Source of the DNA: Chloroflexota bacterium
GTDB taxonomy: Bacteria; Chloroflexota; UBA11872
DNA: 64,000 bases
NCBI GenBank assembly: GCA_026706485.1
Contig: JAPOYR010000004.1
Location: 1-64,000 of the forward strand
Direction of reading: 5' to 3'
Notes under the pieces: generated by a model
Told to the model about the DNA's origin: nothing
What the model saw: the letters and a program-made list of their open reading frames with translations, nothing else
Databases searched by the model: none
Position numbers and translations under genes: made by a program
Shown here: positions 1 through 64,000 of the stretch, one piece after another
Layout of the letters: every line of letters starts with the position of its first letter
How positions within the stretch are numbered: the first letter of the stretch is position 1

Positions 1-122
1 CTCGAACCGCTCGCGGCTTGACACCTTAGGCACCTGGGGTGTCTTGTGGGCGCCCGCTGCCTTCCTGCCCACTGGCGATCGGCTTCTCTTCTTGGTGCGG
101 GAGAAGCCTTGGGCGCGCCCAA

Positions 123-207
123 TGTCATTTCGAGCGAAGTGAGAAATCTAAGGTCGTAGTGCGTTCTCCCCGCCCCTTAGATTCCTCGCCTACGGCTCGG
201 AATGACA
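123..207. repeat. 85-bp inverted-repeat element, family C, copy 1
   Basis: The left end begins TGTCATTTCGAGCGAAG and the right end finishes GGCTCGGAATGACA; the two ~31-bp ends are imperfect inverted copies meeting at an AATCTAAGG / CCTTAGATT boundary, with a ~22-bp unrelated centre. Related full copies lie at 47065-47150, 49015-49099 and 50603-50688. It occupies most of the otherwise gene-free first 288 bases; I see no gene there. Confidence 0.8.
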
Positions 208-288
208 GGAGGGGGGCGGCTCGGTATGGGGGAAGGGGCGGCTTGGATGGACGCTGGCGGTCGGCGTTCGATCCGCCGCCCATCATTC

Positions 289-1131
289 TCACGGCCCGAA
301 CAGCGGCAGGCCCGGAATTCCGATCTTGACCCGGTAGAGCGCCCCTTCGCGGCAGGTGATGAACAGCTCGTCGTTGTCGGGTCCGCCGAAGCAGCAGTTG
401 GCCGGCTTCTCATGGCCCACGGGAATGTCGAGGTCGATCTCGCCCTCGGGCGTCACCCGCCGCACGCGGTAGGCGCCGTAGACCGCGACGTAGAGATTCC
501 CCTCGACGTCCAGGCACATGCCATCCGGCGCCCACCAGTTGTCCTGGCCCTCGCGCAGATCCGCCAGCACGCCGCGATTGGCCAGCGTGCCGTCCGCGCG
601 AATGTCATACGTCAGCGCCTCGCCAGTGTGCGAATCGGCGACATAGAGCACCGAGCCGTCCGCGTTGACGTTCACGCCGTTGGGCCAGGCCACGTCGGCC
701 GCCAGCTGCACGTCCCCGCCCGGTCCCAGCCGGTAGACGCGGCCGGGCGGCGGGTCCTGGGCATAGTGGCCCTTGGGCGCGGTGAAATAGAGCGCGCCTG
801 TGGGATGGAAGGTCAGATCGTTGGGCCCGCCGAGCGGCCCGCCCTCGAACTCGTCGACCACCGTGAACACCTCCCGCGACGGCGTGACGCGGGCAATGCG
901 GCAGCCGAAGAGGTCGGTGACATAGCAATCGCCGTTCCAATGCACGGCCGTCCCATTGGGCGCCGCCAGCCGCACGAACGGCTCGCAGCCGCCATGGCGC
1001 GACACCCGCCACAGCGTGTGCTCGCGGCTGTCCGCCACGTAGAGACGCCCCTCGGCGTCCATGGACGGCCCTTCGGCCGACAGCAGTCGGTCGACCCATA
1101 GCTCCGCCGGCCCCTGAAATTCCGCCGCCAT
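289..1131 (-). CDS. SMP-30/gluconolactonase family protein
   Basis: Protein of 280 residues with the six-bladed propeller pattern of SMP-30/LRE lactonases, which hydrolyse aldonolactones using one divalent metal. The expected metal-ligand positions are visible: Glu in AEGP near the N-terminus, Asn in GGPNDLTF and in WPNGVNV, and Asp in APDGMCLD. I chose the ATG at 1131 (MAAEFQGP) over an in-frame ATG 21 codons upstream because family members start just before this strand. It reads in the same direction as the mannonate dehydratase-like gene upstream of it, so a role in sugar-acid breakdown is a reasonable inference; the substrate is unknown. Confidence 0.8.
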   Translation of the reverse strand: MAAEFQGPAELWVDRLLSAEGPSMDAEGRLYVADSREHTLWRVSRHGGCEPFVRLAAPNGTAVHWNGDCYVTDLFGCRIARVTPSREVFTVVDEFEGGPLGGPNDLTFHPTGALYFTAPKGHYAQDPPPGRVYRLGPGGDVQLAADVAWPNGVNVNADGSVLYVADSHTGEALTYDIRADGTLANRGVLADLREGQDNWWAPDGMCLDVEGNLYVAVYGAYRVRRVTPEGEIDLDIPVGHEKPANCCFGGPDNDELFITCREGALYRVKIGIPGLPLFGP

Positions 1132-1205
1132 CAGCCTCGCCCCCGTGCGCCGCGCCCCGTCCGCGAGCATGCCCCGACGCGAGCGGGGCGGCAACCGGCC
1201 TGCTC

Positions 1206-1353
1206 CCTCTCCTAGCAGTCTTGCCCCGTCCCCTTAGCAGGGGGGAGGGTTGGGGGTGGGGGCCTCCGGGGGATCCAAGGCCGCGGCGGGGTCTGACCCT
1301 CTCCGGTCTCGGCATCCGTGCCGAGACCTGCCTCTTCCTTGAAGGGAGAGGCC
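1206..1353. repeat. degenerate family B hairpin repeats
   Basis: The gap between the lactonase and the dehydratase-like gene holds two diverged copies of the CCCTCTCCC...GGGAGAGGG hairpin family, around 1220-1262 and 1318-1353. No gene is visible here. Confidence 0.55.
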
Positions 1354-1384
1354 AAGACTGCGGCCCGCGACCAGACCCGGTCGA

Positions 1385-2386
1385 TCAGGCGGTGGACTGG
1401 ATCAGCGCGCGGAGGTAGCCCAGGCACCAGGCGCGGGAGAGGTCGTTGTCGGGCGTGTCGCCGAGAACGCCGGGGTAGTGGTCGGGCATCACGTAGCCGT
1501 CGAAGCCGGCCTGGTGCAGCAGGCGCATGTGCGCGGCGGCGTCGAAATCACCCTCGTCGGGGAAGACCTCGTGAAAACGCGGCACGGTGCCGCGGACGTT
1601 GCGGAAGTGGATGGCGAAGAGCTTGCCCTGGGCGCCGAAGCGACGCAGCGCGCCGGTCATGTCGCCGCCGGACTCCTGCAGGGTGCCCAGGCAGAAGAGC
1701 AGGCCGACGCCCGGATCGGCGTAGCGGTCGAGCAGGACCCCGAGCCCCTCAGGCGTCGCGAACGGCTGGGCGACGCCGCGGTAGACCGGCAGCGGAGGAT
1801 CGTTGGGGTGGAAGCCGAGCCGCACGCCGGCGGCGCGGGCCACGGGCAGGACGACGTCCATGAACCGGTCGAGGCGCCGCCAGACTTCATCCTCCGGCAC
1901 GCGAGGACCGTCGGCGCCGGGACCGCCCCAGGTGACGAGGTCGCCGGCGTCGAGGCGGGCGGCGTCGAAGGTGCGCAGCACGGCGCCGGCGCGGCCCAGC
2001 GGCTCGTCGCGATAGCCGCGCCAATCGTGCTGCCCCTCGTCGGCATGGGCGATGGCGAAGCCGCAGGTAAGCAGGTCGATGCCGTGATCGCCCAGCAGGC
2101 GGACGGTTTCGCAGAGGGCGTCGAGCTCGGCGGGGGCTCGCTCCGAGTCCCCGTGCAGGACGCCCTGGATTAGGGGACGGCTGAGTTCCATGCCGCCCAG
2201 CGCCAGGTCGAACTCGGCGAAGCGGTCCAGCAGCGCCCGAAACCCGTCCCGATCCACGCGGCCGCCGGTGGCCTCCGCCCCGGGAAAGCGGATCCAGCGC
2301 AGCGTGCCGCCCTCGACGCCCAGCTGCCGCACGAGCTGCAGGTGCTCGCGGGAGGTCGAGGCGTAGCGCAGGCCGAGCTTGATCAT
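1385..2386 (-). CDS. mannonate dehydratase-like TIM-barrel enzyme (UxuA family)
   Basis: Protein of 333 residues carrying the UxuA signature set in order: HPNDPP (consensus HPDDPP), CLGTLQESGGD, a metal-site HFRNVRG, FHEVFPDEGDFD and MPDHYPG. UxuA removes water from D-mannonate to give 2-keto-3-deoxygluconate in hexuronate catabolism. Substitutions such as HPN for HPD mean the exact substrate could differ. The start overlaps the stop of the small upstream gene by four bases (ATGA), implying translational coupling. Confidence 0.78.
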   Translation of the reverse strand: MIKLGLRYASTSREHLQLVRQLGVEGGTLRWIRFPGAEATGGRVDRDGFRALLDRFAEFDLALGGMELSRPLIQGVLHGDSERAPAELDALCETVRLLGDHGIDLLTCGFAIAHADEGQHDWRGYRDEPLGRAGAVLRTFDAARLDAGDLVTWGGPGADGPRVPEDEVWRRLDRFMDVVLPVARAAGVRLGFHPNDPPLPVYRGVAQPFATPEGLGVLLDRYADPGVGLLFCLGTLQESGGDMTGALRRFGAQGKLFAIHFRNVRGTVPRFHEVFPDEGDFDAAAHMRLLHQAGFDGYVMPDHYPGVLGDTPDNDLSRAWCLGYLRALIQSTA

Positions 2387-2640
2387 GTGGTCCTTGCCTG
2401 CTCGGGCCTGTGCCCCTCGGTCGGCTCCCCGCGCAGCGTCGCGAGGGCTTTCTGGTAGGCGCGTTGGGACATGAAGTGGCGCAGGCGGGCGGGCACGGTG
2501 CGGTCCAGGTTGGCGGTGAGGCGGTCGACCTCGGCTAGGGCGGCGGCGACCTCGGGTCCGCGGCCCTGGTCGATGGCGTTAAGCAGGTGCTCGAGGGCGG
2601 TCTCCAGGTCCGCCGCGCCGGGCCAGTTGGTTGTGCTCAC
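2383..2640 (-). CDS. small conserved-looking protein coupled to the dehydratase gene
   Basis: Protein of 85 residues, mostly helical and charged, with no motif I recognise; no signal peptide or membrane segment. Its TGA stop overlaps the ATG of the UxuA-like gene, so the two are probably co-translated. The coupling is the main reason to believe it is a real gene. Function unknown. Confidence 0.6.
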   Translation of the reverse strand: MSTTNWPGAADLETALEHLLNAIDQGRGPEVAAALAEVDRLTANLDRTVPARLRHFMSQRAYQKALATLRGEPTEGHRPEQARTT

Positions 2641-2707
2641 TCGTACTTCTTTCCCTTCGACATCCCCGTCTCGTGTGTCGTCCGGCCCTTGGATGACTCA
2701 AGGCCCC

Positions 2708-2735
2708 GTAGGGGCGGTTCGCGAACCGCCCCTAC
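2708..2735. repeat. perfect 28-bp palindrome, family A
   Basis: GTAGGGGCGGTTCG is followed directly by its exact reverse complement. It lies between the small gene and the osmC gene, where it could fold as a hairpin in either transcript. Relatives with different but still self-complementary arms are at 5416, 15182, 47005 and 47205. Confidence 0.85.
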
Positions 2736-2760
2736 CAAAGCACCCGCCGCCAAGTGTCCG

Positions 2761-3207
2761 TTAGCCCGCGAGCGCGGCGTCGAGGGTGATTTCGATGTTG
2801 TCGCGCAGCGCGTTGGAGATCGGACAGCCCGCCTCGCCCTGGGCGGCCAGGTCGGCGAAGCCGTCGGCGTCGAGGCCGTCCACTGTGCCGCGCACGGTGA
2901 GCGCGCTCGAGGCCACCATCATGCCGCCGCCCGGCTTGGGGGCGAACGTCACCACCGCCGATACCTCGAGCCGCGTGGGCGGGTGCCCGGCCTCGGTGAG
3001 CGTGTGCGAGAGCGCCATGGCGTAGCAGCTGGCGTGCGCCGCGGCGATCAGCTCCTCGGGGCTGGTTTTGCCTTCGGGCTCCTCGGTGCGCGCGGCCCAG
3101 GTGACGCCCTGGGTCGCGATTGCGCCGCTGCCGACCGAGAACTCCCCGTTGCCTTCGACGAGATTGCCGGTCCACACCGCGTCCGCGCGTCGTGTGATGT
3201 CAGCCAT
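2761..3207 (-). CDS. OsmC/Ohr family peroxiredoxin-like protein
   Basis: Protein of 148 residues with the two redox cysteines of OsmC: Cys61 in HASCYAMALS and Cys128 in GCPISNAL. OsmC proteins reduce organic and inorganic hydroperoxides in the cytoplasm. The ATG at 3207 (MADITRR) is preceded by a good AAGGAAG ribosome-binding site; an in-frame upstream ATG would add 26 residues not seen in the family. It is followed by a family A palindrome. Confidence 0.88.
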   Translation of the reverse strand: MADITRRADAVWTGNLVEGNGEFSVGSGAIATQGVTWAARTEEPEGKTSPEELIAAAHASCYAMALSHTLTEAGHPPTRLEVSAVVTFAPKPGGGMMVASSALTVRGTVDGLDADGFADLAAQGEAGCPISNALRDNIEITLDAALAG

Positions 3208-3672
3208 GGGTCTTCCTTTCGCAGCCTCAGGATTGCCGCTGGGCGGGGTCGCGGTCATTGTGCGAACGCGTCGATGGCCGGGCAAATCTCAAGAGGAGCG
3301 TCGATCGACAATGGGGCGTCCGTCATTCCAGTACGCGCATCCCCACCGGAGCGACCCTCACCCCAACCCTCTCCCATCCCAGGGAGAGGGGGCCGGACCC
3401 AAGGCTGTGGCCGGCGTAGAGCGTGCCTCCGCCAGGGGCCTCTCCTGAGACGGTGCGGGGTCGGGCGTCGCGGCCTCGGCCTTGCGCCGACGCGGCTGGC
3501 GGGCGGGCGCCAAGGCCGTCCGGTCCTTATCTCCCTTGGCGGGAGAAGGTGAGGATGAGGGGGAAACCCGCGGCAGGACGGAGCAGTCACGCACCTGGGC
3601 CTGCCCGGCAGGCGCTACGCTGGCTCCGGCGACCGTCGCGGTACGATCCGCACAGACCCGGAGCGCTTTCCG
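3208..3672. other. gene-free 465-bp spacer with two family B repeats
   Basis: This divergent spacer between osmC and the ThDP enzyme holds a clear family B hairpin at about 3355-3399 and a diverged one at about 3525-3572. Short frames that cross it translate mainly the repeats. A TACGAT hexamer at 3642-3647 is a possible -10 for the downstream gene, with no convincing -35. Confidence 0.6.
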
Positions 3673-5274
3673 ATGCCGCAGCTCACCGGCGGGCAAGCCG
3701 TTGTCTCCGGGTTGCGCCGGGCCGGGATCGACACGCTCTTCGGCATTCCGGGCGTGCACAACGGCGGGCTGTATGACGCGCTGCTGGACGCGCCCGATCT
3801 GCGGCTGGTGATTACGCGTCACGAGCAGGGCGCGGCCTTCATGGCCGACGGCTACGCGCGAGCCTCGGGCCGCACCGCGTGCGTGGTCACGATCACCGGA
3901 CCGGGGATCACCAATGCCTCGACCGGGTTGGCCGAGGCCTACGGCGAGTCGTCACCCGTCTTGCATATCGCCACCGCCCTGGGCGTGCGGTCGGAGCCGG
4001 CGGAGACCGGCGAGCTGCACGAGCTGCGCGACCAATCGGGTCTGCTGCGGGCGCTGGTGGCCCATCACGAACTCGTGGAAACCGTGGCCGATATCCCGCA
4101 TGCGATTCACCGAGGCCTGCGGGCCATGGCGGACGTCCGGCCCGGACCGGTGAGCATCGAGGTTCCGCTCGACCTGCTGACCGACACCGGCGAGGTTGCG
4201 GCGCCGGAGCCGCTGCAGGTCGTGCCCCGTGCCCCCTCACCGGAGGACGTGGACCGCGCCGCGGCGTTGCTCGCCGAGGCCAACGCGCCTCTGCTCTTCC
4301 TGGGCAGCGGCGCCATGGACGCGGGCCCGGAGGCCGCCGCTCTGGCCGAACGCCTGCACGCCCCGGTCCTGACCGCGCAAACCGGCAAGGGCGCGATCCC
4401 GGAATCCCATCCGCTGGCCCTGGGCTGCAAGAACCGCCGCGACGAGAGTCTCTACGAGTTCCTGCGCACGCGGGATCTCATCCTCGTCGTCGGTTGCCGA
4501 CTGGGCGCGCGCATGACCGAGGACGGGCGCATGCCCCTGGCGCACACGGTGATCCAGGTCGACCGCGACGCCGACGCGCTGGGGCGCTGGCACCCCGTCA
4601 GCGTGGCGCTGCACGCCGACGCCGCCACGGCGCTCGGCGAGCTGCTGGAAGCGCTGCCCGACCAGCCGGCGCGGGGAGACGCCGGCGTCGAAGCTCAGGT
4701 GGACGAGCTGCGCCGCCTGCCGCAGGACGCCCTGGACGATCCCCGCTCCGCGGCCATCCTGGGCGCGCTGCGGGAGGTGCTGCCCGCAGACGCGGTGCTG
4801 GTCAACGACATGACGCTCACCAGCTACCACGCGGCCACGCTCTTTCCGGTCGACCTCCCGCGCTCATATATGTTCCCGATCTACTTCGGCACGCTGGGCT
4901 TCAGCCTGCCCGCCGCGATCGGCGCGCAGATCGCCTGCCCCGACCGGCCCGTGGTTTCGCTGAGCGGCGACGGCGGGTTTCTGTTCACGTCCGAGGAGTT
5001 GAACACCGCCATGCGCGAGACCGTGCCGGTGGTGGCGGTGGTGTTCAACGACCAGTCCTACGGCGCCATCGACGGGCACTTTCGAAACATCTTCGGCGGC
5101 CGCAGCGTGGACGTGCGGCTGCGGAATCCGGACTTCGTGGCCCTGGGTCGGGCCTATGGGGCACACGCCGAGTCCGTGGACCGTCCCGACGCGCTGGCAC
5201 AGGCGGTCGCCCGCGCCCTTGGGCGATCGGGCCCCACGCTGATCGAATATCGCCTCGCTCCGGTTTCTCCATGA
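3673..5274 (+). CDS. thiamine-diphosphate-dependent enzyme, acetolactate synthase-like
   Basis: Protein of 533 residues with the three-domain layout of the acetolactate synthase / benzoylformate decarboxylase superfamily. The N-terminal Pyr domain carries the cofactor-activating Glu51 in RHEQGAAFMADGYAR; a central domain follows; the C-terminal PP domain has the ThDP/Mg motif GDGGFLF followed by NDQSYGAI. Such enzymes decarboxylate 2-oxo acids, sometimes with carboligation. No acetolactate synthase small subunit and no ilvC/D genes are nearby, so a catabolic 2-oxo-acid decarboxylase or oxalyl-CoA-decarboxylase-like role is as likely as branched-chain synthesis. Substrate unresolved. Confidence 0.82.
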   Translation: MPQLTGGQAVVSGLRRAGIDTLFGIPGVHNGGLYDALLDAPDLRLVITRHEQGAAFMADGYARASGRTACVVTITGPGITNASTGLAEAYGESSPVLHIATALGVRSEPAETGELHELRDQSGLLRALVAHHELVETVADIPHAIHRGLRAMADVRPGPVSIEVPLDLLTDTGEVAAPEPLQVVPRAPSPEDVDRAAALLAEANAPLLFLGSGAMDAGPEAAALAERLHAPVLTAQTGKGAIPESHPLALGCKNRRDESLYEFLRTRDLILVVGCRLGARMTEDGRMPLAHTVIQVDRDADALGRWHPVSVALHADAATALGELLEALPDQPARGDAGVEAQVDELRRLPQDALDDPRSAAILGALREVLPADAVLVNDMTLTSYHAATLFPVDLPRSYMFPIYFGTLGFSLPAAIGAQIACPDRPVVSLSGDGGFLFTSEELNTAMRETVPVVAVVFNDQSYGAIDGHFRNIFGGRSVDVRLRNPDFVALGRAYGAHAESVDRPDALAQAVARALGRSGPTLIEYRLAPVSP

Positions 5275-5318
5275 CGAGCGTTTGTGACGTGATTCGGAAG
5301 TTCGCCGTGGGTGGGGGA

Positions 5319-5345
5319 TGGATTCCCGCCTTCGCGGGAATGACG
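5319..5345. repeat. family D hairpin repeat (GGGAATGACG type)
   Basis: GGATTCCCGCCTTCGCGGGAATGACG folds as CCCGC/GCGGG around TTC. Further copies at 13028, 49260 and 61719, plus variants at 50441 and 60291. Confidence 0.75.
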
Positions 5346-5415
5346 ATTGGGTGCGCCACAGCCTTCACAATTCGCTGTGCGCCACCGGGCGTTCGATCGG
5401 TCGACCGTCGCCTGA

Positions 5416-5436
5416 GGGCGGGTTTGAAACCCGCCC
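5416..5436. repeat. family A palindrome, TTTgAAA version
   Basis: GGGCGGGTTT - G - AAACCCGCCC is a perfect inverted repeat downstream of the ThDP gene, followed by CCTAC like the copy at 2708. Confidence 0.8.
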
Positions 5437-5508
5437 CTACCGACCCCCATACCCGGCATCCTCGGCCCTCGGGACGCCCACTCACGAGCCCTCGGTGGTC
5501 GGCGCTCC

Positions 5509-6078
5509 GTGACCGCTAGCCCGGCTAGCGCCCGGACGTGGCTGCGGCGCGCGGCCCAGATCCTGGGATTGGCGGCGGTGTTCGCCATTGCGGTGCTGGC
5601 CGTGGTCTACAGCGAGCAGGTGCAGGAGCGGTTCGCCGGGCTGGGGTACCTGGCGGTCTTCGTCATCACTATCGTCGCCGCGGCCACGGTCATCCTTCCG
5701 GCTCCCGGCGCGGTGAGCGTGGCCGCTTTCGGCGCGGTCCTCAATCCGTGGCTGGTGGGGCTGGTCGCCGCAACCGGCCAGACTATCGGCGAGCTGTCCG
5801 GCTACTACATCGGCTGGAGCGGGCGCGGGCTCGTGCAGAACGTGCGGGGCTATGCGGCGATCAAGCGCTGGATGGACCGGCACGGGGTGGCGACGCTCTT
5901 CGTGCTGGCGATGATCCCCAACCCCGTGTTCGACGTGGCGGGAATGATTGCGGGCGCCAGCCGGTTTGGCGTGGTCAAGTTCGTCGCCGCCTCGTGGCCG
6001 GGGCGCGCGATCAAGAACATCGGTTTCGCCTTCGCCGGGGCCTTGGGAATCGAGTTGCTCGGGCTCCTCGGCGGCTAG
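5509..6078 (+). CDS. VTT-domain (DedA/TVP38-like) membrane protein
   Basis: Protein of 189 residues: an N-terminal membrane helix (about 18-36), then the VTT domain with a re-entrant PAPGAVSVAAFGAVLNP segment, GYYIGWSGRG, PNPVFDVAGMIAG and the conserved WPGRAIKN near the C-terminus. Family members are multi-pass inner-membrane proteins thought to move or scramble phospholipids or act in envelope homeostasis; the role here is inferred only from family. It starts with GTG at 5509. Its stop nearly abuts a convergent small membrane gene. Confidence 0.8.
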   Translation: MTASPASARTWLRRAAQILGLAAVFAIAVLAVVYSEQVQERFAGLGYLAVFVITIVAAATVILPAPGAVSVAAFGAVLNPWLVGLVAATGQTIGELSGYYIGWSGRGLVQNVRGYAAIKRWMDRHGVATLFVLAMIPNPVFDVAGMIAGASRFGVVKFVAASWPGRAIKNIGFAFAGALGIELLGLLGG

Positions 6079-6086
6079 GCGCTCCC

Positions 6087-6245
6087 TCAGGCTCCGGGCG
6101 TATCCGCGGCGGCATCCGGCGAGTCGTCCTCGTCGCTGGCCACGCGGCGTCTCAGCTCGTCATACGCGAAGAGGCCGATGGCCGCCAGGAACAGCAGCAC
6201 CACCAGAAACCCAATGCCCGCCAGCAAGCCCGTGATCACCCGCAT
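6087..6245 (-). CDS. 52-residue single-pass membrane protein
   Basis: A short frame reads MRVITGLLAGIGFLVVLLFL, continues hydrophobic to AAIGLFAYDEL, then ends in an acidic Asp/Glu/Ala tail. That gives one strong transmembrane helix (about 4-27) and a charged cytosolic tail. AAAGGTGG lies eight bases before the ATG at 6245. It converges on the VTT gene with an eight-base gap. Function unknown; its compactness, ribosome-binding site and clean topology support a real gene. Confidence 0.6.
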   Translation of the reverse strand: MRVITGLLAGIGFLVVLLFLAAIGLFAYDELRRRVASDEDDSPDAAADTPGA

Positions 6246-6899
6246 CGTCGACCACCTTTCCTCGCCGCGGATCGCGTACGCCCCAAAGTATATCGCCGCC
6301 CTCCCGATTCATTCCCCGCCACCAGTGAGTCGAGCGTGCGATCGGCCCTGGTCACGCTTCCTCGGGGCGTGGACCCATCGGCAGTCGTCGCCCGCGCGTC
6401 AGCGGGCAACTGGCCGCCGGATCGCTGGGCTCACCGTTCGCCGCCAGCAGTACGTGCAACACCCAGTAGCGATCTCCAGCGCCACGATTTGGCGGGCCGA
6501 TTCACGGCGCCAACCCGCGGTCGCGCATCCTTGTTCCATACTTCCGTAACGCCCCGGTGCCCCTGGTGGCTGCGCCGGTCAGCGGCAGCCGACCCTCGAA
6601 TAGCCCGGCACGGCCGGCGAGGGCGGACTCGCCACAACCGTTGGCGAGCCCCGGTCTTCCAGCGCGGCGGGGCGCGCCTCCATCCGCCTGCCCGGTTCGC
6701 GCGCGGCTCCGAAAGCCGTCACCGCCGCTGGGCGCCTAGCACCGTTGTATCGCTTGGCGTCACCGCTGCGGCGTGCCTAAAGAATTGTCATCGTAACTTC
6801 GGGAATTTTCGGCGCTAACAGGTTTGGCAGGCTGTTGCGGGCGCCTGCGGCCGCGGCTACCCTATAGCCTCCCGTCATGCCCTAGGAGCCGTCGCGCCC
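6246..6899. other. 654-bp spacer upstream of dnaA, no gene seen
   Basis: No frame here looks like a protein: those present are low-complexity Arg/Pro-rich shadows. I found no DnaA box. The last ~120 bases are locally AT-richer (AATTGTCATCG, GGGAATTTTCGG), and TATAGC at 6863-6868 is a possible dnaA -10, without a good -35. Confidence 0.5.
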
Positions 6900-8258
6900 T
6901 TGGCCGAAGTCCTCCCCAATCGAACGTGGGAAGCCGCGCTCGGCGTGCTCCAGCTCGAGGTACCCAAGGCCGAGTATCTCGCGTGGTTTCAGGGTGCCCG
7001 CCTGGTCGAGGCGAGCGACGGCGAGTTCGTGGTCGGCGTCCCCACCATCTTCGCCAAGGAGATCGTCGACCGTCGCTACCGCGATGTGGTGACACGGGCG
7101 GCGTCGAAAGCTTCCGGTCGTGACGTGGCCGTTACTATTGTTGTCAGCCCGGCTGCGACTCCGGTCACGCCGCCCGCACTTGCCGACCCCACGCCCAAGG
7201 CGTCCGCGCCAAGGCCGTCGGTCGGCCTGCACCCGCGTCTCACCTTCGAGCGCTTTGTCGTCGGCACCGCCAATCGGCTCGCTCACGCCGCCGCCTTGCG
7301 CGTCTGCGAGGCGCCGGGCCACGCGTACAACCCACTCTTCATCTACAGCGGCGTGGGCCTGGGCAAGACCCATCTGCTACATGCCATCGGCCACGCGATC
7401 GCGGCCCGCGACCCCGACGCCCGCGTGCTTTACGTCCCCTGCGAGACGTTCACCAACGACCTGCTGCACTCGATCCGCACCGAGGATCGCGGCGCCCGCG
7501 CACGCCGCTTTCGCGAGCGCTATCGCTCGGTCGACGTGCTGCTGATCGACGACGTCGAGTTCCTGTCGCGGACGGAGACCTCACAGGAAGAGGTCTTCCA
7601 TACGTTCAACGCGCTGTATTCACGCGGTCGCCAGATCGTGCTCAGCAGCGACCAGCCGCCGTCGGAGATTCCCCGTCTCTTCGCGCGCTTGCGCAGCCGG
7701 TTCGAGTCCGGCTTGGTCGCCGATCTGCAGGCGCCGGACCTCGATCTCCGTCGGGCGATCCTGGAGACCATCGCCGCGAGCGAGGGCGCCCGACTGCCGT
7801 CCGACGTGGCGGACTTCCTGGCGCACCGCGTGCGCCGGAACATGCGCGAGCTTGAAGGCGCCCTTCGTCGCACCCTGATCTATGCCGAGCTGAGCGGCTT
7901 GCCGCTGACGCCGGACACGGCGGCTCGCGCCCTCGACGGCCTGGGCGCCGCGTCGCACCCGCGCCCGATCGCCGCGCGCCACGTGCTCGACCGCACCGCG
8001 GCGCACTTTACCGTGCCGCTCGAGGATCTCTCCGGGTCTCGCCGGGATGCCCCCACCGCCCACGCCCGCCAGGTGGCCATGTATCTCCTTCGCAACGACT
8101 CCTCCCTTTCGCTGCCGGAGATTGGCCGAACCCTCGGCGGCCGCGACCACACCACCGCGCTTCACGGCTGCCGCAAGATTGAGCGGCTCATCCAACTTGA
8201 CGACCGTCTCAAGAACGACATCGAGACCATTCGCGCCCAGCTCGCGGACATCGCCTAG
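6900..8258 (+). CDS. dnaA: chromosomal replication initiator DnaA
   Basis: Protein of 452 residues that binds DnaA boxes and melts the origin. Domain I spans about 1-75 and a Pro/Ala-rich domain II linker about 83-108. The AAA+ domain III has Walker A GVGLGKTH at 151-158, Walker B VLLIDDVEFL and a sensor-1 SSDQPP. Domain IV ends with the box-recognition signature GRDHTTALHGCRKI. The start is TTG at 6900, eleven bases after an AGGAG site; translation from it gives the normal MAEV... N-terminus. Domain II is short. It sits directly upstream of an oriC-like spacer and parAB. Confidence 0.97.
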   Translation: MAEVLPNRTWEAALGVLQLEVPKAEYLAWFQGARLVEASDGEFVVGVPTIFAKEIVDRRYRDVVTRAASKASGRDVAVTIVVSPAATPVTPPALADPTPKASAPRPSVGLHPRLTFERFVVGTANRLAHAAALRVCEAPGHAYNPLFIYSGVGLGKTHLLHAIGHAIAARDPDARVLYVPCETFTNDLLHSIRTEDRGARARRFRERYRSVDVLLIDDVEFLSRTETSQEEVFHTFNALYSRGRQIVLSSDQPPSEIPRLFARLRSRFESGLVADLQAPDLDLRRAILETIAASEGARLPSDVADFLAHRVRRNMRELEGALRRTLIYAELSGLPLTPDTAARALDGLGAASHPRPIAARHVLDRTAAHFTVPLEDLSGSRRDAPTAHARQVAMYLLRNDSSLSLPEIGRTLGGRDHTTALHGCRKIERLIQLDDRLKNDIETIRAQLADIA

Positions 8259-8642
8259 CCGATATTCCCCCGACAATTGCGGTGGGTAGCTTCCAGGAAA
8301 GATCCCCCACTTACCCGGTTTCCCCTCGCATCTCCGTCTACCGCCTTTCACAAGCGTGGGGCTGGCTGGCCTCCTTTTCACCACCCTGCGTGTGGACAAC
8401 TGAGGCCTCGCTGTGGATAACCCTTTGTCATTGTTGATACATCGCCTCACTCAGTCCGCCTCGTCACGGTCGCCCACGTCCCTCCACGTCCGCCCACAAA
8501 TCGTCCACTCCCATGAATTTCGCCTCAGCGTCCTGATCGCTTCGAGTCGCCGCCACGCCCTCCGGCATAATCCACGGCTTCCCCTCACCTACGCCTACGG
8601 CTCCGAGAATTGGTATAGATCAGGAATCCGCTAGCGGAAGAC
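8259..8642. other. oriC-like spacer between dnaA and parA
   Basis: This 384-bp non-coding gap follows dnaA and contains one perfect DnaA box in inverse orientation (TGTGGATAA, 8412-8420), a one-mismatch box 21 bases upstream (TGTGGACAA, 8391-8399) and weaker matches (TAATCCACG near 8573; TGTGGATTG at 8645). Position between dnaA and parAB plus parS is typical of a chromosomal origin. No long AT-rich unwinding element stands out, so the exact origin is inferred. Confidence 0.6.
8391..8420 (-). promoter_or_regulatory. pair of DnaA boxes
   Basis: TGTGGACAA at 8391-8399 and TGTGGATAA at 8412-8420 are the reverse complements of TTGTCCACA and the consensus TTATCCACA. Same orientation, two helical turns apart. 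Confidence 0.7.
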
Positions 8643-9392
8643 GTGTGTGGATTGACAGCCAACACTTACGCGATTGCGAACCAGAAGGGCGGGGTGGGCA
8701 AGACCACTACGGCAGTGAATCTCGCGGCAGCGCTTGCCGAGCGGGAGCATCGCGTGTTGCTGATCGACTTCGACGCCCAGGGAAGCACCAGCCGACTGTT
8801 CCGGGAAGAGCCTGCGTCAGCGACGATTGCCGACGTGCTTATGGAAGGAACCGCGATCGAGAGCGCGACGGTGACGACCGGGCGCCGCGGCTTGATGCTC
8901 ATGCCGGGGGATCGAGCAATGGGGGAGTACGTGCTGGGCGACCAGAATGTCCTGCGGAGCCGCTTGGCCAGCGTCATGGAGGCCTACGCGTACGTCATTA
9001 TCGACTGCCCACCGTCGTTGGAGGGCGCCACACTGCTCGCGCTGCTGACATGCGACGAGGTGATCGTTCCGGTGCAGTGCGAATACCTGGCATTGGAAGG
9101 GCTGGTGAGCCTGATGGAAGCCATGGAAGGCGTGCGGCGAATGCGCGACCAGGGCCCGCGGATGCGGTATCTCCTGACAATGTTCGACCGCCGCAATAAT
9201 CTGGCGTGGGAGGTGGCGCGCGAGGTGCAGGGGCATTTTGGCGATCAGGTGGCGGAGGCGGTGATTCCCCGGAGCGTGCGGCTGGCGGAGTCGCCCGGGT
9301 TCCGTCGAACGATCTTCGAGCACGATCCCAGAGGGCCCGCAGCGGTCGCCTATCAGGCGTTCGCGGTCGAGGTGGAGCGGCGTGGCGTCTAG
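8643..9392 (+). CDS. parA: chromosome-partitioning ATPase ParA/Soj
   Basis: Protein of 249 residues of the short chromosomal ParA type. The deviant Walker A KGGVGKTTTAVN lies near residue 15, the A' motif LLIDFDAQGS follows, and Walker B is YVIIDCPPS. ParA forms ATP-dependent dimers on the nucleoid and, with ParB-parS, moves origins apart. The start is taken as GTG at 8643; a TTG three codons later is also possible. The end overlaps parB by eleven bases. Confidence 0.95.
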   Translation: MCGLTANTYAIANQKGGVGKTTTAVNLAAALAEREHRVLLIDFDAQGSTSRLFREEPASATIADVLMEGTAIESATVTTGRRGLMLMPGDRAMGEYVLGDQNVLRSRLASVMEAYAYVIIDCPPSLEGATLLALLTCDEVIVPVQCEYLALEGLVSLMEAMEGVRRMRDQGPRMRYLLTMFDRRNNLAWEVAREVQGHFGDQVAEAVIPRSVRLAESPGFRRTIFEHDPRGPAAVAYQAFAVEVERRGV

Positions 9393-10251
9393 ACGGGCTC
9401 TTGGTCGCGGGCTGGAGAATGTGTTCGCCGACACGCTCGGCGCCCGGCGCTCGGTGCCGCTGAGCAGCATTGAGCCGAACCCACGGCAGCCGCGGCAGAG
9501 GGTCGGCGAGCAGGATCTTGAAGGGCTGGCGGCGTCGATTCGGCGGCATGGCGTGCTGCAGCCGGTCATGGTGAGCGCGCGCGACGATCACCCGGGCCGC
9601 TACCTCCTGGTGGCGGGCGAGCGCCGGTGGCGGGCGGCGAGGTTGGCGGGCCTGCGTGAGGTGCCGGCGACGATTGTGACGGTGGACGACCGCCGGCAGT
9701 TGGAGCTGGCGCTGGTGGAGAACTTGCAGCGAACGGACCTGGATCCGCTGGACCGCTCGGAGGCCTACCGCGTCATGCTGGAGGAGTTCGAGGTGACCCA
9801 GGAAGGGGTGGCGGAGGCGTTGGGCGTGAGCCGGTCATCGGTGGCGAACGCCCTGCGGCTCCTCAACCTCGATGACGCGTCGCTGGATGCGTTGCGTGCG
9901 GGTGAGATCAGCGAGGGTCATGCACGGGCGCTGCTGCGCGTGGCCGACGTGGCGGCGCGGAGGCGCCTGCTCGCGGCGATCAAGAACGATGGGCTGTCGG
10001 TCCGGGAAGCGGAGCGACGGGCGGCAGCCGGAGACGGAGAGGATCGGTCGCGCGAGGCGCCGGCGAGCAGGAGCCCGACGGAAGCGGAGATTGCGTGGAA
10101 CCGGGAAGTCGGCAGCGTGCTGGAACGGATCCAGCGCAACCTGGGCACGCGGGTGCGGCTGCGGGGCGGTGAGCGACGGGGTCGAATCGTGCTGGAGTAC
10201 TACAGCGAGGAAGAGTTGGCCCAGCTCATCGACCGGCTGACGGTGGCCTAG
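9382..10251 (+). CDS. parB: chromosome-partitioning protein ParB/Spo0J
   Basis: Protein of 289 residues. It opens with the ParA-stimulating Arg-rich peptide (SRRALGRGL) and has the CTP-binding motifs GERRWRAAR (79-87) and ENLQRTDL (113-120). A helix-turn-helix for parS follows (TQEGVAEALGVSRSSVANALR), and a C-terminal dimerisation region ends the protein. ParB loads at parS as a CTP-gated clamp. The start is GTG at 9382, inside the parA coding end, implying coupled translation. A perfect parS lies three bases after its stop. Confidence 0.95.
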   Translation: MASRRALGRGLENVFADTLGARRSVPLSSIEPNPRQPRQRVGEQDLEGLAASIRRHGVLQPVMVSARDDHPGRYLLVAGERRWRAARLAGLREVPATIVTVDDRRQLELALVENLQRTDLDPLDRSEAYRVMLEEFEVTQEGVAEALGVSRSSVANALRLLNLDDASLDALRAGEISEGHARALLRVADVAARRRLLAAIKNDGLSVREAERRAAAGDGEDRSREAPASRSPTEAEIAWNREVGSVLERIQRNLGTRVRLRGGERRGRIVLEYYSEEELAQLIDRLTVA

Positions 10252-10253
10252 GA

Positions 10254-10269
10254 TGTTTCACGTGAAACA
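10254..10269. promoter_or_regulatory. parS centromere site
   Basis: TGTTTCACGTGAAACA, the exact 16-bp palindromic parS consensus recognised by ParB (18 bp self-complementary including the flanking A/T). It lies three bases after the parB stop and ten before the next start codon. Confidence 0.95.
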
Positions 10270-10278
10270 TTCCGCGGT

Positions 10279-10569
10279 GTGGCTGAGCATGAATCGGGCG
10301 CCTTCTCCAGCAGCAGGGCGCGGGTAAGGCGCGTGGGCGCGAGACGACGCTCGACACGCCGACGACGGCGGGACCCCGTGCGTCGAATTCCGGCGACCGT
10401 GATCCCGGCGACAGGCGATGACGCGCCGGTGGAGGTGGTAGCACGACCGCCTCGTGGCGAGACTACGGAGTTGCCGGGACTGCCGTTCCTCCGCCGCGAC
10501 CTGGCGTGGAGCCTGACCATTCTGGCGGTGCTGATCGTGGGGCTCGTGGTGACGTCGGTGGTGATCTAA
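10279..10569 (+). CDS. small basic protein with C-terminal membrane anchor
   Basis: Protein of 96 residues starting GTG at 10279. Residues 1-36 are very Arg-rich; the last 20 (WSLTILAVLIVGLVVTSVVI) form a hydrophobic helix reaching the C-terminus, so a tail-anchored topology is likely. I do not recognise a family. It is the next gene after parB-parS; a basic membrane-tethered protein there could contact DNA or the envelope, but that is speculation. Confidence 0.5.
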   Translation: MAEHESGAFSSSRARVRRVGARRRSTRRRRRDPVRRIPATVIPATGDDAPVEVVARPPRGETTELPGLPFLRRDLAWSLTILAVLIVGLVVTSVVI

Positions 10570-10621
10570 GGCGACATCGCGCGAAACCGATCGACCGGAT
10601 TGGCAGGCTGCAATCCTGCCC

Positions 10622-11368
10622 CTACCCGCGGCCGATGAACGGTTGCTGGAGCGGCAGCACCGTGGCCTCCAGCAACTGAACGTGCGGCGGCAGCGACGCT
10701 ATGGTCAGCGCGACCTGGGCCACCGACTCCACGCCCATCATCGGCTCGCGGTTCTCCTCGGTGTCGATCTCTTCCCGCCGCTCCACGCGCGTATTGCCCG
10801 GGTTGATGCAGCAGGCGGAGATGCCGTGGTCGCGGCCTTCGAGGGACGTGACCTGGGTGAGCCCCCACAAGCCGAACTTGCTGGCGCTGTAGGCGGCGGA
10901 CTCGGGCCGCACCCGCTGCGCCGAGATGCTGGCGATGTTGATGATGCGTCCGCGACCCTGCGGGCGCATCAGGCGCATGGCCGCCCGCGTGCAGAGGAAC
11001 GCTCCCGTGAGATTGGTCCCAATGACCGTTTGCCAGGTGTCGAGCGCGTGCTCGTGCAACGGCGCCGGCAGCGAAAGACCCGCGTTGTTGACCAGGACGT
11101 CCAGCCGCTCGAAGCGAGCGGCGGCCTCGGCGAAGACCCGCTCGACGTCCGCTTCGACCTGCACGTCCGACGGGACGCCCACCACCACGCCGCCGTAGGC
11201 CTCCAGCTCGGCGACGGTCGCCGCGAGCAGCTCCGCGTCGCGCGCTGTCAGCAGCACATCGGCGCCGGCCATGGCGAATGCGCGCGCAATGCCCTTGCCG
11301 ATGCCGCGATTTCCTCCGGTAACGATCGCCGTCTGGCCCGCCAGCACGCCGTCTCTCTCAGCTGTCAT
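10622..11368 (-). CDS. short-chain dehydrogenase/reductase
   Basis: Protein of 248 residues with the classical SDR pattern: cofactor loop TGGNRGIGKG, NNAG, and the catalytic Ser-Tyr-Lys in IASISAQ...YSASK. The Arg following the first beta strand (TARD) suggests NADPH. The ATG at 11368 has AAGGGG eight bases upstream; an in-frame upstream ATG is rejected for lack of a site. The substrate cannot be assigned. Confidence 0.85.
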   Translation of the reverse strand: MTAERDGVLAGQTAIVTGGNRGIGKGIARAFAMAGADVLLTARDAELLAATVAELEAYGGVVVGVPSDVQVEADVERVFAEAAARFERLDVLVNNAGLSLPAPLHEHALDTWQTVIGTNLTGAFLCTRAAMRLMRPQGRGRIINIASISAQRVRPESAAYSASKFGLWGLTQVTSLEGRDHGISACCINPGNTRVERREEIDTEENREPMMGVESVAQVALTIASLPPHVQLLEATVLPLQQPFIGRG

Positions 11369-11434
11369 AGCTGCGTTCCCCTTGGTCTGCCGTGATTCCC
11401 AAACTCTCCGCCAGCATCGCATCGCCCGCCGGAC

Positions 11435-12076
11435 TCACGGCGGCCCCGAGGGCATGGCGGCAAGCCGCTGCATGGCCGTGGGCAGACGACCGGCGTCCAG
11501 GCGCTGGCGGATGGCCTGGGCGCACTCCCGGGGACTCATCGCGGACGTGTCGACTTCGAGGTCGTAGATACCGGGCTGGTGGACTTCACGCTGCCAGCGT
11601 TCCGCGCCTGACTCGGAGAAACCCTCCGACCGGCTCTCGCCCCAGCCCGTGGCTCGACGGCGCTCCAGAATGACCTCGATTGGGCAGCGCACGCCGACAA
11701 GAAGCACGGGCAGGCCGCGCAGCCGCCGGGCGCAGTCGGGCAGGATTCCCCGCGGCACGGCGAAGCCGTCGTGGTGGCCGAAGTCCGATACGACGTTCAG
11801 ACCCTGGCGGCTGTGGGCGGCGATGGACTCGTAGAGTGCGGCGTAGAACCGCGCGACGAGCGGCTCGAGGTCCGGACGCTCGCCTCCAGGGCGCAGCCCG
11901 ATCCCCGGCGAATAGCGCCGCGGCATGACGCCGGACATGTGGACGTCCACGCCCAGGCTCATCCACGGTCCGTCGAAGGTGTCCTGGATCACGGCGGCGA
12001 TGCTGGACTTTCCCGACCGTGGGGCGCCGTTGAGGATGACGATCTGGCCCATGGCCGGCGGCTCGGCAGACGTCAT
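11435..12076 (-). CDS. chloramphenicol phosphotransferase-like kinase
   Basis: Protein of 213 residues with a P-loop GAPRSGKSS near the N-terminus, the SLGVDVHMSGVMP segment, the NVVSDFGHH strand and a VGVRCPIEVILERR lid, as in the CPT family of small-molecule kinases. It phosphorylates a hydroxyl of an unknown substrate; a resistance role is not implied by sequence alone. The ATG at 12076 overlaps the stop of the formylglycine-generating enzyme gene by four bases, so the two are translationally coupled. Confidence 0.78.
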   Translation of the reverse strand: MTSAEPPAMGQIVILNGAPRSGKSSIAAVIQDTFDGPWMSLGVDVHMSGVMPRRYSPGIGLRPGGERPDLEPLVARFYAALYESIAAHSRQGLNVVSDFGHHDGFAVPRGILPDCARRLRGLPVLLVGVRCPIEVILERRRATGWGESRSEGFSESGAERWQREVHQPGIYDLEVDTSAMSPRECAQAIRQRLDAGRLPTAMQRLAAMPSGPP

Positions 12077-13215
12077 GACGGCCAGACGCAGCGGAAGCCG
12101 ACGTTTCCTGCCGAGCTGTCCGGCGTGTTGGCGCTGCGCGCGGCGACGCGATAGCGGTTGCAGTAGGAGCGATGGCACAGGTACGAGCCGCCGCGCAACA
12201 CCCGCGCAGTGCCGGTGGACGGGCCCGCGGGGTTCTCGCGCGGGCCCTGGACGTGAAACGTGGGGTGGAACCAGTCGCCGCACCACTCCCACACGTTGCC
12301 GGCGGTGTTGAACAGGCCGTAGCGGTTCGGCGGGAACGCGTCCACCGGCGCGGTGGCGAGATACCCGTCGCCGAGCGTGTTGCGCCGCGGAAACTCGCCC
12401 TGCCAGATATTGCAGCGGTGCCGCCGGCGGGGGGTGAGCGTGTCGCCCCAGGGATAGCGCCGCTGCTCCAGGCCGCCTCGCGCGGCGTATTCCCACTCGG
12501 CCTCCGTCGGCAGGCGAGCGCCGGCCCAGGCGGCGAAGGCTGCCGCGTCGCGCCAGGACACATGCACCACCGGGTGGTCATGGCGGCCGTTCAGCGTGCT
12601 TCCCGGGCCTTCGGGGCATCGCCACGTGGCGCCGGTTACCGGCACCCACCAGGGCGTGGCCTCGGGGCGCTGGCGGTGACGCCGCTGGACGTCCTCGGAC
12701 ACGAGCAGGTGGAAGACGAAGGACCAGCCGAAGCGCTCGGCGTCGGTGACGTGTTGCGTCGCGTCGACGAATGCGGCGAACTGGGCGTTGGTCACCGCGC
12801 AGGCACCCACGCGGAAGGCGCTCACCGACACCCGGCGCACGGGGCCCTCCCCGTCCTCCGGAAAGCCGGCGGGGTCGTTGGAGCCCATCAGGAATGAGCC
12901 GCCGGGCAGGCGGGCGGGGTCGTCCGGGCGCGCGGCGCCGGATTTCCCCTCACCCCAACCCTCTCCCACGAGGGGAGAGGGGGCCGGACCCGCCTCGTGG
13001 GAAGCGGTGCTGGGATTGGCCGGGCCTGGATTCCGGTCTTCGCCGGAATGACGAGGTGTTTCGCGGGAGTCGCCCTGTGACCGCTGCTGCGCGGCGCCGG
13101 ATTTCCCCTCACCCCAGCCCTCTCCCACGAGGGGAGAGGGGGCCGGACTCGCCGCAGGATTCGAAGGCTGCGGGACGCAGCAGGGGGACGACGAGGGAAG
13201 CTGGTCGGCGGTCAT
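12073..13215 (-). CDS. formylglycine-generating enzyme (SUMF1/FGE) with repeat-built N-terminus
   Basis: Residues ~100-380 form an FGE-sulfatase domain: it starts RLPGGSFLMGS, has LPTEAEWEYAARGG and GNVWEWCGDW, and keeps both catalytic copper-binding cysteines, Cys347 and Cys352, in LCHRSYCNRYRVAARS. True FGEs oxidise a sulfatase active-site Cys to formylglycine; many homologues lacking these Cys do not. The first ~95 residues are translated repeat DNA: PAPSPLVGEGWGEGKSGAA occurs twice (24-42 and 77-95), with a family D copy between. No ATG, GTG or TTG lies between the second repeat and the domain, so translation must cross it. No sulfatase gene is in the window. Confidence 0.85.
   Translation of the reverse strand: MTADQLPSSSPCCVPQPSNPAASPAPSPLVGEGWGEGKSGAAQQRSQGDSRETPRHSGEDRNPGPANPSTASHEAGPAPSPLVGEGWGEGKSGAARPDDPARLPGGSFLMGSNDPAGFPEDGEGPVRRVSVSAFRVGACAVTNAQFAAFVDATQHVTDAERFGWSFVFHLLVSEDVQRRHRQRPEATPWWVPVTGATWRCPEGPGSTLNGRHDHPVVHVSWRDAAAFAAWAGARLPTEAEWEYAARGGLEQRRYPWGDTLTPRRRHRCNIWQGEFPRRNTLGDGYLATAPVDAFPPNRYGLFNTAGNVWEWCGDWFHPTFHVQGPRENPAGPSTGTARVLRGGSYLCHRSYCNRYRVAARSANTPDSSAGNVGFRCVWPS
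12946..12990. repeat. family B hairpin repeat inside the FGE reading frame
   Basis: CCCCTCACCCCAACCCTCTCCC followed by the GGGAGAGGG arm and GGCCGGACC. With its left flank (CGCGGCGCCGGATTT) it is almost identical to the copy at 13105-13148, indicating a ~60-bp duplicated unit. Confidence 0.85.
13028..13053. repeat. family D repeat between the two B repeats
   Basis: GGATTCCGGTCTTCGCCGGAATGACG, a hairpin of the D family, translated as part of RHSGEDRNPG in the FGE N-terminus. Confidence 0.75.
13105..13148. repeat. family B hairpin repeat, second copy in the FGE frame
   Basis: Same hairpin as 12946-12990 with one A-to-G change in the left arm; encodes the first PAPSPLVGEGWGEGKSGAA. Confidence 0.85.
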
Positions 13216-13261
13216 GCGGGCGGGAGGCCGCGGGTCGGGCGGAACAATCGGTGAGAGCGGG

Positions 13262-13783
13262 CTAGTCGGAACACTCGGATCTCGCGGCTGGATCCGGCAG
13301 GCCCACCACGCTCAGGACCACGGGGTTCGCGGCGTCGCCGAAGCCCAGGCGCAGCACGTCGGCGTCGAACTGTAGATCGGCAAAGGCCAGGAGCCGCCGC
13401 ACCCGGGCTTCGCCGTCCGGCTGGGAGGCTGCCGCGGCCAGCGCCTCGATCGCGTCTGGGCTGCCGATCTCCGTCAGCGCGCCGGGCAGCGGGTCGCCGT
13501 CAGTCGCGTCCTGGGCCAGGTGCATGACGAGTTGCGCCACCTCGGCTCCCAGGCGGTCCGCCAACGCGGCGAGCAGAAACGCGGGCGTGACCGTGTCGAG
13601 GGCGGTGGCAATGGCCATCACGTGCGCCATGCGCGGCGGGCGGCGCTCGCCCTTCTCGATGTGGCTCAGAAAGGAGTGGGACAGTCCGCAGCGCGCCGCC
13701 AGGTCCCGGTACGACAGCCCGCGCGCCAAGCGGGCGCGGCGCAATGCCTCGGGAAACCGCAGCCCAGCCTCCGCGCCTGCCAT
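13262..13783 (-). CDS. XRE-family transcriptional regulator
   Basis: Protein of 173 residues. The Cro/C1 helix-turn-helix (FPEALRRARLARGLSYRDLAAR then GLSHSFLSHIEKGERRPP) covers about 9-68; the rest is a helical, Ala-rich domain of unknown ligand or partner. The gene is divergent from a two-gene unit at 13910-15167 whose promoter lies in the shared 126-bp gap, so it probably controls that unit and itself. Confidence 0.8.
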   Translation of the reverse strand: MAGAEAGLRFPEALRRARLARGLSYRDLAARCGLSHSFLSHIEKGERRPPRMAHVMAIATALDTVTPAFLLAALADRLGAEVAQLVMHLAQDATDGDPLPGALTEIGSPDAIEALAAAASQPDGEARVRRLLAFADLQFDADVLRLGFGDAANPVVLSVVGLPDPAARSECSD

Positions 13784-13804
13784 GGGGACATTGTACGCGA
13801 ATGG

Positions 13805-13833
13805 TTGACAATCCAGGAGCCCGTGCGTACTCT
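13805..13833 (+). promoter_or_regulatory. sigma-70-type promoter
   Basis: A perfect -35 TTGACA at 13805-13810 and a TACTCT -10 at 13828-13833, exactly 17 bases apart, pointing at the gene at 13910. GTAC-containing motifs (TGTACGCG, GCGTACTC, GTGTACAG) flank and overlap it and could be operator half-sites for the divergent XRE repressor. Confidence 0.65.
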
Positions 13834-13909
13834 AGTCGTGTACAGCGCCGGAAGTGGTCAAGTCCCCAGGACCGGGCGACGAGCCGGCTTCACTCGCGAA
13901 GGAGATCGC

Positions 13910-14632
13910 GTGCTCGACGTGCAGATCGACGGCGCCGCGGCCGTCATCACCGCCCAATCAGAAGGACACGCCGACAAGGCCCGCTACGCTGTGCCGACGG
14001 CCGCGTTGCGCTCGGCGATGGCGCAAACGCGCGATGGGGTCGGCGTCACCGAGTTCGAGCGCTTTGAGCATGCCTGGGTGAGCCAGGTCATGGGCGCCGT
14101 GACCGATGCGGGCGTGGCTCCCGGCATCCGCCGCTACATCAGCCAGGCGTTCGACGACGAGGCGCTGGCGCGCGGGCTGTTGCTGCAGGGCCACTGGCAC
14201 TGCCCGCGTTGCGGGTCGCCGGGGAGCCAATGGTCCGTCGGCTGTCTCGCTGCCACTTGCCCGCATCCCGCGCCGACCGGCGATGCGCAGTGGGACCACT
14301 GCCGGGTCGCCACGCGCGACGACCTGCTCACCCTGATAGTCAGCGAGGGCTATCAGCGCGCCGGTCGACTGGCGTCGGGCGCCGACGTCCAGGCCCTGGA
14401 CGCGGAGTGGCAGACCCTGCTGCGAGGGGCGCCGCCGGCGCTGGCCGGGGAGCTGTCCCGCTGGGTCGCGCGCCTCCACGAGGCCTATGCCGCGCGCACC
14501 ACCGACGCGCTGATGTTCGCTGCGCGCCTGGGACACGCCATCACCCTCGCCGACGAGCTCGACCCGGAGCGCCAGCTTGAATCCGCCCTCTCGGCCGCGG
14601 GCTACGCCGCCCGCGCCAAAGCCGTTGCCTAA
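13910..14632 (+). CDS. unrecognised protein with central Cys4 zinc-finger-like knot
   Basis: Protein of 240 residues beginning GTG at 13910, five bases after AAGGAG. The middle holds Cys98-X2-Cys101-X10-Cys112-X4-Cys117, a likely zinc site, between two helical regions. No family recognised, no signal peptide, no membrane segment. It is the first gene of a two-gene unit under a strong promoter and next to a divergent XRE repressor. That organisation resembles a toxin, phage or defence cassette, but nothing in the residues proves it. Confidence 0.65.
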   Translation: MLDVQIDGAAAVITAQSEGHADKARYAVPTAALRSAMAQTRDGVGVTEFERFEHAWVSQVMGAVTDAGVAPGIRRYISQAFDDEALARGLLLQGHWHCPRCGSPGSQWSVGCLAATCPHPAPTGDAQWDHCRVATRDDLLTLIVSEGYQRAGRLASGADVQALDAEWQTLLRGAPPALAGELSRWVARLHEAYAARTTDALMFAARLGHAITLADELDPERQLESALSAAGYAARAKAVA

Positions 14633-14642
14633 AGGAGAATCC

Positions 14643-15167
14643 ATGACCGACCACGCCGCCGAAGCCGCCGCCGCCGTCACCCAGGAATCCGTCGAGGCGA
14701 CACCGCAGGACTTCGAAGCCGCGGTCGACCGGGAGGTCGCCGCCCGCGTCGATGCAATCGAGCGCCGCTGGCAGTCGAAGAAGGACCGGGAGGTCCATCG
14801 GGAGCGCCTGCGCTCGCAGACGGCCGCCGCGGCCTCGGACGAGGAGATCACGGCCTGGGTGGCCGACGCCGACCCCGCCGACGTTGGGCGCTGGCTCAAG
14901 GACAAGCTCGCCGCGCCCGCCGACTCGCCACCGGACCCCGACGCCACGAAGGGCGACGAGTACGTCGAGGGTCCGGCGGACGCGCCATCTCAAGCGGCCG
15001 CGCGGCAGCAGCTGGCCGAGGCCCGCGCGACCGAGCCCAGCCCCGACCTCGCGCCGTCCATGGCCACGCCGGTGGACGCCTTCCAGTCAATCGAGGCGCG
15101 GTTCGCCCGCGGGGAGATAGGCCTGGACGTGTACGAGGCCGCCCGGAAGAGGCGCGGGCTGGACTAG
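14643..15167 (+). CDS. acidic coiled-coil-like protein, unrecognised
   Basis: Protein of 174 residues, ATG at 14643 after a strong AAAGGAGAAT site, ten bases behind the zinc-knot gene. The N-terminal half is charged and helical (about 20-65); the middle is Pro/Asp-rich and probably disordered; the end VYEAARKRRGLD is basic. The composition recalls phage scaffolding or adaptor proteins, but I cannot assign a family. It very probably acts with the preceding gene. Confidence 0.65.
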   Translation: MTDHAAEAAAAVTQESVEATPQDFEAAVDREVAARVDAIERRWQSKKDREVHRERLRSQTAAAASDEEITAWVADADPADVGRWLKDKLAAPADSPPDPDATKGDEYVEGPADAPSQAAARQQLAEARATEPSPDLAPSMATPVDAFQSIEARFARGEIGLDVYEAARKRRGLD

Positions 15168-15181
15168 ATTCGCGGGGCGCT

Positions 15182-15206
15182 GCGGGCGGGGTTGAAACCC
15201 GCCCGT
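15182..15206. repeat. family A palindrome, imperfect
   Basis: GCGGGCGGGGTTGAAACCCGCCCGT, an imperfect version of the GGGCGGG...CCCGCCC repeat, between the XRE-linked unit and mtnA. Confidence 0.7.
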
Positions 15207-15269
15207 ACCCGACGCGGCTGACGGGACCCATGGCTATACTCGCGGGCCATCGCCCGAGTTGCCTGCCCC

Positions 15270-16324
<1,055 letters not shown>

Positions 16325-16325
<1 letters not shown>

Positions 16326-17212
16326 TGGCCGGCGTGGTCGGTGGAGATGCGCGCGCCCGAGTCGGGGTCATCGGCGGCAGCGGCTTCTATCAGATGCCCG
16401 GCCTGGAGGACCGCCGTGAGGTCGAGATCGACACCCCGTTCGGCGCTCCTAGCGACAGCCTGGTCGTGGGCGTGCTCGACGGGGTGGAGGTGGCCTTCCT
16501 GCCGCGCCATGGCCGGGGGCACCGAATCTCTCCCACCGCCCTCAACGTGCGCGCCAATATTTGGGCGCTCAAGTCGCTGGGCGTCGAGTGGGTGCTGGCC
16601 GTCAGCGCCGTGGGCAGCATGCGCGAGCGCATCCCGCCGCTGGACGTGGTGATTCCCGACCAGCTCATCGACCGCACCCGCGTGCGGCCCTCGACATTCT
16701 TCGACGAGCCGGGATTGGTCGTGCACGTGGGGATGGCCGACCCCTTGTGCCCACATGTCCGGAGCGTCCTGGCCGATGCGGTGGGGGGCGCCGGGGGCAA
16801 CGTCCATCGAGGCGGCGCCTACGTTTGCATCGAAGGGCCGCAGTTCTCCACGCGCGCCGAGTCCGAGCTGTACCGCTCGTGGGGCGTGGACGTGATCGGC
16901 ATGACCGCGCTGCCCGAGGCGCGCCTGGCCCGCGAGGCAGAGCTTTGCTACGGCGTCATGGCCATGGTCACGGACTACGACGTCTGGCACGAGAGCGAGG
17001 AGCCGGTGACGGCCGCCATGGTGGTGCAGAACCTCCTGGCCAACGCCGAGCTGGCGCTGCGGGCGGTGCGGACGGCGATTCCCGAGGCGGTGCGGCAGCC
17101 CCGGGACTGCGAGTGCGGCTCGGCGCTCGCCGCGGGCATCATCACCGCGCCGGAGGCCATCGATCCCCAGGTCCGAGAGCGGGTGGCGCTGCTGGTGGAG
17201 CGATATCTGTGA
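16325..17212 (+). CDS. mtnP: S-methyl-5'-thioadenosine phosphorylase
   Basis: Protein of 295 residues cleaving methylthioadenosine with phosphate to adenine and methylthioribose-1-phosphate, the substrate of the upstream isomerase. PNP/MTAP class marks include VIGGSGFY, PRHGRGH, NVRANIWALKSLGV, the purine-site IEGPQFSTRAES and GMTALPEARLARE. The GTG start at 16325 shares its G with the TAG stop of mtnA; a second GTG three codons later is possible. The C-terminus has a CECGSA pair of cysteines. Confidence 0.92.
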
Positions 17213-17244
17213 ACGACCCGCGGGCGTGGGTGGTGGGGGCCAAT

Positions 17245-17388
17245 CCCCTCACCCCAGCCCTCTCCCCAAGGGAGAGGGAGCCGGACCGGAGCTCCTCGCA
17301 TTCCGGCCCTTTGCCTCATGGGGAGAGGAGGACGGACCGGACCACCCCTCACCCCAGCCCTCTCCCTCAAGGGGAGAGGGAGCCGGAT
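17245..17388. repeat. two family B repeats between mtnP and the kinase gene
   Basis: Clear hairpin copies at 17245-17288 and 17345-17388, with a degraded third (CCTCATGGGGAGAGGAGG) between them. They fill the 181-bp gap inside the presumed operon. Confidence 0.8.
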
Positions 17389-17393
17389 CCGTC

Positions 17394-18353
17394 GTGAGCG
17401 TCGTCATCGTTGGCACCGTCGGCATCGACGACATCGTGGCGCCGGCGGGACAGGTCACGCGGGTCCTGGGCGGGTCGGGGACGTATGCCGCCCTGGCGGC
17501 GCGGCTATTTGCCCCAACCGCGCTGGTGAGCGTGGTGGGCACGGATTTCCCGGAAGCCCATCGGCAGTTGCTGGAGGCGCGCGGCGTCGACCTGGCCGGC
17601 CTCGACGTGGTGGAGGGCGCGACGTTCCGCTGGGGCGGGCGCTATCACGAGGACCTCAACACGCGCGACACGGAGTTCGTGGAGCTGAACGTCGTCACCG
17701 CGTTCACCCCGCGCATCCCCGCGACGAATGCGGACTACATCTTTGTGGGCAACATCGAGCCGGGGATTCAGCTGAGCGTCATGGAGCAGCTAGACCCGGC
17801 GGCGTATGTGGCCACGGACTCGATGGACCACTGGATTCGCGGCCAGTCGGCCGAGCTGGCCGAGGTATTTCGCCGCAGCGCGCTGGTGGTGCTCAACGAC
17901 CAGGAAGCGCGGATGTTCAGCCGCGAGACGCGCGTGCCCAAGGCGGTCGGCCCCATCCTGGCGCTCGGCCCGCAGGCGGTGGCCGTGAAGCTGGGCGAGT
18001 ACGGTGCGGTGCTGGCGCACGGCGACGAGTGGTTCTCCGCGCCGGGCTATCCCCTGCCCGAGGTCGTGGATCCGACGGGCGCGGGCGACGCCTTTGCCGG
18101 CGCCATGCTGGGCAGCTTGGCCGAGGCGGGGGCCTTCGGCGGGGGGCGCGGAGGTGGCGGAGGGGACGACCCCTCACCCCAACCCTCTCCCGCAAGGGGG
18201 AGGGGGCACGCCGACCTGCGGCGGGCAATCGTTTATGGCAGCGTCGCGGCGTCGTTTACAGTTGAGGCGTTTGGCGTCGAGCGCCTGGCCGCGGTTACGC
18301 GCGAGGATGTGGAAGCCCGTTACGCCGAGTTCAAGGAGCTCGTTGCGTTCTAG
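17394..18353 (+). CDS. PfkB-family (ribokinase-like) carbohydrate or nucleoside kinase with in-frame repeat insertion
   Basis: Protein of 319 residues. Start chosen at GTG 17394 ([13 protein letters not shown]), because everything upstream in frame is family B repeat. The N-terminal GGSGTYAA glycine motif and the C-terminal anion-hole/catalytic motif [11 protein letters not shown] (about 225-235) mark PfkB kinases. Between the helix after that motif and the expected LRRAIVYGS helix lies ~25 residues ([21 protein letters not shown]), which is a family B repeat read in frame. Placed between mtnP and ahcY, it may phosphorylate adenosine or a methylthio-sugar; that is inference from context. Confidence 0.82.
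18171..18210. repeat. family B hairpin repeat inside the PfkB kinase gene
   Basis: CCCCTCACCCCAACCCTCTCCC with its GGGGGAGGGGG arm; length keeps the reading frame open and in phase. Confidence 0.85.
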
Positions 18354-18394
18354 GCGCCGGATGGCGACTGGACTCGCGCGACAAGGAGAATCGC

Positions 18395-19666
18395 ATGGCC
18401 GCATCGGATAGCTCGTTCGAGATCGCCGACGCCGGGCTCGCCGGACTCGGCATCCGCCGCGTCCAGTGGGCCGATCAATCCATGCCGGTGCTGGCGAGCA
18501 TCCGGGAGCGCTTCGCGCGCGAGCGGCCCCTGGACGGTCTGCGCGTCGGCGCTTGCCAGCACGTCACCACCGAAACCGCCAACCTGATGCGCACGCTGCA
18601 GGCCGGCGGCGCCGAGGTGACGCTGTGCGCCTCGAACCCGCTGAGCACCCAAGACGATGTCGCGGCCGCCCTCGTCCACGAGTACGGCGCCGCCACCTAC
18701 GCCATCAACGGCGAGGACTCCGAGGTCTACTACGACCACATCGAATCGGTGCTGAACACGCGCCCGCATCTCACGATCGACGACGGCGCCGACCTGGTCT
18801 CGACCTTGCACACGGACCGCACGGACGTCATCGGCGACGTGCTGGGCGGCACCGAGGAGACCACCACCGGCGTCATTCGCCTGCGGGCCATGGCGGAGCA
18901 GGGCGTGCTGAAGTACCCCATCGTGGCCGTGAACGAGGCCATGACCAAGCACATGTTCGACAACCGCTACGGCACGGGGCAGTCCACCATCGACGGCTTG
19001 GTGCGCGCCACCAACATCCTCCTGGCCGGGCGCAACGTCGTGGTCGGCGGCTACGGCTGGTGCGGGCGCGGGCTGGCCAGCCGCGCGGCCGGCATGGGCG
19101 CCCACGTGATCGTCACCGAGGTCGACCCCGTGCGCGCGCTGGAGGCGCTGATGGACGGCTTCCGCGTCATGCCGATGCAGGAGGCGGCGTCGGTGGGACA
19201 CGTGTTCGTGACCGTGACCGGCGACAAGCACGTGATCGACCGTCCCCACTTCGAGGCCATGCCCGATGGGGCGATCCTGGCCAACTCGGGGCATTTCGAC
19301 ATCGAGATCAATATCGAGGCGCTGGAAGACATGGCGGTGGAGGTCGATGAGGCCCGGCCCTTCGTCGACGAGTATCGGCTGGCCGACGGCCGCCGCATTT
19401 TCCTGCTGGCCCAGGGGCGGCTCATCAACCTGGCGGCCGCCGAGGGGCACCCGGCCAGCGTGATGGACATGAGCTTTGCCAACCAGGCGCTGGCGATCGA
19501 GTACCTGGCGTCAAACGCCGGCGACCTTGCGCCCGACGTGTACGACGTATCCGGGGACATCGACCGCCGGGTCGCCACGCTGAAGCTGGAGGCGATGGGC
19601 GTGGCCATCGACACGCTGACCGAAGAGCAGGCCGCCTACCTGTCCGGCTGGCAGGAAGGGACCTAA
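18395..19666 (+). CDS. ahcY: S-adenosylhomocysteine hydrolase
   Basis: Protein of 423 residues that splits S-adenosylhomocysteine to adenosine and homocysteine using bound NAD. Visible: [14 protein letters not shown] and [15 protein letters not shown] at the N-terminus, [16 protein letters not shown]-like [17 protein letters not shown], the NAD fold [11 protein letters not shown], and [17 protein letters not shown]. It is the short bacterial/archaeal type lacking the ~40-residue insertion of many bacterial enzymes. AAGGAG precedes the ATG. It shares a row with metK, so SAH removal and SAM synthesis are probably co-expressed. Confidence 0.95.
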
Positions 19667-19719
19667 GCGATCAGCCCGAGGCCGCGACGGGCGGCGCCCC
19701 GCAATTGGGAGAGAGCAGC

Positions 19720-20934
19720 TTGAGCAATACGTTCATGCAGGCGCCGCGCCTGCTGTTCACGTCGGAGTCGGTGACCGAGGGCCATCCGGACAAGCTCTGC
19801 GACCAGGTGTCGGACGCTGTGCTCGACGCGTTCCTGGCCGCCGATCCCGAAAGCCGGGTGGCGTGCGAGGCGGCCACAACTACGGGCCTGGTGCTGGTGC
19901 TCGGCGAGATCACTTCGAAGGCCCCCGTCGACGTGCGCCGCGTCGTCCGCGACACCGTGCGCGAGATCGGCTATACGGCCTCCGAGTTTGGCTTCGACGG
20001 CGAGACCTGCGGCGTGACGGTGGCTCTGAATGAGCAGTCGGCCGACATCAAGCAAGGCGTGGACGAGGCGCTGGAGGTGCGGGCCCTCGACGGCGACTAC
20101 GACGACATCGAGGCACTGGGCGCGGGCGACCAGGGAATGATGTATGGCTTCGCCTGCGATGAGACTCCGGAACTGATGCCGGCGCCTATTGCGCTGGCGC
20201 ATCGCGCCGCGCGGCGGCTGGCCCAGGTGCGCAAGGACGGCACACTGGCCTGGCTGCGGCCCGACGGCAAGTCGCAGATCACCGTGGAATACCGCCACGG
20301 GCGGCCCGCGCGGGTCGACAGCGTGGTCATCGCGGCCCAGCACGATCCCGACATCGGCAACGACGCCATCGAGCGCGCCATCGAGGAATCCGTGATCCGC
20401 GAGGCGATCCCCGCCGACCTGCTCGACGCCGACACCGGCATCATCGTCAATGGCACCGGACGCTTCGTGGTGGGCGGGCCGATGGGCGACGCGGGTCTTA
20501 CCGGACGCAAGATCATCGTGGACACCTACGGCGGCATGGCGCGCCACGGGGGCGGCGCTTTCTCCGGCAAGGACCCGACGAAAGTCGACCGCTCGGCGAA
20601 CTACGCGCTGCGGTGGATCGCGAAGAACGTGGTCGCCGCCGGGCTGGCGACGCGCTTCGAGGTGCAGGCGGCCTATGTGATCGGCAAGGCCGAGCCGCTG
20701 TCGCTGAATATTGAGACTTACGGTACGGGCACCGTGTCCGACGATCGCATCGAGGCGGCCATCCGTGACACGTTCGACCTGCGGCCGGGCGCGATCATCC
20801 GCGACCTCGACCTGCGCCGTCCGCTCTACCGCCAGGTCGCGGCGTACGGCCACTTCGGCCGCGACGATTTGGACGACATCCCCTGGGAGCAGACCAATCG
20901 CGCCCCTGAGCTGGCGCGATTGGTCGGGCGATAG
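19720..20934 (+). CDS. metK: S-adenosylmethionine synthase
   Basis: Protein of 404 residues forming SAM from methionine and ATP. Motifs: [18 protein letters not shown] (ATP site), [23 protein letters not shown] and the P-loop-like [16 protein letters not shown]. Start chosen as TTG at 19720 with GGGAGAG six bases upstream; a TTG five codons earlier is possible but lies within that site. Last gene of the SAM cluster, 53 bases after ahcY. Confidence 0.95.
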
Positions 20935-21152
20935 TCGTCGCTCGCGGGGCGCGTCGCGCTGCGAAGTGCGGCGCGCAGGCGGCGGGCCCCGATGGCTCGC
21001 GTGAACCTTTCGTCACGCGGCACGCTCGGGCGGCGCTGCCTATACTGAAGGTGCTGTCACCAGGCGGGCGAGCGATTCAGGAACAGGTCAGGCGAGTCGC
21101 GATTTCGGCGCCGGGGCCTCACGCGGGGCGACCGGCGAGCCTGAGCACCCCG

Positions 21153-23009
21153 ATGCGACTGGGCGGAACCCTGCTGCTTGCGGCATTGCTGGCTCTCGGA
21201 GTCGTGGGTCCGGTCGGGTTGCTGGCGCAGTCCGCGACGGGGTTCGACTCGGTGCGGGTGGTCAGCTCGGTGCGGACGACGGACGCGGCGAACCCGGCGC
21301 TGAGCCACAACATTCCCCGGCTCGAGGTGACGATCGCCGGGCAAACGCTTACCGCCGACTTTGCGGCCTTCTATGACTCCAGCGGCGGTTTGACGCGGTG
21401 GGGGTTGCCGACCTCCGAGGTGTTCCAGGAGGAAACCGGCGCGCTGACCCAGTACTACCAGCGGGGCGTGGTGGACTTCCATCCGCGGACCGATCTCGGC
21501 GGCATCTATGTGATGGAACGGCGGCTGGCCTGGGACTACTTCGGCGGCGGCATTGCCGGCAGCGTGGACATGGGCGTGGAGCCCGGGACCAGCAACAACA
21601 ACTCAGGCGAGGAGCACGGACCGTGGGGACACAAGGTCTCCAACTTCTCGGTGGGTGGGGTGTGGACAGGGTTTCTGAACTTCTTCCGGACCTACGGCGG
21701 CGTGGACGCCTTTGGCTTTCCCAAGACGGAGGCGCGGATCGATACGAACCGGCCCGGCACGCTGCACATCCCCGCGGCTACGACCGGATTCATCCGGCAG
21801 TATTTCCAGGCGGCGGTCCTGGAGCATCACCCGGGAGCCGGCGTGCGGCTGCGGCTGCTGGGCGACGATCTGCGCAACCGCCTCTATCCCAATGACACTT
21901 GGCAGGGAATCTCGGCTTTCAACGCGGTGGCGCCGCTCACCGACGGCGCGGAGTACCAGGTTGAAGTCGTCGACCTGACCCCGCCCCCACCGCCAACGCC
22001 CACCGCCGGGGCTGTCACGCCGGGAACCACGACTCCCGCCGCCACGCCGGCGGCGACCACGCCGAGCCTCACCAATGAGCTGGTGGTGGTGGGCACGACG
22101 GACGCGGGGCTGGCGGTCTACGACGGCGCATGGCACAGCATCAAGGCTGAGGACACGGACCTCGTGGATAACCAAATCCAGGCGCTGCACGTGGACGGCG
22201 ACGGTCAGATCTGGGTCGGAACGCCGGTGGGCGCGAGCAGGATCGGGCGGGATGGCAAGGGGGTTGTCTACACGCTGGATTCCACCAACCGGGGCCTGGG
22301 GTCGAACGACGTGCAGGCCATTGCCGGGGGCCGCGCGAGCAACGTGCTCTATATGGGGCACCCGGATCAGGGCGTGAGCATTCTGGCGGGGACGGCGGCG
22401 TGGGACCGGAAGCGGCCGGACAACTCGGAGCTGCCGGATCTCGACGTGCGCGACATCTTCGTAGTGGATGAGAGCCTCGGGCGGGTGTGGTTCGCCACTC
22501 GCCAGGGCGCGGCCCTCTACGACCAGCGGACGGATACGTGGCCGCGCTTCATCACCCGCGCGATGATTCCCGAGGTGATCCGGGACAACATCACGTCGGT
22601 AGCCGTCGACAGCGGCGGGCGCCTCTGGCTGGGATTGCTCAACGAGGGCGTGGTGCACTCGGCCAACCTCGTCACGTGGGTCCAGCTGGGGACGAGCGAA
22701 GGGCTTGGGAGCGAGGAAGTGCGGGACCTGCTCGTCGCCTCGAACGGCGACGTGTGGGTCGCGACCGCGAGCGGCGTGAGCCGCGTCGTCGACGGGGTGG
22801 TCACCACCTACACGACGGGAAACTCGGCTCTGCCGGCCGACGGCGCCCACGCACTGGCGGAAACGGCCGACGGGCGCGTGTGGGTGGCGACGGACGGCGG
22901 GGTGGGGGTGTTCGACGGAAGCTCGTGGACCTCCTTCACCACGGCCGGCGGCCTGTCCAGCGACGCGACGACGGCAATCGCGGTGGTGCCGGCGGTCGCC
23001 GGGACGTAG
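21153..23009 (+). CDS. secreted LGFP-like / two-component-propeller repeat protein
   Basis: Protein of 618 residues. A signal peptide (MRLGGTLLLAALLALGVVGP...LLAQ) fixes the ATG at 21153. The N-terminal half has repeats of the type RWGLPTSEVF...QYYQRGVVDFHP and FGFPKTEARI...RQYFQAAVLEHHPG, like LGFP cell-wall repeats. A Pro/Thr linker (about residues 285-315) joins a C-terminal seven-blade-like propeller with recurring IWVGT..G / VWVAT..GV strands, as in Reg_prop sensors but without any kinase. Probably exported; ligand unknown. TATACT at 21041 is a possible -10. Confidence 0.75.
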   Translation: MRLGGTLLLAALLALGVVGPVGLLAQSATGFDSVRVVSSVRTTDAANPALSHNIPRLEVTIAGQTLTADFAAFYDSSGGLTRWGLPTSEVFQEETGALTQYYQRGVVDFHPRTDLGGIYVMERRLAWDYFGGGIAGSVDMGVEPGTSNNNSGEEHGPWGHKVSNFSVGGVWTGFLNFFRTYGGVDAFGFPKTEARIDTNRPGTLHIPAATTGFIRQYFQAAVLEHHPGAGVRLRLLGDDLRNRLYPNDTWQGISAFNAVAPLTDGAEYQVEVVDLTPPPPPTPTAGAVTPGTTTPAATPAATTPSLTNELVVVGTTDAGLAVYDGAWHSIKAEDTDLVDNQIQALHVDGDGQIWVGTPVGASRIGRDGKGVVYTLDSTNRGLGSNDVQAIAGGRASNVLYMGHPDQGVSILAGTAAWDRKRPDNSELPDLDVRDIFVVDESLGRVWFATRQGAALYDQRTDTWPRFITRAMIPEVIRDNITSVAVDSGGRLWLGLLNEGVVHSANLVTWVQLGTSEGLGSEEVRDLLVASNGDVWVATASGVSRVVDGVVTTYTTGNSALPADGAHALAETADGRVWVATDGGVGVFDGSSWTSFTTAGGLSSDATTAIAVVPAVAGT

Positions 23010-23328
23010 GGCTGGCCGGACCGTTGCGCCCGGGCCGGTAGTTGGCGACCCGCATCTCCGAATCGAGAACGGGGCCGGCTCGCCGCCGGAATGACAGAGG
23101 GGTCACGCCCGGGATGCCGCGTGCGGGGTCGTGAGGCGGAGATTCCTCGCTGCGCTCGGATTGACACGGCGGGATCCGTTCGTGGTGAGCCCTTCGGCAG
23201 GCTCAGGACAGGCTCTGTCGAACCACGAACGGGGGCGCAGGCGGTGGGGTCCTGGATTCCGGCGTGCGCCGGAGTGGCGGAGGACTATGCAAATCCCCGT
23301 GCTCGGGAACAGGCCCGGCCGGTGATTG
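23010..23328. repeat. repeat-filled 319-bp spacer
   Basis: Holds a half family C element (AGATTCCTCGCTGCGCTCGG, 23140-23166), a distinct stem-loop with 11-bp arms CCGTTCGTGGT / ACCACGAACGG (23176-23232) enclosing the smaller hairpin GAGCC...GGCTC, and a diverged family D copy near 23252-23278. No gene seen. Confidence 0.7.
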
Positions 23329-24024
23329 CTAGGTGCGGTGGGCTTGGTCTTGGCGGCTCTGGCGGTCGCGGAGGCGGGCGAGGCGCACGAACTCCAGCGT
23401 CATGCGGCGCGACTCGGCCGACAGCACGAGATCGTCGGCGAGATAGTGGCTGAGGCTGACCTCGAATAGGAGGTCGTCGACCTGTGGCTCGCTCATGCCG
23501 TAGCCGTCGCGGAGCACGGCGACCACGTCGGGGGCGCCGGCGGGGCGCTTGCCGGCTTCCAGGGCGCTCACCTGGGAGGGGCGCACGCCGGCGCGGCGGG
23601 CCGCCTCGCGCAGGTTCAGCCCCTGCGTGCGCCGATAGTCACGCAGGCGTTCGGCAAGTAATGCGGAATCCACATTCAGCGTGCCGTTGACGGCGTCGAT
23701 GGCGCCCGGACTGAGGGAGGCGCTGACGGTCTGCGAGATCGAGCGAATGGCGGACTCGGCGACTCGGGCAATCGATTCTTCCGCCAGGTGGCGCCGCGTG
23801 CGAGCCAGGTCCTCCGGCACATAGCCCGCCAGCACCAAGAGCTCGCGCGGATCCACGTCCAGCCCGCCGGCAATAGCTACCAGCGTGGCGACGGTTGGAC
23901 TCTTGTAGTCGCCGCTCTCGAGCCGCGAAAGATATGAGGGTGCGAGCCCGCAGCGCGCAGCGAGCTCAGCCTTCGACAACCGTCGCTGCTCGCGGAGCTG
24001 ACGGACGGCTTCAGCGATTCCCAT
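23329..24024 (-). CDS. XRE regulator with two helix-turn-helix domains
   Basis: Protein of 231 residues. HTH 1 (about 5-60) reads AVRQLREQRRLSKAELAARC then GLAPSYLSRLESGDYKSP; HTH 2 (about 125-180) reads LAERLRDYRRTQGLNLREAA then RAGVRPSQVSALEAGKRP. A helical linker separates them. Tandem XRE domains in one chain could bind an asymmetric or paired operator without dimerising. ATG at 24024 chosen over one 15 codons upstream. It follows the HAD/aconitase X genes on the same strand; targets unknown. Confidence 0.78.
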   Translation of the reverse strand: MGIAEAVRQLREQRRLSKAELAARCGLAPSYLSRLESGDYKSPTVATLVAIAGGLDVDPRELLVLAGYVPEDLARTRRHLAEESIARVAESAIRSISQTVSASLSPGAIDAVNGTLNVDSALLAERLRDYRRTQGLNLREAARRAGVRPSQVSALEAGKRPAGAPDVVAVLRDGYGMSEPQVDDLLFEVSLSHYLADDLVLSAESRRMTLEFVRLARLRDRQSRQDQAHRT

Positions 24025-24201
24025 GAGGGGTAGGCAATGTATATGGCGCGAGCCAGCGCGCCAAGTCACAGCAGTAACTATTGTGCCACAGCAAGCAAAT
24101 TGCAGCGGGCTCGGCGTGGTCTGCCGCTGGCCGGCGCTGAGCGCCAGCCCAACCTTTCCCCCGGCTTGGGGGAAGGGGCCGGAAGCGAGGCGGGGTCGAG
24201 T

Positions 24202-25038
24202 TCAGAAGTCTCGGAGCAGCCGGCGGATCAGGCCGATATCCACGTCGCGCAGGTTACCGACTTCCTGGCGCGCGACGGCGGTGCGGGGATCGGTTCGCCC
24301 ATCGCGGTTGACCCAAATGGTCGCGATGCCGCAGGTGCTGGCGCCGATAATGTCGTTCGTCACGCTGTCGCCCACGAACACGCACGCGGATGGCGCCACG
24401 CTGAGCGTGTGCAACACGTGGCCAAAGAACGCCGGCGACGGCTTGCCGGCGCCAAAGTCGCTCGAGACGAAGATTCGCTCCGGCAGGTCGTCGACTCCGG
24501 CCCCGGCGAGCTTGCGCAACTGGTTGTCGCGGACCCCATTGGTCACGACGGCGATGCGGCACTCGCGAGAGAGTCGCTCGAGGCAGGGCACGGCATCCGC
24601 AAACGTCGGGTGGGTCTGCGCGCGCAAGGGCGGGAAGGCGTCGGCCAGCTGCTGGGCGAGGCGCTGGTTGTCAATGCCAAACCGTTCCAGCGCCGCTTGC
24701 CACGAGCCGAGCCGGTAAGCCCCCCGCCACGACCGCAAGTACGCCAGCTCAGCGCCATCGCCGGGAAACTCGGACCACAGCGCTTCCCACGAGCTGATGC
24801 CCACGCGGTTGCAGAACCCATGGAATGGAGAGGTGTGCCAGATCTTGCGAGCCTCTTCGCGCAGGGCGGTGGCAAGGTCCCTGGCGTCGATTCCATGCAG
24901 GTCGGCGGCTGGACGCGCCGTGTCCACGATGCAGCGCATGGCCACGGGCTCTTCGGGCATGAGGGTCTCGTCGAGGTCGAACAACACGACCGGGGCGTCG
25001 CGGTTCGGCGGCCGACGCCGGGGGGCGCGAGCAGTCAC
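24202..25038 (-). CDS. HAD-superfamily hydrolase
   Basis: Protein of 278 residues, GTG start. All four HAD motifs are visible: I DLDETL, II VVTNG, III Lys in GKPSPAFF, IV GDSVTNDIIGA. The alpha-helical C1 cap suggests a small phosphorylated substrate or haloacid; many relatives are promiscuous phosphatases. It lies 22 bases after the aconitase X gene, likely in one transcript. Confidence 0.83.
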   Translation of the reverse strand: MTARAPRRRPPNRDAPVVLFDLDETLMPEEPVAMRCIVDTARPAADLHGIDARDLATALREEARKIWHTSPFHGFCNRVGISSWEALWSEFPGDGAELAYLRSWRGAYRLGSWQAALERFGIDNQRLAQQLADAFPPLRAQTHPTFADAVPCLERLSRECRIAVVTNGVRDNQLRKLAGAGVDDLPERIFVSSDFGAGKPSPAFFGHVLHTLSVAPSACVFVGDSVTNDIIGASTCGIATIWVNRDGRTDPRTAVARQEVGNLRDVDIGLIRRLLRDF

Positions 25039-25060
25039 GGAGAACGCTTGGCGCCTGAAA

Positions 25061-26791
25061 CTAGACGAGGGCGGCAGCCGAGCGGGACCGGCGGCCAGTT
25101 TCGGCGATGCGCACGCACTCGGGCATCGGGGCCAGGATCACCTCGCACTGCAGCAGGTTGGGGGCGTAGGAGCCGGTCTTGACGGCCGGGGTGGCCATGC
25201 GCGTCGACTCGCGCCAAAGGGCATTGCTGGGGCAGCTGTCGGTCATCACCCGGCCGCCGGCGGCTTCGATCTCCTCGGCGTAGCCGAGGCGGCGCGCCTG
25301 CGCCTCGATGGCGTAGGACATGGACACCAGCAGCGTCACGCCGTCGCGCACCGTTTTGCCGCGGAGCTCCTTGGCCAACTCCACCACCTCCTGCAAGGTC
25401 GCGTGGGGGCAGCCGAAGTAGACCAGGTCGACCTCGTCGGCGGTGGCCGTGGTGAGGGTGTCGTAGACCGCGGCCAACTCGTCCGCGCCGAAGGCCAGCG
25501 TCTCGTCGGGCTCGCGACCCTGCAGCGCGGTTTCCAGCGTGGGCGCCTCGGGCGTGACGCCGACGAGGTGCAGCATGGGGGCGCCGCCGGACGTGGCCAG
25601 CGCGGCGCACAGTTGGCGGGCCGACTCGATCCGCGGCGACGGCAGGCCGGTGAACGCCGGAATGCGGAGCCCGCCGACCTTGCCGGCGAAGTAGCCCAGG
25701 CAGCCCCAGTCGGCGTCCGACGTGAGCTCGACGTCGACCTCGATGACGAAGTCCGCGCCGCGGCCCTCGGACCGCAGCACGCCGAACTCGGGCACGAAGC
25801 CAGTGGCCATGGCGGCGGCCGCGCTCTCGTTGCCGTTGCGCGTGGTGCGCGCGGCGAGGAAGGAGTTCACGAACACCACGGCGTGCGACTCGGTCCAGGC
25901 GCAGACCTGGCCGCTGAGGGGCACGTTGCCAACGAGATAGGGCGCGCAGGTCCAGGTCATCGAGACGCCGGCTTTACGCCCGAGGTCCAGCAGCTCGCGC
26001 TGGGCGGGAACCTGCCGCAAGTCGGGCTGGAACTGCTCCAGGCGCTCCAGATCCATGAAGCTAGCGTGCGCCGTGGCGGTGACGCCCCCGACGTCGTCGA
26101 TCAGGCAGCCCTTGGTGTAGTTGATGTAGCCCTCGATGAGCTCGAAGGGGAGCTCGCCCAGCGTGCGGTTGGGGACGAACAGTCCGCCCGGCAGCACGTT
26201 GTCCACTTCGATGAGGCGCTCGGCGCCGACGGCTTCGCCCCACTCCACCAGCAGGCGCAGGTGCTCGGCGCGCGAGTCGCCGCGAGCGCCGTCCAGCATG
26301 GCCTGCTGGTCGGGGGTCAGGTCGATGGTGGTGCGGGCCGGGGCGTTCGACACCGCTTCGCGCCGTGGCGCCGCGGGCCGGTCGGTGGACACCTCGATCA
26401 CCCCGCGGTCGGCGTCCACGCGCACGATGTCGCCGGTCTGCATGGCGGCGAAGGGGTCCACGTCGAGGTCGGTGACCAATGGCAGGCCGAGTGCGACGCA
26501 GGCCAGCGTGCTCAACTCGTCGAGCTCGGTGTTGATGAAGGCCAGCGGCGCGTGGCCGGCCATCTTGGCCAGCCGCAGCATGAGCGAGGTGCCGGAGCTG
26601 CCCTTGGTGGAGCGGAAGACGAGCACCTTGCCGGCGATGTTGACGCCCTCGAAGGGGTTGCCGACCTCGACGATCTCGCCCGACGCGGGGTCGAAACCGC
26701 CCCAAAACGAGATGCGCGTGTCGGCCACCAGCGCCGGACCCTCGGCCACGCCGCCCACGATCTGGCGGCAGCTATAGGTGTGCGTCGGCAT
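25061..26791 (-). CDS. fused aconitase X (swivel plus catalytic domains)
   Basis: Protein of 576 residues. Residues ~1-145 match the small swivel (DUF126) domain: FWGGFDPASGEIVEVGNPFEGVN, KGSSGTS, NTELDELST. Residues ~160-576 are the large DUF521 domain with YINYTKGCLIDD, WTCAPYLVGNVP, WTESHAVVFVNSFLAART and candidate Fe-S or metal cysteines (TCAP, VCAW, GCPHAT, DSCPSN). Aconitase X enzymes dehydrate cis-3-hydroxy-L-proline or mevalonate-5-phosphate; no mevalonate genes are nearby, so which reaction is open. In many bacteria the two parts are separate genes; here they are one chain, small domain first. Confidence 0.85.
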   Translation of the reverse strand: MPTHTYSCRQIVGGVAEGPALVADTRISFWGGFDPASGEIVEVGNPFEGVNIAGKVLVFRSTKGSSGTSLMLRLAKMAGHAPLAFINTELDELSTLACVALGLPLVTDLDVDPFAAMQTGDIVRVDADRGVIEVSTDRPAAPRREAVSNAPARTTIDLTPDQQAMLDGARGDSRAEHLRLLVEWGEAVGAERLIEVDNVLPGGLFVPNRTLGELPFELIEGYINYTKGCLIDDVGGVTATAHASFMDLERLEQFQPDLRQVPAQRELLDLGRKAGVSMTWTCAPYLVGNVPLSGQVCAWTESHAVVFVNSFLAARTTRNGNESAAAAMATGFVPEFGVLRSEGRGADFVIEVDVELTSDADWGCLGYFAGKVGGLRIPAFTGLPSPRIESARQLCAALATSGGAPMLHLVGVTPEAPTLETALQGREPDETLAFGADELAAVYDTLTTATADEVDLVYFGCPHATLQEVVELAKELRGKTVRDGVTLLVSMSYAIEAQARRLGYAEEIEAAGGRVMTDSCPSNALWRESTRMATPAVKTGSYAPNLLQCEVILAPMPECVRIAETGRRSRSAAALV

Positions 26792-26847
26792 GGGGCGGCT
26801 CCCGAAATGGCCGGCTCATTAGTTGTAACAGGCTGAGCGGCAAGATT

Positions 26848-27429
26848 TCACGCGGAATCGTCGGGCGCTTGCCAACGGGCCTTGGCTGCGGGCCACTCCT
26901 CGTCCAGGATGGTCATGAAGGCGGCGTCGGCCCAGCGGTCGTCGACCTTCGCGTGGCGGCGGATGACGCCGTCGAAGCGGAAGCCGGCCTTTTCGTAGGC
27001 GCGGATGGCGCGGTGGTTGGACGGCTCGGGGTCGATCGCCACCCGGCGCATACGCTTCGTCTCGAATAGGTACTGCAGCAAGGTGCGAATGGCCTCGGTG
27101 CCGAGGCCGCGATCTCGGGCATCCGGCTCGCCGATGAAGATGTCGATCCCGGCAGACCACGTGACATCGGCATACCAGTAGCCGTACTGGATTTCGCCGA
27201 CGGCGCGGCCGTCGGCCTCGATGATGAATCGCCAGCAGGGCAAGTTGGAGGGTTCGAGAAACTCGCCGCGGGCCTCGACGAGGCTCGACGGCGGGCGGCC
27301 GTAGAAGGCCATGACCTCCGGATCGCCGAGCCAGCGCAGCAGGTCCGGAAGGTCGTCGGGCGTGATTGGCCGCAAGCGCAGGCGCGGCCCCTGGATGGGT
27401 TCGTGGTCGGCAGGGTCGGGGAGAGGCAT
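26848..27429 (-). CDS. GNAT N-acetyltransferase (AAC(6')/RimJ-like)
   Basis: Protein of 193 residues from the ATG at 27429 (MPLPDPADHEPI); upstream in-frame sequence is family B repeat. GNAT motif A is GIDIFIGEPDARDRGLGTEA, followed by AIRAYEKAGFRFDGV. Length and the GEIQYGYW core resemble aminoglycoside 6'-acetyltransferases and ribosomal-protein acetyltransferases; substrate unassigned. It precedes aconitase X on the same strand by 56 bases. Confidence 0.78.
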   Translation of the reverse strand: MPLPDPADHEPIQGPRLRLRPITPDDLPDLLRWLGDPEVMAFYGRPPSSLVEARGEFLEPSNLPCWRFIIEADGRAVGEIQYGYWYADVTWSAGIDIFIGEPDARDRGLGTEAIRTLLQYLFETKRMRRVAIDPEPSNHRAIRAYEKAGFRFDGVIRRHAKVDDRWADAAFMTILDEEWPAAKARWQAPDDSA

Positions 27430-27779
27430 GGCGGCGGGGCGCGACGGTTTGCGGGAGACATCATCGGATATGGGAACGGGTGCCGGAGGCTCGCCCTCGC
27501 CCCGACCCTCTCCCGCGGCGCGGAGAGAGGAAGGGGCCGGCCGAGGAGGCCCCCCGCCCAAGCACCCTGGGGACCGGCCTCCCGCGGCTGCGGCCGGAGC
27601 GGGCGCCCACACGGGGCGCCCCTACACCCGCGGCGGGGAGGCGCGGCGATGGTCGGAACCTGCTGGGCGGCCACCGAACGAGCTTGGCTGCCGTCCCGGC
27701 GGCAAGGGGCCACAGTGCGGACACTGCTAGACTCCGAGCCTGCCGGTGCGGCGTCGACGCCTCGGCGTAAGCAGGTGCC
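27430..27779. other. 350-bp divergent spacer with repeats
   Basis: Contains a family B variant (about 27488-27544) and a family A-like palindrome GGGCGCCCacacGGGGCGCCCC near 27600-27622. TAGACT at 27728-27733 is a candidate -10 for the plsY-like gene, without a -35 at the usual distance. Confidence 0.5.
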
Positions 27780-28397
27780 ATGACCGCTTTCTGGCTCGTT
27801 TTGATGGGCTACCTGATCGGATCGATTCCGATCGCGTATCTGGCTGCCCGCCTGCGCGGCCACGATTTGCTGGACGAAGGGGCGGGGGGCGTGAGCGGGT
27901 CCGCCGCCATCGAGCGGTTGGGACCGGTGCCGGGCGCGGCGGCTGGATTTCTGGATGCGCTCAAACCCGTGCTGGTGGTTGCGGTCGCGCAACGATTCGA
28001 GAGCTATGAGGTGTCCGCCGCCGCGGGCGTGGCGGCCGTGGGCGGGCACATCTGGCCCATCACCCTGCGCTGGCGTGGGGGGCGGGGCATAGGTCCGGCC
28101 GGCGCGCTGCTGGCGGCGCTGGGGGCCTGGCAGATGTGCCTGGCGTTTGCCGGCCTGGTGCTGGGACGGGCCCTGCTCCGCGACTCGGCGCCCGGCGCCC
28201 TGGTGGGGTTTTTTGCCACGGCGGTGCTGCTGTCCCTCACCGGTCAGTCGCTGACCATCGGTGTCACGGCCTGGGTGATCGTGGGAGTGGTGGTGGTGGG
28301 CCGCTTGGTCGGGTATCGCAAAGTGCGGACCGAAGAGGACGTGGGCCTGGCCCGGCTGATGGCCCGCCGCTTCCTCCTCGATCGTGACGAGCCCTGA
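27780..28397 (+). CDS. PlsY-like glycerol-3-phosphate acyltransferase, divergent
   Basis: Protein of 205 residues, multi-pass. It has the PlsY N-terminal GSIPIAYLAARLRG and motif 3 GHIWPITLRWRGGRGIG with His90 and GGRG. PlsY transfers acyl groups from acyl-phosphate to glycerol-3-phosphate. Motif 1/2 is eroded: where PlsY has GSGNxGATN, this reads GAGGVSGSAAI, losing the conserved Asn and Thr-Asn. Either the active site has shifted or activity has changed. It overlaps the DegV gene by 14 bases. Confidence 0.75.
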   Translation: MTAFWLVLMGYLIGSIPIAYLAARLRGHDLLDEGAGGVSGSAAIERLGPVPGAAAGFLDALKPVLVVAVAQRFESYEVSAAAGVAAVGGHIWPITLRWRGGRGIGPAGALLAALGAWQMCLAFAGLVLGRALLRDSAPGALVGFFATAVLLSLTGQSLTIGVTAWVIVGVVVVGRLVGYRKVRTEEDVGLARLMARRFLLDRDEP

Positions 28398-29256
28398 CTT
28401 CCGGCGACCGGTCGCGGTCGTCACCGACTCCAGTGCCTGCCTGCCGCCCGACGAGGTCGAACGGTTGCGCATCGGCGTGGCGCCCATGGTTTTGGTGTGG
28501 CATGGGCAGGAGCTGCGCGACGGCGTCGACATCTCGCAAGCGGAGTTCTGGCAGCGCCTGACCACCGACCCCGAGCTGCCCACGACGAGCACGATGGCGC
28601 CGGGCGAATACGAGGGCGTGCTGGAGGACGCGGCGGCCTGGGCTCGCGCGGCGGTATGCGTGTGTCTGCCGCGACCCATCTCGACAATGGCCGAGGCGGC
28701 CCACCTCGCGGCGGGGCGCATCGCCGACCGGCTGCCCGTCCATATCGTCGAAGCCGGCGGCGCCGGCATGGCGGCGGGCTTCCCCGCGTTGCTGGCCGCG
28801 CGCGCGGCGGCCGGGGGCGCGGCGGCGACCGAGGTGGTGGAGACGGCGGAGCGGGCGGCGGCGCACAGCGCGATCGTCGCGGTGCTCGATTCGCTGTCCT
28901 ACCTCGCCCGCGGCGGACGGGTTCCCGGAATCGTGGCGCGCGTGGCGGACGCCCTGCCGTCGACCTTCGTGCTGCGCTTCGGGGACAGCACGATCGGCGT
29001 GCGGGCGCGCTTCGGGTCGCGCGCGCGGGCGGTGCGGGGCCTGGTGCACCACGTGTCAAAAGAGGCGCAGCGCGCGACGTATGTCGGCATCACGGTGCAC
29101 CACGGCTCGGACGAAGCGGAGGCACACGAGCTGGCGGCGCACGTGCAGCGCATCATTCGGCCCGACGACCTCTTTGTGACGGGCTTTACGCCGGTGATGG
29201 GGGCGCACGTCGGGCCGGGGCTCATCGGGCTGGCGTACTGCGCGTTGCCCGCGTGA
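28384..29256 (+). CDS. DegV-family fatty-acid-binding protein
   Basis: Protein of 290 residues, GTG start inside the plsY-like gene. N-terminal VVTDSSACLPPDEV, TTSTMAPGEYEGVL and the later LDSLSYLARGGRVPG are DegV marks; the C-terminal GFTPVMGAHVGPGLIGLAY closes the fold. DegV/FakB proteins hold a fatty acid for the FakA kinase that makes acyl-phosphate, the donor used by PlsY. Overlap with a plsY-like gene therefore makes functional sense; no fakA is in the window. Confidence 0.85.
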   Translation: MTSPDFRRPVAVVTDSSACLPPDEVERLRIGVAPMVLVWHGQELRDGVDISQAEFWQRLTTDPELPTTSTMAPGEYEGVLEDAAAWARAAVCVCLPRPISTMAEAAHLAAGRIADRLPVHIVEAGGAGMAAGFPALLAARAAAGGAAATEVVETAERAAAHSAIVAVLDSLSYLARGGRVPGIVARVADALPSTFVLRFGDSTIGVRARFGSRARAVRGLVHHVSKEAQRATYVGITVHHGSDEAEAHELAAHVQRIIRPDDLFVTGFTPVMGAHVGPGLIGLAYCALPA

Positions 29257-29272
29257 CCGGCGGTCGACTGCG

Positions 29273-30241
29273 CTAGAACGACGCGCCCGCGCCGGCGATG
29301 AAGAGGCCCGCGTCGTCGTCGGGTCCCGCGTCCACGATGTCGTCCAGCGTCGGTGAGTCGCGCTTGGGCAGCGTCACGTCCTCGAGGTCCAGCACCGCAT
29401 CGATGAGGTTGATGGCAAACCAGGCGTCGACCCCGTCCATGGTGAAGGCCTCGGGCACGGCGCGGGCCGTGTCCCGCATGATGCCCAGCCCATCCGTGTA
29501 AGGCTCGAACGAGACGATCCGCTCCAGCCGAACGCGAAAGCTCTTGTCGCCGCCCTTGAAGTAGATGTGCTTGGTGGTGATTCCCAGGATTCCGTGGCCG
29601 GTGCGCTCCATCTCGGTTTTCTCGATGGGGCGGCCCCGGAAGGCGCCCGGACGCACATAGACGCCCTTGGCCACCCGGACGCTCACGCCCATGGACTGGC
29701 CGCGGAATTCTCGGCGCGTGACCTGCCGCAGGTACCCCACGTCGTCGAACAGCCAGATCAAGGCTTCGCTCTTCATCAGATTGAAGGGCACGCGGCCAAA
29801 CGCCGCCCGCGCCGCGCGGCGGTCGTAGCGGGGGATGACGCCGTGCTCGCCGATGACGTCGAGCAGCGCCAGCTTGCGGAAGAGGTCGTAATGGCCTCGC
29901 CGGTCGAGCCGGCTGGGACTGAGGCTGAACTGGTCGCGATAGCGGGTCAACCCGCGCCGTTCCCGGCCGGTGAGCACGTGGTCTTCCATGGCGGCTTCGA
30001 CGGCGTCGCCCCAGGCATCGGCCAGCGTGTCCGCCAGGTCGGCGTCGGACATGGTGATGAAGCCGTCGTCGGCAGTCTCGCGAATCCTGGCGGGCAGAGT
30101 TTCAAAATCGTCGCCGCGCAGCGCCGCCTGGACGCACAGATCGCGGATGGCCGCCGCGGCGCGGGCGTTCTTTTTGGCGCAGGCCCCGTGCTGGCGGCGC
30201 AAGAAGCCCGCCGGCTCTCCGCAGTACCGACAATCGCCCAT
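29273..30241 (-). CDS. zinc-ribbon protein with PH-like C-terminal half, function unknown
   Basis: Protein of 322 residues. Cys4, Cys7 and Cys21 (CRYCGEP...HGAC) with His18 form an N-terminal metal knot. Residues ~30-130 are helical. Around 205-260 the stretch GILGITTKHIYFKGGDKSF then RVRLERIVSFEPYTDGLGIM has the strand pattern of a bacterial PH-like domain. The C-terminus is acidic. I do not recognise a named family. It converges on degV and is divergent from the glycerate kinase gene. Confidence 0.65.
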   Translation of the reverse strand: MGDCRYCGEPAGFLRRQHGACAKKNARAAAAIRDLCVQAALRGDDFETLPARIRETADDGFITMSDADLADTLADAWGDAVEAAMEDHVLTGRERRGLTRYRDQFSLSPSRLDRRGHYDLFRKLALLDVIGEHGVIPRYDRRAARAAFGRVPFNLMKSEALIWLFDDVGYLRQVTRREFRGQSMGVSVRVAKGVYVRPGAFRGRPIEKTEMERTGHGILGITTKHIYFKGGDKSFRVRLERIVSFEPYTDGLGIMRDTARAVPEAFTMDGVDAWFAINLIDAVLDLEDVTLPKRDSPTLDDIVDAGPDDDAGLFIAGAGASF

Positions 30242-30375
30242 CGGTCGGATTCCGTTGCCTGCGCGGGCGCGCGGGTTTCAAGGACCTTGAGTAATGTTAC
30301 GGCCCTTGACCATTTCCCGAGGGCGGTGGGGTGCGGCACGGTAGGCCGTCCGCGCCATGGCCGCTTGCCGGCTTT

Positions 30376-30417
30376 CCCCTCACCCCGACCCTCTCCCATT
30401 GGGAGAGGGAGCCGGCG
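30376..30417. repeat. family B hairpin repeat
   Basis: CCCCTCACCCCGACCCTCTCCCATTGGGAGAGGG, immediately before the glycerate kinase start. Confidence 0.8.
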
Positions 30418-30421
30418 GCGC

Positions 30422-31795
30422 GTGGATGCGTACACTCGACCGCACCGCGCATTTACCGGGGGCCGGACGCTGGATTCGAAGCTGCGCGCGCAGCTAGTGG
30501 AGATCGGGCGCGCGGGGATTGCCGCCGTGGACCCGGCAGCGGCGGTGACGGCCATGGTGCGCGCCGACGCCGAGGCGCTGCACGTCGGCGACACGGCCCT
30601 GCCGTGGGCGGGAATCGACCGCGTCGTGATCTTGGGCGCGGGTAAGGCGAGCGCCCGAATGGCGGTGGCCCTCGAAGCGCAACTGGGCGACCGCGTCGGC
30701 GGCGGGCTCGTCATCGTCAAGGACGGCCACGGGGCGCCGACGGCCACCGTCGAGATCGTGGAGGCGTCCCACCCCTATCCCGACGAGCGGGGTGAGCGCG
30801 CGGCGGGTCGCCTGCTGGCATTGGCGCAGCAAGCCGGCCCGCGCGACGTCCTGCTGTGCTGCATCTCGGGCGGCGGGTCGTGCCTCACGCCCGCGGCGGC
30901 GCCGGGCGTATCGCTCGAGGCGCTGCAGCAGCTCACCGACCAGCTGCTGCGCAGCGGCGCGACAATCAATGCCATCAACGCGGTGCGCAAGCATCTCTCG
31001 GTGATTCACGGCGGGCGGCTGGCGGCGGCGGCGCACCCGGCGCGAGTGGTGGCGCTGATCCTGAGCGACGTCGTGGACAATCCGCTGGACGTGATTGCCT
31101 CGGGGCCAACGGTGCCGGACCCGACGACCTATGCCGACGCGCTACGGGAGCTGGACACCCACGGTTTGCGCGAGACCGCGCCCGCGCCGATCCGCGAGCA
31201 TCTCCAGCGCGGCGCGGCGGGACGGGAAGTGGAGAGTCCCAAGCCCGGCGACGCCCGGCTCGCGGGCGTGCGCAACGTGATCATCGCCGACAACGCGCTG
31301 GCGGCGCAGGCGGCTGTGCAGGCGGCGCGCGAGAGAGGCTTCGACGCGCTGCACGTCACGTCGGCGGTGGAAGGGGAAGCCCGGGAATTCGCGCTGACAC
31401 TGGCGGGGACGGCCCGGGACATCGCCCGCCACGGGCGGCCGGTGAACCGGCCGGGATGCGTGGTGTTCGGCGGCGAGACCACGGTGACCGTGCGCGGCGA
31501 GGGCACGGGCGGCCGCAACCAGGAGATGGCCCTGGCGGCGGCCATCGCCTTGGAGGGGACGACGGGCGCGGCGGTGATGGCGCTGGCGACCGACGGGACC
31601 GACGGCCCGACGAGCGCCGCCGGCGGCCTGGTCGACGGCGGGACGGTGGCGCGCGCGCGCGCCGCGGGCATCGATGCCGCCCGCGCCCTGGACGACAACG
31701 ACTCGCACGCGTTCTTGTCGGCCGCCGGCGACCTGATTGAAACGGGGCCCACGCACACGAACGTCAACGACCTCTACGTTGCGGTTGGCTGGTAG
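30422..31795 (+). CDS. glycerate 2-kinase (GckA/TtuD, DUF4147 family)
   Basis: Protein of about 457 residues phosphorylating D-glycerate to 2-phosphoglycerate. Visible: ILGAGKASARMA, the KDGHG loop, EASHPYPDE, CISGGGSC, AINAVRKHLSVIHGGRLA, ILSDVVDNPLDVIASGP, FGGETTVTVRGEGTGGRNQEMAL (split by usual family positions) and ATDGTDGPTSAAGG. I start it at GTG 30422 because a family B repeat lies just upstream; the first ~20 residues are uncertain. It fits with the uronate/sugar-acid genes at the left end and is three bases from the LysM gene. Confidence 0.88.
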   Translation: MDAYTRPHRAFTGGRTLDSKLRAQLVEIGRAGIAAVDPAAAVTAMVRADAEALHVGDTALPWAGIDRVVILGAGKASARMAVALEAQLGDRVGGGLVIVKDGHGAPTATVEIVEASHPYPDERGERAAGRLLALAQQAGPRDVLLCCISGGGSCLTPAAAPGVSLEALQQLTDQLLRSGATINAINAVRKHLSVIHGGRLAAAAHPARVVALILSDVVDNPLDVIASGPTVPDPTTYADALRELDTHGLRETAPAPIREHLQRGAAGREVESPKPGDARLAGVRNVIIADNALAAQAAVQAARERGFDALHVTSAVEGEAREFALTLAGTARDIARHGRPVNRPGCVVFGGETTVTVRGEGTGGRNQEMALAAAIALEGTTGAAVMALATDGTDGPTSAAGGLVDGGTVARARAAGIDAARALDDNDSHAFLSAAGDLIETGPTHTNVNDLYVAVGW

Positions 31796-31798
31796 CTG

Positions 31799-32470
31799 AT
31801 GTCGCAAGAACCTGCGCCGCCTCCCGACGTCGAATGGGTGAAGGTTTCCGGCCCGGACGCGCTGGCGCCGCTGGACCGGCATTGGATTCGCCTCTTGCGC
31901 GTGGCGCTGCTGGCCGCGGCCGTGCTCATTGCCTGGCGCATCCTGGCGTGGCAGGAAGACTCCTACCAGCTCGCCGCCGCCGGGGCGCCGGCCGCGCAGA
32001 CGAATGCCGGGTCCATGGTCACCGCGCCGCCGATTCCCGAGACGCCGGTGCCGACGGCCGTGCCGGTGGTGGTGATCTCACCCACGCCCACGCCGACGAT
32101 AGCGCCCACGCCCACACCAACCGCGCCGCCCACGCCCACGCCCAAGACGCATACGGTCCGGCCGGGGGAGTACCTGTCGGTAATCGCCGGCTTCTACGGC
32201 GTGAGCATGGGCGCGATTCTGGAGCTCAACAACATCCCGGACCCCGACAATCTGCCGATTGGGCAGGTGCTGCTCCTGCCCCCGGACGCGGAAGTGCCCG
32301 CCGAGGCCGAGCTCCCGGCGACGTATATCGTGCAGCCCGGCGAAACGCTGAGCACCATTGCCGTGGCGCTGGGCGTGACGGTTGAAGAGTTGATTGCCGC
32401 CAACGACATCCCGGACCCCAACAACATCTTCGTCGGGCAGGAGCTCAACGTGCCGGGCGGCGGGTCGTGA
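31799..32470 (+). CDS. membrane-anchored protein with two LysM domains
   Basis: Protein of 223 residues: a short cytosolic segment, a membrane helix (about 32-50, LLRVALLAAAVLIAWRIL), a Pro/Thr-rich linker of PTPTPT type (about 75-115), then two LysM repeats (HTVRPGEYLSVIAGFYGVS... and YIVQPGETLSTIAVALGV...). LysM binds N-acetylglucosamine polymers such as peptidoglycan. Likely an envelope tether outside the membrane. It starts three bases after the glycerate kinase stop. Confidence 0.85.
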   Translation: MSQEPAPPPDVEWVKVSGPDALAPLDRHWIRLLRVALLAAAVLIAWRILAWQEDSYQLAAAGAPAAQTNAGSMVTAPPIPETPVPTAVPVVVISPTPTPTIAPTPTPTAPPTPTPKTHTVRPGEYLSVIAGFYGVSMGAILELNNIPDPDNLPIGQVLLLPPDAEVPAEAELPATYIVQPGETLSTIAVALGVTVEELIAANDIPDPNNIFVGQELNVPGGGS

Positions 32471-32481
32471 GCCGGGTAGGA

Positions 32482-32510
32482 TTGTTGCGGGCGGCGGACG
32501 CCCGTAGACT
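32482..32510 (+). promoter_or_regulatory. candidate promoter TTGTTG-N17-TAGACT
   Basis: -35 TTGTTG at 32482-32487 and -10 TAGACT at 32505-32510, 17 bases apart, about 130 bases before the Asp-box gene. Both hexamers and the spacing are identical to the promoter proposed for the ATP synthase operon at 35016. Confidence 0.6.
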
Positions 32511-32638
32511 GGCGGGGCTCGTCGAGCGACCGTTGGCGTCGACTCTGGCGCCGGAACACCACGCCTTACCCACCGGATGTTGAACATCCGCACTTACGCC
32601 TGCCGGACGGGGCCTTGAGAAAGAGGAGACAGACGTAG

Positions 32639-34657
32639 ATGGCAGCGACAAGCGACGACGCGCCACGCGTCAATGAATGGCAGCGCGTCGGCGGCCGCGC
32701 CGGCGGCACGATCACCGCCATCGCCGGCGCCGATCAGGGCGAGGGCGCGCGGCGGCTCTTCGCCGGGACGATGTCCGGCGTCTACGTGTCGGACGATGGC
32801 GGCGACTCGTGGCGGATTTCCAACCGCAACCTCACCAGCCCCTACGTGCAGGCGCTGGTCGCCTCACCCGCGGTGAGCGAGGACGGCACCGTCTTCTTGG
32901 GCGTGGTCGGCGGCGGCGCCTTCAAGTCGTTCGACCGCGGCGACACGTGGAATAAGCTGGCCTTCTGGAGCACCATGCCCAACGTGGTGGCCATCGGCCT
33001 GTCCCCGGCCTACGACACGGACCGCATGGCCTTCCTGGGCAGCGACGCCGACGGCGTGTTCCGGTCGACGAACGGCGGGCGGAGCTGGAATCCGTCCAGC
33101 AGCGGGCTCACCGGGCTGTCGGTGCAGGCCGTCGCGGTCTCGCCAAACTTCACCAACGACCAGATGGTCTTCGCGGGCATCGTGGACGGGGGGCTGTGCC
33201 GCTCCACCGACGCCGGTCGGACCTGGACGCAGCTAGGCAAGTCGACCGTCGGCACCGCCACGGTGCAGGCGGTGGCGCTGTCGCCCGCGTTCACCGACGC
33301 CCGGGTGGTGGTAATCGGCACCGAAGAGCATGGCCTCTGGCGCTCGACGGACGGGGGGCGTCGCTGGACCGCCATTGAGGACGTGGCGTCGCAGTCGATT
33401 AACGCCGTCACCATGTCCCCGAACTTCGGCGAGGATCAGCTCGTCGTGGCAGGGACCGGCGACGCCGGCGTGCTGGTGAGCACCGACGCCGGGGAGACCT
33501 GGACGCTGCGAACGGTCGGCGACGAGGTGGGCGCCGTGCTGAGCGTGTCGGTGACGGTTGACGACGGCGAGACGACCATTTGGGCCGGCACCTACGAGAC
33601 CGGTCTCTATCGGTCGACGGACCTGGGCGAAACCTGGGAAGCGGCCAACAACGGCATCACGAGCCAGAATTGGGTCACGCTGGCCCTCAGCCCGGCCCTG
33701 GCCCGCGACGGGACCATGTTCGCCGGCGGAACCGGGACGGGAGTGTTCCGGTCGACCGACGGCGGCGAATCGTGGGCGCCGGTCACCGAGGACTACGCCG
33801 AGGCCGACGTGACGGGCCTGGCCGTTTCGCCAAACTACCAGCGTGACCGCATCGCGTTTGCCGCGACCAGCATCGGGCTGCTGCGCACCACGGACGGCGG
33901 CGACGAGTGGCGCGAGATGGACCGCGGCATCGACACCGAGGAGATTCGCGCGGTTGGCGTGTCCTCCACCTATGCGCGCGATCGGACGGTGTTCGCGGGC
34001 GGCCCGCTGGGCCTGGGATACAAGAGCACCGACAACGGCAATTCGTGGACGCAAATTGACTACGAGTTCGACGGTGAGACCATTGCGGCCATCGCCACCG
34101 GCCCCGACTTTGCCAACGATCAGACGGTGTTCATCGGAACCCTGGGCGAGCGCACGGCGGCGGTGCACCTGAGCCGGGACGGCGGGGCGACCTTCGAGCG
34201 GTTCGTGGAGCACGACTCCGCCTCGCCGTGGATCGCGCTGGGGATTCCGGCTTCCTTTACCCCGGAGGATCAGTGGTGGATGTTCGCCACGGCGGGCCAG
34301 GTGTTCAAGCCGGCGGAGCGCATTTCGGATACCTGGAGCGGCACCTTCCCCGCGAGCCGGCGCTCAGCCGTGCTGGCGGTGGTGCCGGCGCCGGTGCCGG
34401 ACGACGAGCGGGTGTTTGCCGCCACCAGCGCCGGGGTCTACCGCAGCGCGACGGGCGGCGCGTCGTGGCAGCCGATCAACGAGGGCCTGAGCAATCTGGC
34501 GGTGCTCACGGTCGTCGCGTCACCGCATTTCGCCGAGGACCAGAGCGTGTACGCAATGGCGCTGGGCGGCGAGATCTGGCGCTGGGTCGACGAGCCGCCG
34601 GAGGCGGAGGACGAAGCCGTCGCCGGCGACGCGGACGCGGCCGGCGACGGGGAGTAA
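32639..34657 (+). CDS. Asp-box (BNR/sortilin-type) beta-propeller protein
   Basis: Protein of 672 residues made of about twelve Asp-box motifs of the form S-x-D-x-G-x-T/S-W (for example STNGGRSW, STDAGRTW, STDGGESW, STDNGNSW), spaced roughly 45-60 residues. It resembles VPS10/sortilin-like and HCF136-like propellers. There is no signal peptide or membrane helix, and it ends in a very acidic tail, so it appears cytosolic or exported by another route. A GAGGAG-type site precedes the ATG at 32639. No sialidase Arg triad was seen; a binding role is more likely than catalysis. Confidence 0.8.
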   Translation: MAATSDDAPRVNEWQRVGGRAGGTITAIAGADQGEGARRLFAGTMSGVYVSDDGGDSWRISNRNLTSPYVQALVASPAVSEDGTVFLGVVGGGAFKSFDRGDTWNKLAFWSTMPNVVAIGLSPAYDTDRMAFLGSDADGVFRSTNGGRSWNPSSSGLTGLSVQAVAVSPNFTNDQMVFAGIVDGGLCRSTDAGRTWTQLGKSTVGTATVQAVALSPAFTDARVVVIGTEEHGLWRSTDGGRRWTAIEDVASQSINAVTMSPNFGEDQLVVAGTGDAGVLVSTDAGETWTLRTVGDEVGAVLSVSVTVDDGETTIWAGTYETGLYRSTDLGETWEAANNGITSQNWVTLALSPALARDGTMFAGGTGTGVFRSTDGGESWAPVTEDYAEADVTGLAVSPNYQRDRIAFAATSIGLLRTTDGGDEWREMDRGIDTEEIRAVGVSSTYARDRTVFAGGPLGLGYKSTDNGNSWTQIDYEFDGETIAAIATGPDFANDQTVFIGTLGERTAAVHLSRDGGATFERFVEHDSASPWIALGIPASFTPEDQWWMFATAGQVFKPAERISDTWSGTFPASRRSAVLAVVPAPVPDDERVFAATSAGVYRSATGGASWQPINEGLSNLAVLTVVASPHFAEDQSVYAMALGGEIWRWVDEPPEAEDEAVAGDADAAGDGE

Positions 34658-34687
34658 GCGGCCTCTTCAGCGGAGGTTGCGAGCTCC

Positions 34688-34714
34688 AGATTCCTCGCTG
34701 CGCTCGGAATGACA
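34688..34714. repeat. half family C element
   Basis: AGATTCCTCGCTGCGCTCGG followed by AATGACA: the right arm only of the 85-bp element, downstream of the Asp-box gene. Confidence 0.75.
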
Positions 34715-34770
34715 GGTCCTGGACGGCGGCCCGCGCTGCGTGCCGCGTGGGACCGGTTTCGGACGGACAT

Positions 34771-34792
34771 CCCAGGCTGCGCGCAGCCTGGG
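34771..34792. repeat. 22-bp palindrome, family E
   Basis: CCCAGGCTGCG followed by its exact reverse complement. Copies with compensating changes at 47033-47054, 49124-49145 and 49165-49186. Confidence 0.8.
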
Positions 34793-34815
34793 CCACCGGA
34801 TTTCGGGCGGTTGCT

Positions 34816-34929
34816 CTACCCGACGATCGAGTAGAGCCAGGTGCCCAGCACGAGGCTCAACGTGGCCAGGGTGAGCAGCACCACGAGCCCGGTGCGTGAC
34901 ACTCGCCAGGAGGTCGGCCGCTCGATCAT
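34816..34929 (-). CDS. 37-residue single-pass membrane peptide
   Basis: MIERPTSWRVSRTG is followed by the hydrophobic LVVLLTLATLSLVLGTWLYS to the end. AAGGA lies ten bases before the ATG at 34929. Basic N-terminus and one helix suggest an N-in membrane peptide. Divergent from the ATP synthase operon. Unrecognised; could be fortuitous. Confidence 0.42.
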   Translation of the reverse strand: MIERPTSWRVSRTGLVVLLTLATLSLVLGTWLYSIVG

Positions 34930-35015
34930 TGGCAGTGGTCCTTGGGTGGATTGGGGATGGGTCGCTGGGTGCACTTTAGGCACGCGGGGCGGCGAGGGCA
35001 AGAGGGCGCGGCGCG

Positions 35016-35044
35016 TTGTTGGGCCAGGACGCCTCTGCTAGACT
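35016..35044 (+). promoter_or_regulatory. promoter of the ATP synthase operon
   Basis: -35 TTGTTG at 35016-35021, 17-base spacer, -10 TAGACT at 35039-35044; start of transcription would be near 35051, about 53 bases before atpI. Confidence 0.65.
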
Positions 35045-35103
35045 TGCCCGGCTCGCGAGGGTGTGAATGTTTTCACAAAGTCCTCGGATCGGACTGAGTC
35101 GCG

Positions 35104-35313
35104 ATGGGCCTGCTGCGCGCGGCGGCGCTGGCACTCCAGTTCGGCTCGCTGGTCGGGGCAATGTTCATTGTGGGCATCCTCGGGGGTCGGTGGCTCGATG
35201 AGCGGTTGGACCTCAGCCCGCTCTTTTTGCTTGTGGGATTGATGCTCGGTCTCGTCGGCTCGGCCTACGTCTTCTACCGGATCATGTCCGCGTTGTCGCG
35301 CGGGGATCGCTAG
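35104..35313 (+). CDS. atpI: ATP synthase assembly/gate protein AtpI-like
   Basis: Protein of 69 residues with two membrane helices joined by GGRWLDERLDLSPLF, the pattern of AtpI/AtpZ proteins that open F0 operons and help assemble the c-ring or move Mg. First gene of the operon and three bases before atpB. Confidence 0.8.
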   Translation: MGLLRAAALALQFGSLVGAMFIVGILGGRWLDERLDLSPLFLLVGLMLGLVGSAYVFYRIMSALSRGDR

Positions 35314-35316
35314 CGC

Positions 35317-36156
35317 ATGGCCGCCGTTAATCCACCTCCGGTCGACGCCATCAGGTTCGCCGGAAACGGCGAGGAGCTTGCTCCTCACATCAGCGCGGCG
35401 GCCGAGCCCCTGGGCCACTTTGGGCCCTTCACGTTCACCAACTCCATGCTGATGATGTTCATCACCATGGCCCTGCTGCTGGTGGTGGCCTGGCTGGCGT
35501 CGCGGCGGATCCGCCAGGATCCGGAGGGGGCGCTGGTGCCCGAAGGCCTGCAAAATGCGGCCGAGGCGGTGGTCGAGTTCCTCGACGAGCTAGTGCAGTC
35601 GACGGTGGGCAAGACATACGCCCAGCGCCTGCTGCCGATCGGGGCCACCTTCTTCATCTTCATCCTGGTCGCCAACTGGTTCAGCCTGATCCCGGGCATC
35701 GGCACCATCTGGCTGGTGGTCCCGGACCCGCACGACCCGGCGCACGAGATCGCCGCGCCGATCTTCCGACCGGCGACCGCCGACATCAACATGACGCTGG
35801 CGCTGGCGATTCTGGCGTTCCTCGTCATCCACGGCTCGGGCATCCGGGCGCACAATCCAGTGGGCCACATCAAGGAGATGTCCCAGGTCGCGCTGCTGGC
35901 GCCGGTGTTCATCCTCATCGAGCTGTTCGTGGTCATTTCGCTGTCGTTCCGACTCTTCGGCAACCTGTTTGCCGGGGAGGTAGTGCTGAATGGACCGATC
36001 CTGGCGGGATTCGCGCTGGGGCATATCCCGCTGATCGGGGTCGTGTTCCTGGTACTTGAGTTACTGTTCGGGCTGGTTCAGGCCGTAATCTTTTTCATGC
36101 TCAGCATGGTGTTCACGGGACAAGCCGTGGCTGAGTCGGGTCACGAGGCGCACTAG
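35317..36156 (+). CDS. atpB: F0F1 ATP synthase subunit a
   Basis: Protein of 279 residues, a membrane half-channel subunit. The essential Arg is in the penultimate helix region LSFRLFGNLFAGEVVL; PLIGVVFLVLELLFGLVQAVIFFMLS forms the last helices, with Glu and Gln as in proton-channel subunits. A ~25-residue polar N-terminus precedes the first helix. Usual length for the family. Confidence 0.95.
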   Translation: MAAVNPPPVDAIRFAGNGEELAPHISAAAEPLGHFGPFTFTNSMLMMFITMALLLVVAWLASRRIRQDPEGALVPEGLQNAAEAVVEFLDELVQSTVGKTYAQRLLPIGATFFIFILVANWFSLIPGIGTIWLVVPDPHDPAHEIAAPIFRPATADINMTLALAILAFLVIHGSGIRAHNPVGHIKEMSQVALLAPVFILIELFVVISLSFRLFGNLFAGEVVLNGPILAGFALGHIPLIGVVFLVLELLFGLVQAVIFFMLSMVFTGQAVAESGHEAH

Positions 36157-36180
36157 ACGCCGCGAGGAGGGGTTGGACGC

Positions 36181-36411
36181 ATGGAAGAAGCTGCAAACCT
36201 GGCACCGTTGGGCGCCGGGTTGGCAATTGGCATCGGCGCCATTGGGCCGGGCCTGGGAATCGGTCTTGGGGTGCAGGCGGCCATGAACGCCATCGGTCGT
36301 AATCCAGAGGCCGCCGGCGACATCCGCAATACGATGATCGTGGGTCTCGGCTTGGCCGAGGCCATCGGCATCTACGCGTTCATCATCGGCATCCTTTTGG
36401 CGTTCGGCTAG
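36181..36411 (+). CDS. atpE: F0F1 ATP synthase subunit c
   Basis: Protein of 76 residues, helical hairpin. The first helix is Gly-rich (GIGAIGPGLGIGLGVQAAMN), the loop is GRNPEAAG (the usual RQPE position) and the ion-binding Glu lies in helix 2 (GLAEAIGIYAF). The residue after Glu is Ala, not Ser/Thr as in Na+-binding rings, so proton coupling is favoured. Strong GAGGAGGGG site upstream. Confidence 0.96.
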   Translation: MEEAANLAPLGAGLAIGIGAIGPGLGIGLGVQAAMNAIGRNPEAAGDIRNTMIVGLGLAEAIGIYAFIIGILLAFG

Positions 36412-36449
36412 GACGGCGACCGCTGCAAGCGTAGGCGGAGGCGACGCTG

Positions 36450-36959
36450 ATGGACGGGTTAATCAACTCACTGGGGATCAGCGGCTGGAACATTCTCTTC
36501 CAGCTGGTGAGCTTCGTGATTTTCTTGTATCTGATGCGGCGTCTGCTGTTCGGACCGATCACGCAGATGCTGCGCCGGCGCCGCGAGCGGATCAGCGAGA
36601 GCCTGCAGGAGGCGGAATCGCTGCGGGGGCAGGTCGAGCGCGAGCGAGCGGAGTTTCAGGCCGAGCTCGCCGACGCCCAGGCCGAAGCCCAGCGGATCCG
36701 CGACGAGGCCGCCCGCAGCGCCGAGGCGCTGCGCACCCGCGAAGTCGAGCGCGCGCGCGAGGAAGCGGAACGGCTGCGCAGTGACGCCCGCGCGGAGATC
36801 GACCGATCGCGGGCGCAGGTCCGCGAGGAGCTCCGCCAAGAAACGGCGGAGCTGGTGTTGAGCGCGACGGCCAGCGTGCTGGATCGCTCCATCGACGATC
36901 CCGAGCACCGCCGCCTGGTGCAGGAAGCCCTGGCGGACGTCGACGGGGGCGCCCGGTGA
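36450..36959 (+). CDS. atpF: F0F1 ATP synthase subunit b
   Basis: Protein of 169 residues: one N-terminal membrane helix (WNILFQLVSFVIFLYLMRRLLF) followed by a long charged coiled coil rich in Arg/Glu that forms the peripheral stalk, then the helical C-terminus contacting delta. Overlaps atpH by four bases (GTGA). Confidence 0.95.
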   Translation: MDGLINSLGISGWNILFQLVSFVIFLYLMRRLLFGPITQMLRRRRERISESLQEAESLRGQVERERAEFQAELADAQAEAQRIRDEAARSAEALRTREVERAREEAERLRSDARAEIDRSRAQVREELRQETAELVLSATASVLDRSIDDPEHRRLVQEALADVDGGAR

Positions 36960-37498
36960 GACAGGGCGCAGCCGCGCGCCGACGCCGCGCCCGCACCTAC
37001 GTGCAGGTCGTGGTCGCCGCAGCGCAGCGCGAGGACTCCTGGGACGACTGGGAGAGCGACCTGCGTACGCTGCGGGCCATTGCCGATGACGACTCCGTGC
37101 GGGGGTTTCTCGAGAACCCGGGGACGCCGCTGGCCGAGCGACTGGACCTGGTCGACCGCGTGGCCCGGTCTTCCGTGAGCGTGAACGGCCTCGGGCTGCT
37201 GCACGTGCTGGTGACGAGCCGGGACGTGGACGCGCTGCCGGAGATCGAGCGCGGGTTCTTGCGCGTCGCCGACCGCGAGCGCCGCATGGACCGCGTGCAC
37301 GTGACCACGGCGGCGCCGTTGCAGGACACCGAGACGGAAGAGTTGCGCCAGCGGCTGGCCCAGCCGGGCCGCCGGCTGCACCTCACCACCACGACCGACC
37401 CCGCCCTGTTGGGCGGCTTCGTGGTGCGACGCGGCGACAATGTTTTGGATTTGAGCGTGCGCGCCCGGCTGCAATCGCTGGGCCGAGCGTTGCGCTAG
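36956..37498 (+). CDS. atpH: F0F1 ATP synthase subunit delta
   Basis: Protein of 180 residues linking the b stalk to the F1 crown. It has the helical N-domain and the C-terminal HLTTTTDPALLGGFVVRRGDNVLDLSVRARLQSL pattern (family signature; given here as the region about 145-175). GTG start overlapping atpF; Arg-rich first residues. Confidence 0.92.
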   Translation: MRQGAAARRRRARTYVQVVVAAAQREDSWDDWESDLRTLRAIADDDSVRGFLENPGTPLAERLDLVDRVARSSVSVNGLGLLHVLVTSRDVDALPEIERGFLRVADRERRMDRVHVTTAAPLQDTETEELRQRLAQPGRRLHLTTTTDPALLGGFVVRRGDNVLDLSVRARLQSLGRALR

Positions 37499-37513
37499 GC
37501 GCGAGGAACGCGA

Positions 37514-39046
<1,533 letters not shown>

Positions 39047-39125
39047 GAAAGCCCCTAGTGACTACGGTGCGTGCGGCAATCGAACGGAGTGGCCCGGCGG
39101 ACCCGGTTGAGGGCTTGTCCGGAAG

Positions 39126-39167
39126 ACCCCCATCCCAACCTTCCCCCTCGAAGGGGGAAGGGGTTGA
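39126..39167. repeat. family B repeat between atpA and atpG
   Basis: CCCCCATCCCAACCTTCCCCC with the GGGGGAAGGGG arm: the CATCCC/TTCC version of the hairpin, inside the ATP synthase transcript. Confidence 0.8.
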
Positions 39168-39186
39168 CGCAGAGGACAGCTAGCCG

Positions 39187-41471
<2,285 letters not shown>

Positions 41472-41495
41472 GCGCGGCGTCAGGCAACGGAATGC

Positions 41496-41535
41496 ACCCT
41501 CACCCTAACCCTCTCCCATCAAGGGAGAGGGGACC
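41496..41535. repeat. family B repeat between atpD and atpC
   Basis: CCCTCACCCTAACCCTCTCCC with a GGGAGAGGGG arm. It sits in a 167-bp gap between two genes that normally almost touch. Confidence 0.8.
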
Positions 41536-41638
41536 CGATGGTGGCCGCGGAACGGGAAGCCACTCGATGCTGTTAAACGTCGTGCACGACCAAGCGGCCC
41601 GCGCAAGGCGCTCTGATATTCTCGACGAGGAGGCGTAG

Positions 41639-42061
41639 ATGGCTGGGTTGACCCTCACCGTCGTCTCGCCGGAGCGGGAAGTTCTGCGCGAGGACGACGT
41701 CGAAATGGTCGTTGCGCCCGGAATCGACGGCGAGCTCGGGCTGATGCCGCGCCACGCCCCGCTGGTGACTCAATTGCAGGCCGGCACGCTGCGCTATCGC
41801 AGCGGCGGCGATGAACGCTTTCTCACCATCCTGGGCGGATTCCTCCAGGTGATGGAGGACACGGTGACGGTGCTCGCGGACGGCTCGGAGCGGTCCGACG
41901 AGATCGACGTGGAGCGGGCCGAGCGCGCCCGCGCCGAGGCGCTGCGCGAGCTGGAGGAGGCGCGCGTGGGCGGAGACGACGCGACGGTGATCCGCGCACG
42001 GCTGGCCCTGCTGCGGGCGCTGGCGCGCATCCGCACCGCGCAACGGGCAGGGCGCGGCTAA
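41639..42061 (+). CDS. atpC: F0F1 ATP synthase subunit epsilon
   Basis: Protein of 140 residues: N-terminal beta sandwich (LTVVSPEREVLREDDVEMVV, GELGLMPRHAPLVT, ILGGFLQVMEDTVTVLAD) and a C-terminal helical hairpin that can inhibit hydrolysis. GACGAGGAGGCGTAG precedes the ATG. Last ATP synthase gene; murA follows ten bases later. Confidence 0.95.
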   Translation: MAGLTLTVVSPEREVLREDDVEMVVAPGIDGELGLMPRHAPLVTQLQAGTLRYRSGGDERFLTILGGFLQVMEDTVTVLADGSERSDEIDVERAERARAEALRELEEARVGGDDATVIRARLALLRALARIRTAQRAGRG

Positions 42062-42071
42062 GGCCGGCCCC

Positions 42072-43403
42072 GTGGCCGCAGCCCTGGCCGACGCCGCCAC
42101 GACCACGCCCGCCACGCGGGTCGCGATCACCGGCGGGCGGTCGCTGCGGGGCGCCTATCGCGTGCCCGGCGCCAAGAACGCGGTGCTGCCCATGATGGCC
42201 GCGTGCCTGCTGACCGAGGAAACCTGCGTCATCGAGGACATCCCGCTCATCACCGACATCATGGTGATGGCCGAGCTGCTGCGTGGACTCGGAGCGCAGG
42301 TGGAGATCGACACCGAGCGCCGATCGGTCGCCATCACCGCGGGCGGCGTGCACTCAACCCGTCCGGATCCGCGGCTGGTGCGCGCCATGCGAGCCTCGTT
42401 CCAGGTGACCGGGCCGCTGCTCTCGCGCTTCGGGCGCGTGGACTGCCACGCGCCGGGCGGTTGCCAGCTCGGCACGCGCCCGGTGAACGTGGACATCGAG
42501 GGCTTCGAGGTCATGGGAGCTTCCATCGCGCTGGGCGGCGGCGTCTACCAGGCGGTGGCCGACCCGCTGGTCGGCGGCCAGGTCTACCTGGACTACCCGA
42601 GCCACACGGGCACGCAAAACCTGCTGATGGCGGCCACGCTGGCCAGCGGATACACGACCATCGTGCACGCGTCGCGCGAGCCGGAAGTGATCGCGCTGGT
42701 GCACTTTCTGCGCAGCATGGGCGCCGAGATTCACGGCGAGGGCACGAGCACGATCGGCGTGCAGGGCCAATCGCGGCTCTTCGGCACGGTGGCGCGCGCG
42801 ATCCCGGACCGGATCGTGGGCAGCACGATGGCGGTGGCGGCGGCCATCAGCGCCGGCGACGTGGAGTTGCTCAACGTGCGTCCCGACCACCTGCAGCCGG
42901 TACTGGTGAAGCTGGCCGCCATGGGGGTGACGCTTCACGAAACCAACCGCTCGGTGCGGGTCACGGGCAGCCCGATGCTCAGCGCCACGGCCATCCAGTG
43001 CATTCCGTTTCCGGGCTTCCCCACCGACGTGCAGGCGGCCATGGGGACGCTGATGACCCAGGCCCACGGCGAAAGCTCCATCATCGAGCGCGTCTACGAC
43101 GGCAACCTGGGCTATTTCGGGCAGCTCCAGCGCATGGGCGCCGACGTGACGGTGGAGGGCCCAACGGCCCGCATCCGGGGCCCATCGCCGCTCACGGCCT
43201 GTGAGGTGCGGCTGTGGACCGACATTCGCGCCGGCGCGGCCCTGCTGCTGGCGGGGCTGGTGGCGCACGGGACGACGGTGCTCGACGACGCGGAGATTAT
43301 CCAGCGCGGCTACCAGGACCTCCCCGGCGACCTGCAAGAGCTTGGCGCCGACATCACGGTTGAGCGCCGCCCCCGTCCGGCGGCCACGGCGACGGTAGGC
43401 TAG
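42072..43403 (+). CDS. murA: UDP-N-acetylglucosamine 1-carboxyvinyltransferase
   Basis: Protein of 443 residues, first committed step of peptidoglycan synthesis. KNAVLPMMAACLL binds substrate, and the loop GGCQLGTRPVNVDIEG keeps the catalytic Cys (Cys131) that fosfomycin alkylates; an Asp version would be resistant. GTG start at 42072, ten bases after atpC, so it is probably transcribed with the ATP synthase genes. Confidence 0.95.
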   Translation: MAAALADAATTTPATRVAITGGRSLRGAYRVPGAKNAVLPMMAACLLTEETCVIEDIPLITDIMVMAELLRGLGAQVEIDTERRSVAITAGGVHSTRPDPRLVRAMRASFQVTGPLLSRFGRVDCHAPGGCQLGTRPVNVDIEGFEVMGASIALGGGVYQAVADPLVGGQVYLDYPSHTGTQNLLMAATLASGYTTIVHASREPEVIALVHFLRSMGAEIHGEGTSTIGVQGQSRLFGTVARAIPDRIVGSTMAVAAAISAGDVELLNVRPDHLQPVLVKLAAMGVTLHETNRSVRVTGSPMLSATAIQCIPFPGFPTDVQAAMGTLMTQAHGESSIIERVYDGNLGYFGQLQRMGADVTVEGPTARIRGPSPLTACEVRLWTDIRAGAALLLAGLVAHGTTVLDDAEIIQRGYQDLPGDLQELGADITVERRPRPAATATVG

Positions 43404-43492
43404 GGAAAGTCCGAACGACCCCTCGTGAGGGCAGCGCACGCAGCAATCCGGCGGGGTGACCGACTCGCCGCATTTGGGCTGTCAGTTGTTGA

Positions 43493-43532
43493 CCCCCATC
43501 CCAACCTTCCCCCTTCAAGGGGCAAGGGGTTT
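43493..43532. repeat. family B repeat between murA and mreB
   Basis: CCCCCATCCCAACCTTCCCCC then TTCAAGGGGCAAGGGG, nearest to the copy between atpA and atpG. Confidence 0.78.
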
Positions 43533-43549
43533 CATCGGAGATTGCTCAA

Positions 43550-44575
43550 ATGTTCCGATCCCTAAGCTCGCAGCGGCTTGGGGTCGACCTCGGCACCGCC
43601 AACGTGCTGGTCTACCTCGTCGGCGAGGGCGTGATCATCGACGAGCCGTCGGTGGTCGCGGTGTCGGTGCAAGACCGACGCATCGAGGCCATCGGGCACG
43701 CGGCGCGCGAGATGGTGGGACGCACGCCCGGCAGCCTGCGCGTCATGCGCCCGCTGCAAGACGGCGTGATCGCCGACTACCTGATCACCGCGGCCATGCT
43801 GCGCTACTTCATCGAGCGCGCGGCGGGCCGCCACCGCCTCTTCCGGCCCGAGGTGATGGTGGCGGTGCCCACGGGCGTGACCACGGTGGAGCAACGCGCG
43901 GTGATGGACGCGGGCATCGCGGCGGGGGCCAAGCGCGTGCACCTGATCCCGGAGCCGCTGGCGGCGGCCATCGGCGCCAACGTGCCCATTTCCCACGCCT
44001 CCGGAAGCATGGTGGTGAATCTTGGCGGGGGAACGACGGAGATCGCGGTGATCTCGCTCAACGACATCGTGGCCGACTGCTCGGGGTCGCTGCGCGTCGG
44101 CGGCAATCGCCTGGACGAGGCCATTCGCACCTACATCAAGCGCAAATACAACCTGATGACGGGCGACCGCACGGCGGAAGCGATCAAGATGCGCATCGGC
44201 AGCGCCATCGTGCTGGAACCCGCGGAAACCATGGAGGTGCGCGGGCGCGACCAGATGCAGGGCCTGCCGCGCACCGTGACGATCACCTCGGACGAGATCA
44301 CCGAGGCCATCGCCGAGCCGGTCGACCAGATCATCCGCGGCGTTCGCAGCGTGCTCGAGGCGACCCCGCCCGAGTTGGCGGCCGACATCATCGACAAGGG
44401 GCTGGTGATGACCGGCGGTACGGCGCTGCTACGTAACCTGGACAAGCTGGTGGCGCGCGAGACCGGTGTGGCCGTGCACGTGGCGGAGACGCCCCTGCTG
44501 TGCACCGTCCGCGGCACCGGGATCGCCTTGGAGCACTTCGACGTGCTGCAAAAGATCGTAATCTCGCACCCGTAG
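43550..44575 (+). CDS. mreB: rod-shape actin homologue MreB
   Basis: Protein of 341 residues. Actin-fold motifs: phosphate 1 GVDLGTANVLVY, phosphate 2 VVNLGGGTTEIAVISL, and adenosine motif LVMTGGTALLRNLD; PEPLAAAIGANVP is the connect region. MreB filaments guide lateral wall synthesis at the membrane. Placement behind murA links two wall-synthesis genes. Confidence 0.96.
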   Translation: MFRSLSSQRLGVDLGTANVLVYLVGEGVIIDEPSVVAVSVQDRRIEAIGHAAREMVGRTPGSLRVMRPLQDGVIADYLITAAMLRYFIERAAGRHRLFRPEVMVAVPTGVTTVEQRAVMDAGIAAGAKRVHLIPEPLAAAIGANVPISHASGSMVVNLGGGTTEIAVISLNDIVADCSGSLRVGGNRLDEAIRTYIKRKYNLMTGDRTAEAIKMRIGSAIVLEPAETMEVRGRDQMQGLPRTVTITSDEITEAIAEPVDQIIRGVRSVLEATPPELAADIIDKGLVMTGGTALLRNLDKLVARETGVAVHVAETPLLCTVRGTGIALEHFDVLQKIVISHP

Positions 44576-44596
44576 CACCGGCCCAGCGAGGCTGAG

Positions 44597-45574
44597 ATGA
44601 CACTAGTACTGCAAACGTTTCCCATGCCCCCGGGACCGCAGGCCGAGCTCGAACGCGACCACGAGGTGCGCCAGGCGATATTCGCCGACGGCGATGAGCT
44701 GGCGGCGGCGGCGGTGGGCGCCGTGGCGGTGATCGCCGGCACCGAGTCGTGGACGCGCGAGCTGCTGGAGGCCAACGCCGGCACGCTGCGCTGCATCTCG
44801 CGCGTCGGCACCGGGGTGGACAGCATCGACCTGGCCGCCGCCACCGACACCGGGGTGGCGGTGCTGAACGGTCCGGGCGAAATGTCGCTGACGGTGGCCG
44901 AATACTCCGTGGGCATGATGTGGACGCTCGCGCGCCGCATCTTCGAGGCGGACGCCTCGGTGCGCACCGAGGGCTTCGCCAAGCGCATCGTGCTGCTGGG
45001 CAACGACCTGGCGGGCAAGACGGTGGGCATCGTGGGGTTCGGGGACATCGGACGCCGCGTGGCGACGATCTGCCAGCACGGCTTCGGCATGCGCGTCTTG
45101 GTACACACGGCCAATCCGGACCCGGCGCGGCTCGAAGCGGCGGGGATCGACGGGGCCTTCGTGTCGCTGCCCGAACTGCTGCGTCAGTCCGATTTCGTGA
45201 CGCTGCACACGCCGGTGACCGACGAGACGATGGAGATCATCGGGCGCGAAGAGATTGCCCTGATGAAGCCCGGCGCGTTCCTGATCAACAGCTCGCGCGG
45301 GCGCCTGGTGGACGAGGCGGCGGTGGTGGAGGCGCTGCACGACGGGAGCTTGGGCGGCCTTGGGTCGGATGTGTTCGCCGTCGAACCGCCGCCGGAGGAC
45401 CACCCGTTCTTCCACACGCCGCGCACGATCCTGACGCCGCACTTCGGCTCGCATAGCCACGAGTCGATGTTCCGCATGGGCGACCGCGCGGTGCGCAACC
45501 TGCGGGAGTTCATGGAGACCGGCCGGTGTGAGCGGACGGTGAATCCGGAGGTCTACGACCGGCTGTCAGGATAG
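44597..45574 (+). CDS. D-2-hydroxyacid dehydrogenase (SerA-like)
   Basis: Protein of 325 residues. NAD-binding VGIVGFGDIGRRVA and the catalytic triad positions Arg (NSSRGRLVDE), Glu (VFAVEPPPEDH) and His (LTPHFGSHS). Family members reduce or oxidise 2-oxo/2-hydroxy acids such as 3-phosphoglycerate, glyoxylate or hydroxypyruvate. No C-terminal ACT domain, so feedback-regulated serine synthesis is less likely; substrate open. Starts 21 bases after mreB. Confidence 0.85.
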   Translation: MTLVLQTFPMPPGPQAELERDHEVRQAIFADGDELAAAAVGAVAVIAGTESWTRELLEANAGTLRCISRVGTGVDSIDLAAATDTGVAVLNGPGEMSLTVAEYSVGMMWTLARRIFEADASVRTEGFAKRIVLLGNDLAGKTVGIVGFGDIGRRVATICQHGFGMRVLVHTANPDPARLEAAGIDGAFVSLPELLRQSDFVTLHTPVTDETMEIIGREEIALMKPGAFLINSSRGRLVDEAAVVEALHDGSLGGLGSDVFAVEPPPEDHPFFHTPRTILTPHFGSHSHESMFRMGDRAVRNLREFMETGRCERTVNPEVYDRLSG

Positions 45575-45638
45575 GAAGGCGCTGACCAACCGCGACCCTT
45601 GCGCCCGCTACACTGCGCCGCCAGGAGGGAATGACCCA

Positions 45639-46886
45639 ATGCCCGACCTCATCCTGCGCGCGGCCACGCTGATTGACGGCACCGGCGCCGAACCCATCCG
45701 GCCCGGCGAGGTGACCATTCGCGACGGAACCATCGCCGCCGTGGGCTCACCCGGCCGAAAAGACCCGGTCGACGCCGAGATCGTGGACTACGGCGACGCC
45801 ACGCTGCTCCCGGGCCTCATCGACGCCCACGTACACCTGCAGTTCACCGCGGGGCCGGACCATCCCACCACCCGCGGCATCCACATGGGAGCCACCGACT
45901 CCGAGCGCATCGCCACCGCCATCGGCAACGCCCAGCGCGGCCTGGCGACGGGCGTCACCACCATGCGCGACACCGGCGGCTACTTCACCCTCAACATGGA
46001 CGTGCGCGACGCGATCAACGCCGGCCACGTCATCGGCCCGCGCCTGCTCGTGTGCGGCGCGCCCATCACCACCACGGCCGGCCATTTGCACTGGTGCGGC
46101 CTGCGCGCCGACACCCGCGACGAGGTCGTGGAGGCCGTGCGGACGATGGTCGAGGCCGGGGCGGATTTCATCAAGGTGATGGCCACCGGCGGCATGATGA
46201 CGCCCGGCACGTCGCCCGGCATGACGCAGTACTCCGAGTCCGAGCTGCAGGCCCTGGTGGACGACTCGCACCGGCTGCGCAAGCAGGTCGCGGCCCACGT
46301 GCTCGGCACCACCGGCTGCATCCTGGCAATAGACGCCGGGGTAGACACCCTGGAGCACTGCTCGTGGCTCGATGAAACCGGGGAGCACGGGGCCTTTCGC
46401 TTCGACGCCGAGGCCGCGGCCCGCATTCAGCCCGCCACGCAGTCGGTGCACATGACCGTCGGCGCGGGCAGCCGCGAGCACGTGCGCGGGGTCGACCACC
46501 TGGACGAGATGTCCGAGTCTGACCGCGAGGAGCTTCACGCGCGCGGCGTCTACCACCGGGCCATGCGCGCCAGCGGCACGCCGCTGGTCGTCTCGAGCGA
46601 CGCCGGCGTGATGACCACCAAGCACGACGAGTTTGCGCTCACGGTCATCGCGGCCGCGGTCACGCTCGACCTCTCGCCGGTGGAGGCGATCAACATCACC
46701 ACCTACGCGCCCGCCAGCACCATCGGACTGGGCGACGTCACCGGCGCGCTCAAGCCGGGACTCGCCGCCGACGTGCTGGTGGTCGAGGACGACGTGGGCG
46801 AGAACATCTGCTGCGTGGGCGACCCCATTGCCGTCTACCTGGGCGGCCGCGAGGTCGCCCGCGACCGGCGGCTCCTCGCCGCCTGA
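45639..46886 (+). CDS. metal-dependent amidohydrolase
   Basis: Protein of 415 residues with the amidohydrolase TIM barrel. Metal ligands: HVHL after LLPGLIDA, a probably carboxylated Lys in FIKVMATGG, His in AAHVLG, His in TLEHCSW and Asp in SSDAGV. It resembles imidazolonepropionase/prolidase-type (Sgx9260) enzymes that act on cyclic amides or N-acyl dipeptides. Cytosolic, no signal peptide. A TACACT hexamer 25 bases upstream is a possible -10. Confidence 0.85.
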   Translation: MPDLILRAATLIDGTGAEPIRPGEVTIRDGTIAAVGSPGRKDPVDAEIVDYGDATLLPGLIDAHVHLQFTAGPDHPTTRGIHMGATDSERIATAIGNAQRGLATGVTTMRDTGGYFTLNMDVRDAINAGHVIGPRLLVCGAPITTTAGHLHWCGLRADTRDEVVEAVRTMVEAGADFIKVMATGGMMTPGTSPGMTQYSESELQALVDDSHRLRKQVAAHVLGTTGCILAIDAGVDTLEHCSWLDETGEHGAFRFDAEAAARIQPATQSVHMTVGAGSREHVRGVDHLDEMSESDREELHARGVYHRAMRASGTPLVVSSDAGVMTTKHDEFALTVIAAAVTLDLSPVEAINITTYAPASTIGLGDVTGALKPGLAADVLVVEDDVGENICCVGDPIAVYLGGREVARDRRLLAA

Positions 46887-47004
46887 CGGAGGCCCTTCCG
46901 GTCCCGTCCGGTCCCCTCTCCCTTCGAGGGAGAGGGTTAGGGTGAGGGTCAGGCCCGGAATCCAGTCCGGTAGATCTCGAAGACGCGCCCGACAGTTGGA
47001 GTAG

Positions 47005-47024
47005 GGGCGGTTCGCGAACCGCCC
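47005..47024. repeat. family A palindrome, TTCGCGAA version
   Basis: GGGCGGTTCG followed by its exact reverse complement, same arms as the copy at 2708. Confidence 0.8.
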
Positions 47025-47032
47025 AATCCGAT

Positions 47033-47054
47033 CCCATGCTGCACGCAGCATGGG
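47033..47054. repeat. family E palindrome, compensated variant
   Basis: CCCATGCTGC AC GCAGCATGGG: relative to 34771 the G-C pair at position 5 is a T-A pair on both arms. Confidence 0.8.
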
Positions 47055-47064
47055 CCACCGATCC

Positions 47065-47150
47065 TGTCATTCCGAGCCGCAGGCGAGGAATCTAAGGGGT
47101 GGGGAGAACGCACAGCGTCCTTAGATTCCTCACGTTCGTTCGGAATGACA
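47065..47150. repeat. 86-bp inverted-repeat element, family C, copy 2
   Basis: Ends TGTCATTCCGAG and CGGAATGACA; arms differ internally (GCCGCAGGCGAGG on the left, CTCACGTTCGTTC on the right), so each arm is drawn from a different subtype. Confidence 0.8.
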
Positions 47151-47204
47151 GGTAGGGGCGTTCGGAACGACACAGGATTGGGCGCCGAATTCACTTTGGT
47201 GTAG

Positions 47205-47225
47205 GGGCGGGTCTCAGACCCGCCC
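47205..47225. repeat. family A palindrome, TCTcAGA version
   Basis: GGGCGGGTCT - C - AGACCCGCCC, perfect arms. Confidence 0.8.
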
Positions 47226-47239
47226 GGTCCGGTCGCCCC

Positions 47240-48937
47240 CTACCGATACCCGACGTGGACCTCCAGCTTCTCCAACGTGAGCCGCTCGGTGGTCCCGTCC
47301 GGCGGGTTGACCCACACGCCCACCAGGTTCTCCCCGTGCGCCAGGAACGCCGGCTTGACCTCGAAGACCAGCCACCCGTCCTCGACCGTCGGCGGCGGCA
47401 GCAGGATGTTGTTGATCCGCAGCTCGATGCGCTCGACCACGTCGGTCAGCGGCGGTCGGTTGTAGAGGTCGCGGTATTTGGTCGCCAGCAGCACCGGGTC
47501 GAGCCGGTGGCCGTGCGACCCATCCTCGTCGGACAGCACCGCCCGCACAGTGATTGAGCGCACGGCCTCGGCCTCCGCGTTCACGTCGTCGCCGACCCAC
47601 ACACGGACGAACGTGTCCACCTTGCCGTCGCGGTAGTCGCTCGACTGATTGGGCGGCCCGGGCCACTGCTCCTTGGGCTGCGGCGTGCCGGTGGGGATGT
47701 TGGGCAGCAGCGCCGGCAGCGGCGCCAGCATGTTGGTATTGAGCGCCATCGCGCGCGGCGTGCTCCAGTCCTCGGGCGGCGGGATCATGAAGTGCCCGCC
47801 GCCGCGCCGCTCGGCGAAGAACACCTTGTCGGTGCGCCGCAGCGTTTCGGGCGCGCCCAGCTCGCGCTGCGCCTGCATGCAGCCGCGCCAGTAGTCGGTG
47901 TCCATCAGCTCGATGTAGGTGCCGGCGCGCCGGGCCGATTCCGGCGTGCGGTCGGGGTAATTGAAGGTGCACACGCCGTCGGCGCCCTGGTGCAGCCAGT
48001 TGGCCGTCGCGCCCCGCTGCACCTCCAGCGAGGGATGGAAATAGCCGTCGCTGGAATGGTGCGCGTCGATGCACGGGAACAGCTTCACCGGAAATCCCGC
48101 GGTCAAGCGGCGGAAGTCGCGCACGTCCACGTCGAAGGTGCGGCAGCCGAGGATCAGCAGGTCCACCAACCCCTCGCGCACCCAGGTCTCGATGTCGATG
48201 CCGGTGGCGTGGCAACTCACCACGTCGGGCGGGATCTGCACGCTCAGCAGATAGGGCCGCCCGCGCACGCGCTCCCGCTCCAGCAGCACCGCGCGCACCG
48301 TGCGCATCAGGTCGTTCAGGTGCTCGCGCAGCTCCCACTGCTGCCCCGCCGGCAGCAGGATGTCCAGGCGCGCGAAGTCGAGATTGATGCCGTCGTGGTC
48401 GAAGCGCCAGGCCACCTCGCGCACGATCTCGGCGATGTGGTCCCGCACGCCCGGCTCGGCGTAGTTCAAGTAGCCGCCCTCGACGGGGCCGTAGGGCCAC
48501 ATGAGCCACTCGGGATGCGCCGCCTTGATGGGGATCCTCATGGGCACGATCTTGGTCCCGTCCCAGCCCACGTCGTAGCCGTTCATGGCGAGCTGATAGA
48601 AGGACTCGATGCCGCGGCGCTGCGCCTGCTCGAGGGCCAGCGACGGAATCTCGACGCCGGCCGCGACCCAGTTCTTGATCCACTCCCCGACCGGACGCAC
48701 GTCGCTCTCGAACGAAGCCTCTAGGCCGCCCTCCGACCACCAGATGATGGTGTCGATCTGCGTGCCCGGCATGTCCTGCAGGCTCAGCTGCGCGTCCCAC
48801 CACTTGGCCAGCTGCTCGGGCGGAGGCGGCTGGCCCACGAAGTCCTTGGGGTCGCCGGTGATGTCATAGCGCACCACGATCCGCCGCCGCCGCTCCACCG
48901 CGGCCAAATGCTCGGCCGAGAGCTCGAATGGCTGCAT
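47240..48937 (-). CDS. putative TIM-barrel glycosidase-like protein, unassigned
   Basis: Protein of 565 residues, cytosolic, no signal peptide. The first ~390 residues show the alternating pattern of a (beta/alpha)8 barrel resembling hypothetical glycosyl-hydrolase families: IIWWSEGG, FDHDGINLDFARLDIL (a likely acidic catalytic strand), LLILGCRTFDVD, FPCIDAHHSSDGYF and GADGVCTFNYPD. The last ~120 residues look like a beta-sandwich domain. I cannot assign a CAZy family. Convergent with the amidohydrolase. Confidence 0.65.
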   Translation of the reverse strand: MQPFELSAEHLAAVERRRRIVVRYDITGDPKDFVGQPPPPEQLAKWWDAQLSLQDMPGTQIDTIIWWSEGGLEASFESDVRPVGEWIKNWVAAGVEIPSLALEQAQRRGIESFYQLAMNGYDVGWDGTKIVPMRIPIKAAHPEWLMWPYGPVEGGYLNYAEPGVRDHIAEIVREVAWRFDHDGINLDFARLDILLPAGQQWELREHLNDLMRTVRAVLLERERVRGRPYLLSVQIPPDVVSCHATGIDIETWVREGLVDLLILGCRTFDVDVRDFRRLTAGFPVKLFPCIDAHHSSDGYFHPSLEVQRGATANWLHQGADGVCTFNYPDRTPESARRAGTYIELMDTDYWRGCMQAQRELGAPETLRRTDKVFFAERRGGGHFMIPPPEDWSTPRAMALNTNMLAPLPALLPNIPTGTPQPKEQWPGPPNQSSDYRDGKVDTFVRVWVGDDVNAEAEAVRSITVRAVLSDEDGSHGHRLDPVLLATKYRDLYNRPPLTDVVERIELRINNILLPPPTVEDGWLVFEVKPAFLAHGENLVGVWVNPPDGTTERLTLEKLEVHVGYR

Positions 48938-49014
48938 GGGGTGTTGTCTTTCGGGCTGGCTTAGCCTTCCGCTGGAACTATAGGAGGCCCCGGAACACTC
49001 CGAACTCCCCGAAG

Positions 49015-49099
49015 TGTCATTCCGAGCGCAGCGAGGAATCTACGCCGCACCGGAGACGGCGCAGCGTCCTTAGATTTCTCACGTTCGTTCGAAATGACA
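49015..49099. repeat. 85-bp inverted-repeat element, family C, copy 3
   Basis: Left end TGTCATTCCGAGCGCAGCGAGG, right end TTTCTCACGTTCGTTCGAAATGACA read in two parts; centre ~24 bp unique. Confidence 0.8.
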
Positions 49100-49123
49100 T
49101 TTCCAGGGCTCACTGCCCGTCGG

Positions 49124-49186
49124 CCCAGGCTACGCGCAGCCTGGGAGACTCGACCCGGGCCGGTCCCACGCTGCGCGCAGCGGGGG
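49124..49186. repeat. two family E palindromes in tandem
   Basis: CCCAGGCTACGCGCAGCCTG at 49124-49145 and CCCACGCTGCGCGCAGCGGG at 49165-49186, both slightly imperfect. Confidence 0.7.
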
Positions 49187-49259
49187 CGCACCGGCGTACC
49201 GGGCAGCGCGCGGTTAGGCGCTCTTGATTCCTCACGTCGTTTGGAGTGGTAAGCGGGGG

Positions 49260-49285
49260 TGGATTCCCGCCTCCGCGGGAATGAC
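49260..49285. repeat. family D hairpin repeat
   Basis: GGATTCCCGCCTCCGCGGGAATGACG upstream of the T-box transcript. Confidence 0.75.
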
Positions 49286-49322
49286 GGAGTCAAGATGACC
49301 CAGCACCTAGAACGCCAATCTC

Positions 49323-49351
49323 TTGACCCACCCCTGATCCCCGGCGACACT
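49323..49351 (+). promoter_or_regulatory. candidate promoter of the T-box transcript
   Basis: -35 TTGACC at 49323-49328 and GACACT at 49346-49351, 17 bases apart; this would start transcription near 49358 and give a ~330-base leader. Confidence 0.55.
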
Positions 49352-49357
49352 CACCTC

Positions 49358-49640
49358 TGAAGAAACATCGGCGTTGACGGAGACACGTCGCGGCGATCGG
49401 ACCGCCGAGCGAGCCCGGGTGGGTGTGAGCCGGGCGCGGGGCCGCCGCCGTTGGCATCGCTCCTGAGCTGCCGGCCGAACGCTCGCTCCGGCGAGCCAGT
49501 AGACCCGGTCGGGGTAGCGCCCCGTTAGCGGCGCGGTCGTCCACCACGGTGGGCGGCGGTTGAGTGGTCCGGCGTCGGCCGGACAATCGCGGGTGGCACC
49601 GCGGGTCATGAGCCCGTCCCGGAGGGGACGGGTTTTTTGT
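49358..49640 (+). ncRNA. T-box leader (tRNA-sensing riboswitch)
   Basis: The T-box core CGGGTGGCACCGCG at 49590-49603 matches the 14-base consensus, with the TGGC bulge (49594-49597) that would pair with an uncharged tRNA NCCA end. A terminator hairpin follows directly. Upstream leader sequence is long enough for Stem I; ATC at 49396-49398 within a GC-paired stretch is a candidate isoleucine specifier, but I could not fold Stem I with certainty. The leader precedes alaX and then ileS, so sensing of tRNA-Ile is the simplest reading. The 5' limit is approximate. Confidence 0.8.
49613..49638 (+). terminator. T-box intrinsic terminator
   Basis: CCCGTCCC - GGAG - GGGACGGG followed by six T. An eight-bp perfect stem immediately after the antiterminator sequence indicates transcriptional attenuation. 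Confidence 0.88.
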
Positions 49641-49684
49641 TGCGGCGCCGCGCGCCAAGGAGCATGACGGGACGGCGAGTGAGG

Positions 49685-50407
49685 ATGGCGACCGAGGATC
49701 TCTACAGCACCGACAGCTACGTGCGGACCTTCGAGGCCGTGGTGCAGCGGGCCGGTCCGGACGGCGTGGTGCTCGACCGCACCGCCTTCTACCCGCGCGG
49801 CGGCGGGCAGCCGAGCGACACCGGCGAGCTGCGCGCCGGGAATGAGGTCTGGCCGGTGACCCGCGTGCAACGGCGCGCCGGCGATATCGCCCACGCCGTC
49901 GAAGGCGAGCCGCCCGAGCCGGGCACGCTGGTGACGGGCAGCCTGGACTGGGAGCGGCGCTTCCGCTTCATGCGGCTGCACACGGCGCTGCATGCGCTCT
50001 CGGGCATCGTCTGGACCGGCTGGAACGCCGACGTGACCGGCAGCAACATCGCCGACGACGGCAACCGCGCCCGCATGGACTTCTCCCTCGAAGGCATCCG
50101 CATCAACGAGATCAAGCAGGAGGTCGAGGACCAGCTCAACGCGGCTCTGGCCGACGGGCGCGAGGTCAAGGTCTACACCCTCCCCCGCGAGGAGGCCTTC
50201 CAGCTGCCGGACCTGATCCGCACTCATGTGAACCTGGTCCCCGAGCACATTCGCCAGATTCGCATCGTGGAGATCGTGGACCTGGACCGCCAGGCGGACG
50301 GCGGCACCCACGTGGCCAACACCGCCGAGGTCGGAGCGGTGCGCATCGTCAACGCGGTCAACAAGGGACGCATCAACCGGCGTCTCGAAATTGCCCTGGC
50401 GGACTGA
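49685..50407 (+). CDS. alanyl-tRNA editing protein (AlaX family)
   Basis: Protein of 240 residues related to the AlaRS editing domain, which deacylates mischarged tRNA-Ala. Visible: AFYPRGGGQPSDTGEL, the zinc-site HTALHALS (HxxxH) and GGTHVANTAEVG. The usual Cys ligand before GGTH is replaced: QADGGTHV instead of a CGGTHV form, so the third ligand is Asp or lost. Start chosen at ATG 49685 (MATEDLYSTDSY); an in-frame ATG at 49664 sits too close to AAGGAG. It is directly behind the T-box terminator, so its expression depends on the riboswitch. Confidence 0.82.
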   Translation: MATEDLYSTDSYVRTFEAVVQRAGPDGVVLDRTAFYPRGGGQPSDTGELRAGNEVWPVTRVQRRAGDIAHAVEGEPPEPGTLVTGSLDWERRFRFMRLHTALHALSGIVWTGWNADVTGSNIADDGNRARMDFSLEGIRINEIKQEVEDQLNAALADGREVKVYTLPREEAFQLPDLIRTHVNLVPEHIRQIRIVEIVDLDRQADGGTHVANTAEVGAVRIVNAVNKGRINRRLEIALAD

Positions 50408-50528
50408 CGGCATGAGTTGCGGCGACTCGACATCGACTTCGGTGGATTCCCGCCCCGTATCAAGTACGGGGCAGGCTCTTCGCGGGAATGACGGATGGGG
50501 CCGGAATGTCGGACAAGTGCTGTTGGGA

Positions 50529-50573
50529 CCCCTCACCCCAACCCTCTCCCGCAAGGGGAGAGGGGGCCGGACC
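50529..50573. repeat. family B hairpin repeat
   Basis: CCCCTCACCCCAACCCTCTCC with GGGGAGAGGGGGCCGGACC, nearly the same as the copy in the FGE gene. Confidence 0.85.
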
Positions 50574-50602
50574 GGGCGAGTCTCAGTCCGGCCGCTCTCA
50601 CC

Positions 50603-50688
50603 TGTCATTCCGAACGAACGTGAGGAATCTAAGGACGTTGTGCTGTCTGTCCGCCCCTTAGATTCCTCGCCTGCGGCTCGGAATGACA
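50603..50688. repeat. 86-bp inverted-repeat element, family C, copy 4
   Basis: TGTCATTCCGAACGAACGTG on the left, CCTGCGGCTCGGAATGACA on the right; essentially the reverse orientation of copy 2. Confidence 0.82.
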
Positions 50689-50785
50689 GAGAGGGGACGC
50701 CAACGAACAAAAGGCGGGGACTCAGCACGTCGTGTCGAGCCCCTTCTCCCCTCGTAGGAGAAGGACACGATGAGGGGGTTTCGAC

Positions 50786-53700
50786 GTGAGCTCTAGCAAC
50801 CCTCCAGCCAAGCCACCCGACGCGGCCTCCCCCTTCCAGCCGCTGCCGGACGAGTTGGACTTTCCCTCCATGGAGCGCCGCATTCTGGACTTCTGGGCCG
50901 AGGCGGGCGCGTTCGAGAAGCTGCGCGCCAAGAACGCGGACGGCCCGCGCTGGTCCTTCATCGACGGCCCGATCACGGCCAACAACCCCATGGGCGTGCA
51001 TCACGCCTGGGGCCGTACTTACAAGGACGTCTACCAGCGCTACCGCGCCATGCGCGGCTATCACCAGCGCTATCAGAACGGCTTCGACTGCCAGGGGCTC
51101 TGGCTCGAGGTGGAGGTGGAGAAGGAGCTGGGCTTCGAGACCAAGCGCGACATCGAGGCCTTTGGGCTGGAGGCCTTCGCCGACGCCTGCCGCGAGCGCG
51201 TCGACACCTACTCCGCCATTCAGACGTCGCAGTCGGTGCGCCTGGGCCAGTGGATGGACTGGGACGACTCCTACTACACCCACTCCGACAGCAACATCGA
51301 GCACATCTGGGGCTTCCTGCGGCGCTGTCACGAGCGTGGCTGGATCGAGGTGGCCCAGCGCGCCATGCCCTGGTGCGCGCGCTGCGGCACGGCGCTCTCG
51401 CAGCACGAGCTGATCGACACCTACCAGGAAATCACCCACGACGCGCTCTACGTGCGGTTGCCGCTGCACGGCCGGGACAACGCCTGGCTGCTCGTCTGGA
51501 CCACCACGCCCTGGACCCTGGCCGCCAACGTCGCCGCCGCGGTCGATCCCGAGCTGACCTACGTCGAGGTCGAGATGGCCGACGGCAAGCGCTACTTTCT
51601 GGCCGAAGCCACGCTGCAGGAGGCGATCGGCGACGACGCGCACGAGGTCGTCGGCCGCATCACGGGCGCGGACATGCTCGGCTGGACCTACGACGGGCCG
51701 TTCGACCACCTGCCCGCCGTCGCCGACACCGAGCACCGCGTGATTCCGTGGAAGGACGTGGGCGCCGACGAGGGCACCGGGATCGTGCACATCGCTCCCG
51801 GCGCGGGTGAGGACGACTTTCGCCTCAGCCAGGAGCTCGGCCTGCCGGTGCTCGTGCCCATCGACGAGAACGGCGTCTACGTGGAGGGCTACGATCGGCT
51901 CACCGGGCGCGACGCGCGCCAGGTCGCAAACGACGTCATTGACGACCTGCGCGGGCGTGGGCTGCTCTACCGGGCGCACCGCTTCGAGCACCGCTATCCC
52001 CACTGCTGGCGCTGCCAGGAAGAGCTGGTCTTCCGCGTGGACGACGAGTGGTTCATCCGCGCCGACGAGGTGCGCCAGCCGATGCTGGACGCCGCCGCCA
52101 CGGTCCACTGGGTCCCCGACTACGCCGGCGCGCGCATGGCCGACTGGCTGCGCAACATGGGCGACTGGAACATCTCGCGGCGACGATTTTGGGGCCTGCC
52201 GCTGCCGTTCTATCCCTGCGGGGACTGCGGCCACCTGACCGTCATCGGCTCCAAGGCCCACCTGGAGGAGCGCGCGGTTTCCGGCCTGGACGGGCTGCGC
52301 GAGCTGCACCGCCCCTGGATCGACGAGGTGGTCATTCGTTGCGAGGGCTGCGAGGCGCCGGTTCGGCGTATCGACGCGGTCGGCGACGCCTGGCTGGACG
52401 CCGGCATCGTGCCGTTTTCCACCCTGGGCTACCTGGAGGGCAGCGAGGAGTTCCAGCGCTGGTATCCCGCCGACTTCATCACCGAGATGCGCGAGCAGAT
52501 CCGGCTGTGGTTCTACTCCATGCTCTTCATGAGCGTCACGCTGGAGAACCGCTCGCCCTATCAGTCCGTGTTCGTCTACGAGAAGCTCAACGACGAGACC
52601 GGCCGCGCCATGCACAAGAGCTGGGGCAACGCCATCGAGTTCGGCGAGGCCGCCGAGCGCATGGGCGCGGACGTGATGCGCTGGCTCTACGCCGGGCAAA
52701 ACCCGCTCTACAACATCAACTTCGGATACGGCCCGGCGGGCGAGGTCAAGCGGCGCATGCTGACCCTGTGGAACGTCTACGCGTTCTTCGTCACCTACGC
52801 CCGCCTGGACGAGTTCGACCCGACGCAGCCGGAGGTGCCGCTGGCCGAGCGCCCGGACCTGGACCGCTGGGTGCTGTCACAACTGCAGACGCTGATCGAC
52901 ACGATGACCGAGGCCTTACACACCTTCCACGTGCACCGCGGCCAGCGCGCGGCTCGGCGATTCATCGAGGACGTCTCGAACTGGTACGTGCGGCGCGGGC
53001 GGCGGCGATATTGGAAGTCCGAGGGCGACCTCGACAAGCGCGCCGCCTACCAGACGCTCTACGAAGTGCTGACCACGCTGGTGCGCCTGCTGGCGCCGGT
53101 GATGCCGTTTTGGACCGAGGACATCTACCAGAACCTGGTGCGCGGCGTGGACCCGAGCGCCCCGGAGAGCGTGCACCTGACCGACTGGCCGCAGGCCCGC
53201 GACGACCGGCGCGACCCGGGGCTGGACGCCGCCATGGCCGAGGTGCAGCGGGTGGTGCGGGCCGGTCGGGCCGCGCGCAACGCCGCCAACGTCAAGCTGC
53301 GCCAGCCGCTGCGGTCGGCGCTGATCCAGGTGCCCGACGACGCGGCCTGGGAGGCGGTGCAGGCGCTCGAGACGCACGTCCTGGACGAGCTAAACGTCAA
53401 GGCGCTGGAGCGCATGGCGTCCGAGCATGAGCTGGTCGAGTTCCAGATTCAGCCCAACTACCGAAGGCTGGGTCCGCGCTTCGGCCCACGCGTGAAGCAG
53501 GTCGCCGCCGCGCTGGCCGCCTTGGATGCAGCCGACGCCGTGCGCGAGTTGGATGAGCGCGGCGAGCTGAAGGTGGACCTGGACGGCGCGGTCGAGACGC
53601 TCACTCCCGACGACCTCAACGTGCGCCGCACGCCGCGCGAGGGCTTCGGCGTCGCCGAGCAGGACGGGGTGATCGTGGCCGTCGCGACGGACGTCGACGA

Positions 53701-53980
53701 CGCGCTGGCCCGCGAGGGCCTGGCGCGCGAGCTGGTCCACGCCACCCAGGGCCTGCGCCGCGACGCGGGCTTAGAGGTCTCAGACCGGATTCGGCTTTGG
53801 ATCGGTGGCGGCGGTGAGGTGGAACCGACGCTAGCGGAGCACCAGGCCTGGATCGCGGGCGAGGTGCTGGCCGTTGTGGTCAACGGCGGCGAGCCGCCGC
53901 CCGACGCGGCCGAGGCCAAGCACACGCTCAACGGCCTGCCGGTCCGGATTCAATTGAGCCGCGCGGCCCCGCCCGACTAG
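50786..53980 (+). CDS. ileS: isoleucyl-tRNA synthetase, variant signature motifs
   Basis: Protein of 1064 residues charging tRNA-Ile. The HIGH-box equivalent is GVHHAWG (about 70-76, after GPITANNPM); the editing domain has TTTPWTLAANVA and DEGTGIVHIAPGAGEDDF; GDWNISRRRFWG marks the IleRS branch; CGDCG and CEGCE look like zinc knots. The KMSKS loop is replaced by AMHKSWGN (Met609 onward), keeping only the Lys-Ser core. A C-terminal ~250-residue tail contains the tRNA-binding extension typical of the long IleRS type. GTG start at 50786. A distant LeuRS/ValRS identity is less likely given the T-box and the ISRRRFWG motif. Confidence 0.88.
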   Translation: MSSSNPPAKPPDAASPFQPLPDELDFPSMERRILDFWAEAGAFEKLRAKNADGPRWSFIDGPITANNPMGVHHAWGRTYKDVYQRYRAMRGYHQRYQNGFDCQGLWLEVEVEKELGFETKRDIEAFGLEAFADACRERVDTYSAIQTSQSVRLGQWMDWDDSYYTHSDSNIEHIWGFLRRCHERGWIEVAQRAMPWCARCGTALSQHELIDTYQEITHDALYVRLPLHGRDNAWLLVWTTTPWTLAANVAAAVDPELTYVEVEMADGKRYFLAEATLQEAIGDDAHEVVGRITGADMLGWTYDGPFDHLPAVADTEHRVIPWKDVGADEGTGIVHIAPGAGEDDFRLSQELGLPVLVPIDENGVYVEGYDRLTGRDARQVANDVIDDLRGRGLLYRAHRFEHRYPHCWRCQEELVFRVDDEWFIRADEVRQPMLDAAATVHWVPDYAGARMADWLRNMGDWNISRRRFWGLPLPFYPCGDCGHLTVIGSKAHLEERAVSGLDGLRELHRPWIDEVVIRCEGCEAPVRRIDAVGDAWLDAGIVPFSTLGYLEGSEEFQRWYPADFITEMREQIRLWFYSMLFMSVTLENRSPYQSVFVYEKLNDETGRAMHKSWGNAIEFGEAAERMGADVMRWLYAGQNPLYNINFGYGPAGEVKRRMLTLWNVYAFFVTYARLDEFDPTQPEVPLAERPDLDRWVLSQLQTLIDTMTEALHTFHVHRGQRAARRFIEDVSNWYVRRGRRRYWKSEGDLDKRAAYQTLYEVLTTLVRLLAPVMPFWTEDIYQNLVRGVDPSAPESVHLTDWPQARDDRRDPGLDAAMAEVQRVVRAGRAARNAANVKLRQPLRSALIQVPDDAAWEAVQALETHVLDELNVKALERMASEHELVEFQIQPNYRRLGPRFGPRVKQVAAALAALDAADAVRELDERGELKVDLDGAVETLTPDDLNVRRTPREGFGVAEQDGVIVAVATDVDDALAREGLARELVHATQGLRRDAGLEVSDRIRLWIGGGGEVEPTLAEHQAWIAGEVLAVVVNGGEPPPDAAEAKHTLNGLPVRIQLSRAAPPD

Positions 53981-54297
53981 CTTTCTTCCCGCGCCGCCAC
54001 TTCGACCTGGCCCTCGCGCACGCGCACCTCGTAGGTCTGGATGCGCTGGCCCCACGGGGGTCGGATCAGCCAGCCGTCCGTCACGTCATAGGTCCACGCG
54101 TGGAGGGGGCAGGTGAGCTGGCAGCCGACCAGATAGCCCGCGCCCAGCGGCCCACCTGCGTGCTCGCACACGCCCTGGATGGCGTGGTACTCGCCGTCGA
54201 CGTTTGCAATCACCACGTCCGACCAGTCCACCGTCACCGCCACCATTTGGCCGGGCGGCGGCAGGATCTTTTCGTCGCCGACCTTGTGAAAGGTCAT
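53977..54297 (-). CDS. Rieske [2Fe-2S] ferredoxin-like protein
   Basis: Protein of 106 residues. The cluster ligands are Cys44-X-His46 (CEH) and Cys63-X2-His66 (CPLH), as in small Rieske ferredoxins and NirD. It carries electrons to an unknown oxygenase or reductase. The stop overlaps the convergent ileS stop by three bases. A GTG three codons upstream is an alternative start. It lies twelve bases behind the GNAT gene. Confidence 0.85.
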   Translation of the reverse strand: MTFHKVGDEKILPPPGQMVAVTVDWSDVVIANVDGEYHAIQGVCEHAGGPLGAGYLVGCQLTCPLHAWTYDVTDGWLIRPPWGQRIQTYEVRVREGQVEVAAREES

Positions 54298-54308
54298 CTC
54301 TGCCACGG

Positions 54309-55364
54309 CTAAGCCAGGTCGCGCCGCAGCACCGTCACGTCGACGGCGCGGTCGCCGCACTGCAGGTGGCGCGACAGGGTCGATTCGGCGGAGAAGCCCA
54401 CCGCGGCCAGCGCGGCGGTGCGGCTCTCGCCGGAGGCATAGGCGCGCACCGTGCGCACGCCGGCCTCGCGGCCCTCGGCCAGCACCGCGCCCAGGAATGA
54501 CGAGAACTCGCCGCCGTAGGCCGGATGGCACAGCACCTCCAGGGTCGCGCTGCCGTCCAGCGGCGCGGCGGTCGGCGTGAAGAGGCCGGCGGCGGCCACG
54601 AGGCGGTCGCGGCGCGTCACCAGCACCTTGAACCGGTTGGCCGGGTGCGTCTCCCGCCGCAGCATGGAGCTGACGAACGGCCGCAGGCACGATCCCGACT
54701 GCACCTCCGGCGGGTCGTAGAAGATGGCCTCGGTGAAGTCGCGGATGCGCCAGTCCCTCGGCTCGGGCGACAGCATCAGCGCCGGGTAGCCGCCGATATC
54801 GCCCCATCCGGCGTCGCGCGCCAGCGGGGCCGAGCCGTCGTGCGCGAAGTACTCGTCGTCAAAGGTCTCCGGGTCGCTGCCCGGCCGCAGCGCGCGCATG
54901 CCGATGCCGTTGTAGCGGCGGTAGCCGTGCTTCTCGTAGACGTGGGCCGCGTCGGGGGCAACCGTGCCCAGGTAGATGACGAGCCCGCCGTCCGCCCAGA
55001 ACCTCTCGACCGACAACCGCGTCAGCGTCTGCGCCACGCCTTTGCCGCGATGGGCCGGGTCGGTGCGCACGAAGCCGTAGCCGCCGACCTCGCGCGTGTT
55101 GCGGCTGGTGCCGTGCCACACCGTGCCCACGATTTCCCCGTCGATGCGCCCGACGATCAGGACGTCGTGCAGCGAGTCGTCGGTCGCGCCGCGGAGGGCG
55201 CGGGCGACGAGCTCGTTCTCGCCAGGCGATGTCCACGGGTCGAAGGGCTGGACGATGAACCACCAGAGTTCGCGATTCACGGCGGAGTCGCCGCGGCCCT
55301 CGCCGGGTCCCAGCGTGGTCACGTCGAGCCGCTCGCCCGTCTTGAGGGAGTGGGTCGATTCCAT
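54309..55364 (-). CDS. GNAT-family N-acetyltransferase, two-domain
   Basis: Protein of 351 residues. The N-terminal half has GNAT motif A as YGFVRTDPAHRGKGVAQTL, then VYEKHGYRRYNGIGM; the C-terminal half shows a second weaker GNAT-like fold (EVLCHPAYGGEFSSFLGAVL and SGESRTAALAAVGF). Tandem GNATs act on aminoglycosides, mycothiol precursors and others; substrate open. ATG at 55364 chosen; upstream in-frame Met would add an unlikely 34 residues. Confidence 0.75.
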   Translation of the reverse strand: MESTHSLKTGERLDVTTLGPGEGRGDSAVNRELWWFIVQPFDPWTSPGENELVARALRGATDDSLHDVLIVGRIDGEIVGTVWHGTSRNTREVGGYGFVRTDPAHRGKGVAQTLTRLSVERFWADGGLVIYLGTVAPDAAHVYEKHGYRRYNGIGMRALRPGSDPETFDDEYFAHDGSAPLARDAGWGDIGGYPALMLSPEPRDWRIRDFTEAIFYDPPEVQSGSCLRPFVSSMLRRETHPANRFKVLVTRRDRLVAAAGLFTPTAAPLDGSATLEVLCHPAYGGEFSSFLGAVLAEGREAGVRTVRAYASGESRTAALAAVGFSAESTLSRHLQCGDRAVDVTVLRRDLA

Positions 55365-55441
55365 GTCGGCGGCGCCATCCCGATGCCACGGAGAGCGGTG
55401 CCACAATAGCGCCTTTACCGGCAGGCAAGCAGGAGGAGCGC

Positions 55442-56182
55442 ATGTCGATCGAGGGTCGAGCGGCAATCATCACCGGCGGCGGGACGGGAGTAGGTCGCGC
55501 CACCGCGCTCGGCCTGGCGCGGCTGGGCGTGAGCGTGGCCGTCAACTACTCCCGCTCGGCGGACGAGGCCGCCGCCACCGCCCGCGACTGCGAGGCCGAA
55601 GGCGTGGAGGCCGTGGCGCTGCAGGCCGACGTGGCGTCCAACGCGTCCGTCGTCGCCATGGTGGAGCAGGCCGCGGCGGCTCTGGGCTGCGTCGACTACC
55701 TGGTGAACAGCGCGGGGACCACCGTGTTTGTGGACCACCCGGATCTCGACGCGCTCACCGAGGCGGCCTGGCAGCGCGTGATGGGCGTGAATCTCTTCGG
55801 CGCGTTCTACGCCACGCGCGCCTGCGTACCGCACATGCGCGCCGCCGGCGCGGGCGCCGTGGTCAACGTGTCTTCGGTGGCGGGCAACACCGGCGCCGGC
55901 AGCTCGATTCCCTACGCTGCGTCCAAGGGTGCGCTCAACACCATGACCCGGTCGCTGGCGCGGGCCCTGGCGCCGGAGGTGCGCGTGAATGCCGTGGCGC
56001 CGGGGATCATCGACACGCGCTGGGTCGACGACCGGCGCGAGTTCCTGGACGCGGCGGTGGAAAAGACGCCCCTGCAGCGCGCCGCCGTGGCCGAGGACGT
56101 CGCCGAGTCGGTGATTCACCTGCTCCAATCCACCTTCACCACCGGCGAGGTGCTGGTGATCGACGGCGGAATCTCGCTCTAA
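55442..56182 (+). CDS. short-chain dehydrogenase/reductase (FabG-like)
   Basis: Protein of 246 residues: cofactor loop TGGGTGVGRA, Asn-Ser-Ala-Gly (NSAG, where most have NNAG), catalytic Ser in VNVSSVAGN and YAASKGAL, and a C-terminal EVLVIDGGISL as in FabG-type enzymes. AGGAGGAG precedes the ATG. Divergent from the GNAT-Rieske pair. Substrate unassigned. Confidence 0.87.
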   Translation: MSIEGRAAIITGGGTGVGRATALGLARLGVSVAVNYSRSADEAAATARDCEAEGVEAVALQADVASNASVVAMVEQAAAALGCVDYLVNSAGTTVFVDHPDLDALTEAAWQRVMGVNLFGAFYATRACVPHMRAAGAGAVVNVSSVAGNTGAGSSIPYAASKGALNTMTRSLARALAPEVRVNAVAPGIIDTRWVDDRREFLDAAVEKTPLQRAAVAEDVAESVIHLLQSTFTTGEVLVIDGGISL

Positions 56183-56204
56183 CGCCAAGCTCGGCACATG
56201 AAAC

Positions 56205-56234
56205 GAGCGCTCCGGCCGGGGAGCCGGAGCGCTC
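56205..56234. terminator. shared terminator hairpin between convergent genes
   Basis: GAGCGCTCCGGC - CGGGGA - GCCGGAGCGCTC, a perfect 12-bp stem. On the minus strand it is followed by CGTTTC, weakly T-rich; it lies 22 bases past the zinc-finger gene stop and 22 past the SDR stop. Confidence 0.75.
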
Positions 56235-56256
56235 GCGGATCACCGCGATTCGAGCG

Positions 56257-56469
56257 CTACGCCGCGAGCGACGTCACACCCTCCGGCACGTGACCCGTGC
56301 CGTGACATTGGGAGCACGAGCGCCAGAACGCTGCACCGGCGTAGCTCGCGCGCGCAAGCGGACGCCCGCCTCCGTCGTAGCGGCGAAATCCACGGCCGAC
56401 GCAACGCGGGCAGATGTGCTCGCCCGTGCGGGCAGAGATGGTCGCTCGTGGACCAACGTAGTGGGTCAT
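56257..56469 (-). CDS. 70-residue DnaJ-type zinc-finger protein
   Basis: Two CxxCxGxG-type knuckles are visible: Cys20-X2-Cys23 (CPRCVGRG) and Cys52-X2-Cys55 (CSQCHGTG), the repeat found in the DnaJ central domain and in small zinc-binding proteins. ATG at 56469 has a strong GGAAGGGGG site seven bases upstream. No J domain and no other fold. Function unknown; protein or nucleic-acid binding is plausible. Confidence 0.72.
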   Translation of the reverse strand: MTHYVGPRATISARTGEHICPRCVGRGFRRYDGGGRPLARASYAGAAFWRSCSQCHGTGHVPEGVTSLAA

Positions 56470-56822
56470 GCGTTCCCCCTTCCTCGCGGGAATGCCCCAG
56501 GTCAACATTGACCTGGCTGCGCACGTAGGGCGTGCGCTGTCTGATAGTACCGCGCAATGACCGCCGGTCAAAGCGGATGGTGGTAAATCCCTCCGTCCAT
56601 GGCCGGTCGCAGGCCCCGGCGCTCCGGAGTTGGAGCGATTGGTTGCCAGCGAATCGGTTGTTCGGCTCGGAGTCGCCTGCTAGAACTGAGTACTGCCCCA
56701 GCCAAGTGCACTCTTGGCTGGCAGCGAGGCCCCCATTAGCGGGGGCCTTGCCTATTTGGGATCTCTTGTCTGGCCAGGAGATTCGCAAGCCACCTGATTG
56801 GTAGCCGGCGCGACGTCCCCTG
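56470..56822. other. 353-bp spacer with two adjacent hairpins
   Basis: No gene seen. Two perfect hairpins stand close together: CAGCCAAG-tgcact-CTTGGCTG (56699-56720) and AGGCCCCC-attagc-GGGGGCCT (56727-56748), the second followed by a short CTATTT tract. This could be the 3' end of an unrecognised small RNA reading to the right. Confidence 0.5.
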
Positions 56823-57233
56823 CTAGATCCCCAGCACCCCGCGCTTGTGCTCGCTGGTGACGGCCCGACCGCTGGTGGTGAACGACTGGCCGCAGCCGCA
56901 GGCGCTCTGGGCGTTGGGATTGAGCAGCTTGAAGCCGCCGTCGATCAGCGCGTCGCTGTAGTCGAGCGTCGAGCCGCGCAGCAGTCCGACGCTGGCGGGG
57001 TCGACGATAACCGTGATGCCGTGCGCGTCGATGGACATGTCGCCGTCGCGCGGACCGGGCTCGATCCCCATGGCGTAGCGGAAATCGCCGCAGCCTGAAT
57101 CCGGCACCACGCGGACCCGCAGCACCGCTTCGGGCTTGTTGCGCTTGGCGCGCATGCGCTCGAACTGCGCGGCCGCCGACTCGGTGATCGCCAGCACCGG
57201 CGCCGCAGCGGCCATCGGCAGCGAATCCATCAT
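56823..57233 (-). CDS. A-type Fe-S carrier (HesB/IscA/ErpA family)
   Basis: Protein of 136 residues passing Fe-S clusters to target proteins. The three conserved cysteines are Cys48 (SGCGDFRY) and Cys112/Cys114 (ACGCGQSF). The family core runs from ITESAAAQF to the end, with a ~20-residue C-terminal extension. Start at 57233; a Met at 57215 is also possible. It lies 36 bases behind the cysteine desulfurase. Confidence 0.9.
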   Translation of the reverse strand: MMDSLPMAAAAPVLAITESAAAQFERMRAKRNKPEAVLRVRVVPDSGCGDFRYAMGIEPGPRDGDMSIDAHGITVIVDPASVGLLRGSTLDYSDALIDGGFKLLNPNAQSACGCGQSFTTSGRAVTSEHKRGVLGI

Positions 57234-57269
57234 CCCGCGCGTCTCCCAGCACCTTGTCGCATCGGAAGT

Positions 57270-58487
57270 CTACGCCATCGAAACCGCGGCGGCGGCATCG
57301 GCGTTGCGCCGCAGCCGCCCAATGGCCTCACCGATGATGTCCACGGCGCGTCGCATCTGGGCGTCGGTGTTCGAGCGTCCCGTCGTGAGCCGCAGGCTGC
57401 TGCGCGCGATGTCCGCCGGGATCCCCATGGCCAGCAGCACGTGGGACGGCTCCAGCGACGCCGAGGTGCAGGCGGAGCCGCTGGAAGCCGCGATCCCCGC
57501 CGCGTCCAGCCGCAGCAGCAGCGCCTCGCTGTCCACGCCCTCGATGACGAAGCTGGCGGAATTCGGCAGGCGGCGACTGGTCGGCCCGGTGAGGCGCACT
57601 CCCGCGATGTCCGTCAAATCCGCCAACAGGACGCCTGTGAGCTCGGCATTTGCCGCGTTGCTCGCCGCGCGCTCGGCATCTGCGCGGGTCAGCGCCGCCG
57701 CAAGTCCCACCGCGCCGGCCACATTTTCCGTCCCGGCGCGCCGGTTGCGCTCCTGGGAGCCGCCCACGATCTGCGGCGCCAGCCGCACCCCGCGCCGCAC
57801 GTACAACGCGCCCACGCCCTTCGGTCCGTACACCTTGTGCGCCGTGAGCGAGAGCAGGTCCACGACCAACTCGGGCGTTGCCAGGCTCAGGCTGCCGGCG
57901 GCTTGCACGGCGTCGGTGTGCACCAGGGCCGGGTGGTCCGCCAGCGCCGCCGCAATCTCGGCCACCGGCTGCACCGTGCCCACTTCGTTGTTCGCGTACA
58001 TCACCGAGACCAGCGCCGTGTCGCCTCGCACCGTGGCAAGTACCTCGGCGGGATCGACGCGTCCATCGCTGTCCACGGGCACGTAGGTCGCCTCGAATCC
58101 ATGCCGGCGCTCCAGCTGTTGCACCGTGTGCAGCACCGCGTGGTGCTCGACGGCGCTGGTCACCAGGTGGCGCCGTCCTGCCTCGTGGGCGCGCCAGGCC
58201 ACGCCGCGGATCGCAAGATTGGCGGCCTCGCTGCCGCTGCCGGTGAACACGACCTCCGCCGCATCGCAGGCCAGCACGTCGGCCACGGCCTCACGGGCGT
58301 CATCCAGCGCGGCGCGCGCCTCGCGGCCCTCCAGGTACAAGCTGCTGGCGTTGCCCGCGTGCGTCGTCAAGAAGGGCAGCATGGCGGCCATGACCTCGGG
58401 ATCGACCGGCGTGGTCGCCGCGTGGTCGAGATAGATGCGCCCGGCAGCGTCTACGCCGCGGCGGCCGTCCTCATCGGCGGATGGCAT
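57270..58487 (-). CDS. cysteine desulfurase (NifS/IscS class)
   Basis: Protein of 405 residues releasing sulfur from cysteine for Fe-S clusters. YLDHAATTP near the N-terminus, EHHAV, PLP Lys218 in LTAHKVYGPKG and the persulfide Cys340 in SSGSACTSASLEPSHVL. The long loop around that Cys makes it group I (IscS/NifS), not SufS. It overlaps the SufR-like regulator by 17 bases, so the two are translated together. Confidence 0.94.
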   Translation of the reverse strand: MPSADEDGRRGVDAAGRIYLDHAATTPVDPEVMAAMLPFLTTHAGNASSLYLEGREARAALDDAREAVADVLACDAAEVVFTGSGSEAANLAIRGVAWRAHEAGRRHLVTSAVEHHAVLHTVQQLERRHGFEATYVPVDSDGRVDPAEVLATVRGDTALVSVMYANNEVGTVQPVAEIAAALADHPALVHTDAVQAAGSLSLATPELVVDLLSLTAHKVYGPKGVGALYVRRGVRLAPQIVGGSQERNRRAGTENVAGAVGLAAALTRADAERAASNAANAELTGVLLADLTDIAGVRLTGPTSRRLPNSASFVIEGVDSEALLLRLDAAGIAASSGSACTSASLEPSHVLLAMGIPADIARSSLRLTTGRSNTDAQMRRAVDIIGEAIGRLRRNADAAAAVSMA

Positions 58488-59085
58488 AGCAGCATGCCTG
58501 GTCGCCCTTTGGCGAAACCACCAACTGCTCGACGTCGGCCTGCACCAGCTTGCGGATGAAGCGCAATTCCGATTCGCAGGCGGCGGTGCAGCCCTCGGCC
58601 ACGCGTGAAACCGGGCAGTTGTGCTCGCGCAGGCGGTAGCCGTCGTCCGTGGTCTCGAGCTCGACCATATAGCCGCACTCGTCCAGGATGCGGGCCACCT
58701 CGTGCACGCGGAGATCGAACGGCAGGCCGCGAACTCGGGGGATGTACTTGTCGAGCTGGCGGCGTTCGTGCCGTTCCAGCACGGCCTGCAGCAGGGACTC
58801 GCCGCCCAACTCCAGCACCGCGTCGACCATGCACGACGCGAGGTCGTCGTAGGTGCGCTCGAAGGTCTCGTGGCCCTTGGCCGTCAGGTGATAGCGATAG
58901 CGCGGCCGGCCCGGCCGCCCACGTACGGGGTTTGCCGTCACCAGGCCGTCGGCCGTCAGGCTCTCGAGATGCGGTCGGACGGCGGACGTGCCGGTCCCCA
59001 CGCGGTCGGCGATGTCGGGCGCAAACATGGCCCCGCCGACTTTGAGCGTCCGCAGGATCTCGTCGCGGGGGCTTAACGTGCGCAA
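58471..59085 (-). CDS. SufR-like winged-helix Fe-S regulator
   Basis: Protein of 204 residues. The N-terminal winged helix (about 5-65) reads ILRTLKVGGAMFAPDIADRV, then a GRPGRPRYRYHLT wing. The C-terminal part carries Cys157, Cys166, Cys170 and a CC pair at 198-199 (HNCPVS, EGCTAACE, DQACCYAI), close to the SufR [4Fe-4S] ligand pattern. SufR represses Fe-S assembly genes when its cluster is intact. Being the first gene of the desulfurase-carrier operon, it is probably self-regulating. An ArsR/DeoR label would be the alternative. Confidence 0.85.
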   Translation of the reverse strand: MRTLSPRDEILRTLKVGGAMFAPDIADRVGTGTSAVRPHLESLTADGLVTANPVRGRPGRPRYRYHLTAKGHETFERTYDDLASCMVDAVLELGGESLLQAVLERHERRQLDKYIPRVRGLPFDLRVHEVARILDECGYMVELETTDDGYRLREHNCPVSRVAEGCTAACESELRFIRKLVQADVEQLVVSPKGDQACCYAIRR

Positions 59086-59189
59086 ATGGCAGGCCCCGGG
59101 GGTGTGATGCCGTCAATCGAAGCTACCACCGCCGCTAGGGGGCAAACAACCGAAATCCTCGCCCCGAAGGTAGGAATTTGCACAGTTTG

Positions 59190-59205
59190 TACAGACTTAT
59201 CTGTA
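59190..59205. promoter_or_regulatory. palindromic operator candidate
   Basis: TACAGA - CTTA - TCTGTA, perfect six-base arms, in the divergent gap between the SufR-like gene and the sigma-factor gene; TAGAAT at 59214-59219 is a good -10 for the sigma gene. A cluster-sensing repressor bound here could affect both promoters. Confidence 0.5.
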
Positions 59206-59283
59206 AAAACGTGTAGAATGCCTTCATCGAGTGACCGGTGCCCGCGCACTTGCGGACACCTGCTGTGAACCGAGGAACCCCCG

Positions 59284-60282
59284 GTGGCACCCGCGACTGA
59301 CGTGTCGGCCTCTCCCGCCCCGAACGCTTGGGAAGATGCGCTCTCGCAGCTCGAGCCGCGTGACAGCACGGCCGGCGACGAGGCGTCGTCGGGCGGCAGT
59401 GGGGGTTGGGCGTCCGAGCCGAGCCCGGTGCCGCAGCCCGGCGTGGGCGCGTCAATCGAAGACACGCTGCGCCTCTATCTCAACGAGATCAACCGCGTGC
59501 CGCTGCTCACGGCCGCGGAGGAAGTGGCGCTGGCCAAGCGCGTCGAGGCCGGCGACGACGCAGCCCGCGCGCACCTGACCCGCGCGAACCTCCGCCTGGT
59601 GGTCAACGTGGCCAAGCGCTACGCCACGGGCGGCCTGCCGCTGCTCGATTTGATTCAAGAGGGCAACTTGGGCCTGATGCAGGCCGTCGAGCGCTTCGAC
59701 TGGCGCCGCGGCTTCAAGTTCAGCACCTACGCCACCTGGTGGATCCGGCAGGCGATCACGCGGTCGCTTTCCAATGACTCGCGCACCGTGCGGTTGCCCG
59801 TCCATGTGGTCGAGACGCTGCGCAAGATCCGCCGCATCGCGCCGGACCTTGCCACGCAGTTGGAGCGCAACCCCACGGCCGAGGAGCTGGGCGACGTGCT
59901 GAAGCTCGATCCCAATCGCATCGTCGAGATCGTGCGCGCCGGACGCTCGCCCATGTCGCTGGAGCAGCCCGTGGGTGAAGACGGCGAGGAGCCGCTGTCG
60001 GACTTCGTGGAAGATCCCGAGCCCGAGGCGCCGGACGGGCGGCTGCTCGTGGAGTCGCTGAGCGACGACGTCGACCGCGCCCTCGCCATCCTGCCCGACC
60101 GTGAGCGCACCATTCTGACGCTGCGCTTCGGCCTGGACGGCAACGAGCCCTGGACGCTCGACGAAATTGGCGCCCACTTCGGGCTCACGCGCGAGCGTAT
60201 CCGCCAGCTGCAGGTCGAAGCCCTGCGCAAGCTTCAGCGCTCACAGGCGGCGCGCCCGCTGCGGGAGTACCTGGCGAGCTAA
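59284..60282 (+). CDS. primary-type RNA polymerase sigma-70 factor
   Basis: Protein of 332 residues. Region 1.2 starts DTLRLYLNEINRVPLL; region 2 has NLRLVVNVAKRY, DLIQEGNLGLMQAVERFDW and FSTYATWWIRQAI; region 3 follows TRSLSNDSRTVRLPVH; region 4 has GLTRERIRQLQVEALRKL. The N-terminus is a ~55-residue Ala/Pro/Ser-rich tail with no acidic region 1.1. Length and complete regions 2-4 suit a SigA/RpoD or an RpoS-like paralogue; whether it is the housekeeping one cannot be decided here. GTG start. Confidence 0.9.
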   Translation: MAPATDVSASPAPNAWEDALSQLEPRDSTAGDEASSGGSGGWASEPSPVPQPGVGASIEDTLRLYLNEINRVPLLTAAEEVALAKRVEAGDDAARAHLTRANLRLVVNVAKRYATGGLPLLDLIQEGNLGLMQAVERFDWRRGFKFSTYATWWIRQAITRSLSNDSRTVRLPVHVVETLRKIRRIAPDLATQLERNPTAEELGDVLKLDPNRIVEIVRAGRSPMSLEQPVGEDGEEPLSDFVEDPEPEAPDGRLLVESLSDDVDRALAILPDRERTILTLRFGLDGNEPWTLDEIGAHFGLTRERIRQLQVEALRKLQRSQAARPLREYLAS

Positions 60283-60290
60283 GGAAGCTC

Positions 60291-60392
60291 CGTCATTCCG
60301 GCGGAGGCCGGAATCCAGGTTCGGGCTCGTGGCGCCTGATCTCCGCACCCGAGGTCGACGGCCTTAGATTCCTCGCTACGCTCGGAATGACA
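60291..60392. repeat. family D copy and half family C element
   Basis: An inverted D copy (GTCATTCCGGCGGAGGCCGG, 60291-60316) and the right arm of the C element (CCTTAGATTCCTCGCTACGC, 60362-60392) between sigma and nadA. Confidence 0.7.
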
Positions 60393-60410
60393 CCTTGACC
60401 GTCCGCCGCC

Positions 60411-61478
<1,068 letters not shown>

Positions 61479-61829
61479 GGCATTCGGCGCCGCGCCCGCT
61501 GCGGTCGATCCGCCGGCTGGAACTGCGCGCCGGCGACGCACGGGCGTTCGGACGATGGGCTCTGCCGAGCCGAAATGGTTAGAGATTCTCGCACGCGCCG
61601 CGCCGGGATACGAAATCGCGCGAAAAACTCCCTCTCCCTGCAAGGAGGCTTTTGCAAAATCCAGACGGGCTGGGGGATGACCGGGCGCACCCTTTCCGCC
61701 CCGAGGTTCATTGAGGGGTGGATTCCCGCCTTCGCGGGAATGACGAAGGGTTACGCAAGCGTCTCCCGCAAGGGGGAAGGTTGGGATGGGGGTCAACGCC
61801 TACCGGCCGCCCGAATGCCCCTGCCCCCG
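61479..61829. other. 351-bp spacer with D and B repeats
   Basis: A family D hairpin at 61719-61745 and an inverted B copy at about 61766-61798; nothing else recognised. Confidence 0.65.
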
Positions 61830-62861
61830 CTAGTCGAACAAATCCAGCAACGCCAGGTAGCTCGCGTCCAGGCACCGCGTGCGCCCGGCCACGTCGGCCA
61901 GGGGCACCGGCACGATGCGGTTGCGCTGCAGGGCGGTGAGCATGCCGTGGTCGCCGGATGCCAGGTAGTCGACCGCTGCCACTCCGCAGCGCGTGCCGAG
62001 GACGCGGTCGAAGGGCGAGGGCGGTCCGCCGCGCTGCGTGTACCCCAGGACCACCGCATTAACGCTGCGCCCGAGGACGCGTTCGAGCGCGCCGGCGGCC
62101 GCGTACCCTAAGCCGCGCGCCGAGAGTTGCACGTGGCCGAACTCGTCCGAGGCGTGGACCTCAGCCGGGTCGACCTCCAGGTCCACGATCTCGGCGCCTT
62201 CGGCCACGACGATCACGCTGAACGGCAAGCCGCGGGCGGCGCGGCTCTCTACGTGCGACACCAGCGTCGAGAGTTCGAGGGACCGCTCCGGCACCGCAAT
62301 GTAGTCGGCCCGGCCCGCCAGGCCGCCCGCCGCCGCCAGCCAGCCCGCGTCGCGTCCCATGGTCTCCACCACGACCACGCGCCGATGCGAGACGGCAGTG
62401 GTCCGCACTCGTCCCACGGCGTTTGACACCGTGGTGACGGCGGTGTCGAAGCCGATGCAGACGTCCGTTTCCGGCACGTCGTTGTCGATCGTCTTGGGAA
62501 TGCCCACCACGGCGTCGCCCTCGGCCGCCATGGCGCCGGCGACGGACAGCGTGTCGTCCCCGCCGATGACCACCAGCCCGCGCAGCTCGAGGTCGTCGAA
62601 CACGGCGCGAGCCCTGGCGAACGACTCAGGGTCGCGCAGCGGGTTCGTGCGCGACGAGCCCAGCATCGTGCCGCCCTCGGCCAGCATGGGGTCCGTGGCC
62701 TCGATTGTCAGCGGCTCGGCCTCTGCGGCGAGCACGCCGGCCCAGCCTTCGCGAAAGCCGAGCACGGTCCAGCCCTGGCGCTCCGCCTGGCGCACCACGC
62801 CGCGAATGGCGGCGTTGAGCCCCGGACAGTCGCCGCCGCCGGTGAGGACGCCGATTCGCAT
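61830..62861 (-). CDS. 6-phosphofructokinase, PPi-type signature
   Basis: Protein of 343 residues. GVLTGGGDCPGLNAAIRGV, the phosphate-donor loop GGDDT (100-104) and PKTIDND (122-128), then GRDAGW. ATP enzymes have Gly at the second-D position (GGDGS) and Gly in PGTIDND; here they are Asp103 and Lys123, the pair that favours pyrophosphate as donor. It would make the step reversible. ATG at 62861 (MRIGVLTGG). Confidence 0.88.
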   Translation of the reverse strand: MRIGVLTGGGDCPGLNAAIRGVVRQAERQGWTVLGFREGWAGVLAAEAEPLTIEATDPMLAEGGTMLGSSRTNPLRDPESFARARAVFDDLELRGLVVIGGDDTLSVAGAMAAEGDAVVGIPKTIDNDVPETDVCIGFDTAVTTVSNAVGRVRTTAVSHRRVVVVETMGRDAGWLAAAGGLAGRADYIAVPERSLELSTLVSHVESRAARGLPFSVIVVAEGAEIVDLEVDPAEVHASDEFGHVQLSARGLGYAAAGALERVLGRSVNAVVLGYTQRGGPPSPFDRVLGTRCGVAAVDYLASGDHGMLTALQRNRIVPVPLADVAGRTRCLDASYLALLDLFD

Positions 62862-63060
62862 TGCGCGCTGCCTCAACCCAGGCCCAAACTCGACATCGCC
62901 GCCCAAGAGTACCGCCGCCGAGTTGTGGGTCGCTTTGACCCCTAGGAACTACGGGGGCGTGTTGCAGCCGACTGTCGCACGGCACGCGGCTCCCGCAGAC
63001 CTGTTGACCTTACGACAAGGGTGTCCACGTTTGGCTGCCGGAGTCGCGTCGCCGGCGGTA

Positions 63061-63315
63061 TCAGCCGTGCAAGTCGATGAGTCTGCGGAGCCCGTCTCCC
63101 CCGAGCCCGGTCTGTTTCGGCCCCAGGATTTCGCGTAGGGTGCCACGTGGGATTGGCTTGTTCCGCTTGTGTTTCTTGGTCGAAATGACCGTGACTCGGG
63201 TCTCGGCCCGACCGTCGACAACAAAGGTCTTCCGATATACGACGCCGTGCTTCGACGCTCGACCCTTGTGCCAGCCGTCGCGTTCTAGCAACCGCTCCAG
63301 CTTTGCGCAAGTCAT
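63061..63315 (-). CDS. hicA: HicA-like toxin, mRNA interferase
   Basis: Protein of 84 residues with the HicA dsRBD-like fold: KLERLLERDGW, the catalytic-type His in KHGVVYRK and RVTVISTKKHKRNKPIPRGT then LREILGP. HicA cleaves mRNA when not bound by HicB. It lies 39 bases behind hicB, toxin second, as in many hicBA pairs. The C-terminus is longer than the ~60-residue average. Confidence 0.78.
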   Translation of the reverse strand: MTCAKLERLLERDGWHKGRASKHGVVYRKTFVVDGRAETRVTVISTKKHKRNKPIPRGTLREILGPKQTGLGGDGLRRLIDLHG

Positions 63316-63354
63316 CGCGGGCAGCCCCGCACGGCTGGAGACGGCTCCCGCCTC

Positions 63355-63696
63355 CTACGCCGTGGCCATGGCTGCCGTCGAGCGAGGTGAGTCGATCTGC
63401 ATTGGGAGTATCTGCGTGAATAGTGGGGCGTCGCGACTGATTGGCACAGGCCGCTCAACCTCCTGCGGCACCGAATCCTCGTAGACCTTGATTCCATGCG
63501 CCTCGAGGAACCGTTCCCGTTCCCCGGCATCCTCCAGCCCATTCAGGTGGAGAACGACTAGATCGATAAGTTCTTCGTGAACCTCGTCAACGGAGTCCCC
63601 GAATGTGGCCGTGCCGAGCTCCACACAGCGGCCAACCCAATGCTCGCCCTCGCGCTGGATTTCCACGGTCAGAATGACAAGCTTGTCTCCTGCCAT
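63355..63696 (-). CDS. hicB: HicB-like antitoxin
   Basis: Protein of 113 residues with the partial RNase H fold of HicB: VEIQREGEHWVGRCVELGT and TFGDSVDEVHEELIDLVVLH. There is no obvious DNA-binding domain at the C-terminus, so autoregulation may rely on another factor. ATG at 63696. Confidence 0.78.
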   Translation of the reverse strand: MAGDKLVILTVEIQREGEHWVGRCVELGTATFGDSVDEVHEELIDLVVLHLNGLEDAGERERFLEAHGIKVYEDSVPQEVERPVPISRDAPLFTQILPMQIDSPRSTAAMATA

Positions 63697-63920
63697 GTCG
63701 TTCTCCCAATGACCAGCAGCAGATGCCCCGCCGCTGGGCGGCCAAGCCTACACCACGGGAAATCGAGCGTCTGTGATCAAGGGAACGTCGCCAGGTTGGC
63801 GGCAATGGCTGGCCATCACTGGAATATCGGCGGCCCACCGTACCGGAGCCGACGCGCCGCTGTGCGGTGTGAATCGCTACCATGACCCCGTGACGGCCAG
63901 CCCCAAGCATTCGAGGTGCC

Positions 63921-64000
63921 GTGGATACCCTTACGGCGCTGCGTGATCGCCGCAGCATCAACGCCCTGACGGACGACGTGCCGTCGCAGGCCGCCATTCA
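63921..64000 (+). CDS. nitroreductase-like protein, start only
   Basis: The window ends inside a frame beginning GTG at 63921 after GAGG: MDTLTALRDRRSINALTDDV and on. ALxxRRSI near the N-terminus is the FMN-phosphate-binding start of nitroreductase-family flavoproteins. Only 26 residues are visible, so this is tentative. Confidence 0.5.
   Translation, partial: MDTLTALRDRRSINALTDDVPSQAAI

Follow-up and report, generated by a model that had tools for sequence, protein, structure and literature searches.

Triplex-motif repeats translated in frame as a variable loop of a PfkB-family kinase in a Chloroflexota genus, probably after one ancestral insertion

In-frame insertions of palindromic repeats into protein-coding genes are best known from Rickettsia. 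The Rickettsia palindromic elements (RPE) lie in frame in 19 reading frames (PMC2229807), and a guanylate kinase that carries an RPE is described, in work cited in that paper, as active with a changed affinity. G/C-rich intrastrand-triplex motifs (TM; earlier PIT elements) were found by Holder et al. (2015, PMC4666352) to lie exclusively between genes in E. coli K-12, triplex formation in vitro has been demonstrated for the E. coli motif (PMC4666352), and a related motif in methanogens was reported from intergenic regions only (PMC8044849). Here we examine a repeat in the window, a stretch of 64,000 nucleotides of a Chloroflexota bacterium (contig JAPOYR010000004.1), in which the insert sits in frame between two helices of a PfkB kinase, DPTGAGDAF and LRRAIVYGS. 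The repeat copy spans positions 18171-18206, inside the PfkB open reading frame, and this placement, proposed in an earlier note made from the letters of the window, is borne out. We find that the insertion is genus-wide and extends beyond the window genome.

The source genome comprises 13 contigs (3.37 Mb, 97.9% complete), and its relatives on record are Chloroflexi/Chloroflexota MAGs (among them COS3_bin_17, RHO3_bin_74 and the jk18x bins), whose isolate names suggest a sponge origin. In this genome the 21-mer CCCTCACCCYARCCCTCTCCC (≤2 mismatches) is found in 91 copies, compared with 0 for a reversed-pattern control. Across the 91 copies of this repeat, family B, we observe a stem CCCTCTCCC/GGGAGAGGG with a short loop and a third block CCCTCACCC (GGGTGAGGG on the complement), which is the sequence definition of TM/PIT, and judged by its letters the repeat is a TM. 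Family B occurs in most genomes of the taxonomic family and in many of the class, and its copy number varies approximately eightfold between species of the genus, from 25 in G003 to 204 in G002 (one mismatch). G003, with the fewest motif copies in the genus, is also the species with an empty kinase site. Complementing the first 21 family B bases gives GGGAGAGGGTTAGGGTGAGGG, which fits the G-quadruplex pattern perfectly, with four runs and loops of 3 nt. The REP-associated transposase (Y1_Tnp, PF01797) matches in 5 of 14 control genomes but nowhere in this genome (97.9% complete), and the column consensus of the 91 copies shows no GTAG or CGTC foot tag.

Upon comparing the repeat copies with the genes, using an ORF-bounded codon-usage test trained on the window genes and calibrated on random positions of the same DNA, we observed that the repeat copies avoid genes, with 2 of the 91 copies judged to be inside a gene versus 42% of random positions (P about 5e-19). 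The remaining 89 copies do not test as genic, and the two in-frame exceptions are the copy in the window kinase and a copy in a restriction-modification gene. The latter (L098:6339-6359; G000:C2:189638-189658) falls within a linker close to the C-terminal end of a type IIG-like restriction-modification protein; the length of this linker varies among relatives, and L155 has a different repeat-like peptide there. Looser thresholds flag three or four more copies (L086:17461, L086:17527, L107:1513, L114:1567) with weak coding scores, which were left out of the count.

Regarding the host protein (Table 1), PF00294 scores above cut-off, the GAGD anion-hole motif lies within the PfkB domain and DPTGAGD is conserved, placing it in the PfkB family. 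Its top solved relative is 3kd6, a Chlorobium tepidum nucleoside kinase with AMP (rank 1 by Foldseek), which shares the family and the fold (E 6e-123 by profile; TM-score 0.88-0.93) but lacks the insertion, having the short turn HLARCGNTSEAEMRKAV at this place. The genes mtnA, mtnP and ahcY adjoin the kinase, so an adenosine-kinase role is likely, and together with 3kd6 they indicate that the enzyme probably serves as the adenosine kinase of the adjoining S-adenosylhomocysteine and methylthioadenosine salvage genes. Two triplex-motif copies of the standard type take up the spacer that separates mtnP from the kinase, and the last of them ends ~10 nt 5' of the kinase start codon. Across five loci this spacer measures 184, 82, 184, 17 and 17 nt, the two shortest belonging to G003 and G004, and as a non-coding control for the reading frame these lengths were uninformative.

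Table 1. Positions in the window of the kinase gene, its insert and the neighbouring features
Feature	Position	Strand	Basis
mtnA, S-methyl-5-thioribose-1-phosphate isomerase (context)	15270..16325	+	TIGR00512 1.2e-116, above cut-off
mtnP, S-methyl-5'-thioadenosine phosphorylase (context; real start slightly upstream)	16415..17212	+	TIGR01694 5.4e-89, above cut-off
Two more triplex-motif copies (from 17246 and 17346) in the mtnP-kinase spacer	17246..17384	+	
PfkB-family nucleoside kinase gene, GTG start, 319 aa, carries the insert	17394..18353	+	Pfam PF00294 1.1e-25
28-codon segment where the empty site has 6 codons (GAIDGA); net gain 66 nt, 22 residues	18129..18212	+	Orthologue alignment, segment extraction
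GC-rich left-hand part of the insert; three other species have a family A hairpin (TGGATTCCCGC..GCGGGAATGACGG) at this place	18144..18170	+	Module scan
Left two C-blocks of the triplex motif, CCCTCACCC-CAA-CCCTCTCCC	18171..18191	+	Exact match to the 91-copy genomic family; motif by comparison with PMC4666352
GCAA loop with right arm GGGGGAGGGGG; both derive from a second repeat copy	18192..18206	+	Comparison with the two-copy G005 insert
ahcY, adenosylhomocysteinase (context)	18395..19666	+	TIGR00936 3.3e-190

We looked for orthologues in 60 relatives and built an alignment of 30 loci. We found an insert at the same kinase site in five of the six sampled species of the genus, adding 22 residues in the window species, 39 in G005, 65 in G002, 80 in G004 and 90 in G001. 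The sixth species, G003, has the empty form of 297 aa, reading SLAEAGAIDGADLRRAV, and in the sister genus 13 of 13 orthologues are empty (297-298 aa). The earlier note had set beforehand, as its check, an alignment in which the added residues would be exactly absent from close relatives, and this is what we observe; homologues with the same loop but without the repeat DNA, which it had named as evidence against itself, did not appear, since the repeat-free orthologues have an empty site. The empty sites also support its view that a non-coding repeat is tolerated in frame as a protein loop, whereas its estimate of ~25 added residues is corrected to a net 22 (66 nt) relative to the 297-aa orthologues. 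The larger inserts are composites of family A together with several copies of family B and of a C-richer variant. In the G004 insert (L005) part of the left boundary and the family A hairpin are present twice, which suggests that internal duplication also enlarges the array. A literature search on family A (GCGGGAATGAC) returned nothing relevant.

Upon closer examination of the window copy, its left arm derives from a standard copy and its right arm (GGGGGAGGGGGCACGCC) from a second, C-richer copy, and both source repeats are still kept by the sister species G005. If 51 nt between a pair of AGGGG repeats are taken out of the G005 insert, what is left matches the window insert at all but 6 of 84 nt; the deletion junction lies at AAGGGG 18194-18199. 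What had been taken for a complete family B hairpin (18171-18210), the same as the intergenic copies, is therefore a fusion of two repeats: the window copy is chimeric, a shrunken remnant that an in-frame deletion of 51 nt left behind, and it fits the triplex motif with one stem mismatch because its right arm is chimeric. The species with both repeat copies fall outside the pair formed by the window species and G005, and the window state is thus derived. In single-stranded form the window copy shows no folding advantage over shuffled sequence (z -0.99), and three intergenic copies scored -1.25, -1.63 and -2.47. A 33-nt GACGG-to-GACGG unit is present in L003, L004 and L005, and the window lineage probably lost family A when 33 nt between GACGG repeats were deleted in frame; the same unit would explain the absence of family A in both the window species and G005.

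All five carrier inserts are open in frame. This is not free in every frame, since the +2 frame of four of the five has 3-5 stops. The kinase is under purifying selection, with a core dN/dS of 0.07-0.15 between species, carriers included, and the 46 codons 3' of the insert have a dN/dS of 0-0.2 in pairs without G004 and of 0.2-0.46 in pairs with G004; these low values show that the downstream part is still read in the same frame. To give five insert lengths, the first insertion must have been joined by four or more changes of length, all of them multiples of three, for which the chance without constraint is roughly 1% if the events are assumed to be independent. An insertion in a conserved enzyme is often inactivating, yet decay of the kinase into a pseudogene in the carriers is highly improbable, given 0 stops or frameshifts in the five carriers, an intact catalytic motif and the low dN/dS between carriers as well. 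The idea that the segment is removed after transcription or skipped in translation, by splicing or bypassing, draws on the hairpin potential of the repeat copies and nothing else; a frame kept open in every species would be needless if the segment were skipped, an Rfam scan of 12000-24000 returned no intron or other RNA family, and we regard this route as very remote. The misjoining of reads at the repeat, which the earlier note had named as a possible undoing, has next to no chance of being the explanation: short repeats can mislead short-read assemblers, but same-site inserts occur in five separate assemblies, which stem from several isolates and name their contigs in two styles, and the inserts differ in length while all being in frame with conserved sequence on both sides. 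The fold is predicted to be intact with a disordered loop. AlphaFold assigns most of the core of the window protein (+22) a pLDDT >90 and residues 250-268 of the insert <50, and in the 387-aa form (+90) the fold is kept with residues 251-325 <50, the insert lying in both cases between intact helices.

We consider it very probable that one ancestral insertion into a tolerant loop was followed by frame-preserving turnover, RPE-like in behaviour and unrelated in sequence. Dispersed palindromic repeats would have entered the turn between two C-terminal helices in the ancestor of most of the genus, in what we infer was a single first insertion. The turn would accept an extra disordered segment, so that the reading frame runs straight through, and this surface tolerance may be the reason that the insert survived. 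It would then have acted as intergenic repeat DNA, with copies gained, duplicated and deleted between short direct repeats, presumably through slippage or recombination, and with only frame-keeping changes surviving. Neutral tolerance of the loop is the most likely condition.

The number of gains is where the evidence diverges. Next to the insert the carriers have derived bases in common (+17, +18, -5 and -9), and at these positions G003 matches 12-13 of the 13 outgroups; the left-hand bases (-5, -9) could belong to the inserted DNA, and the right-hand ones (+17, +18) are in the gene proper. These bases favour a single gain, the site in G003 being the ancestral one. In the concatenated gene tree, however, G003 with its empty site falls nested among the carriers (modest support, 71 and 68). 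Single-gene trees disagree with each other; taken alone, the concatenated topology points to a loss in G003 or to two or more gains, and recombination between lineages would bring it into line with the flanking bases. Several independent insertions at a hotspot would fit this nesting, and later arrivals or duplications of family A and of extra repeat copies clearly happened. However, the five carriers have a common left boundary (TTCGG..GGGCGCGGA), and their derived flanking bases are absent from G003 and most outgroups, so that we find repeated insertion rather unlikely. Co-option of the Gly/Pro-rich repeat segment, kept for regulation, partner binding, translational pausing or spacing, is less likely still. 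The insert is kept in five of six species across a core dS of about 0.17-0.39, and one repeat frame is used throughout, with similar peptides in all inserts; on the other side, insert length varies fourfold and the content turns over, the segment is predicted to be disordered, the empty species and the entire sister genus manage without the loop, and dN/dS in the part of the insert that can be compared is about 0.6 for the two most closely related species, on only 5 changes. We give similarly little credence to a bolder form, in which the turn is a standing landing pad for arriving, duplicating and deleting triplex-motif repeats and the segment has gained a role in the genus, such as tuning the kinase or its partners.

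With a single ancestral insertion and neutral turnover as the preferred reading, a conserved enzyme with a floppy loop of species-dependent length represents a clear natural case of non-coding repeat DNA turned protein. The earlier description of the locus as a live example stands for the change from repeat to protein loop and not for a fresh arrival, as the insert is common to five species and has shrunk in the window lineage. The six species, one with an empty site and five with inserts of different lengths (+22 to +90 residues), make the cost or benefit of a new disordered loop testable in one small enzyme, and the same series allows triplex-motif instability to be tested as a driver of in-frame change in protein length. 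For annotation, it is a caution that peptides derived from repeat DNA are not always spurious.

Compared with the described systems, the kinase insert is like RPE in being a palindromic repeat in frame in a conserved gene, tolerated there (PMC2229807) and absent from orthologues, here those of G003 and the sister genus. The likeness to Rickettsia that the earlier note had drawn holds for this behaviour and not for the sequence family. RPE measure 105-146 bp and hit many genes (PMC2229807), whereas here the units are about 36-45 nt and 2 of 91 copies are genic, and unlike RPE the kinase insert is a composite whose length varies between species; RPE are here set apart by size and described structure. 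The enterobacterial ERIC/RU and YPAL elements, as PMC2229807 presents them (citing PMC2759123), are likewise small repeats translated through in-frame ORF fusions, but in the same account they are longer, MITE-like elements of other sequence, mostly with target site duplications. TM/PIT share the same three blocks, namely CCCTCTCCC, a short loop, GGGAGAGGG, a TTA or CCG-type spacer and GGGTGAGGG, of which family B is the reverse complement, and both are found in many dispersed copies and are associated with small deletions and rearrangement (PMC4666352). In contrast to the invariably intergenic motif of E. coli K-12, the window copy, chimeric and with its stem mismatch, lies in frame within a conserved enzyme. 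Overall, a repeat that crosses phyla, is unrelated to RPE and had been described as confined to intergenic DNA behaves in a Chloroflexota enzyme like the Rickettsia insertions.

Follow-up and report, generated by a model that had tools for sequence, protein, structure and literature searches.

A putative isoleucine T-box leader upstream of an alaX-ileS gene pair in Chloroflexota

T-box leaders are known before synthetase genes, amino-acid biosynthesis genes and transporter genes. The closest known systems are transcriptional T-box leaders of ileS (RF00230), such as those of Dehalococcoides (PMC2494555). The locus analyzed here lies in a 64,000 nucleotide stretch of Chloroflexota DNA (the window). 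It differs from the Dehalococcoides leaders in that alaX, and not ileS, is the first gene behind the T-box, and in that the bulge sequence in the window's genus is UGGC and not UGGU. The AlaX protein of the window has a full-length fold and a near-complete profile match in common with the AlaX-M enzymes (Pyrococcus, PDB 2e1b and 9iuw; NF040865). Unlike these, it is under the NCBIfam cut-off, has an Asp for the Cys of CGGTH and is located under an Ile T-box. CtdA, a canavanyl-tRNA-Arg deacylase under guanidine riboswitches, is likewise a free-standing editor where the riboswitch ligand points to the editing problem (PMC10018355). However CtdA has another fold (B3/4) and another riboswitch class, and its activity has been measured. 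Searches of the open-access literature gave no description of alaX regulation by a T-box, which may have been noticed elsewhere, e.g. in T-box databases.

The locus displays the following features:

49323–49351, + strand: putative promoter TTGACC-N17-GACACT (-35 box 49323–49328, 17-nt spacer, GACACT 49346–49351)
49371–49468, + strand: T-box Stem I (RF00230 alignment)
49456–49458, + strand: ATC (Ile) specifier, complementary to the GAT anticodon of tRNA-Ile (RF00230 alignment)
49590–49621, + strand: antiterminator (RF00230 alignment)
49610–49638, + strand: intrinsic terminator hairpin and U-run, stem 49610–49635, overlaps the 3′ strand of the antiterminator
49685–50407, + strand: alaX, predicted AlaX-type trans-editing protein of 240 aa, HTALH...DGGTH (Pfam, NCBIfam, predicted fold)
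50408–50785, + strand: alaX-ileS spacer of 378 bp, holds a genome-wide palindromic repeat at 50444–50491
50786–53980, + strand: ileS, isoleucyl-tRNA synthetase with GVHH replacing HxGH (TIGR00392, 738 bits; start GTG 50786)

An Ile T-box of the transcription-attenuation kind very probably controls an alaX-ileS operon at this locus. The observations behind this are the sequence elements, the specifier, the exclusive hairpins, and the conserved leader and gene order. In the proposed mechanism, transcription would start just upstream of position 49365 and the ATC specifier displayed by Stem I would be read by the GAU anticodon of tRNA-Ile. With a bound tRNA-Ile that is uncharged, pairing of its CCA end to the bulge UGG would let the antiterminator form, and the polymerase would move on into alaX and ileS. 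With charged tRNA-Ile the terminator would form. A shortage of charged tRNA-Ile would thus raise the level of a free-standing editing protein along with that of IleRS. The response to tRNA-Ile, the read-through from alaX into ileS in the window's species and the deacylase activity of AlaX are predicted parts of this model.

The sequence-only reading had proposed a T-box in this region and was to be given up if a covariance search showed no Stem I or specifier. When the 551-bp leader was searched alone, RF00230 was the best match, full-length and with Stem I and specifier. The match is at 49365–49624, covers model positions 1–219 of 219 and scores 36.8 bits (E-value = 1.2e-6), which is below the RF00230 gathering score of 93; Rfam at the gathering threshold lists no T-box across the whole window. 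When 12 loci from relatives were scanned together, 10 displayed T-box matches of 34.7–85.4 bits, although the match in L046 covers model positions 157–216 only, and no T-box match was found in L058 and L061. Four T-box matches were obtained across the whole source genome (3.37 Mb, 13 contigs). With its model match, Stem I with specifier, bulge and competing terminator, the alaX leader is confirmed as a T-box at the level of sequence prediction.

Position 49323, given earlier as the start of the region, coincides with the 5′ end of the -35 box TTGACC. Of 18 f1 leaders examined (the window, L043–L057, L059 and L060), 16 keep the promoter hexamers and their spacing, which are absent in L048 and L055. 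The two genera of the family have different spacer sequences while the boxes are kept. The promoter of the leader scores under the cut-off of a general promoter scan.

In the RF00230 alignment the specifier-side helix of Stem I is formed by pairing of GGAG (49379–49382) with CUCC (49460–49463), and the last pair of this helix is G-C in six and A-U in nine of 15 leaders. The first helix of the antiterminator consists of CGGG (49590–49593) and CCCG (49618–49621). It is followed by the bulge UGGCACC at 49594–49600, which conforms to the UGGNACC of T-boxes, and by a second helix of GCGGG (49601–49605) with CCCGU (49613–49617) which has a G-U pair at the foot of helix A2. All 15 leaders compared show 100% pairing in both helices and keep the G-U pair. 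The T-box core described earlier ahead of the AlaX-type gene is present as CGGGTGGCACCGCG at positions 49590–49603. The terminator shares CCCGUCCC with the antiterminator, and the two hairpins are thus mutually exclusive. The intrinsic terminator was also part of the earlier description and is the sole one found in the region 48900–51000. The terminator hairpin by itself is not significant (shuffles average 1.0); its position is.

The leader is highly conserved. Across six congeneric species, 251 of 276 positions are invariant (91%), compared with 9/150, 7/100 and 0/100 in flanking non-coding stretches and 34/378 in the alaX-ileS gap, i.e. 0–9% for most of the flanking non-coding DNA. Invariant positions number 33/64 in the promoter stretch (49301–49364) and 27/44 in the stretch just 5′ of alaX. 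For these six species, 59% of the third codon positions of alaX are invariant. Comparison of both genera of the family shows conserved promoter boxes, specifier and antiterminator within a changed surrounding sequence. In a pair-count test with 15 leaders, 84.4% of cells are paired versus at most 60.4% when the structure is slid; this test is limited by the MAFFT alignment, which places Stem III and the distal helices (three helices) poorly between the two genera. Covariation in close relatives is weak, with two pairs changed on both sides, a number reached by 218 of 500 shuffles. Minimum-energy folding of the leader is no better than that of shuffles (z = -1.24, 24 of 200 as good).

The gene order was analyzed in a first sample of 81 genomes and in a phylum sample of 301 genomes. 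The family of the window is represented by 19 members in the 81-genome sample, and in every one of them alaX is found shortly 5′ of ileS. From both samples 114 alaX genes were examined, which are the D-type and f14 genes; the seven genes of the CGGTH kind (L076–L082) and a few listed matches (frames of alaS size in G034 and G037) are outside of this number. In 61 of the 114, a co-oriented ileS follows within 2 kb, and these represent 12 of 27 families. A T-box core precedes alaX in 58 of the 61 linked genes, the exceptions being L058, L061 and L062, and is found in two of the remaining 53 (L259 and L268). The contig of L259 ends 0.5 kb after alaX. Locus L268 (genome G200) displays an ATC T-box before alaX and no ileS in the following 2.6 kb. 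At 20 ileS loci without alaX the T-box core, where present, precedes ileS. No other regular neighbor of unlinked alaX genes was seen, the largest clusters comprising 10 of 115 loci.

Among named genomes (the best 80 of 588 loci), 14 loci are linked within 2 kb and 11 of these have the core. All 14 bear Chloroflexota names. Thermogemmatispora tikiterensis and a Thermoflexus MAG are among the named carriers; T. tikiterensis T81 (L157), a named strain, has the T-box-alaX-ileS arrangement. A tree of 148 alaX proteins, with the T-box loci L259 and L268 scored as linked, requires 10 changes of the linked label (mean of shuffles 36.2), and at least four are forced by starred branches. The 10 changes, with at least four forced, indicate that the linkage was gained or lost several times within the phylum. 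The predicted arrangement Ile T-box-alaX-ileS is conserved in many Chloroflexota, and the putative co-regulation of alaX with ileS is well supported. Conservation of an Ile T-box ahead of an editing gene that itself lies directly 5′ of ileS would link translation quality control to isoleucine supply.

alaX most likely starts at the ATG at position 49685. This start was chosen because the sequence MATE sits at the same place in genus g2. The protein displays similarities over the Pfam cut-off to tRNA-synt_2c (PF01411, 44.9 bits) and tRNA_SAD (PF07973, 37.8 bits), and the assignment of the gene after the T-box as AlaX-type thus stands. The match to NCBIfam AlaXM (NF040865) covers profile positions 1–233 of 234 and scores 278.6 bits, below the cut-off of 300. 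Among six other D-type or AlaX-like relatives L064 alone passes this cut-off (305.5), and the C-type L079 scores 179.0 bits. In AlaX, zinc is bound by the residues HxxxH and Cys/His. In the window the corresponding motifs are HTALH and DGGTH, with an Asp in place of the Cys that AlaXM proteins have in addition to HxxxH. Due to this Asp and the score under the cut-off, the protein is classed as AlaX-type and not as an AlaXM equivalog.

An AlphaFold2 model of the AlaX protein has a mean pLDDT of 93.6. The top Foldseek matches in the PDB are AlaRS editing domains and AlaX-M, with TM-scores by query of 0.82 to 9iuw and 0.80 to 2e1b. As modeled, the AlaX of the window is a member of the AlaRS editing-domain family with an AlaX-M-like full-length fold. 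At the Asp position, the PDB sequences compared, 9iuw among them, and AlaRS editing domains carry the CGGTH Cys. HxxxH...DGGTH is found in nearly all AlaX relatives, whether linked to ileS or not.

ileS is the sole IleRS of the genome over the family cut-off. GVHH or AVHH is present in 47 of 48 Chloroflexota IleRS sequences read, alaX-linked or not; the one sequence without it, L069, has a translated stretch that starts after the motif. GVHH is therefore ruled out as a partner trait of alaX. The window's IleRS is of the G/AxHH kind; this motif is described in IleRS2, and the HxGH-to-GVHH swap is tied to mupirocin hyper-resistance (PMC10485003). A eukaryote-like IleRS of Streptomyces is described as without tRNA-dependent pre-transfer editing (PMC4861432). 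A broken IleRS editing domain for which AlaX would substitute was not seen, since GTGxVHxAP..G is present in 17 of 17 IleRS looked at and WTTTPWTL in 15 of the 17, the pattern not being found in L069 and L083. A stricter editing pattern missed five ileS-only sequences (L084, L086, L091, L094 and L096), and of these L084 and L086 were rechecked and have the variant GDID. The CP1 motifs persist in IleRS whether or not its gene is linked to alaX. In the source genome a broken AlaRS editing domain was likewise not seen. The cis-editing sites of AlaRS and IleRS thus look intact by sequence.

The distance between alaX and ileS is 378 bp (stop at 50407, GTG at 50786), as had been stated. In the congeners G001 and G005 about 17–23 bp lie between the aligned parts, and in many relatives the distance is 8–38 bp or the genes overlap. 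A separate ileS promoter was to count against the proposed operon; a promoter scan and a comparison of congeners showed no promoter-like site between alaX and ileS. The repeat-bearing gap might lower read-through into ileS.

A palindromic repeat, GGATTCCCGC..GCGGGAATGA, is located at 49261–49284 and at 50444–50491, and one copy is thus between alaX and ileS. Its pattern has 97 matches genome-wide, and the reversed control has none.

The specifier was read in the glyQS register, where six bases separate it from GAGC. For the window this gives ATC. A tRNA-Ile(GAT) is present in the genome; its anticodon is complementary to the specifier and its discriminator is A73. As a register control the leaders of trpE, cysE and ilvB in the same genome, genes named from their translated products, were read by eye and gave TGG, TGC and GTC. 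These leaders (L002, L003 and L001) are the other T-boxes of the genome, and each matches the discriminator of its tRNA (G73, T73 and A73, respectively). All 71 T-boxes before alaX read ATC, 69 of 69 parsed automatically and L044 and L267 by eye; at least five of the 71 loci are the same place taken twice, e.g. L103 and L048. The specifier is also ATC in every T-box that could be parsed at ileS loci without alaX. The sequence-only reading had left a choice between ATC and an Ala codon. The window sequence and the 71 T-boxes settle this as ATC, and an Ala specifier is ruled out by the register control together with these 71.

A wider form of the Ala reading, where an Ala or Ser codon is read, alaX is the main target and ileS is downstream by accident, is highly improbable. 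A shift by one base gives Ser codons, TCG in the window and TCC in its congeners, and G73, which bacterial tRNA-Ser has, would pair with the C of UGGC. AlaX proteins also act on Ser- and Gly-tRNA-Ala (review PMC11295145). However ATC is constant while its neighbors vary, the register that gives ATC also gives the expected trpE and cysE codons, ileS loci without alaX have the same specifier, and 64 of the 71 T-boxes have T as the N of UGGN, i.e. UGGU which matches A73. N is C in seven, namely the window, its five congeners and L254. Here lies the strongest point against normal T-box function in the window's own species, as predicted from sequence. The bulge at 49594–49597 is UGGC in six of six species of the genus, which gives a C-A mismatch with A73 as read from the tRNA-Ile of the window's genome. 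The NCCA end thereby loses one of its four pairs, as N does not match the discriminator. In addition, the GAA before the specifier is altered to TGG, CTGA or CTGG in the genus, and the model score is low. The T-box could therefore be decaying or insensitive in this genus, with fixed attenuation or a weak response. This is considered unlikely, as the leader is more conserved than the third codon positions of alaX in the same species, and the antiterminator and terminator are kept. The mismatch and the phylum-wide conservation of the arrangement had both escaped the sequence-only reading.

The role of AlaX is a further question. AlaX may be a passenger, i.e. an ordinary Ser/Gly-tRNA-Ala editor that shares in a general induction through the ileS leader and does not act on tRNA-Ile. 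This is compatible with the Ile T-box operon, and we lean slightly towards it. Linked and unlinked genes have the same HxxxH...DGGTH, nearly half of the sampled alaX genes are not beside ileS, tRNA-Ile has no G3:U70 and the editing-site motifs of IleRS are kept. According to a review, AlaXp-M and -L recognize G3:U70 of tRNA-Ala and AlaXp-S is without tRNA specificity (PMC11295145), and free-standing editors often have no clear tRNA specificity or depend on association with a synthetase (PMC7337962). However the linkage is conserved in 12 families and in at least four places of the tree, beside this one synthetase. Also, AlaRS of the genome keeps its editing site (HSATH...CGGTH) and an extra Ser/Gly-tRNA-Ala editor would thus be partly redundant. 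Mischarging by AlaRS through G3:U70 in tRNA-Ile was considered as well and is ruled out, as tRNA-Ile(GAT) has G3-C70. A more tentative and rather doubtful proposal is that the AlaX behind the Ile T-box is a tRNA-Ile trans-editor (“IleX”) that removes small wrong amino acids, with the Asp metal-site variant, with tRNA specificity possibly borrowed from IleRS, and beside an IleRS2 whose proofreading may be limited to post-transfer editing. Such a trans-editor would suit this IleRS, but the kept CP1 motifs, the lack of G3:U70 in tRNA-Ile and the intact editing site of AlaRS speak for no evident need of it. Proofreading capacity would, on this proposal, rise when isoleucine is short and mischarging is likeliest. 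We know of no free-standing editor of tRNA-Ile, and “IleX” would be the first. With regard to the Ile T-box operon itself, the arrangement suggests, but does not prove, that an AlaX-type proofreading protein acts on tRNA-Ile. The Ile T-box context may serve as a hint on the substrate of a large AlaX group and predicts activity on mischarged tRNA-Ile.

Diverged forms of AlaX are found in f14, where the residues H, H, D and H are kept and the GGGQ motif is lost. Loci L067, L068 and L302 show a strongly diverged AlaX-like protein (tree branch 2.26, GGGQ changed) that is encoded between an ATC T-box and ileS.
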